Positions 1-27,029 of a DNA stretch of 27,029 bases are shown one piece after another. The notes beneath the pieces are model-generated. The model made no database searches. It was given only the letters and a program-made list of their open reading frames with translations, and was not told the origin of the DNA. The position numbers were made by a program, and so were the translations under genes. The number at the start of each line of letters is the position of its first letter. Within the stretch, counting starts at the first letter, position 1. Source of the stretch: a virus; IMG/VR virus record IMGVR_UViG_3300025155_000035, positions 1-27,029 of that record. The stretch is one strand, 5' to 3'.

Positions 1-437
1 CCAGCACCACCGTTAGCCTGTACTAGAGTCCCGAAAGAAGAAGGCGTCCCCGCCCCCCCGGTTCCACCAGCAGCACCCGATCCCCCCCCACCTTGTGTCA
101 CTGTTTCAGAAGCCGCCAAAGCTGAGACAAGAATCAGCGCTTCAGCATACCCACCAGCACCACCACCAGCACCCGCCGATGATTGGCCTGCGGCTGTTGT
201 TGCAGCACCACCGCCAGCCCCCCCACCAGCAACCAGCCTGACACGAACAGCCCTCAGTCCTGGATAGTCGGACTTGAGGAAGTTGCTGCTCGCTGTGAAA
301 TATAGGGTATCACCAGTGGAATACCCTCGCTGGAGGTTCCCGAGTCGAAGTTGAAGGTCTCGAATCAGCTTCTCTACGGCTGCACGCAGGCTCCCACTAC
401 CACGGACACGGGAGGCCGGGAGGAAGGGCTGGGTCAC
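1..437 (-). CDS. Glycine-rich tail protein, N-terminal part
   Basis: The gene runs off the left edge, so about 145 N-terminal residues are visible. It begins at a GTG that overlaps the TAG stop of the upstream nozzle-like gene (TAGTG), which suggests translational coupling. The first ~65 residues are helix- and strand-forming. The chain then becomes a Gly/Ala-rich stretch from about residue 70 (VRLVAGGGAGGG, then GGGAGGYAE) and a second run near residue 115. A VRLVGGGGGGG...GGYAE layout is typical of the glycine-rich domains in phage tail fibres and receptor-binding proteins. Its place last in the visible head-tail operon, after the nozzle gene, fits a tail fibre or tail-tip protein. The domain assignment rests on composition and motif only. 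I translated this frame by eye. Confidence 0.75.
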   Translation of the reverse strand, partial: MTQPFLPASRVRGSGSLRAAVEKLIRDLQLRLGNLQRGYSTGDTLYFTASSNFLKSDYPGLRAVRVRLVAGGGAGGGAATTAAGQSSAGAGGGAGGYAEALILVSALAASETVTQGGGGSGAAGGTGGAGTPSSFGTLVQANGGA

Positions 438-2074
438 TATTCTCCTCTACGCCTTGGTAGGGCGGTAATCTCCGCAGATATGCCGTCGAGACCCCAAGAT
501 TGAGAACTTGAGGAAGTGGCAGTCAATTTAAGCATCATGTTTCGCCAGCGAAATCCGTTGGCTGCGTGAGTACGTATCAGAATACCATCCTCCTCACCAG
601 GCGAGGCATCAAGAGTGATAGGACCGGCTGCCGCAGTAGTCAAGTCGAAGTCTTTGTAGACGTTGAGGATGGTGTCTATGTCGGAGTCAATCTGACGAAA
701 CTCCAACTGACGGATACGATGCTTATTGAATCCCCCAACGGGCTGTATCCAGCCAGTACGAGCTTCCATAGTAAAGGCAGTTCCTTCGTCAGTTGAGAAC
801 TCATAAGCCAACATCGCAATTCCCCTGTTTCCAAAAACTTGAGTTGCTTGCAACGGCCTAGACGGATCGGCCAAGGAGTTGGTTATCGCAGTAGCGTTAC
901 GATGCCCTCTAATCATTTCAGATGAGACCCAGGGGGCAGTACGCCCTATGGGTATGTTCCATTGGGTCCAGGCACCATTGTTCACGTTATAGACAAAGGA
1001 AGTTGTTGTATAAGGTGGGTCAAGGACTGCATCTGAATGAAACACAGTCATCACCAAAAGCTGGCCGAAGCCCCACAATTGGGTGAGGTCTGCCAGATAC
1101 CTCCGACCACTCGCCAGGTCCACCACTCCTCGACGCCAGATACTACGGCTGGCGTCATGGAAAGCTGATCCGTCGAATCCGTGAAGTCCTTGCTTCGGGT
1201 CTACGAAGAACAGAACACCTCCATACTCTACCACACTGTCCGGGCTGGCCGTACCCAATCTGTCAGAAATCCTGGTGACTTCCAACCCAAGACCCTCGAA
1301 GTCTTTGCCCTGGATGCTGTATATCTCGTCTTGGAAGAAGACGATGATTTGATCTGCAAAGAACGAGATGGCATGGATGTCTTTGTTGGTATTCCCAATG
1401 TCTATGAAGTTGTTTGTTTCCCAGGTCTTGGGTAGTCCAGGCTCGGAGAAGTAGAGACGGTTCTTGGGGGTTATGTCAGCCCCATTGGCAACGAATATCC
1501 TCTCGTATATCTTGGCACCCACCCTGGCTTTCGGGAACTTGGTAGTTGTATTGCCCGAGGTAGGGTTCCACACAGTAAGGGTCACAACGGTAAAAGGGGA
1601 GGTGTCTGTTGTGATTTCAAGAACCCCAGCGTCGTCGTCCCTGACCGTCACATACAGGAGATTGGTAGACTGCCCGAACACGAGGAACCCGTTGGTCCAA
1701 TGGGCGCCCGCCTTGATACTCTCATATGCAACATCATCGGCTATCGGAACAAAGTAGAGTCCCTGTGTGACCGAGTCCTGGTTGACGATCCAATTGTTCC
1801 CCCCACTTATGGTAGTGGGTCCGGTATAGGTTATGGGTGGAAGAACGGCTGCAATGTGTGAAAAGTTCTTCGCATCCAAATCAGGGTGAAAGGTGTGGTC
1901 AGGAAAGGCAGGCAAGGTTGTGTTATACCCCGGTCGAGGCCGCAACCCGCCCTGATCGTCTATAAGGACATTGATAGCCTGAGCCAACTCGTCCAGTTCC
2001 AACATCTCAGGACGAGCAGTCAGATTCAGTCCCCTTTTCCAGGGGCCGATTGGGAGCAGTTCTCCCTGCGCCAC
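437..2074 (-). CDS. Nozzle-like beta-propeller tail protein
   Basis: This 545-residue protein starts at GTG after a GAGG ribosome binding site. It is probably the tail nozzle or hub ring that closes the head-tail channel of a podovirus-like particle. The N-terminus carries GGLRPRPG, a turn near the start of many phage proteins of this type. The middle (about residues 190-320) has repeated beta-strand blades (RIFVANG, NRLYFSEPG, DQIIVFFQDEIYSI, VLFFVDPKQGLHGFDG), as expected for a propeller such as T7 gp12 or P22 gp10. It lies directly after the adaptor gene with a 2-nt gap and before the fibre gene, the usual order for head-tail completion proteins. No sequence signature separates nozzle from stabilisation protein. 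Confidence 0.7.
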   Translation of the reverse strand: MAQGELLPIGPWKRGLNLTARPEMLELDELAQAINVLIDDQGGLRPRPGYNTTLPAFPDHTFHPDLDAKNFSHIAAVLPPITYTGPTTISGGNNWIVNQDSVTQGLYFVPIADDVAYESIKAGAHWTNGFLVFGQSTNLLYVTVRDDDAGVLEITTDTSPFTVVTLTVWNPTSGNTTTKFPKARVGAKIYERIFVANGADITPKNRLYFSEPGLPKTWETNNFIDIGNTNKDIHAISFFADQIIVFFQDEIYSIQGKDFEGLGLEVTRISDRLGTASPDSVVEYGGVLFFVDPKQGLHGFDGSAFHDASRSIWRRGVVDLASGRRYLADLTQLWGFGQLLVMTVFHSDAVLDPPYTTTSFVYNVNNGAWTQWNIPIGRTAPWVSSEMIRGHRNATAITNSLADPSRPLQATQVFGNRGIAMLAYEFSTDEGTAFTMEARTGWIQPVGGFNKHRIRQLEFRQIDSDIDTILNVYKDFDLTTAAAGPITLDASPGEEDGILIRTHAANGFRWRNMMLKLTATSSSSQSWGLDGISAEITALPRRRGE

Positions 2075-2076
2075 GG

Positions 2077-2751
2077 TTAGACCTCGGGCCAGCCCTGGAA
2101 GGGCTTACGCAGACGACGCCTACTTATCCCCTGACCAACAACCAGAGGGGCAGGCGGAAGGGCCTGGCTGTAGAAGGTGGCCATACGCTCCACGCCCTCG
2201 TAGAACTTCTGGCGGTAATACTGAGCCATTGGGACGGTCTCCTCACGCTCCCAAAACTCAGCCAGGGCAAAGTCAACGAGAAGACCATGAAAGGCAATAT
2301 GCCAGGGTGGGCTCTCCGTGTCATCATCGAAGGCTGTAGCCGCAGGGGTGGCGTAGTAGTGGACGTTTACCGTCTTGATGGCGCTGGGGGTGGGGACAAA
2401 GACGATCTTGATATCAGATGACTGATACCAGAGGTGGGGAAGGTCTGAGCTTCCAACGCTGTCACCGTATATGGTCTTCACTACATCCAGAGTGGTACGA
2501 TGAAGCGGTGCCGCACCCACGTTGTCGTGGATCAGGCTCTCTAGGTACATGAGGTCTGAGGGAAGGGCATACTCGGCCGTCCCGGCTGCGAGCGCAATGG
2601 TGCCAGTCTTCCGCATCCACGGCCACGCATAGAGGGTGGCAACATCCAGGATGCCTTGAGCGAGGTCATCATTGATCTGAATGTCGGAGAGTTCCGCAGT
2701 TGTGACGAGTGACTGTCTGCGGACCCGAGTTCTAAGCGCCAGCCGGTTCAC
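2077..2751 (-). CDS. Head-tail adaptor protein (gp4/gp11-like)
   Basis: This 224-residue protein is predicted to form the adaptor ring beneath the portal. It starts at GTG with AGGT upstream. Features seen are an N-terminal helical part with LAQGILDVATLYAWPWM, a beta segment GTAEYALPSDLMYLESL, a strand-rich centre ending IKIVFVPTPS, and helices with ALAEFWEREE and YYRQKFYEGVERM. The ALPSDlm...l layout and the helical end are typical of phage adaptor proteins of the T7 gp11 and P22 gp4 type. Its position between the capsid gene and the nozzle-like gene supports this. The start overlaps the small Cys/His gene upstream by 20 nt. Confidence 0.75.
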   Translation of the reverse strand: MNRLALRTRVRRQSLVTTAELSDIQINDDLAQGILDVATLYAWPWMRKTGTIALAAGTAEYALPSDLMYLESLIHDNVGAAPLHRTTLDVVKTIYGDSVGSSDLPHLWYQSSDIKIVFVPTPSAIKTVNVHYYATPAATAFDDDTESPPWHIAFHGLLVDFALAEFWEREETVPMAQYYRQKFYEGVERMATFYSQALPPAPLVVGQGISRRRLRKPFQGWPEV

Positions 2752-2995
2752 GAGCTACCTGCTGCTTACTGTGCCCCACGCACAGGCCGGTAGCCTTGGT
2801 GGGAGGAGCCTTGCAGTTCTTTCCTTCTCGGGTGAGGGCTCCACACTCACCTGCATTCTTGGGGGGAGGACCAGAAACCATAGCAGAGCGGCCAGGGATC
2901 GTGTTGGCCGAGTGCTCGATGACAGGAGTTCCGTATCCTGCGGCCGAACGGCCGGGGACGGTGTTCACCTGAGCTATGTTGCGACTGCGGGTCAT
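2732..2995 (-). CDS. Small Cys/His zinc-knuckle-like protein
   Basis: This protein of 87 residues (from the ATG at 2995) has no assigned function. The first half repeats a short motif: NTVPGRSAAGYGTPVI and NTIPGRSAMVSGPP. The second half carries CGALTREGKNCKAPPTK...GLCVGH, that is C-x9-C-x10-C-x2-H, likely one bound zinc. Similar small C/C/C/H proteins are common in phage structural operons. Two starts are possible: ATG 2995 with GGAG only 3 nt upstream, or TTG 3004 three codons earlier. It sits between the capsid and adaptor genes, beyond a hairpin, and overlaps the adaptor start. A second protein with the same C-x10-C-x2-H ending lies at 7101-7373. Confidence 0.7.
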   Translation of the reverse strand: MTRSRNIAQVNTVPGRSAAGYGTPVIEHSANTIPGRSAMVSGPPPKNAGECGALTREGKNCKAPPTKATGLCVGHSKQQVAREPAGA

Positions 2996-3013
2996 GGTCT
3001 CCAAAAGGGTTAG

Positions 3014-3040
3014 GGCGGGGACCCTGTGTGAGCCCCCGCC
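3014..3040 (-). terminator. Terminator-like hairpin after the capsid gene
   Basis: Read on the minus strand, a perfect 7-bp stem GGCGGGG/CCCCGCC encloses a 13-nt loop 14 nt beyond the capsid stop codon. It is followed by CTAACCCTTTT. The T run is short, so it is more likely an attenuator that lowers expression of the genes after the highly expressed capsid gene than a complete terminator. Confidence 0.5.
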
Positions 3041-3054
3041 AAGTGGATCATCTA

Positions 3055-4005
3055 CTAGGCGTTGGTAACGCCCGTGAGCTTGCCCTGGAGGGCAGCGTCA
3101 TCGGTCGCCAACTGGCCACGGAGGATGATGTTCTTGTACTGACCATCTTGGTTGGTCGGGATGAGCCAACCGGACGGGCGGAACCAGGCTCCGTTAAGAG
3201 ACTTCAGCATGACGTGGTCCATGTTGAGGAACACGACCTCGCCTGCTACCGAGTCTCTGTCGAAGACCATCGGCGTGTCCTTGTACAACAGGTTGTTGAA
3301 GCCTGCATCTGCCAGGTCGGTGTCGAAGTTCCGAATGGTCCCCTGGAGGAGACCTTCGTAGGCTTCGTAACCAGCCTGAGAGGTGATGATGTTGGAGGGG
3401 CCTTCCGACCCGTCCGTTACATCGTTGTACTTGGTACGCAGAGCGGCCTCGGTGAGAACACCGGCAACGTTCGTGATGGATGCTCTCCACCAGGCGTTGA
3501 GTGCATCCGTGCGGTCGATGCCACCAAACGTGTTGGTGGCATTGATGAGAGCAGCGAGACCGAGGAAGTCCTTGCCACCGTTCCCGGTGCCGTCACCGTA
3601 GAACATGGCATTGAGGTCCTTGGCCATCGTGCGCTCGACCTGCCGAATGCGAGCCTTGAGCAGGCTGACTGCCTGCTCGGGTCCGCTGTTGACATCAATC
3701 TCCTCGCCCGTGAAGAACACTGATCCATGATAGTTGGACCAGGCGAACTCTGCGGCGGTGATACCACCACGGGAGGGCTGTGGGAAGATGTCATCGTCCG
3801 CAAACGAGCCCACTGAGGACTGATCCCCATAGAGCAGTTCTTGAACGAGTGTCCGTCCAGTCTTGGACTCAGGAGCCCCGTCCCCGCCGAGAAGGTGCAA
3901 CAGAACGGTGCGCTGGAAGACTTGGTCTACCAGATTTCGCATGTAGTGCTGCAACGTCAGGGCGACGATGCCATCAGTACCGAAGTTCGGGTTGCCTTCG
4001 GCCAT
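3055..4005 (-). CDS. Major capsid protein
   Basis: This 316-residue protein is the likely HK97-fold shell subunit. The start is ATG with AAAGGA upstream. Diagnostic segments include an N-terminal helix, then GRTLVQELLYGD, then the E-loop-like SVGSFADDDIF...AEFAWSNYHGSVFFTGEEI. The long spine-like helix SLLKARIRQVERTMAKDLN precedes MFYGDGTGN, and the end is strand-rich. The spine helix followed by FYGDGTG is common to several phage capsid families. Gene order portal - scaffold - this gene - adaptor, and the length, agree. I cannot name the precise family without a profile search. Confidence 0.88.
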   Translation of the reverse strand: MAEGNPNFGTDGIVALTLQHYMRNLVDQVFQRTVLLHLLGGDGAPESKTGRTLVQELLYGDQSSVGSFADDDIFPQPSRGGITAAEFAWSNYHGSVFFTGEEIDVNSGPEQAVSLLKARIRQVERTMAKDLNAMFYGDGTGNGGKDFLGLAALINATNTFGGIDRTDALNAWWRASITNVAGVLTEAALRTKYNDVTDGSEGPSNIITSQAGYEAYEGLLQGTIRNFDTDLADAGFNNLLYKDTPMVFDRDSVAGEVVFLNMDHVMLKSLNGAWFRPSGWLIPTNQDGQYKNIILRGQLATDDAALQGKLTGVTNA

Positions 4006-4036
4006 GAAGTGGTTTCCTTTTGTCTAGAGTGGTGGA

Positions 4037-4966
4037 TTACCTTCTGCGAGGCTTGGATAGCTCCAGCTTCGCATGCTCCACAGCATTGTCGAAGGGGTCC
4101 TTCGCAAGCTGGACATTCTCGTCCGTGATCTCGCTCGGGGCGCCGGTTGGGCGCTTGGGAGCAGAATCCTTCAAGGCTTGCGTGCGAGCCTGTCGCTCTT
4201 TGGCTTCAGCGAGCATTGCTCGGGTCACCATCTCCAGGTCATCGGTCCCTGCCTTGTAGGCTCGGGTCGCAACCTTGGTCCGGCTTTCCGGTCCCAGGGT
4301 AATACTCAAGAGTTGCTCGATGCGAGAGAACTCTTGCGTCACCCATTGGGATGCCTGCTGCGCTTGGGCTGCCTTGATGTCGGGGTGATCTGCCAGATGC
4401 TTCTCGACTTCTGAGTCGATGCGGGCCTGGAGGTCCTCCTCGGACATGAAGGGCATGTCAACCATTTTCTCGACGGGGTTGTCACCCACATCGAGTCCGG
4501 CTTCCTTCGCAAGCTGCACAACCACCTGCTTTGGATGCTGGGTGAAAGCCTCCCAAAATGAGATGGCTCTCTCCTGCTCTTTCCTCTGCGCCGCAAGCTC
4601 TTGCGTCTTACGGGTGTAGTCGGCCTGTCGAAGGTATCCGTCTTTCAGTTGATCCAACGAGATTGGCTCGTCTATACCTGGAAGCTGGAAAGTCTGATCC
4701 TCAACTGAGGGCTCAGGCTCCTCGATCTCGATGTCTGCGAATACCTCATCAATTGAGGCGTCTTCGACAGACCCATCTTCTAGGGGTCCTTCCACGTTGG
4801 CCTGGTCGTCCTCTTGCTCTACCGGCTCGTCTTCATCAGCTAAGACTTCTGTTCCGGGCTCCTGAGTTGGGTCCTCGGAGAGGTCGGTTACGGGCTCCCC
4901 CGTTACCTCGGCCTTCGCTGCTTCGACTGCGGCCGCAAAAGGATCGACTTCCATAGTAGTCGTCAC
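4037..4966 (-). CDS. Capsid scaffolding protein
   Basis: This 309-residue protein directs capsid assembly and would leave the mature head. It starts at GTG with AAGGA 5 nt upstream; an ATG four codons later is an alternative. The first ~90 residues are strongly acidic (runs such as EDEPVEQEDD). A segment EPISLDQLKDGYLRQADYT near residues 110-130 is typical of phage scaffolds. The rest is predicted helical and coiled coil, and it closes with a basic tail (KPRRR) that could contact the capsid. It lies between portal and capsid genes, as expected. No protease domain is seen, so removal of the scaffold may need another mechanism. Confidence 0.82.
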   Translation of the reverse strand: MTTTMEVDPFAAAVEAAKAEVTGEPVTDLSEDPTQEPGTEVLADEDEPVEQEDDQANVEGPLEDGSVEDASIDEVFADIEIEEPEPSVEDQTFQLPGIDEPISLDQLKDGYLRQADYTRKTQELAAQRKEQERAISFWEAFTQHPKQVVVQLAKEAGLDVGDNPVEKMVDMPFMSEEDLQARIDSEVEKHLADHPDIKAAQAQQASQWVTQEFSRIEQLLSITLGPESRTKVATRAYKAGTDDLEMVTRAMLAEAKERQARTQALKDSAPKRPTGAPSEITDENVQLAKDPFDNAVEHAKLELSKPRRR

Positions 4967-5049
4967 TGTGATCCTTCTTGGCGCTGTGTTGTCAAGTGAG
5001 GGAACATTGTCCCCTCTATACTGTACCTGTTTGGTCCAGATTCAAGAGG

Positions 5050-6990
5050 CTAACGGACAGGTTCACCCTCAGTGGTGGGCAATATGCCAGTGTTCTCAGC
5101 ATCAAATCCACCCATCAATATATCGGGTGGGGTTTGAGTGATCTCATCAGGACTGCCTCCAAGTTGGCCGAGCCCTAGGGCTTCAAGTTGAGTAATGGTC
5201 TCGGGCTTGGAAATGTCTCCAAACAGTTCCACATCCGCCCGACCAAGGGCAATCTCATCAGGAGCCTGCTCAATGAACATGCCCTCAATATCCTCGATCC
5301 CAGCAGCCTCAAACCAAAGCGTCAGAATCTTCCGCAGGTCTAGAATCACACCCTGCTCGGCAAGAACTGGCCCGAATTGAAGCAGGTCGAATGCCATTTC
5401 CTTGAACTTCTGTTCACGGAGAATGGGGCTCCGCAGTTCAGTAGATGCCTGCTCGACAAATACCTGATAAGTCCCAACCCACACATTGGGATCACCAGGG
5501 TTGATAGTGGTGGAGGTTACCTCTGTCGGATTGATCGGCTCACCGTTCTCATCGAGCCGGTCCCCAGCCGGGGTGGCTCGGGCAACAAGCTGGGCGTCCC
5601 GGCCGGTTAGGTACAAGGACAACTCCTCGTAGTCCGTCTCCGGGTAAGTGTCGGCAGCAAAACCGAGGAGGATAGTACCGAGGCGTTTGACGAACCGCTC
5701 GATAGTTCTCAGCTTGAACGAGGATTTCGCATTGGAGGCGCCTTCGATGATGGTTGCCTCGGTGGCTGTACGCCGGATGGTGGGGGTGGCGCCACGGAGG
5801 TACTCGTTGACACCGCTTATCTCGTAGATGTCACGCTGCAACAGGTCCGACATGTTATACACGTCGGCCGTAAGGTTGGGAACAGTAACCGGCTGGAAAT
5901 ACTGGTCAAGAGGCCCGCCCGAGGTCTTGACGGGGACGCCTACATTGACCGTTTGCGATTCAAGGTTGGCAAGGGCCGTTTCGCTAAGAGCCCCCTCAGC
6001 GTAGACGTACTTCTGTGCGTTGCGGGCACGATGCTGGAGCATCTGAGTACGAGTGTAGTTCAGTTCCTTCTGGATATCTCGAAGCTGCTCCAACTCACCC
6101 ATATGGTAGGGCATATTGGGGATGCGGTAGTTGGGCATCTGGACAATCGGCACCAGGGGAATGTCCTCGATGACGGCCAGCGGAGCCGACCCTTCCATAG
6201 TGAAGGTGATGGAGTAGTGCTCAACCAAGTCGTAGAACTCGTAGAGAGTGGCATACTCGGCTTGGTCATAGGCTGCCTCTCGCTGGCGTTCGGAGCCCGA
6301 CTCCTCGGGGTCCCCGGCATGATAGCGGGCGTAGGTGACACCCTGAGCCTCGGTCACCTTGAATCCTGCCGCCTCAACCTCCGGTTTGGTCATACGGAAG
6401 CGGTGGGCGACCCAGCGGGCATTGTGGATACCGTCAGCGTGAGGGTCGATCCAGATGTCCCAAGGGTTGACCCGCTGGACCCAAAGCTGCACCGCATCAA
6501 CATAGTCGTTCAGGTTGATACGCTTCTCGACAATGTCGTAGCCGACCTTCATGTAGCCGTCACCGTAGATCAGGGAATCGACGGCGGTTGGCTCCAGTTC
6601 GGCCTGGCCTTCAAGTTCGCCGGTCCAAATGCGGTTGAGGAAAGCCTGCTGAATGGAGGCGCCGAGTTCGTGAGCACCATCTCCGTAGGGTTGAACCAGG
6701 AAGTTGGGCTCGGACCCGGTCATGTAGGGGACGATGGTGTTCACCGTCGAGAACGACATATTGACAACGATGTAGTCCGAGAGGTCAGAGAGTGATTGAC
6801 CAGTCTCATCGGTGGGCCATTGACTGCCCTCGTACTGGTCCTCGCTCTCCTCCCAACGTTGTTCACGCTCGTTAGAACGGAAGCGCTTGCCTGCCAGAAG
6901 CTTGGCCTTGGAAGTCTCCACCCATGCACGATGTTTAGCCTGTCCGGCCCCTCTGATGTCTACGGGGTAGCCAGCGGCCTTACCGGGCAT
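5050..6990 (-). CDS. Portal protein
   Basis: This 646-residue protein is the dodecameric portal at the packaging vertex. It starts at ATG with a strong GGAGAAGG site and overlaps the tiny gene upstream by 11 nt. Typical features are the N-terminal region with YIVVNMSFSTVNTIVPYMTG, the helical core ending DSLIYGDGYMKVGYD, the turn NPWDIWIDP, and the ELEQLRDIQKELNYTRTQML helix before the crown region. The length is in the range of podovirus-type portals. Position upstream of scaffold and capsid agrees. An acidic, low-complexity tail begins near residue 590. Confidence 0.88.
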   Translation of the reverse strand: MPGKAAGYPVDIRGAGQAKHRAWVETSKAKLLAGKRFRSNEREQRWEESEDQYEGSQWPTDETGQSLSDLSDYIVVNMSFSTVNTIVPYMTGSEPNFLVQPYGDGAHELGASIQQAFLNRIWTGELEGQAELEPTAVDSLIYGDGYMKVGYDIVEKRINLNDYVDAVQLWVQRVNPWDIWIDPHADGIHNARWVAHRFRMTKPEVEAAGFKVTEAQGVTYARYHAGDPEESGSERQREAAYDQAEYATLYEFYDLVEHYSITFTMEGSAPLAVIEDIPLVPIVQMPNYRIPNMPYHMGELEQLRDIQKELNYTRTQMLQHRARNAQKYVYAEGALSETALANLESQTVNVGVPVKTSGGPLDQYFQPVTVPNLTADVYNMSDLLQRDIYEISGVNEYLRGATPTIRRTATEATIIEGASNAKSSFKLRTIERFVKRLGTILLGFAADTYPETDYEELSLYLTGRDAQLVARATPAGDRLDENGEPINPTEVTSTTINPGDPNVWVGTYQVFVEQASTELRSPILREQKFKEMAFDLLQFGPVLAEQGVILDLRKILTLWFEAAGIEDIEGMFIEQAPDEIALGRADVELFGDISKPETITQLEALGLGQLGGSPDEITQTPPDILMGGFDAENTGILPTTEGEPVR

Positions 6991-7114
6991 TGGACCTTCT
7001 CCTCGGGGAGTGTTTCTTGGCTAGGTAGGCTCGGTATGAGCGTCCGGCTGTCCTCTTGCTCTTGAAGGTGCCGCCACCGAACGAGTAGCCACCCTTGACC
7101 TTACGGACGGGCAT
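6980..7114 (-). CDS. Small basic protein (44 residues)
   Basis: This 44-residue protein is highly basic and begins MPVRKVKGGYSFGGGTFK. The start at 7114 overlaps the end of the upstream gene by 14 nt, and the end overlaps the portal start by 11 nt. Short KVKGGY...-type proteins near portal or terminase genes recur in many phages, from my memory of such genes, but have no known function. The composition would suit nucleic-acid binding or packing inside the virion. A longer reading of the same frame to 7288 looks like a shadow of the neighbouring gene. Confidence 0.65.
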   Translation of the reverse strand: MPVRKVKGGYSFGGGTFKSKRTAGRSYRAYLAKKHSPRRRSNAR

Positions 7115-7373
7115 CGACTTGCTCCCAACGACCATTGATGAACTTCTCGGTGGGGGCTCGCTCACGACCGACATAGGCGACCTTGTCGCCCCGGCGTCTG
7201 CGGATGATGTCCCTGCGAAAGTCTTTGGCCAGACCCATTTGTGTGTAGTTGCCTTCCCGTGCCATCTTGAAGGTATGGAGGCCACCAAGCCTCACACCAT
7301 CAGCGAACTTGTGACGAATGCACTCGGGAGACCCTAGGGTACTCGGATTGGAGCACCCTTCTACCGGACACAT
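7101..7373 (-). CDS. Small Cys/His protein, function unknown
   Basis: This 90-residue protein opens with MCPVEGCSNPSTLGSPECIRH, that is C-x4-C-x10-C-x2-H, a probable zinc site at the very N-terminus. The rest is basic (DFRRDIIRRRRGDK) and ends in a short strand-forming part (EKFINGRWEQVD). It lies 2 nt after the upstream virion-type gene and overlaps the 44-residue gene. The C-x10-C-x2-H ending is shared with the protein at 2732-2995. A head-associated or nucleic-acid role is inference from charge and context. Confidence 0.7.
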   Translation of the reverse strand: MCPVEGCSNPSTLGSPECIRHKFADGVRLGGLHTFKMAREGNYTQMGLAKDFRRDIIRRRRGDKVAYVGRERAPTEKFINGRWEQVDARP

Positions 7374-7375
7374 GA

Positions 7376-8272
7376 CTAGGACTGGTTGGTAACTGTCAGG
7401 GTAACGACCTCGTAACCACTGAGGCCATTGTCGTCCAACACGCTGACCACGAAGACGTATGTGCCGTTAGTGACAGCGCCATTCTCGTTGAAGATGATCC
7501 TGGCCTTACCAGAGTTGTAGTGGCTACCTCGAACCGGGTCGCCCTGATCCACGAACCTCACCCAGGAGGGCTGAGCGACCACCACACCGTCAACCACATG
7601 CGACAGCGAAACGACGGCTTCGCTCGATCCGGCAAGGACCGAGGAGATCGTCACCGCTATCACACCGTTATTGACGGAGATGGCTGGTGTGTCATCATCT
7701 GCGGTCGGCACCGGAGCCTCGACCTGAATCACATCGCCATACAACTCGCTGTTGTTCACAGCAAGAATGGCATCGGTGATGGCAGTAGCACCTGCCCCAG
7801 CATCCGGCAACACGCCTGGCGTGATCTGTGCAACGCCTTCACCAGCACCACCAGTTAGGGCGGTACCGTCGATGGTGACGACATGGGGGCCTACCGGGTC
7901 ATCAATGGTAATTCGCCACGGTGAGGCATCGGTGCCTGCGCCGGTCACGGTGGCGGCGACCACATTGGGAAGGGCCTCAACGGCTGCCTCCACAGTGGCG
8001 GCTGAGGCGCCGTCCGCAATGGGCACGGTGGCCACACCGTCCACCAGAATGAGGGCAGTACCACCCGTATGGGTGCCCGTATCCACGTCGTCTACCGACT
8101 TGGTCCCAGCGTTGGCGGTTGCCAGAATGTCGATCTGGACGATACCTTGAGCGCCGGGGTCTACAACGGCTGAAGCGATTCCAGCTTCAGCAGCGATCAG
8201 AGCAGCTTGGGCTGCAATGTCCTGGGCTACCGAACCCTGCTCGACAATCACTGAAGCTCGTGCTTGAGCCAT
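7376..8272 (-). CDS. Putative virion protein with Ig-like C-terminus
   Basis: This 298-residue protein starts at ATG with AAGGA 9 nt upstream. It begins with an Ala-rich helix (VAQDIAAQAALIAAEAG). A central module of about 75 residues (GTALILVDGVATVPIADGAS...) is built of strands around an Ala-rich helix. The C-terminal ~100 residues resemble an Ig/PKD-like sandwich ending GYEVVTLTVTNQS. There are no cysteines or catalytic motifs. Location between terminase and portal, with other beta-rich genes, suggests a decoration or fibre component. The function is inferred only. Confidence 0.65.
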   Translation of the reverse strand: MAQARASVIVEQGSVAQDIAAQAALIAAEAGIASAVVDPGAQGIVQIDILATANAGTKSVDDVDTGTHTGGTALILVDGVATVPIADGASAATVEAAVEALPNVVAATVTGAGTDASPWRITIDDPVGPHVVTIDGTALTGGAGEGVAQITPGVLPDAGAGATAITDAILAVNNSELYGDVIQVEAPVPTADDDTPAISVNNGVIAVTISSVLAGSSEAVVSLSHVVDGVVVAQPSWVRFVDQGDPVRGSHYNSGKARIIFNENGAVTNGTYVFVVSVLDDNGLSGYEVVTLTVTNQS

Positions 8273-8298
8273 AACGAAAGAATCCTTATCTAAGAGTT

Positions 8299-8320
8299 GG
8301 GCTTACCAAAGGAAAAGCCC
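8299..8320 (-). promoter_or_regulatory. Leader hairpin and possible -10 box
   Basis: In the 78-nt gap before the 7376-8272 gene, the minus strand has a 6-bp stem GGGCTT/AAGCCC. A TATATA element lies about 10-15 nt upstream of it. No matching -35 box is clear and there is no T run. It may be an internal promoter with a structured leader, or an attenuator after the repeat-protein gene. Confidence 0.3.
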
Positions 8321-8350
8321 CTTCACTTATATAGGCAGAGAGGTCCAGAT

Positions 8351-8620
8351 TTATTGTCCGACTCCCAAGAGCATCCTCGATGGGGGCAAGCCAACGCCAC
8401 CCACGCTGGGCACTTGCAGTTCTGCCCAAGACACTTGAGCGATTCGAGGCGGAAGCTCAGGTACCTCGAATTCAGCCCACGAGACCTGGCCTTGGCGACC
8501 ACCAAGAGGCACCTCGAACTCAGCCCACGAAACCTGGGCCACTCGTGGCGCATTCGGTAACTCCATCTCAGCCCAGGAGACTTGCCCTATTCTCGGGGCA
8601 TTCGGGACTTCAAGCTCTGC
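8351..8620 (-). other. In-frame continuation of repeat protein beyond an amber codon
   Basis: The reading frame of the 8621-9469 gene continues with no further stop for 89 codons past the TAG at 8621-8623, and ends at a TAA at 8351-8353. This stretch encodes repeats six to nine of the same array (AELEVPN, APRIGQVSWAEMELPN, APRVAQVSWAEFEVPL and so on) plus a short unique tail ending MLLGVGQ. In eight of nine units the codon at the amber position is TGG (Trp). The part after the stop has kept the repeat pattern. That points to readthrough, a very recent nonsense mutation or a base error, not old decay. Confidence 0.75.
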
Positions 8621-8845
8621 CTACGAAACTTGTCCTAACCTGTCAACAGCGAGGGTTGGAATCTCGAACTCAGCCCAGGAGACCTGACCTCGGCGGGGTG
8701 CGTTCGGGACCTCGAACTCTCCCCACGAGACTTGGGCTTCACGAGGTGCGGTCGGTACCTCCAGTTCCGCCCAGGAGACCTGGCCTTCTCTTGGAGCGTT
8801 AGGTACCTCGAACTCAGCCCAGGAAACCTGGCCGATGCGTGGCGC
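8405..8845 (-). repeat. Nine tandem ~48-bp coding repeats (QVSWAEFEVP)
   Basis: Nine tandem units of about 16 codons encode the consensus APRxGQVSWAEFEVPN. Units differ at the DNA level, mainly by synonymous or conservative changes. The spacing is 16 residues, with 17 in the fifth and eighth units. The fifth unit carries TAG in place of the Trp codon. The array spans the amber codon in one continuous frame. Confidence 0.9.
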
Positions 8846-9469
8846 AGCCACTTCCGAGATGGCCACCGCCACCAACGCAACGTCATCGTTTCCACCCGAC
8901 CAGCCGATGGTGTGATCCGAGGCATCAACTGTCGTTTCATAGCAGGAAACCCCACACCAAGACCCAAAATCCTGGTCCTGATCCCGAGTGTTCCCCGTCA
9001 CTTCTGTCAGGCTTGCAGGCTCAGCCAGACCGCTACCTATCAGAGCGAGGCTTAGCTTTTCCCGTCCTCCTGCTTGGAGCGTAAGCTGAGGGTTGGCGGT
9101 GTTGTTCTCAACAACATCGAAATCAATGACTTCAAGATCGGCACTACCCGACAACTCCCATACGACAAAGTAGATGTCAGTGGTTGTGGCGCCTATGAGA
9201 TCGGCAACAACGTCTTGTGTGCCTGCTGGAACACCCGTACCCAAGAACCAAAGTTGGGACGTGTTGGCTTCGCCCGCCGTGTCTTGTGCTTGCACCACCA
9301 GGGAGAGGCTTTGGCCTCCATAGGTAATAGTGTTGACAAGGACGGTGGTGGCCGCATGGATAACCCCGACAACTATACCTTGCGGGGTGCCTCCCGCATA
9401 GCTGAACGTATACGGGTCCTCAACACCAGTTCTGAGGGATTCTGCGGAGGCTACCCTGGCAACAGCCAT
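8621..9469 (-). CDS. Virion-type protein with C-terminal Trp repeats, ends at amber
   Basis: The protein has 282 residues to the TAG at 8621, or 372 if that codon is read. The start is ATG with AGGATAGG upstream. Residues 1-205 form a beta-rich domain (TFSYAGGTPQGIVVGVI, VNTITYGGQSLSLV, DIYFVVWELSG), similar in style to jelly-roll modules of phage structural proteins. From about residue 209 it runs into tandem repeats APRxGQVSWAEFEVPN. It sits among other short beta-rich genes between terminase and portal. A surface fibre, decoration or carbohydrate-binding role is plausible but unproven. The amber codon would give a four-and-a-half-repeat short form and possibly a nine-repeat long form. Confidence 0.82.
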   Translation of the reverse strand: MAVARVASAESLRTGVEDPYTFSYAGGTPQGIVVGVIHAATTVLVNTITYGGQSLSLVVQAQDTAGEANTSQLWFLGTGVPAGTQDVVADLIGATTTDIYFVVWELSGSADLEVIDFDVVENNTANPQLTLQAGGREKLSLALIGSGLAEPASLTEVTGNTRDQDQDFGSWCGVSCYETTVDASDHTIGWSGGNDDVALVAVAISEVAAPRIGQVSWAEFEVPNAPREGQVSWAELEVPTAPREAQVSWGEFEVPNAPRRGQVSWAEFEIPTLAVDRLGQVS

Positions 9470-9482
9470 AGCGGCCTATCCT

Positions 9483-9926
9483 CTAAACTTGGTTCGCTAC
9501 AAAGCGCAGGAACAGATTGGTGTAATCGGTGATCGCATCGGCTTCGCCACCGGACAAGGTGAAGGACCCTGCCGTCCAGCCATTCGGAATGTTGGTATGA
9601 ACCTCCGAATGGATCAGAGTTCCGGGAGTCCCCTCGTTGACGTAGTCTTGACGTAGCTGCACGGTGAGGTCGATCTGTGCTCCACCTGCGGCATCCTTCT
9701 GGTAGGCATATCTGACAATATGTCCCGTCGAGAGGACAGGGTCTTCAAGGGTGGTGAGCTTGGTGACATACACGTCCGAAGTTGGGGCTGAAGGCGACTT
9801 GATGAAGTCCACATTGTCCTGAGTGACCTCGTCAATCTCAAGGTACATGTCTACCGACGTGTCATCGTCTTCGACCCATCCGTCTGCGTTGTAGGTGTCG
9901 GCGCTAGGGCGCCCGAACTGTACTAT
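9483..9926 (-). CDS. Beta-rich virion-type protein, probable ATA start
   Basis: From the first ATG (9848) the protein has 121 residues. The conserved-looking part begins earlier: IVQFGRPSADTYNADGWV precedes MYLEIDEVTQDNVDFI. The RPSAD...GW...IDE layout is one I recall as the N-terminus of this kind of phage structural protein. In this frame there is no ATG, GTG or TTG upstream of 9848 before the in-frame TAG. An ATA at 9924-9926 lies 6 nt after a GGGAG site and overlaps the previous stop (ATAG), so I place the start there, giving 147 residues. The rest has RYAYQKDAAGGAQIDLTVQLRQ and GWTAGSFTLSGGEADAI, strand-rich and enzyme-motif free. Confidence 0.65.
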   Translation of the reverse strand: MVQFGRPSADTYNADGWVEDDDTSVDMYLEIDEVTQDNVDFIKSPSAPTSDVYVTKLTTLEDPVLSTGHIVRYAYQKDAAGGAQIDLTVQLRQDYVNEGTPGTLIHSEVHTNIPNGWTAGSFTLSGGEADAITDYTNLFLRFVANQV

Positions 9927-10045
9927 GGCCTTCTCCCTCTATAGAGCTTCGACCACTTGAAGCGGCCGAGCTTGAATCCAAAATTGGGACTGAACCTGAC
10001 GTAATTGCCCGCCAGGTTGCCGATGAAATGTATCCTCTTTGCCAC
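9923..10045 (-). CDS. Small basic protein (40 residues)
   Basis: This gene is not in the usual length range and was found by reading the gap. A GTG at 10045, 4 nt after the previous gene, opens a 40-residue frame (VAKRIHFIGNLAGN... ending LYRGRRP). It is rich in Arg, Lys and Phe. GGAG lies 12 nt before the GTG. Its TAG stop overlaps the ATA of the following gene, so the two may be translationally coupled. The function is unknown; the charge suggests binding to DNA or to an acidic virion surface. Confidence 0.55.
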   Translation of the reverse strand: MAKRIHFIGNLAGNYVRFSPNFGFKLGRFKWSKLYRGRRP

Positions 10046-10049
10046 TCTC

Positions 10050-10361
10050 TTAGACTCCCTCGTACACAAAACCAATGGACCCACCCACCTGTATGGCAGC
10101 AGACAGGTTCAGATTCACACCGGCACCCACGCTGGCTTTGGCGATACCGTGTTCAACACCGGCTGCAACACCACTGTTGGCCACAAAAGACATTCCACCC
10201 ATCACGGGGTATCCCACCGTGTCGTTTAGGGTGACAACAACAACACCGGATGCTACCAGTGTGAGGCTGACGATGAGAATACGGTGGTTGGCCCTGCCAG
10301 GGATGACAAGGTTGTCGCCCAAGGCCGACACGTCAATGGAATTGAACAAGGCACGGAGCAT
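10050..10361 (-). CDS. Small beta-sandwich virion-type protein
   Basis: This 103-residue protein has alternating hydrophobic strands (ILIVSLTLVASGVVVVTLND, NLNLSAAIQVGGSIGFVYEG) and no cysteines. Proteins of this size ending in a ...l.ls.a..v.G...Y.. pattern recur next to phage terminase and tail genes and are thought to be virion parts. It starts 29 nt after the large terminase stop. A decoration or fibre-associated role is inferred from context. Confidence 0.7.
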   Translation of the reverse strand: MLRALFNSIDVSALGDNLVIPGRANHRILIVSLTLVASGVVVVTLNDTVGYPVMGGMSFVANSGVAAGVEHGIAKASVGAGVNLNLSAAIQVGGSIGFVYEGV

Positions 10362-10389
10362 CCTAATAACTAGCCTAAGAAGTCCAGAT

Positions 10390-12174
10390 TCAGATGGTGA
10401 ATGAGCGCTCCCGGCGTCGTGAACGCCTCTTGTTGATCCCCAGGTCGAGAAGACTCAGGGGTCGCTCATCCTCGTCGGCAAAGCCGAGGTCGATGATGTC
10501 CTTGAACGTGACTGGCTTCCACTCCTGGGGCTCTTTCCATACAATCGGGAACTGACCGACTTCGAGAACACCCTGGTACCCGCCTAGCATGGCGATGACC
10601 ATGTCGTCCTTGTTCCCCTCGGAAGCCTCATAGCCTCGCTTGGACTTGATGAAGGTCCCCGCTTGAGCGAGGAACCTCTCGTCATGCAGGATGATCGTGT
10701 CGTCTCGGAGAGCCTTGATGAACTCGAAGATCATCTTCGGTTTGGTGGCCACGGTCGTCTGCCAGCCCAGCTTGGGGGTTCGGTCAGACTTCGGAATTTC
10801 GGCCACATGGGCCATCCGGTAGATTCGTGGATAGTGAAGATACTTCCACAGATCGTTGATTGGAAGGATGCCCTGGTTGTTCCGCTCGGGCATCATCAGC
10901 GCCCACATGTACCACTCCCCTATCTTGTAGAGCAGTTCCCCGAGATTCTCGATCGGGTAGTGGCCCACATAGGAGGCAACCTGTTCTAGGGTGTTGGAGT
11001 TCCACACAGTGACGGCCGTCTCATCGCCATGAGGGAGACCCTCGGCGGTGTCGGCAAAGACGACGTAGTTGGGCTCCCGAAGCATATAGCCCTTCTCGGG
11101 GTCTCGCTCGATCTCGGGCGGCTTCCATACCCACAGTTCGTTGTATGAGGTCTCGCCATCGTTGAGGAACCGGCGCCATTGCCACGATTCGTCATCTGTC
11201 ACCCACGCATCCAGGTCAATGCGGTAGGCTGGGGGTCCACCATGCTGGGTGTAGTGCTCACGCAGGATGTCCATTGGGAGGACAGTGAGTCCGGTCTTGG
11301 CAAACATCTCCTCGGGGGTGGCCGGGTACTCCTGGTAGAACTCCGGTTCGTTGCCTCGATAAAGCCGCTTCTGGCGATCGTACCACGCCTGCGTCCGGCC
11401 GGGGACCACCCACCAAGGATGAAAGATGGGATGCCACTCAGAGTCAGAGAGTTGGGAGTCCTGCCACTTCTCGTGAAAGAAGTTGCCCATGCCCTTGCCA
11501 GTGGAGATGTTGTAGAGAGGACCGTAGCAGAGGGGGTCGAGTGCGGTGAACACCTCGGCCGGATATGCCTGGTGAGCGGACTCGTCCATGACAACCCCAT
11601 AGACCACATCTCCACGAGCCACGTTGGGAGTGGAGACGACAGAGTCGATGCGGCTGCCATTGGCGAACTCCATCGACTCCTTGTTGTCGTTGACGAGGAA
11701 CTGTGGGACCCCCGCCTTGTCGGCAAGCATCTGGCGGAACCAGACAGGCAGCTTCAGATAGGGCGTCTTGGCTCGGTTGATGAGAGTGCGCTGAGCATCG
11801 GGCTCGGTTTGAGAAACGACCAGCCAGGGGTGCCAAGACTGGAACAGAGCATCATGAACAGCCCCGCCCACAACCTGCGTAGTCTGCCCGATCTGCCGGG
11901 CCTTCCCTGCGATACCACGCCATCGAGACTCGGTGAAGCCAGGGGCCAACCACTCCTCTGTCTCGTACTGATAGTCCCTCAGCCTGAACTTGACCCACTT
12001 CTGAGTGTCCGGCTCGAATACCATCCAGAACTGATTGAAGAACCAGACCCGGTCGGCGGCAGCCTTACGGAAGGCTAGCTCCCGGAAAACAGCGAGTAGA
12101 TCAGGTCGGATATTCGACTGATCCCCAATGGTGTCTACATCGAAGTCTTGGGGGAGCTTACTCAGCGTTGTCAA
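10390..12174 (-). CDS. terL: Terminase large subunit
   Basis: This 594-residue protein is the ATP-driven packaging motor and headful/cos nuclease. The ATPase has a Walker A-type GKARQIGQTT at residues 90-99, Walker B YGVVMDES at 192-199 and a coupling motif NISTGKG near 222-228. The RNase H-like nuclease has acidic residues at D375 (VVFADTAEG), E430 (MMPERNNQG) and D523-D524 (GNKDDMVIA). The usual Walker A Lys before Thr is Gln here; an Arg/Lys pair earlier in the loop may substitute. The start appears to be TTG at 12174, as no ATG or GTG is close, and it overlaps the small subunit gene by 17 nt. Confidence 0.93.
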   Translation of the reverse strand: MTTLSKLPQDFDVDTIGDQSNIRPDLLAVFRELAFRKAAADRVWFFNQFWMVFEPDTQKWVKFRLRDYQYETEEWLAPGFTESRWRGIAGKARQIGQTTQVVGGAVHDALFQSWHPWLVVSQTEPDAQRTLINRAKTPYLKLPVWFRQMLADKAGVPQFLVNDNKESMEFANGSRIDSVVSTPNVARGDVVYGVVMDESAHQAYPAEVFTALDPLCYGPLYNISTGKGMGNFFHEKWQDSQLSDSEWHPIFHPWWVVPGRTQAWYDRQKRLYRGNEPEFYQEYPATPEEMFAKTGLTVLPMDILREHYTQHGGPPAYRIDLDAWVTDDESWQWRRFLNDGETSYNELWVWKPPEIERDPEKGYMLREPNYVVFADTAEGLPHGDETAVTVWNSNTLEQVASYVGHYPIENLGELLYKIGEWYMWALMMPERNNQGILPINDLWKYLHYPRIYRMAHVAEIPKSDRTPKLGWQTTVATKPKMIFEFIKALRDDTIILHDERFLAQAGTFIKSKRGYEASEGNKDDMVIAMLGGYQGVLEVGQFPIVWKEPQEWKPVTFKDIIDLGFADEDERPLSLLDLGINKRRSRRRERSFTI

Positions 12175-12703
12175 GAGACCCGGCCTGCTGGAAAATCTGG
12201 AGAGCCACGTCCATCAACTGCTGGTCGGTCAAGTCTTTGAGATTGAGGTCTTCGGTTCTGACATTGTCAGTACGCTCCACCCAATCCAGCAATGTCTTCG
12301 CAGCGGACACGGCAGCCGAAGCAGACACTACACGAACCTCCCCTCCATGAGTTGTCTCGTAGGCTCGGCCGGTGGCGATGTCACGCAGGCTGGCCAGGAC
12401 CTCCGTGAGGCTCACCGTCTTGAAGGATGCTCTGGCTCGCTCGGTCAACTCCCGCTGGACGTAGGGCTCACGGTCGTAGTTGTTGAGGGTATTGTACGTT
12501 ACCCCAAGCTGCTCAGCGAGAGCAGTTTTTGTCTTCGGCTCTCTATTACTCGGCGGCAGGAGGAGCCATTCGACGTAGGCTGCCATGCGCTCCCGCTTGT
12601 CCTCCGAGCCCGTCTTGAACGACTCGCCCTCACGCATCCCGTTGACCGGGTTGACTATTGGGGCCTTAGTTAGCACCTCTGTTGAGCGCTCGTTCAATGT
12701 CAT
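12158..12703 (-). CDS. terS: Terminase small subunit
   Basis: This 181-residue protein should recognise phage DNA and hand it to the large subunit. Residues 55-80 (KTKTALAEQLGVTYNTLNNYDRE) form a helix-turn-helix typical of terminase small subunits of the phBC6A51 type. The following part is helical with an oligomerisation-like segment, then the motif DLNLKDLTDQQLMDVALQIFQ near the C-terminus. It sits directly before the large subunit. The ATG at 12703 abuts GGAG with no spacing. A TTG at 12697 would be 6 nt from it and may be the true start. Confidence 0.82.
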   Translation of the reverse strand: MTLNERSTEVLTKAPIVNPVNGMREGESFKTGSEDKRERMAAYVEWLLLPPSNREPKTKTALAEQLGVTYNTLNNYDREPYVQRELTERARASFKTVSLTEVLASLRDIATGRAYETTHGGEVRVVSASAAVSAAKTLLDWVERTDNVRTEDLNLKDLTDQQLMDVALQIFQQAGSLDNAE

Positions 12704-13001
12704 CTCCTGTCAGAATCATATCGAGTCGGGTGTGGAACTCCCTCATCAGGGTTTCCTCTGTGGAGAGCGCCGGACCATCCTCACGTTGACCCTGTGCTAC
12801 CTGGCGAAGGTATCGGGTGACTTGACTGTGCTCGGTTCGGTCCAGCGTTCTCCGCTCAGACCAACCGCAAGAGTGGATCAGGAGGTACTCCAGGCCGTCA
12901 AGGGCTGGCACCACCTGTCGAACATGTTGCTCGACGGTGATTTCACCGCCACACCTGGGGCAGACCCCGAGAACTCCTCTCACGAAAATCATTGGTCTCA
13001 T
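12666..13001 (-). CDS. Zinc-ribbon-like small protein
   Basis: This 111-residue protein opens with a hydrophobic strand and CPRCGGEI (C-x2-C), followed by a possible second half HSCGW about 30 residues later, so it may hold one zinc. The remainder is charged and helical (LSTEETLMREFHTRLDMIL). It overlaps the terminase small subunit start by 38 nt. Its place at the head of the terminase genes hints at a packaging accessory or regulator, without direct evidence. Confidence 0.65.
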   Translation of the reverse strand: MRPMIFVRGVLGVCPRCGGEITVEQHVRQVVPALDGLEYLLIHSCGWSERRTLDRTEHSQVTRYLRQVAQGQREDGPALSTEETLMREFHTRLDMILTGDDIERALNRGAN

Positions 13002-13005
13002 AGAA

Positions 13006-13239
13006 CTACTCGGTTTGGTCCAGGATCAGGTGGGTAATCATCCAGCGGTTGCCGTCCTTGTCAGTCCAAGTGTGGTGTACGGCGGGGACCCTAGCGTACT
13101 TCCGCCGCTCCCGTCGTAGCCAATCATCGGTAAGAGTGTCCGAAGGAAACAGCCCGAAGGTGGACCGCTCAGTCCTGTTTGGTGGGCAATCGCATGGAGG
13201 CGAGAAAATCCCGGATTCCGACTGTTCGTGCGTAGGCAT
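13006..13239 (-). CDS. Hypothetical protein (77 residues)
   Basis: The family is not recognised. The start at 13239 is backed by a strong GGAGG 4 nt before ATG, although this makes the gene overlap the preceding one by 71 nt. The C-terminal half (HHTWTDKDGNRWMITHLILDQ) looks like a small beta hairpin. The N-terminus has a CDCPP segment. It lies 4 nt before the zinc-ribbon-like gene. Confidence 0.6.
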   Translation of the reverse strand: MPTHEQSESGIFSPPCDCPPNRTERSTFGLFPSDTLTDDWLRRERRKYARVPAVHHTWTDKDGNRWMITHLILDQTE

Positions 13240-13390
13240 GGACCCTCCTCAGATGTTTCTTAGTGCCGATCCGGCTAGGACGACCACCGGGGGTGTAGTA
13301 GAAGCCGCACACCGCACAGCGGTATCCGACGAAGTCCCCGTTCGAGGCATAGAGACGGTGGACGGGAGTGTGATGTAAATGCTTACTCAT
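13169..13390 (-). CDS. Hypothetical Cys/His protein (73 residues)
   Basis: I chose the ATG at 13390, which overlaps the stop of the membrane micropeptide gene (ATGA), over an upstream ATG that would cover that gene. The protein has YRCAVCGFYYTPGG followed by TKKHLRRVH. That is a C-x2-C plus H-x4-H arrangement, a C2H2-like zinc finger with a basic tail. Nucleic-acid binding is plausible. Confidence 0.6.
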   Translation of the reverse strand: MSKHLHHTPVHRLYASNGDFVGYRCAVCGFYYTPGGRPSRIGTKKHLRRVHAYARTVGIRDFLASMRLPTKQD

Positions 13391-13497
13391 GTCTCCGACA
13401 GGAACATCCAGAAGACGAACCCGATCGCCACCCACTGGAGGCTCACTAGAACCCACGCCACAATCGTATTCCAGTTCCAGTATTTGACAGGCTTCAT
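13387..13497 (-). CDS. Membrane micropeptide (36 residues)
   Basis: This short frame was found by reading the gap between neighbours. It begins MKPVKYWNWNT and continues with one long hydrophobic segment (IVAWVLVSLQWVAIGFVFWM), then ends LSET. It overlaps both the upstream stop and the downstream start as ATGA, which strongly suggests a real coupled gene. The positive N-terminus predicts an N-in single-pass peptide. The function is unknown; phages use such peptides for lysis timing or exclusion. Confidence 0.6.
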   Translation of the reverse strand: MKPVKYWNWNTIVAWVLVSLQWVAIGFVFWMFLSET

Positions 13498-13751
13498 TCA
13501 CCACCCATCAGTAGATCGTGGCGCAACATCACCGCAAGCATCTTGGCCGTCCTGATGTCGAGAGTGATGCCAAGAGCCTCGATAGGGCCAGATGGTCCAT
13601 ACTCCTCAAAGACCCGTACTCGCATGGGACGAGGTCCCTCGTCCTCCTCCCCACCATTCCTGATGATTGTGTGGCGCCCCTTCAAGAAGAAGGTGTACCT
13701 GGCCTCACCCTGCTCGAACTCTCCATTCAACGAATACTCCTGCGTTATCAC
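13494..13751 (-). CDS. Hypothetical protein (85 residues)
   Basis: The family is not recognised. The protein is strand-rich at first (ARYTFFLKGRHTIIRNGG, MRVRVFEEYG), then has a helix with TAKMLAVMLRHDLLM. No cysteines or catalytic motif are seen. It overlaps neighbours by ATGA-type junctions on both sides, so it belongs to the same transcript. Confidence 0.65.
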   Translation of the reverse strand: MITQEYSLNGEFEQGEARYTFFLKGRHTIIRNGGEEDEGPRPMRVRVFEEYGPSGPIEALGITLDIRTAKMLAVMLRHDLLMGGE

Positions 13752-14092
13752 AGTCCCTCCGCATCGTCCCCAAGAGCCTCCAGGTTGTTGGCCATATGCT
13801 CGGCCATGTGCTGATCGAAGTCGGCCAACTGCTCCTCAGTGAAGACTGAAAGAATCTGGACCACTGTGTACTGGTCCTTGAACTCGGTCGGGAAGACGAA
13901 GTGTTGAACCCCGGTGAACCGACGTGGGTCGATCTCCAGATCGGGATACTCAACAATCCCAGCCAGACCGAAAGGACCGTCCTCGGCCATGATCGGATTG
14001 TCGGAGGTTCCAATGTTCTCACCGAACTTGGGCACATCGACGGTCTTCGACCGGACGATGATCTGGTTGCTAGCGAGCTTCATGCAGGTCAT
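13748..14092 (-). CDS. Hypothetical protein, first gene of the minus-strand block
   Basis: From the ATG at 14092 the protein has 114 residues; a second ATG is at 14083 and an unlikely one at 14173. There is no ribosome binding site, but a promoter-like pair places the transcript start within a few bases of 14092, so the gene may be leaderless. The sequence has QIIVRSKTVDVPKFGE, then strands to FPTEFKDQYTVVQILSVF, then an acidic helix with repeated AEHMANNLEAL. The family is unknown. Being first in the block it could be expressed strongly. Confidence 0.6.
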   Translation of the reverse strand: MTCMKLASNQIIVRSKTVDVPKFGENIGTSDNPIMAEDGPFGLAGIVEYPDLEIDPRRFTGVQHFVFPTEFKDQYTVVQILSVFTEEQLADFDQHMAEHMANNLEALGDDAEGL

Positions 14093-14110
14093 TCTACGGA
14101 CCATCGTAGA
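14093..14110. promoter_or_regulatory. Inverted repeat at the divergent start, possible operator
   Basis: TCTACG and CGTAGA form a perfect 6-bp inverted repeat with a 6-nt spacer. It overlaps the predicted -10 box of the minus-strand promoter and lies upstream of the plus-strand frame at 14120. The placement suits a repressor site, but no binding protein is known. Confidence 0.3.
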
Positions 14111-14131
14111 CTTGTCTGCATGAGAGAACAA
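14103..14131 (-). promoter_or_regulatory. Candidate promoter for the minus-strand block
   Basis: On the minus strand TTGTTC (14126-14131) and TACGAT (14103-14108) are separated by exactly 17 nt. The predicted start lies a few bases before the ATG at 14092, giving an almost leaderless message. Both boxes are imperfect matches to the sigma-70 consensus. Confidence 0.35.
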
Positions 14132-14329
14132 GACCGCATCGACATAGACGAGCCCGGCAGGCCCGGCTACCACGGATCAGGACTCGGCCAGTACAGCGTC
14201 GGACGATCCATCCCCGAACCGTTCAGTCCGCTGCCCGAGCCAGACCGGGAGGACCCCGGCTACCGGGAGCACCGGAATCTGGTGGAGGCCCGGATTGCCC
14301 GTTCGACCACGCCCAACATCATCGTCTGA
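14120..14329 (+). CDS. Small Pro/Asp-rich protein, possibly the first rightward gene
   Basis: This 69-residue frame begins MREQDRIDIDEPGRPGY. It has GSGLGQYS near residue 20, an acidic Pro-rich centre, and ends TTPNIIV. Third codon positions are strongly G/C, as in a real gene. The stop is immediately followed by a strong hairpin. A GxGQY[ST] motif also occurs in the 14948-15178 protein. Against it, there is no clear ribosome binding site and the frame overlaps the predicted promoter of the opposite strand. The function is unknown. Confidence 0.5.
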   Translation: MREQDRIDIDEPGRPGYHGSGLGQYSVGRSIPEPFSPLPEPDREDPGYREHRNLVEARIARSTTPNIIV

Positions 14330-14358
14330 CCAAAGTAGTTGCGCCAGTCAACTACTGG
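14330..14358 (+). terminator. Strong hairpin directly after the 14120 gene
   Basis: AGTAGTTG (14334-14341) and CAACTACT (14349-14356) form a perfect 8-bp stem with a 7-nt loop. CC/GG just outside can extend it past a two-base bulge. It begins 1 nt after the TGA. No T run follows, so Rho-independent termination is uncertain; RNA-end protection or a DNA-level role is also possible. Confidence 0.4.
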
Positions 14359-14500
14359 ACCAACACGACCTAGTATAGAGACGTACATTCAGGCAACTGA
14401 GTAGCCGGTACAGGTGAAGGCGGTATCGAGCCCCGAAAAGCCCACTCCCCCGTAAGGGGTGTTCAGGAGACACGCAAGGTGGGTACCCAAGGCCAGTCAA

Positions 14501-14569
14501 ATGAAGCCGATCACGAGAAATCCTGCCTCCGCAGGTCAAATAGGCACAGCGCCTACTAGCTCGCTTCAT
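14501..14569. ncRNA. Candidate multibranch RNA or DNA element
   Basis: ATGAAGC (14501-14507) pairs perfectly with GCTTCAT (14563-14569). Inside lie two perfect 5-bp hairpins, CCTGC-CTCC-GCAGG (14522-14535) and TAGGC-ACAGC-GCCTA (14541-14555). GAG/CTC (14515-14517 with 14560-14562) could extend the closing stem. The whole folds as a compact three-way junction of 69 nt. It lacks tRNA T-loop and anticodon features. The strand is undetermined. Confidence 0.4.
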
Positions 14570-14603
14570 CCCAAAGAGATCAAGAGCCCCCAATTCAACA
14601 TGA

Positions 14604-14627
14604 GGCCGAGCTTAGAGATGCTCGGCC
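14604..14627. repeat. 8-bp inverted repeat GGCCGAGC/GCTCGGCC
   Basis: This is a perfect 8-bp inverted repeat with an 8-nt spacer (TTAGAGAT). There is no T run on either side, so it is not a typical terminator. It may be an operator or part of a folded transcript. Confidence 0.6.
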
Positions 14628-14641
14628 ACCAGTAACACACA

Positions 14642-14679
14642 GAGGGACCCAAATAAAAATTGCCTGGAAGGGGTCCCTC
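14642..14679. repeat. 9-bp inverted repeat flanking an A/T-rich loop
   Basis: GAGGGACCC and GGGTCCCTC are perfect 9-bp arms around a 20-nt spacer that holds the only strongly A/T-rich run of the region (AAATAAAAATT). This layout, stable arms around an easily melted centre, would suit an origin or an extruded hairpin. It is inference from shape only. Confidence 0.6.
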
Positions 14680-14716
14680 CTCATTTCACCTGGGAATGGC
14701 CCCCCCGTACAGGTGG

Positions 14717-14746
14717 ATGGGATGATTCCACTATCTTGCATCCCAT
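14717..14746. repeat. 8-bp inverted repeat ATGGGATG/CATCCCAT
   Basis: Perfect 8-bp arms are separated by 14 nt, and a 6-bp inverted repeat CACCTG/CAGGTG (14687-14715) lies just before. Both sit about 20-75 nt upstream of the promoter-like boxes for the rightward genes, where a regulator would bind. Confidence 0.55.
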
Positions 14747-14762
14747 GATAGCGCCCCTAGAG

Positions 14763-14791
14763 TACAATTCTGGCACGGCTACTGCTATGCT
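14763..14791 (+). promoter_or_regulatory. Candidate early promoter for the rightward genes
   Basis: Two -10-like boxes occur: TACAAT (14763-14768) and the extended TGCTATGCT (14783-14791). The second would start the message at or next to the ATG at 14799, which has no ribosome binding site, so a leaderless message is likely. Neither has a good -35 box at 17 nt. Confidence 0.35.
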
Positions 14792-14798
14792 TTGCTCC

Positions 14799-14951
14799 AT
14801 GAAACGGTATATCACCTACCAGGGCCAACGGTACCTGGTCATCACCCATCCGAACGGCTCGAAGGATGTGTTCGTTCGGGTGAATCGGAAATGGTCGGGC
14901 GGCGCTGTCACTTCGGCAGCACGGCTGGCCTTGAGCGAAGGGAAGACATGA
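14799..14951 (+). CDS. Small basic protein (50 residues)
   Basis: The start is ATG 14799 (MKRYITYQGQRYLVITHPNG); the frame upstream is open but runs through the promoter region. The protein is a likely small beta sheet with a helical end (SAARLALSEGKT). There is no ribosome binding site, which fits leaderless expression as the first gene of the early block. The function is unknown. Its TGA overlaps the next ATG. Confidence 0.6.
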   Translation: MKRYITYQGQRYLVITHPNGSKDVFVRVNRKWSGGAVTSAARLALSEGKT

Positions 14952-15178
14952 TGGCACGTGGACACAGACCACGCACCGACTCCGAGACTGATTGGTCCCA
15001 CGTGGTCGGTGGTGTGAAGGGCGGTATTGGCTCGGCTGGTGTTGGCCAGTACACGCTTATGGCCAGCACAGACCCAGCCGAGTTGGTCGGCTTTGACCTT
15101 CAACTTGAGGAATGGTTAGCTTCCGGCATGATCGGATACACGGCCTCGATGGCCGAATACCGGGAGGGTAGGTCGTGA
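14948..15178 (+). CDS. Hypothetical protein (76 residues)
   Basis: It starts at ATG 14948, overlapping the previous stop as ATGA, with a second in-frame ATG at 14951 and AAGGGAAG upstream. The protein has a basic start, a Gly-rich turn GGIGSAGVGQYT and an acidic helical C-terminus (VGFDLQLEEWLASGM...AEYREG). The family is unknown. The GQY[ST] turn resembles that of the 14120 gene. Confidence 0.65.
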   Translation: MMARGHRPRTDSETDWSHVVGGVKGGIGSAGVGQYTLMASTDPAELVGFDLQLEEWLASGMIGYTASMAEYREGRS

Positions 15179-15309
15179 GTACAATTCTGCTCACACTCCT
15201 GCTAGTGTTCGCTCTGTCGGGTGACCGTGGAATGGCACAGGCCGAGGATGATCCAGGATGGAATTGCCACACTCAAGGGAACTTGATATGTGGCACAGAG
15301 AAGGGATGA
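15175..15309 (+). CDS. Secreted Cys-pair micropeptide (44 residues)
   Basis: The start is GTG 15175, overlapping the preceding TGA (GTGA). Residues 3-14 are a hydrophobic core (TILLTLLLVFAL), followed by a probable signal-peptidase site at AQA|ED. The mature part would be about 20 residues with two Cys (WNCHTQGNLICGTEKG), apt for a disulfide outside the membrane. The following gene's binding site overlaps the stop. I know no family for it; toxins, exclusion factors and lysis regulators are possible classes. Confidence 0.6.
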   Translation: MSTILLTLLLVFALSGDRGMAQAEDDPGWNCHTQGNLICGTEKG

Positions 15310-15313
15310 AAAC

Positions 15314-15523
15314 ATGAACACAACCATCGACCTAGCCACGGCCCTGTCCGAGATTCGACAGGATTACCCACACGCCAAAATCGTCTCATTTACCCTGTTC
15401 GACAGAGTCTACCCTGGCACTCCCGACCACGTCGGAGAACTTGAAGTGGTCGTGGATCAAGCAGGGCATGAGGCTATCTACGGTGTGACCGAAGCAGGAC
15501 ATACCGCCCTGTACATGGACTAA
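15314..15523 (+). CDS. Hypothetical protein (69 residues)
   Basis: The start is ATG 15314, preceded by AAGGGA. The protein has an N-terminal helix (TTIDLATALSEIRQDYP) and then strands (AKIVSFTLFDRVYPG, VGELEVVVDQAG). It is acidic, with no motif seen. It belongs to the run of small early genes that use a GAAGGGATGA-type site. Confidence 0.65.
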   Translation: MNTTIDLATALSEIRQDYPHAKIVSFTLFDRVYPGTPDHVGELEVVVDQAGHEAIYGVTEAGHTALYMD

Positions 15524-15537
15524 GAAGGGATGAGACA

Positions 15538-15723
15538 ATGAGCAAACGAATCTTTCGATTCCCGAATCAACGGGGACGGTGGCAAGAGATTGTCATCGAA
15601 CGTGACCGGGAGCAGGCTGACCTAGTTCGGTCGGTACTGGTCAGCACAGGAGTACCGTTCAGAGAGTACGAACGTGATCCACAAGACCCGACCAGTAGGG
15701 TAATCCTAGAGAGGGAATCATGA
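15538..15723 (+). CDS. Hypothetical protein (61 residues)
   Basis: The start is ATG 15538 with GAAGGGA upstream. The protein is highly charged (RFPNQRGRWQEIVIERDREQADLV), predicted strand-helix-strand. Its stop overlaps the start of the next micropeptide gene (ATGA). The function is unknown. Confidence 0.65.
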   Translation: MSKRIFRFPNQRGRWQEIVIERDREQADLVRSVLVSTGVPFREYERDPQDPTSRVILERES

Positions 15724-15806
15724 GCACATTCCTTACCCTCGCCCTATTCCTGACCGTACTCGGCTTCACCATGTGGCTAGTGTGGTCAGGGCTGGGACAA
15801 ATGTAA
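15720..15806 (+). CDS. Membrane micropeptide (28 residues)
   Basis: The ATG at 15720 overlaps the stop of the previous gene. The peptide is one transmembrane segment (TFLTLALFLTVLGFTMWLVW) followed by SGLGQM. GAGAGGGAA serves as binding site. The overlap and hydrophobic design support a real gene. The role is unknown. Confidence 0.55.
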   Translation: MSTFLTLALFLTVLGFTMWLVWSGLGQM

Positions 15807-15811
15807 AGACT

Positions 15812-15832
15812 TCCCTGGTAGACTGCCAGGGA
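15812..15832 (+). promoter_or_regulatory. Intergenic hairpin
   Basis: TCCCTGG and CCAGGGA form a perfect 7-bp stem with a 7-nt loop between the micropeptide stop and the AAGGAAGGGA site of the next gene. It may attenuate transcription or stabilise the downstream message. There is no T run. Confidence 0.4.
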
Positions 15833-15852
15833 TAGGACAAGGAAGGGAAACC

Positions 15853-16092
15853 ATGTCATACGGAACAGACCGGACCTTCAAGACCAAGTCAGCGCTCAAG
15901 CTGGCCGTGGACCTTGAAGGCGCCGAGAATGTCGGAGTGTTCGGGACTTCGATATTCGGAGACGAGAGAGCAAACACCGTTGCGGACCTGGCCGGAACAT
16001 CGGCCGTGATCGTCGGACCCGATGTCTACCGAACACGGAATTGGTACGCCAACGTCGTCACCAAGCGTGACGGCACAATCACGATCAAGTAA
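15853..16092 (+). CDS. Hypothetical protein (79 residues)
   Basis: The start is ATG 15853 with AAGGAAGGGA upstream. The protein has helix KSALKLAVDLEGAENV followed by a strand VGVFGTS and a C-terminal beta hairpin (NWYANVVTKRDGTITIK). The compact alpha/beta shape would fit a small binding protein. The family is not recognised. Confidence 0.7.
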   Translation: MSYGTDRTFKTKSALKLAVDLEGAENVGVFGTSIFGDERANTVADLAGTSAVIVGPDVYRTRNWYANVVTKRDGTITIK

Positions 16093-16105
16093 GGAAGGAC
16101 GAGAC

Positions 16106-16270
16106 GTGTATGAACTAACAATCCTGGTCAGCCTAGGGGCTGGCGGTGACGAGTTCTTTGATAAGGTACTCGACGCAATTGACAACGACAAAGAGAGGGT
16201 CATCATCGAAATGGTCGGAGAGTACGGTCATCTGACCGTGGATGCCCTCATTAGGAAGGACGAGCAATGA
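16106..16270 (+). CDS. Hypothetical protein (54 residues)
   Basis: I place the start at GTG 16106 (GTG TAT GAA), which follows AAGGAAGG. The longer frame from 16022 overlaps the previous gene and lacks a site. The protein reads YELTILVSLGAGGDEFFDKV, then a charged helix and strand. Its stop overlaps the next ATG. The function is unknown. Confidence 0.65.
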   Translation: MYELTILVSLGAGGDEFFDKVLDAIDNDKERVIIEMVGEYGHLTVDALIRKDEQ

Positions 16271-16629
16271 ACCACGATCCACACCTAGTCAGGTATACGG
16301 TCGGCATCGGATTCGAGACGCAAAGATTCGTTGAGTCGGCCTTGTCCCGGCGACAGATTGATGGTGCCACGATCATCGACGCATGGGGCTACTGGCGAAA
16401 CCCTGAGACTGGACAGGTAGAGACTGAACCTTCACAAGTTCTGGTCTTGACTCATACCTCGCCGGAAGACTTCGGATTCCAATTCGCTACGGTCATGGCA
16501 TGGGCACAAGACCACGGCGAGCACACGGTCATGGTCGAACACCACAACTTGGTGCAATTCGTACCGACCGATGGCGACTGGATGGAGGCGGCGGCACTAT
16601 TGGATGGTATCCATGAAGACCTACCCTGA
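16267..16629 (+). CDS. Hypothetical protein (120 residues)
   Basis: The ATG overlaps the previous stop (ATGA). The protein has strand VRYTVGIGFETQRFVESALS, a turn AWGYWRNPETGQVETEPS, and strands VLVLTHTSPEDFGFQF followed by a helix MAWAQDHGEHTVMVEH. The pattern is an alpha/beta sandwich. The family is not recognised. The last 17 nt overlap the next gene. Confidence 0.7.
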   Translation: MNHDPHLVRYTVGIGFETQRFVESALSRRQIDGATIIDAWGYWRNPETGQVETEPSQVLVLTHTSPEDFGFQFATVMAWAQDHGEHTVMVEHHNLVQFVPTDGDWMEAAALLDGIHEDLP

Positions 16630-17227
16630 AGCACCACGACGAGGACTGACTGCCGATGAGATAACACAAGTCGAAAGCTTGACCACGGATAGACTCCGGG
16701 CAATGCTCCCTCGACTGCGAGACCACTGGCAGACAGGACTCTATTGGTACGAGGACGCACACCGGATAGCGCAGAGCATCGGCAGACTGTTCGGATGTTC
16801 CGTCACCACGGCGGCGGGAGTGCTCGCCGCACTCTCACCACGGATAGGGTGGGAGACCAATCAGGACGAGTCGAAGCATGTCTTCGAGTATGGTGAGGAT
16901 TGGGGGTACGTTGCACTCCGGGCCAACGTGGACAAGGCCCTCGACATCATTGACGGGGCTGATCCTGAGCACAGGCTGGGCGGTCGCAAGGTTCGATCCT
17001 TCTACCGAAACATCCTCGACCCTTATGGCTCATTGGATGTAACGCTGGACGGATGGATGGCATACGTACTCGACCTACCTAAAGGGCACAAGTACCTTGA
17101 ACGGCGGCGAGTGTACGATGCGATAGCCGATGGGTTCCGAACCGTAGCGGCCGAGCATGGAATCATGCCGCACCAACTACAGGCTACGGTCTGGCTGTCG
17201 GTACGAAACGGAGCAGGCGCCAGCTAA
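16613..17227 (+). CDS. DUF7178-like phage protein
   Basis: The protein has 204 residues from ATG 16613 (MKTYPEAP). Hallmarks are AAGVLAALSPRIGWETNQ near residue 68, GGRKVRSFYRNILDP, VTLDGWMAYVLDLP and a terminal PHQLQATVWLSVRNG. I recall these conserved blocks from a family often annotated DUF7178 in actinophages. Its helical make-up and K/D spacing are reminiscent of helix-hairpin-helix DNA glycosylase-type folds, but that link is my inference. The catalytic role is unknown. Confidence 0.65.
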   Translation: MKTYPEAPRRGLTADEITQVESLTTDRLRAMLPRLRDHWQTGLYWYEDAHRIAQSIGRLFGCSVTTAAGVLAALSPRIGWETNQDESKHVFEYGEDWGYVALRANVDKALDIIDGADPEHRLGGRKVRSFYRNILDPYGSLDVTLDGWMAYVLDLPKGHKYLERRRVYDAIADGFRTVAAEHGIMPHQLQATVWLSVRNGAGAS

Positions 17228-17253
17228 ACTGCGCTCAACAGAGAGGGAATCGA

Positions 17254-17418
17254 GTGCTCCACTATCACCTATATTGCATCGAACCACACTGTGATGACAG
17301 CGTGCCGGTGCGAGAGGACGAGGTACTCGTCCTGTTCATAGACTTCGGGGTTTACCTCCGAGCACAAGCATGTGCCAATCCGGCATGTGTAACCACAAGA
17401 GAAAGGGAAAAGACATGA
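17254..17418 (+). CDS. Two-CxxxxC protein (54 residues)
   Basis: A GTG at 17254 follows GAGAGGGAA, and the stop overlaps the next ATG (ATGA). The sequence has C-x4-C at each end (YCIEPHC and ACANPAC) around a hydrophobic strand region EVLVLFIDFGVYL. Four Cys in two pairs suggest one zinc ion. It may be an adaptor or anti-factor. This gene was found by eye in an apparent gap. Confidence 0.6.
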   Translation: MLHYHLYCIEPHCDDSVPVREDEVLVLFIDFGVYLRAQACANPACVTTREREKT

Positions 17419-17669
17419 GGGTAGACATATCACATCCGACTGATCGACCGAACTTCTCGATCGTGAGGGTCGGAGACCTGAGCCTGGCGTTCAGCTATCA
17501 GACCGTAATAGGATTCGCTAGGCGTGGAAGCTGGATACTGAGCGAAAACCTATGGTCCAACACCACAGGTAAGCACCTGAATTATCTCGGCGGCAAGACG
17601 GGGAGACTGAGTCGGGACCTGTTCGAGCAGGCACTTCAGATTGAGTTCGACATTCTGGATCGACCATGA
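17415..17669 (+). CDS. DUF8033-like protein (84 residues)
   Basis: The start is ATG 17415 with AAAGGGAAAAG upstream. The core SYQTVIGFARRG...LSENLWSNTTGKHLNYL matches the W-S-x-T-T-G-K-H-L pattern that I associate with DUF8033, a small family found in phages. The role of the family is unknown. Its stop overlaps the SprT-like gene start. Confidence 0.65.
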   Translation: MRVDISHPTDRPNFSIVRVGDLSLAFSYQTVIGFARRGSWILSENLWSNTTGKHLNYLGGKTGRLSRDLFEQALQIEFDILDRP

Positions 17670-18052
17670 GCCCAACCATCGAGGATGCGGCCGCACTCGT
17701 GGCCTTGGTGATGGAGGATATCGAAGCGATGGGCTTTGACCTTCACAATGTGAGGATTGAGGTCAGTGACCGTCATACCAAACGGCGCCTTGCCACCACT
17801 TGGGATTGGGAAGATCGTATCGTCCTGTACTGGCCGCTACATGATGGCGATCTCGACTGGTTCGAGGATACAATCCGCCATGAGGTAGCGCATATCCTGG
17901 CCTGTCGAGAGGTAGGGGTATATGAACACCACGGCCCCACTTGGCGGGCATGGGCGATGAGACTAGGTGCTAGGCCGAGGTCAACAAACCGGCAAGATCA
18001 AGTCCTTGCCTATCACAATGAGAAAGGAAAGAAACTATGGGACGATCAGTAA
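17666..18052 (+). CDS. SprT-like zinc metalloprotein
   Basis: This 128-residue protein has HEVAH at residues 72-76 and a third ligand candidate HHGPTWRAWAMRLGA at 88-101. This is the HExxH...H..W...M..LGA layout of SprT/SPRTN-type metalloproteases. These proteins cleave DNA-bound or cross-linked proteins in cells. In phages they are thought to act on DNA-protein adducts or host proteins. All predicted zinc ligands and the catalytic Glu are intact. The C-terminal zinc ribbon of host SprT is absent, so this is a minimal domain. The last 16 nt overlap the next gene. Confidence 0.8.
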   Translation: MSPTIEDAAALVALVMEDIEAMGFDLHNVRIEVSDRHTKRRLATTWDWEDRIVLYWPLHDGDLDWFEDTIRHEVAHILACREVGVYEHHGPTWRAWAMRLGARPRSTNRQDQVLAYHNEKGKKLWDDQ

Positions 18053-18555
18053 GCTACCCGAGCGACGCTCGCCACGTCCTATACCTGTCATGGGTACCGG
18101 ACGAGGAAACACTGGATGAGATGTTGGCCGACTCGCTCGAAGCCAACGATGATCCTGACCTGTGCCGACATGACCGTCAGTCATGGCGGGACGAGTTGGT
18201 TCAAGACGAGTGGGACTATGTGATCGAGGACTTCCAATCCAATGTGCTCGGTGACCTGTTTGAGTCGATCAGTGACGCCGACCGATGGCTCGACAATGAA
18301 GACCATGTCGTAGCCGAGAATGGGCTGGCTGTGTTCGGGATCAGCGAGTACGCTGGACTAGCTGCCCTGTGGGTGGTGGCCAAGGATGGCGGTGACGGAT
18401 GGTATGACCCCAACATATCGGGCCTCGCTCGACACTGGATTGACCAGGCGTGGCCGAAGATCGAGGCCCGCTATCCAAGCAGGTTGTACAAGGCAGGCAC
18501 ATTCTCCAACGGAGAGAGTGTGTACCGACAAGTAGAAAGGATAGGAACATGCTAG
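18037..18555 (+). CDS. Hypothetical acidic protein (172 residues)
   Basis: The start is ATG 18037 with AGAAAGGAAAG upstream. It is strongly acidic (DEETLDEMLADSLEANDDPDL) with Trp-rich helices (DRQSWRDELVQDEWDYVIEDF). A central segment reads GLAVFGISEYAGLAALWVVAKDGGDG. No known motif is seen. Acidic phage proteins of this size sometimes mimic DNA or bind host enzymes; that is only a possibility here. Confidence 0.7.
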   Translation: MGRSVSYPSDARHVLYLSWVPDEETLDEMLADSLEANDDPDLCRHDRQSWRDELVQDEWDYVIEDFQSNVLGDLFESISDADRWLDNEDHVVAENGLAVFGISEYAGLAALWVVAKDGGDGWYDPNISGLARHWIDQAWPKIEARYPSRLYKAGTFSNGESVYRQVERIGTC

Positions 18556-18788
18556 TCAACGGAAAGCTGGACAAAGAGAATCGGGTGGTTCTCTGTCCTG
18601 ATTTCAGGAAGATCAGTGGTACCAGGGAACTGTGGGGGGGGACCGAAGGGGTGGACTTGGTGTTTGCTAATGAGGGGAGTGGTGAGTTGAAGTTGCTACT
18701 GTCCCCCATGACGGTGCAGCGGATCATTGATCTGCTCCTGGATATTGAGGACAGCACCACCTACGATGGAGGAAGGACGGCACGATGA
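18549..18788 (+). CDS. Hypothetical protein (79 residues)
   Basis: The start is ATG 18549 (MLVNGKLDKENRVVLC), preceded by AGAAAGGATAGG inside the end of the previous gene. The remainder is a strand/helix mix ending in SPMTVQRIIDLLLDIE. The family is not recognised. A 46-nt gap follows, containing the next gene's site GAAGGAGAAG. Confidence 0.65.
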   Translation: MLVNGKLDKENRVVLCPDFRKISGTRELWGGTEGVDLVFANEGSGELKLLLSPMTVQRIIDLLLDIEDSTTYDGGRTAR

Positions 18789-18834
18789 CTGAATGCAGGC
18801 CCGTCCCGCACCATCAGTAGAATGAAGGAGAAGC

Positions 18835-19668
18835 ATGCCTATAACCAACACCACGCCCATCCTCACCAAGAGGGAGCGGGCGAAGACGACCGGGAGATAC
18901 AGGTCCCGCCGTTTCGAGCGGACCATCACGCTGGCCCTTGAGGATGCCGGGATTGCCATTCCCTACAAGCAGTTCGAGACTGCCCTGCATGCAGCAATGG
19001 GTGCGGTCGATCACCTGCCCTGGCTCCGCAATGCCAAGCGCAACATGTACGAGAAGGAACGGAACGTGACAGGATCAGCCGATGGCTTCGAGAACGTGGC
19101 CTATGCTGTGGCTGGGGCTGCCATCGGGATCATGTCCGAGCGAGGCATCAGAGACAACACCGATCGACGGGCAGTAATGGGGATCATGCTCGACTCGGTC
19201 AGTGTCATTGTCGAGAAGCCAATGCGGAAACAGTGGGATCAGCCCGCTGGTTGGAGGGAGCCCACTTACTTCTCTGAGTTAGAGGACGACGGTGACGTTG
19301 ACAACATCGTGCTCAGGCCCCCGGCTACTGAGACAGAGATCAATGGTACGTTCGATGACCCTCGACTCCAAGCCATATGGGATGCGGCCGATGGGCGGGA
19401 GAGACAGATGCTCCGTGATGTGGCGGCAGGTGTGCCGGTGACTCAGGCATCATTGAACACTGGATACTCGGCCACCATCGCCAGCGACAAGCTGCGGGTT
19501 CAACTACCAAGACGAGCCGGGCTGACCGAGGGTCGCCAACCTGTGGCTCAATGCAAGAATGGGCACCCGATGAGTGGTGATAACCTGCTTGTCACGGGCG
19601 GGCGTCGGGTCTGTCGGACCTGTGCCCGAGACCGAAGCCGCCGTCACTATGAAAGGACTAAGACATGA
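18835..19668 (+). CDS. Helix-turn-helix protein with C-terminal zinc finger
   Basis: This protein of 277 residues has three parts. The first ~150 are helical and basic at the very N-terminus. Residues ~175-232 (PRLQAIWDAADGRERQML...LNTGYSATIASDKLRVQL) resemble a sigma region 4-type helix-turn-helix. The last 38 carry CKNGHPMSGDN...CRTCARDRSRRHY, a C-x3-H...C-x2-C site seen in HNH-like and phage DNA-binding proteins. No full H-N-H triad is seen. It is probably a DNA-binding regulator or nuclease-related protein at the entry to the replication genes. Confidence 0.65.
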   Translation: MPITNTTPILTKRERAKTTGRYRSRRFERTITLALEDAGIAIPYKQFETALHAAMGAVDHLPWLRNAKRNMYEKERNVTGSADGFENVAYAVAGAAIGIMSERGIRDNTDRRAVMGIMLDSVSVIVEKPMRKQWDQPAGWREPTYFSELEDDGDVDNIVLRPPATETEINGTFDDPRLQAIWDAADGRERQMLRDVAAGVPVTQASLNTGYSATIASDKLRVQLPRRAGLTEGRQPVAQCKNGHPMSGDNLLVTGGRRVCRTCARDRSRRHYERTKT

Positions 19669-19937
19669 GGAACAAGATCATTAAGGAAGCTGCCCAACGT
19701 GCAGCCATTGTCTTTGAGAAAGAGGGCTGGACGTGGGGGCTCACGGGCGCTCAGTATGTACCCGATACGGTTGACCTCTACATGACGCTGTCCGATCTGC
19801 TTGAAGACGTAACGAGAGGCGACCTGTTGAGCGCCAGGACTGGAAGGCTGGTGGTGCGCCGGGAAAGGGATGACGAAGGGAACACCGAGGGTTTCAACCT
19901 GCTCTTGGAGATCGGGCTCATTGAGGCTGGACCATGA
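19665..19937 (+). CDS. Hypothetical protein (90 residues)
   Basis: The ATG overlaps the previous stop and follows GAAAGGACTAAG. The protein starts with a helix (KIIKEAAQRAAIVFEKEG), then a charged middle and strands GRLVVRRERD and GFNLLLEIGLI. The family is not recognised. Tight coupling to the nuclease gene suggests a DNA-metabolism context. Confidence 0.65.
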   Translation: MRNKIIKEAAQRAAIVFEKEGWTWGLTGAQYVPDTVDLYMTLSDLLEDVTRGDLLSARTGRLVVRRERDDEGNTEGFNLLLEIGLIEAGP

Positions 19938-20869
19938 GTGGCTTCCTCAATATTGCCGGGAATGGCTTCGGCTCTGAGCCCGCCGAAGATGCACTCATCG
20001 TCGGTCCCTCGCAACTGAACAACTGGTGGCTGTGCAATTACCGGGAACTGTACCGCAACGAGCCCTGGTATGACAACTCGTCCAGCTTGCAAGCTGCTTT
20101 CGGGACGGGCGAGCACGCACTCATCGAGAGGTTTCTCACAACAGGTGATCGCCCCGCCTTCTCGGGTGAGGCAATGGAGATATGGATTCAAGCCATGCTC
20201 CACCATCCGAAGCATCCCGAGGACATCACCAAGTACGCAGACAACGTGACCCTACTCACGGTGGCAGCCGAGATGCTTGGTGCCTTTGAGTTGTGGCTGA
20301 CCTCGTACTGGCAAGAGGAAGGCCAGCATCAGCCCCCTCTCCTGACCGAGACGACGTTGCGACGCCCGCTCGGTCGCTTGCCCAATGGTAGGGAGGTATG
20401 GGTCGAGGGCACCGCTGACCGGGTGACGGCACTCGGGGAGACAGCCGCAATGGGTATCGACTGGAAGACCGGAGGTAAGGGGTGGAAGCGAGGGAAGGCC
20501 GAGTCGAACGTGCAGCACACTGTCTATGGTTGGCTGGTCGAGCCCATGATCCAACCACACCGTGTCGTCCAAGCCACCTACGTTGTGTATGATCGTCAGC
20601 ATCAGGTGTGGACATGGAACGACAAGCGGATCATGCTGACCAAAGACATGACCTACGCCGCCCTTCGCTCCATGTGGGACATGGCTCGGGGACTGGACGC
20701 CGAGATCGGCACGGCCTCACCCACCACCCGAGGTGGATTCGGTGACGGTCGAGGCTGGCATTGCAAGGCCCCTTGGTGCCCGGCCTGGAACGGATGTCCG
20801 TTCAAGTTTGTCATCCAAGACAAGTACAGCGAGGAAGAAAGACCAACCCAAATGAGATGGAGTCTCTAG
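19934..20869 (+). CDS. RecB/Cas4-like nuclease with Fe-S cluster
   Basis: This 311-residue protein is a PD-(D/E)xK superfamily exonuclease candidate. Motifs in order are Cys34 after PSQLNNWWL, GTGEHALIERF at 57-67, EGTADR at 159-164, DWKTG at 176-180, and Q194...Y198. Three C-terminal Cys follow (277, 282, 288, in WHCKAPWCPAWNGC). One early plus three late cysteines is the 4Fe-4S arrangement of AddB, Cas4 and related phage nucleases. Such enzymes resect DNA ends for recombination or degrade host DNA. The adjacent SSB-like gene supports a recombination pair. No CRISPR genes are present. Confidence 0.8.
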   Translation: MSGFLNIAGNGFGSEPAEDALIVGPSQLNNWWLCNYRELYRNEPWYDNSSSLQAAFGTGEHALIERFLTTGDRPAFSGEAMEIWIQAMLHHPKHPEDITKYADNVTLLTVAAEMLGAFELWLTSYWQEEGQHQPPLLTETTLRRPLGRLPNGREVWVEGTADRVTALGETAAMGIDWKTGGKGWKRGKAESNVQHTVYGWLVEPMIQPHRVVQATYVVYDRQHQVWTWNDKRIMLTKDMTYAALRSMWDMARGLDAEIGTASPTTRGGFGDGRGWHCKAPWCPAWNGCPFKFVIQDKYSEEERPTQMRWSL

Positions 20870-21541
20870 ATGAGTGAGTTCACAATCAACGCCAACTTCA
20901 ACTACTCGGTCAAGGTGCCGAGCGAACTGAAGGGTGGTCCACAATACGGCAGCGAGGAATTCGGTGGCTCACTGACCATCAGTCAGGTGGTCGAGGCTGC
21001 CTCTCCCTCCGAAGCCCAGGAGGCCGGGCGTCAACTCCTGCCTTTCGTGGCTCAGACGGTCAAGGTGTTCGTGCTGAATCAGGCCGGGCTCGAAGCTGTC
21101 ACCGATGGCAATGGGGTTATCAACCCCGTGTTCCCCAAGGTGCAGGCCCAGCCCGTAGCCCCGAGAGATGCTTTCCCACAGTGGCCGCAGCAGGCAGCCC
21201 CCATGCAGCAGATGAACCCGGTGGCCCAGCAGTACCACCCGCAAGGTAACTCCGCTGAGGGTAGGGCTGGGTTTGACCAGCAGGGTCAGCCCACATGGGA
21301 GGGCAGGCCAGTCAAGGTGTACGACAACCGTTCCCAGGTAGGCACCGCAGCGCATGGCAACAAGCCACACATCAATGTGATGTTCCTCGACGTGGACCAA
21401 ACGGCCCCGAACAATGTCAAGTATCAGGGCTTTTGGGCCAACAACAAGGATGGCAGCCCGTCCAAGATGTACCAAGAGGTACTCAAACTGGTCGGCCACG
21501 CACAAGGTGGCGGTCAGGCATACGATGAGGCACCCTTCTAA
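20870..21541 (+). CDS. Putative single-stranded DNA-binding protein
   Basis: This 223-residue protein directly follows the nuclease gene with no gap. An N-terminal beta domain (residues 1-75) leads to a Pro/Gln/Met-rich linker (QWPQQAAPMQQMNPVAQQYHP). A second strand-rich domain contains HINVMFLDVD and VKYQGFW. The chain ends AYDEAPF. An acidic tip ending in Pro-Phe after a Gln/Gly-rich linker is the hallmark of SSB-type proteins that dock partner enzymes. No OB-fold signature is certain, so the assignment rests on the tail, the linker and the neighbour. Confidence 0.55.
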   Translation: MSEFTINANFNYSVKVPSELKGGPQYGSEEFGGSLTISQVVEAASPSEAQEAGRQLLPFVAQTVKVFVLNQAGLEAVTDGNGVINPVFPKVQAQPVAPRDAFPQWPQQAAPMQQMNPVAQQYHPQGNSAEGRAGFDQQGQPTWEGRPVKVYDNRSQVGTAAHGNKPHINVMFLDVDQTAPNNVKYQGFWANNKDGSPSKMYQEVLKLVGHAQGGGQAYDEAPF

Positions 21542-21987
21542 TGAGAATCACAGTTGACATACCCACCGTGGCCTTGAAGTATGGTTACGGTACGGTGACC
21601 CGAGCACATATCATGACTGATCCGGGTGAAATCTATTCGTTGGCAGTAAACGGCCAGACGGAGCGAGAGGGTTATACGAGCGTGGCCTGTCACGAGCATA
21701 CTGTTGAACACTCGGGGCGCATGCTCGATGTGAACCCTGACTTGCCCTTGTGTCGCAAGTGCATACACGCCATGAACCTGTATGTTGGAGCCGGGCTCTC
21801 AGCCTATCCGAGCACTACCTTCAAGCGTGGGACACGTCGAAGCATGAGCCCGCTCGACAAGAGATTGGCCCGAGTCTATGACCGTCTCCGCAAGAGGGCA
21901 TGGCGATGGATGGCGTCATGGAAGTACGAGGTGTATATGGTTGGGGTTAACGATGGTCTCGACGCCATCAGAAAGGAATTGACATGA
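21541..21987 (+). CDS. Hypothetical Cys-containing protein (148 residues)
   Basis: The ATG overlaps the previous stop. The protein has two halves: a strand-rich N-terminal part with CHEHTVEHSG...CRKCIHAMN (possible zinc site) and a very basic C-terminal helix (DKRLARVYDRLRKRAWRWMASW). Nucleic-acid binding would fit. The family is not recognised. Confidence 0.65.
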   Translation: MRITVDIPTVALKYGYGTVTRAHIMTDPGEIYSLAVNGQTEREGYTSVACHEHTVEHSGRMLDVNPDLPLCRKCIHAMNLYVGAGLSAYPSTTFKRGTRRSMSPLDKRLARVYDRLRKRAWRWMASWKYEVYMVGVNDGLDAIRKELT

Positions 21988-22700
21988 GACTGAGAGACGA
22001 TACGGTGAGTTGGCTACTTGGGCTGCTCGCCTTCCTCGTGGGTGTCATACTGGTGATGCTTGCTCTAAGCGACATAGCTCGGGCCGATCATGGTGATTCT
22101 TCACCGTTCTGTCCCGACCTGGACACCGGCTTCATCCACTCCTCTCCGATAGACCCTGTCTATGAGGAGATTGTGACCGCACCGGACGGGCTCCTGATTG
22201 ATGCGTACTGTGTCAAGGCCGGGAACGTCCATCGTGGCGAAGGCCCTGTCCTCATCGTGGTGGACCCACCACAGAAGACGGTGAGCATCGTGTATCCGAG
22301 ACCTGACCCCTTATATCCAGCACCACTACCAATCAGCTACTACACGCTGAGCTTCATAGAGGAGGATTCATCATCGACCGTTCCAGAGATAACGACAACG
22401 ACAGTCCCACCTACCACTACCACGTTCGAGGAGGAGACAACTACTACACCCGCCTTGTCGTCTACCACGACCACGAGTGGGCAGGTACCCACCACCAGCA
22501 CGGACCCGACGACATCGACACTCCCGTCTACATCAACCTCGATAGGGGTGAGCGGCCCACCGACCCTCCCATTCACAGGGAGCGAGGGGGCGGGGTCTCT
22601 AGTGGGTCTGGCTCTGATGCTGATGTTGAGCGGTGGATTGGCCCTGTTGGGCGCCATCAGGCAACCACCCGAAACTGGTGATCTGGACCAAAGCAGCTAA
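21984..22700 (+). CDS. LPFTG-type cell-wall-anchored surface protein
   Basis: This 238-residue protein carries the parts of a sortase substrate. A signal peptide (hydrophobic 10-28, cleavage near ARA|DHG at 34-35) is followed by an exported domain of ~90 residues with two Cys (43 and ~75). A Thr/Ser/Pro-rich stalk (~130-190) follows. LPFTG begins at residue 195, with a hydrophobic segment ~205-225 after it. The charged tail after the membrane segment is weakly positive at first and then acidic, which is unusual. Host sortase would link it to peptidoglycan. The Thr-rich stalk style is common in Actinomycetota. It may alter phage adsorption, block superinfection or act at the envelope. Confidence 0.85.
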   Translation: MRLRDDTVSWLLGLLAFLVGVILVMLALSDIARADHGDSSPFCPDLDTGFIHSSPIDPVYEEIVTAPDGLLIDAYCVKAGNVHRGEGPVLIVVDPPQKTVSIVYPRPDPLYPAPLPISYYTLSFIEEDSSSTVPEITTTTVPPTTTTFEEETTTTPALSSTTTTSGQVPTTSTDPTTSTLPSTSTSIGVSGPPTLPFTGSEGAGSLVGLALMLMLSGGLALLGAIRQPPETGDLDQSS

Positions 22701-23364
22701 GTATATGCGAGGGTATACTCAAGCGATTGCTCACTAGACGTACTGCGGGGGGTCCAGGGTGTTCCCTTTCTCGCCCTCGGCTCCCCGTAGTATCGCATGT
22801 GTCGTCAACAGAAGGGAGTGGACTGCACGAAATGACAGGATCGTGATCAAAGCACCGAGTGGGCCTCCACTTGGAGCCCCGAGAGCCAGGTCATGCTGAC
22901 CTCGGGGCACGAAACAACCGAGTAGGCGGTGAAGCGAGCGGCCCTCGTCCACCAGATGGGTATAACTACTCTGCTTGGAGAGACGAGCGACCTTGGGATA
23001 GTCCCTCACCCTGGCCAGTGATTGACTGGCTGCCACGAGCCGGGTGGCGAGGGAGAATCCCAGGGACCGGCTCTCATTTGACAACAGAACTCCCCTCGAC
23101 GGAGGGGACAGGGGCCTAGATGGTAACCCCACAAGGTAAGAGGCCAGGACGATGTGCACCTCCTGGCCCGCCCCGACAGCCCCCACCAGGGAGGGGGTGA
23201 AGTAGTCCCTGGTACACAGAGCCCATGTGCGAGCGGTGAGTGGGCAAGGTAGTTCCAGTCGCACGAGGTCTGACCCCAAGCGAGACTTGACAGTAGGACC
23301 TACCGGGAGAGTGCGAGAGCATGGAACGAGGGATCGTATACCCGACCTTCCACTCGACTCTCCC
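22701..23364 (+). ncRNA. Candidate large structured RNA upstream of tRNAs
   Basis: No coding frame here has a binding site or credible composition. Perfect or near-perfect stems crowd it: 22741-22750/22783-22792 (10 bp, one G-U on the plus strand), 22876-22883/22901-22908 (8), 22944-22949/22982-22987 (6), 23014-23019/23025-23030 (6), 23037-23043/23067-23073 (7), 23091-23097/23102-23108 (7), 23142-23149/23161-23168 (8), 23185-23192/23206-23213 (8), 23221-23225/23241-23245 (5), 23248-23252/23300-23304 (5) and 23305-23317/23353-23364 (12 with one bulge). GGGTATAC at 22711-22718 is complementary to 23336-23343. Size and position beside phage tRNAs recall ornate RNAs of the GOLLD and ROOL type; membership is not shown. 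Ends are approximate. Confidence 0.55.
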
Positions 23365-23367
23365 TAT

Positions 23368-23435
23368 ACGGGGTACGTCGTGGGACGTACAGGCTTCCAA
23401 CACCTGGAGGCGGGGTTCGACTCCTCGACCCCGTG
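23368..23435 (+). tRNA. tRNA-Trp (CCA), short D-loop
   Basis: The acceptor ACGGGGT/ACCCCGT pairs fully, with discriminator G, the usual base for bacterial tRNA-Trp. The anticodon arm is CAGGC-TTCCAAC-ACCTG (anticodon CCA, last pair C-A mismatched). The variable loop has 4 nt. The T arm is CGGGG-TTCGACT-CCTCG with one G-U. The D arm is reduced (GTC-GTGG-GAC) and can form a competing 7-bp hairpin with flanking bases. CCA is not encoded. It starts 3 nt after the long hairpin of the structured region. Confidence 0.75.
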
Positions 23436-23535
23436 CGCCTTGGCTCCCATCCGGCGGGTACCCGTCGAGTTGGGTGGGTGTAGTTAGAACCGGATATCTG
23501 ACGGCATACCAGTGGAAGCTGGGCCAAAGGCTCAA
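23436..23535 (+). other. Structured spacer between tRNA genes
   Basis: These 100 nt hold no gene. CCCATCC (23446-23452) pairs with GGGTGGG (23472-23478) with one G-U, around a CGGGTACCCG palindrome. Later CCAG/CTGG and GGGCC/GGCTC hairpins occur. A stretch GTGTAGTTAGAAC recalls a tRNA D arm, but no T loop follows, so I do not call a tRNA. It may belong to the upstream RNA or guide processing. Confidence 0.4.
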
Positions 23536-23614
23536 GCCGACGATCCCTGTGGAGGGAAGCAGGCTGTAACCCTGCGGCCGGAAGGCATACTAGGTTCGAC
23601 TCCTAGCGGCGGCA
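23536..23614 (+). tRNA. tRNA-Tyr (GTA)
   Basis: The acceptor GCCGACG/CGGCGGC has one A-G mismatch and discriminator A. The D stem is CCC/GGG with a short loop. The anticodon arm GCAGG-CTGTAAC-CCTGC is perfect with anticodon GTA. The long class II variable arm (14 nt, GCC-GGAA-GGC) is expected for bacterial tRNA-Tyr. The T arm CTAGG-TTCGACT-CCTAG is perfect. CCA is not encoded. Confidence 0.85.
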
Positions 23615-23624
23615 CTTCGTCTTA

Positions 23625-23697
23625 GTCGGGGTGGCCGTTGGTTTGCCCGCACAGACTCATAATCTGTGTCACGTCGGTTCGATTCCGACCCCCGCCA
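23625..23697 (+). tRNA. tRNA-Met (CAT), elongator or Ile2 type
   Basis: The acceptor GTCGGGG/CCCCGCC has one T-C mismatch at the second pair and discriminator A. The D arm is GGC/GCC with a 9-nt loop containing GG. The anticodon arm ACAGA-CTCATAA-TCTGT is perfect. The variable loop is GTCAC, and the T arm GTCGG-TTCGATT-CCGAC is perfect. The paired first acceptor position and the lack of three G-C pairs in the anticodon stem argue against an initiator. With CAT it could also be a lysidine-modified isoleucine tRNA. Confidence 0.85.
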
Positions 23698-23716
23698 CGA
23701 GAGACAGGAAGGTTGA

Positions 23717-24658
23717 ATGGACTCAGGATCATTGGCTACCTCCAGACTGAAGGGCATCAAGACCCTCAGTCAACAGGTCGAAGGATGGAAGCAGGAGGTA
23801 GCCGATCCTAAGCGGCGCATCCCCCTCGGATGGTCAGCCCTCGACCAGCTAGTGCGTGGCCCTGCCCGAGGTGAGGTGTTCACCGTGATCGCCCACTCCG
23901 AGGTTGGCAAGAGCTTGATTGCCACCAACATCATGGCTAACAACCCGAACGAGCGCATCCTGTTCTTCAGCCTGGAGATGCCTGACCATCAGGTACTCCA
24001 TCGCCTCACTTCCCATGTCTTCAACTACCCTTCCCGAGACCTGGAGACACAGGCAATGGACCTCTACCTTCCCGACTTTGTCGCAGAGCTAGAACAACGC
24101 CTTCCCTTCCAAGTGATCGTGGACGACAGCAGCCTCAACTTCGATGACATGTCAGCCTATGCCGAAGACTACGCCACATGGTACGGCGAGCGCCCCAACC
24201 TTGTCATCATCGACTACCTAGAGGAAGTGGCCGGGGGCAAGCAGTCCGCTGAAGGATGGCTACGCACCGAGGCCACCGCCTCGATGGCCAAGGCGTGGGC
24301 GAGGAACGAACGACTCGGGCTCATCATGCTCCACCAATCCAATCGTGGCTTCGGGATGCCCCGAGAATGGGAGCCACCCACTCGTAAGAGCGCCCGAGGT
24401 GGTGGCTACACTGAGGCTGATGTGGTCATGGGTCTGTGGCGTCCCGGCTGGGACCCAACCCTCAACCCACGGTCGAGAGCCGAGCGGGAGAATTGGATAG
24501 GTGTCAACATCATCAAGAATCGAGTGCGTGGATTGCGACACGATGGCATTCTGTTCGAGATCGACCCCGCTATGCGGATAGTCCCGCACTACGCCTGGGG
24601 TCCGGGCACTCCGCATTTCGTAGAATCGTCTGAGAGAGAACGAGCGGACCTGGCATGA
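23717..24658 (+). CDS. DnaB-like replicative helicase (RecA-fold domain)
   Basis: This 313-residue protein starts 19 nt after the tRNA cluster with AGGAAGG upstream. It is a single RecA-like ATPase domain: linker-type N-terminus, IPLGWSALDQLVRG (residues 35-48, typical of DnaB family), Walker A AHSEVGKS at 59-66, FFSLEMPDHQ, and Walker B LVIIDYLEEV at 162-171. LIMLHQSNRG at 202-211 and the IIKNRVRG...FEIDP arm follow. The first Walker Gly is Ala. It lacks the N-terminal primase-binding domain of host DnaB, as in several phage helicases. It should unwind DNA at the fork with the CHC2 protein nearby. Confidence 0.88.
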   Translation: MDSGSLATSRLKGIKTLSQQVEGWKQEVADPKRRIPLGWSALDQLVRGPARGEVFTVIAHSEVGKSLIATNIMANNPNERILFFSLEMPDHQVLHRLTSHVFNYPSRDLETQAMDLYLPDFVAELEQRLPFQVIVDDSSLNFDDMSAYAEDYATWYGERPNLVIIDYLEEVAGGKQSAEGWLRTEATASMAKAWARNERLGLIMLHQSNRGFGMPREWEPPTRKSARGGGYTEADVVMGLWRPGWDPTLNPRSRAERENWIGVNIIKNRVRGLRHDGILFEIDPAMRIVPHYAWGPGTPHFVESSERERADLA

Positions 24659-24891
24659 TCTTGGATCAGTATTTCGCCAACCTAACCAAGCACATGATGT
24701 ACTCTTGGGAGATTGCCCAAGTCCTCGGCGGTGGAGTGAACAGCTATGCTCACTACGACATCGAGTTCCTTGAGCATGGACACGAGCTAGGACTACGGGT
24801 CTGGCATGCAATGGAGGAGGAAGCCCAAGGCTTCGGTGCCATCTTTGACTTGCAATACGAGCAATGGATGAAGGACCATGAACAAGGGTGA
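24655..24891 (+). CDS. Hypothetical protein (78 residues)
   Basis: The ATG overlaps the helicase stop (ATGA). It is helical, rich in aromatic and acidic residues (YFANLTKHMMYSWEIAQVL, GLRVWHAMEEEAQGFG). No motif is recognised. Coupling to the helicase suggests a replication accessory, but this is only context. Confidence 0.65.
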   Translation: MILDQYFANLTKHMMYSWEIAQVLGGGVNSYAHYDIEFLEHGHELGLRVWHAMEEEAQGFGAIFDLQYEQWMKDHEQG

Positions 24892-25036
24892 CCATGACGG
24901 CATAGGCGTAGGGTTCGCCTGCCCCAACGGAGACTCGGACACAGCCTACATCGACTTCGTCAAGGATGAGGAGGGTTACCTGACAGGGATGCTGTGTACC
25001 TGCGTGCATTGTGGCGAGGAGTGGGTGGACGCATGA
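24878..25036 (+). CDS. Zinc-ribbon-like protein (52 residues)
   Basis: The start is ATG 24878, overlapping the previous gene by 14 nt. GFACPNGD near the N-terminus and CTCVHCGEEW near the C-terminus give a four-Cys cluster with a beta segment between (TAYIDFVKDEEGYL). A zinc ribbon is likely. Its stop overlaps the next start. This gene was found by eye. Confidence 0.6.
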   Translation: MNKGDHDGIGVGFACPNGDSDTAYIDFVKDEEGYLTGMLCTCVHCGEEWVDA

Positions 25037-25182
25037 GACTTCGATGCGCTCAGTGTGGCCGTTCCGAAAGGGTGGGGTTCCGTGTGTGGTGGTACTACTT
25101 CTGGAAGATCACACAACCCATACTGCACCTTCAGTGTGCGTTCGATATGGAAGATCAGAGGAGACTTGATGGACTGGACTGA
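25033..25182 (+). CDS. Cys/aromatic small protein (49 residues)
   Basis: The ATG overlaps the previous TGA. The protein starts MRLRCAQCGRSERVG (C-x2-C), then an aromatic run VWWYYFWKI and a further Cys in HLQCAF. The first half resembles half of a zinc ribbon. The aromatic run may insert in a membrane or pack on nucleic acid. The function is unknown. Confidence 0.55.
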   Translation: MRLRCAQCGRSERVGFRVWWYYFWKITQPILHLQCAFDMEDQRRLDGLD

Positions 25183-25510
25183 CACCGACCGGATCAATGA
25201 CTTGATGGATGTTCTTCAATTGAAGAACCGAGCCGCCTTCGATGTGTGGGCCGAGGATGGGTTCCCCTTGTTTGAAGGTAGTGTGGACAGTCATGATCTC
25301 CAGTGGGACAGAGAGGATGAAAGGTATCGGGTCAAGACCGAGGAAGACCGGGAGACCAAGCGGGCCGCAGCCGCCGAGCGACGGCGCCGGTACGAGGCCG
25401 GGGAGATGCCGCCCTGGGAAGCTCTTTCGTACAAGGTGATGCTGGCTTATATACGGACCAGCCTCTATCATCCTCCCCTTCTACCCTTCATGCTCTCAGA
25501 GGAGGAGTAA
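25169..25510 (+). CDS. Hypothetical protein (113 residues)
   Basis: The start is ATG 25169 (MDWTDTDRINDLMDVL), after AGGAGA within the end of the previous gene. It is acidic at the N-terminus, with a highly charged helix EEDRETKRAAAAERRRRYEAGE in the middle and a hydrophobic end. It may be a coiled-coil adaptor. The family is not recognised. Its TAA overlaps the next ATG. Confidence 0.65.
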   Translation: MDWTDTDRINDLMDVLQLKNRAAFDVWAEDGFPLFEGSVDSHDLQWDREDERYRVKTEEDRETKRAAAAERRRRYEAGEMPPWEALSYKVMLAYIRTSLYHPPLLPFMLSEEE

Positions 25511-25662
25511 TGGCTACACAGAAAGCAGGCGGCAGCAGCAGAAAATATGGTCGCAATAAGGTGAAGTGTGGCCTCTATCGTCTTCGTGTGGGTAAGCCTA
25601 ACGGTCCCGGTATGCCAGGTAACAAGTCCGGCAGGAATCGAGTAGTTTTCAGTGGAAGCTGA
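25510..25662 (+). CDS. Small basic GGSSRKxGRNK protein
   Basis: This 50-residue frame overlaps the previous stop by one base. It begins MATQKAGGSSRKYGRNKVKC and ends RNRVVFSGS. Short basic proteins with GGSRKxGRNKxKC at the N-terminus recur in many phages, from my memory, and have no known role. The start also resembles ribosomal protein L27 slightly. RNA or DNA binding is likely from charge. Confidence 0.65.
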   Translation: MATQKAGGSSRKYGRNKVKCGLYRLRVGKPNGPGMPGNKSGRNRVVFSGS

Positions 25663-26203
25663 GGATGCACTCATCGAGCTAGGGATCGAGCTACCATACA
25701 CCCGGAAGCTATCATGTCCGAAGCATTCCGATTCCGACCCTTCACTTCATGTCTACCCTGGCGACCAGGGGTGGTACTGCTTCTCGCACAATGAGGGTGG
25801 CGACGGTTGGGACCTACTCGCCTTGTACCTGGACAAGACTGTCGCTGAGATCATGCGTGAGCGAGGAGTCAAGCGTGGCCCACGCCCACGTCCACGATGG
25901 CAACAGGTCCACGAGCTACAAGAGACGGCGAGAAATCTTGGATACACGTTTACCGTGAACACCCGTAGCATTGCATCTGAAGGATTCCTCCAATCGGTGG
26001 CCGAGAGGACCGACTACCTGTGGCCTTGGGTATGGGAGAAGGAAGTAGACGAGGAGATACCTCCTGTCCAGTTGGCCCATGATCTGGACCAGATCAGAGA
26101 GTTCTATGCAGATGAACGCAAACGAGCCGAGGCCATCCTGTGGCTGCCACAACCAGCCGATGTACTGGCACAGCCAGTACGGCCACAACCCAGCAACGGG
26201 TAA
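25652..26203 (+). CDS. CHC2 zinc-finger primase-like protein
   Basis: This 183-residue protein from GTG 25652 overlaps the previous gene by 11 nt. Residues 20-56 hold SCPKHSDSDPSLHVYP...WYCFSHNEGGDGWDLLAL, with C22, H25, C43 and H46. This is the DnaG-type CHC2 zinc fold that reads single-stranded template. No TOPRIM catalytic part follows; the rest is helical and charged. It is probably the template-binding half of a split primase or a regulator of replication, working with the helicase nearby. Confidence 0.75.
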   Translation: MEAEDALIELGIELPYTRKLSCPKHSDSDPSLHVYPGDQGWYCFSHNEGGDGWDLLALYLDKTVAEIMRERGVKRGPRPRPRWQQVHELQETARNLGYTFTVNTRSIASEGFLQSVAERTDYLWPWVWEKEVDEEIPPVQLAHDLDQIREFYADERKRAEAILWLPQPADVLAQPVRPQPSNG

Positions 26204-26354
26204 GCGGACAGGTGGATGGCGTTGTGCTGTGACAAGTCGGGAGAGAACCCGACGAGCATACTGGCGTGACCTTTTACCCCGGCAGGCTAAGCAGGATCAG
26301 CGCCGTCGAGATCGCAGACTTGAACGGATGACCAACGAACTGGAGACTATGTGA
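26106..26354 (+). CDS. Zinc-binding small basic protein (82 residues)
   Basis: Starts at ATG 26106 or 26112 lie inside the previous gene, giving a 98-nt overlap. The sequence has CGCHNQPMYWHSQYGHN...GWRCAV followed by many Arg (RERTRRAYWRD, QRRRDRRLERM). A C-x-C-H...C site with a basic tail suggests DNA or RNA binding. HNH-like roles are possible, but no full catalytic set is seen. Confidence 0.6.
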   Translation: MQMNANEPRPSCGCHNQPMYWHSQYGHNPATGKRTGGWRCAVTSRERTRRAYWRDLLPRQAKQDQRRRDRRLERMTNELETM

Positions 26355-26557
26355 GAGAACGAACCCCCTATGAGATGGCTGTACAGGAAGCCAAGAAGGT
26401 AGCCCGTAGCTTCATACGGTTGCGCTACTCCATCCTGGCTGAGCGGGAACTGAACACGGCACTCCCGGCCATCGAGCGTGAGATCGCTGAGGCGTTGGAG
26501 CGTGGCCAGGCTTATGAGTTGGAGCCCCGCAGATTCTTCCAGGGCCTACCCGAATGA
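26351..26557 (+). CDS. Hypothetical helical protein (68 residues)
   Basis: It starts at GTG 26351, overlapping the previous stop (GTGA). It is almost wholly helical (MAVQEAKKVARSFIRLRYSIL, LPAIEREIAEALERGQAY), with no motif. Its stop overlaps the polymerase-type gene, so it is probably coexpressed. Confidence 0.65.
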   Translation: MRERTPYEMAVQEAKKVARSFIRLRYSILAERELNTALPAIEREIAEALERGQAYELEPRRFFQGLPE

Positions 26558-27029
26558 AGATAGGCTTCTCTCAACCCAAGGTCCTCGACTTTGATATCGA
26601 GGTCCGGCCGCTCGGGTGGTATGGGGGTGACTTCGTTCACAAAGAGGTGACTGCCATTGCCTCGGCCTGGGTCGTGGATGGAGAGCCATTCAATCTACAG
26701 GTCTATCTTCTGCAAAGGCACGATAAGAGCCCCAAGCGTATCCTCACCCTGTTTCGTGCCCGCTATGATGCGGCCGACATGGTGACGGGCCATTACGTTC
26801 GAGGCTTCGACCTGCCTATCTTGAATGGCGCCATGTACGAGTACGACCTGGGTGCTCTCGACCCCAAGCTGTCTCACGACACCAAGCTGGACGAGATCAA
26901 GACTCAAGGCTTGTCGCACAGTCAGGAGAACAAGGCATCCATGTTGGAGATTGTGGCACCCAAGGTGCAAATGACAATGGCCTCATGGAGAATGGCAAAC
27001 CGGCTCTTGAAGGATGGGCTTGAGTTGGT
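26554..27029 (+). CDS. DNA polymerase-type 3'-5' exonuclease domain, N-terminal part
   Basis: The gene runs off the right edge after 158 residues. It begins MKIGFSQPKVLDFDIEVRPLG; DFDIE is the Exo I motif. GHYVRGFDLPILNGA (about residues 80-94) matches Exo II, with His/Arg where many have Asn. Next comes DTKLDEIKTQGLSHSQENKASMLE, the usual region before Exo III, which is not visible or lies beyond the edge. This RNase H-like fold occurs as proofreading domain of family A/B polymerases or as a free exonuclease. Neighbouring helicase and CHC2 genes favour a replication role. Confidence 0.8.
   Translation, partial: MKIGFSQPKVLDFDIEVRPLGWYGGDFVHKEVTAIASAWVVDGEPFNLQVYLLQRHDKSPKRILTLFRARYDAADMVTGHYVRGFDLPILNGAMYEYDLGALDPKLSHDTKLDEIKTQGLSHSQENKASMLEIVAPKVQMTMASWRMANRLLKDGLEL

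Follow-up and report, generated by a model that had tools for sequence, protein, structure and literature searches.

What is encoded in the 667 nt that separate the end of an open reading frame (ORF) at 21984-22700 from the start of a tRNA-Trp gene at 23368? The window, a 27,029-base virus record taken at its full length, has leftward genes for terminase, portal, major capsid protein (MCP), an SU10-type adaptor, and further virion proteins, and rightward genes for an HNH protein, an exonuclease, a DnaB-like helicase, and a primase-type zinc ribbon. The best annotated relative of this phage is MW202803, a podovirus assembled from Manatee Spring. The original prediction held that 22701-23364 may specify a large ornate RNA, either a member of GOLLD or ROOL or a new class. 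We find that a structured noncoding stretch does lie beside the phage tRNAs, and that GOLLD or ROOL membership is not borne out, as neither model matches. The ORF at 21984-22700 has no match in Pfam or PHROG. It consists of an N-terminal membrane or signal segment, a Thr/Ser/Pro-rich middle, and an LPFTG sorting-signal-like C-terminal tail, a layout whose product is possibly a cell-wall-anchored phage protein of a Gram-positive host.

The coordinates given for a stretch of ~660 nt with no credible gene were correct, and all six frames lack a coding signal. With codon usage scored by training on genes of the same phage, we find positive values until ~22679 and again from ~23775 (inside dnaB); between these points every stop-free frame scores 0.06 or less. 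ORFs of 22701-23364 have no credible match in Pfam or PHROG (a single PHROG appears, at E = 0.096 only), read-through of all six frames finds no match in PHROG, and no conserved open frame was seen across the locus. An unrecognized or decayed protein gene is nonetheless a reading to consider, for example the 181-aa open frame on the minus strand (22734-23279). However, this ORF starts with TTG, is oriented opposite to the flanking genes, has a codon score of -0.01 that is typical of spurious ORFs, and has no relative by tblastn or scan, and we regard a protein-coding explanation as scarcely credible. Coding had also been described as nearly gapless elsewhere; the long gap is real, but a few shorter gaps do occur in the window. 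The gap at 15.2-15.9 kb was set aside as an RNA candidate and resembles small genes with ribosome-binding sites.

The stretch is unusually rich in stems. Exactly three perfect 8-bp stems with short loops are present, as had been claimed, and three are reached in none of 500 dinucleotide shuffles, which average 0.21; elsewhere in the window the mean is 0.36 per 664 nt. One other stretch, at ~14.3-14.9 kb, has four such stems and includes a noncoding part (~14.55-14.79 kb). The G-U pair predicted for a 10-bp stem on the plus strand is likewise there, once, in TACTGCGGGG/CCCCGTAGTA (22741-22750/22783-22792), which forms part of the long hairpin. The minimum free energy (MFE) of the plus strand is lower than that of 100 out of 100 shuffles. 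Coding segments of the window match or undercut this relative folding energy, and given that a segment of the MCP gene reaches lower values, folding energy alone is no proof. Neither adenine content at unpaired positions nor the count of high-probability pairs is above shuffles. Essentially any RNA has structure, and selection is shown only by conservation (PMC11234323). What we have at 22701-23364 is a real, noncoding, stably folding phage locus, and its predicted parts are collected with the neighboring genes in Table 1.

Table 1. Features of the locus and its neighbors, in window coordinates.
Feature	Position	Strand	Remarks
Upstream gene	21984..22700	+	signal-peptide/low-complexity protein, LPFTG sorting-signal-like tail
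Candidate structured noncoding RNA, whole	22701..23364	+	coding signal absent; MFE z -4.0 (+), -2.1 (-)
Possible end-to-end pairing	22711..23343	+	GGGTATAC (22711-22718) with GTATACCC (23336-23343)
Long hairpin	22741..22792	+	22741-22754/22779-22792 and 22756-22761/22772-22777; pair probability 0.97-0.99
Predicted multibranched middle domain	22859..23132	+	pair probabilities mostly 0.74-1.0
Perfect 8-bp stem	22876-22883/22901-22908	+	loop 17; alternative pairing within middle domain
Best-supported sub-domain	22992..23064	+	nested stems 22992-22999/23057-23064 and 23002-23007/23049-23054, closing two hairpins; probability 0.94-1.0
Perfect 8-bp hairpin GGCCAGGA/TCCTGGCC	23142..23168	+	stem 23142-23149/23161-23168, loop 11; pair probability 0.99
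Perfect 8-bp hairpin ACCAGGGA/TCCCTGGT	23185..23213	+	stem 23185-23192/23206-23213, loop 13; shorter form ACCAG/CTGGT in G018
Core common to window and G018 syntenic locus	23205..23275	+	GTCCCTGGTAC (23205), TGGGCAAGGTAG (23241), AGGTCTGACC (23266)
Predicted hairpin GTGCGA/TCGCAC, TGGGCAAGGTAG between arms	23227..23264	+	local MFE, sequence comparison
3' terminal stem-loop GGGAGAGT/ACTCTCCC	23305..23364	+	pair probability 0.95-1.0; ends 3 nt before tRNA-Trp
tRNA-Trp(CCA)	23368..23436	+	4-nt D-loop; similar genes in G002, G021
Second noncoding element	23437..23535	+	four-way junction fold with GGAA loop; z -2.4
tRNA-Tyr(GTA)	23536..23615	+	
tRNA-Met-type(CAT)	23625..23698	+	
DnaB-like replicative helicase gene	23717..24658	+	synteny anchor

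These predictions differ in how well they hold up. The end-to-end pairing is weak, with 8 bp between the ends found in 3.7% of shuffles, and 23227-23264 pairs one way in the local MFE and another way in the MFE of the region as a whole. The 3' terminal stem-loop is not followed by a U-run and is thus not an intrinsic terminator, and no plus-strand terminator was found between 22701-23364 and the tRNAs. The 99 nt between tRNA-Trp and tRNA-Tyr adopt a cloverleaf-like predicted fold with the GGAA loop where a T-loop would be expected, and this second element could belong to the same RNA as 22701-23364. Covariance model searches of the relatives found no copy of the best-supported sub-domain and, with a single-sequence model, none of the second element.

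We compared the locus to known RNA families. A cmscan of the entire window against Rfam 15 at gathering thresholds, and one of 22600-23720 with lax filters, returned tRNA-type and chance matches only. Searched alone, the GOLLD model RF02032 and the ROOL model RF03087 (the latter run without a positive control) have no match. Models of group I and group II intron catalytic cores identified no intron family up to E = 5 in the lax cmscan, and RF01998, a group II intron family, gave only noise. Within 22701-23364 there is no tRNA or tmRNA cloverleaf and there are no permuted tRNA ends. With no Rfam match, the stretch is not a recognizable GOLLD or ROOL.

Related phages offer a second line of evidence. 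The closest phage that we found in IMG/VR is G018, a 40,750-bp contig identified via DnaB profiles, with 66% identity to the window phage in MCP, 56% in portal, 47% in terminase, 47% in exonuclease, and 62% in DnaB. Its replication genes are collinear with those of the window, and it has no counterpart of the ORF at 21984-22700. At the corresponding place in G018, ~370 noncoding nt separate a small gene (g3) from dnaB; they contain a tRNA-like fold (16229-16293, minus strand) followed by a stretch in which the three core motifs occur in the same order as in the window. Of 10,000 shuffles, 1 attains the collinear-chain score of this stretch (31), and no other segment of the G018 genome scores above 27. 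A stricter score without overlaps is reached by 11 of 5,000. The chain statistic was devised only after the motifs had been noticed by eye, and the relation is invisible both to ordinary local alignment of the two islands (97 of 300 shuffles score equally well) and to single-sequence covariance models, which fail to find the G018 locus; for these reasons we call homology of the G018 locus to the window core likely and go no further. G018 is a single possible homolog, most of whose length is not alignable to 22701-23364. Both the GTGCGA and TCGCAC arms sit in window segments that are missing from G018, flank TGGGCAAGGTAG, and are complementary to each other, the pattern that an inserted helix would give. 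A two-motif scan of viral contigs returned G018 and three other matches, which we discount as chance since they lie inside coding sequence. As a separate observation, the G018 DnaB (L186:14141-16060, minus strand) is a single open frame of 639 aa; past residue 233 or so, the helicase is interrupted by some 300 aa of in-frame sequence that looks like an intein.

Beyond G018, the search of related phage contigs yielded no alignment of the depth that a covariation analysis requires. Neither the 50,697 phage records nor the 72,556 plasmid records contain a DNA relative of the stretch, and a 45-nt match from these searches was rejected, as it falls in the tRNA part of the query. No close phage relatives were found by exact DnaB and terL peptides, additional MCP-based relatives gave no dnaB match, and GTDB genomes contain distant DnaB only. 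Searching ~0.5 Mb of relatives with three single-sequence covariance models turned up no credible copy, and a match in G001 (78% over 40 nt) was dismissed, as it sits at the junction of two ORFs. MW202803 has Trp and Met tRNAs and no room for such an RNA there. G019 and G021 have noncoding space (~280 and ~260 nt, respectively) after an SSB-like gene and upstream of dnaB. In G021 this space includes two tRNA-like pieces (L194:440-493 and 514-569, plus strand), each an acceptor plus T-arm with no normal cloverleaf and uncalled by ARAGORN. In G009, a bare acceptor-stem and T-arm element (35163-35201, minus strand; L095) lies between the exonuclease and SSB-like genes. Its sequence, TCCCCG-ACTTGGTT-GCAGGTTCGAATCCTGT-GCGGGGACA, resembles a minimal RNase P substrate in shape, and it could punctuate an mRNA. 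In G002, tRNA-Trp and tRNA-Met genes near terL are followed, directly after tRNA-Met, by ~440 structured noncoding nt (L005:8090-8529, minus strand) with z scores of -4.7 on their strand and -3.5 on the other, no Rfam match, and no similarity to the window RNA. None of the islands of G019, G021, G009, and G002 aligns with the window RNA. Given these varied tRNA-bearing and noncoding stretches, the lineage seems to carry a variable tRNA/structured-RNA island, of which the window is the largest example seen.

tRNA-Trp genes whose D-loop is very short (4 nt in the window and in G002) or otherwise shortened recur in the lineage and in an unrelated tRNA-rich phage contig (window gene in Table 1; L005:8645-8714; L195:5262-5330; L103:3840-3867). 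Our scan for short-D-loop tRNA-Trp genes found G002 and one unrelated tRNA-rich phage contig and nothing else; ARAGORN is silent on the gene in the unrelated contig.

What, then, does the locus do? We propose, tentatively and at slightly less than an even chance, that 22701-23364 specifies a structured noncoding RNA that is processed by tRNA maturation from the tRNA-dnaB transcript and acts in trans. The region would be transcribed rightward with the replication genes, on a transcript that also holds the three tRNAs and dnaB. Given that there is no plus-strand terminator and that the terminal stem ends three bases before tRNA-Trp, co-transcription and release by tRNA maturation is the simplest mechanism. 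RNase P maturation of tRNA-Trp would cut at 23367/23368, 3 nt past the terminal stem, and release an RNA of ~660 nt with a protected 3' end. The released RNA may accumulate during infection and act as a folded RNA, with the conserved TGGGCAAGGTAG, held between hairpin arms, as its putative contact site. The noncoding character, excess stability, strand preference, tRNA neighbors, and lack of a plus-strand terminator all support this reading, as do the three perfect 8-bp stems, the several helices with pair probabilities of 0.94-1.0, and the probable common core in the syntenic noncoding stretch of G018. Against it, G018 alone shares anything with the locus, and MW202803, G002, and G009 have no such stretch next to dnaB. 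A bolder version, which we consider unlikely, is that the locus represents a new class of large structured phage RNA with no sequence relation to GOLLD or ROOL. Such an RNA would recur beside tRNAs and dnaB in this podovirus-like lineage, would change very fast except in a short core, and would act during infection in a processed and perhaps multimeric form.

The main non-functional rival is neutral decay, in which the region is a fast-decaying intergenic island of tRNA and insert remnants between replication genes, with no selected function beyond the intact tRNAs and foldable because it is GC-rich. The size of the island, ~1 kb with three tRNAs and an extra ORF here as against the far smaller islands of G018, G019, and G021, fits such decay, as do the absence of any island next to dnaB in G002 and G009, the degenerate look of the tRNA-like pieces in G018, G021, and G009, and the lack of significant alignment among the islands. 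However, stability and stem density exceed those of shuffles, the core is collinear with that of G018, and phage genomes seldom retain 660 nt of useless DNA; on balance we think neutral decay somewhat improbable, if a serious contender. The main functional rival is a cis-acting leader, a long 5' region of the tRNA-dnaB transcript through which the replication genes are controlled at the level of elongation, processing, or translation. In G018, roughly 90 nt, taken up by just a short hairpin or tRNA-like stretch, separate the core from the predicted start of dnaB, and the window core shares its strand and presumed operon with dnaB. Three tRNAs nevertheless intervene between the RNA and dnaB in the window, and their processing would cut the transcript; no Rfam regulatory family matches; and in G019, G002, and G009 dnaB is not directly preceded by a leader of this kind. 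We therefore view a leader as distinctly unlikely. The best reading of the locus, promising but unproven, is a fast-evolving structured RNA that is co-transcribed with tRNAs, set free by their processing, like GOLLD and ROOL in setting, and unrelated to them in sequence.

Among known systems, tmRNA is a structured RNA that phages can carry and whose ends resemble tRNA in known examples; for this window neither ARAGORN nor Rfam reports a tmRNA. The locus resembles phage tRNA arrays in that three same-strand tRNAs directly follow 22701-23364 and relatives have tRNAs or tRNA-like pieces in the corresponding area, but the stretch itself contains no tRNA and no T-arm (GTTCRA) element. GOLLD is a large structured RNA of phages and prophages that is often found near tRNA islands (PMC12286853), and the location of our locus in a phage near tRNA genes agrees with this. 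Many GOLLD RNAs exceed 800 nt, as against 664 nt here, and there is no sequence or structure match at any threshold. ROOL RNAs also occur in phages and prophages near tRNA islands, with 659 nt in the cryo-EM example (PMC12286853); in a comparison of model search, length, and location, our locus is ROOL-like in position and in being a noncoding stretch of ~600 nt beside phage tRNAs, but has no match to the ROOL covariance model. The similar length, the phage genome, and the adjacent tRNAs would suit a divergent GOLLD or ROOL that current models miss. Given that neither standard nor lax filters nor the two families searched alone gave a match, and that the GOLLD 3' region is described as universally conserved (PMC12286853), we hold this to be very improbable. 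GOLLD and ROOL are large RNAs that lie beside tRNAs in phages and form cages, and they have no known function (PMC12286853). If an unrelated RNA does occupy a comparable position, this would suggest that large structured RNAs have arisen beside tRNAs more than once in phages, and such repeated evolution would hint at a role connected with tRNA supply or translation. The short core common to two related phages with very different islands provides one concrete element, namely TGGGCAAGGTAG between predicted hairpin arms.
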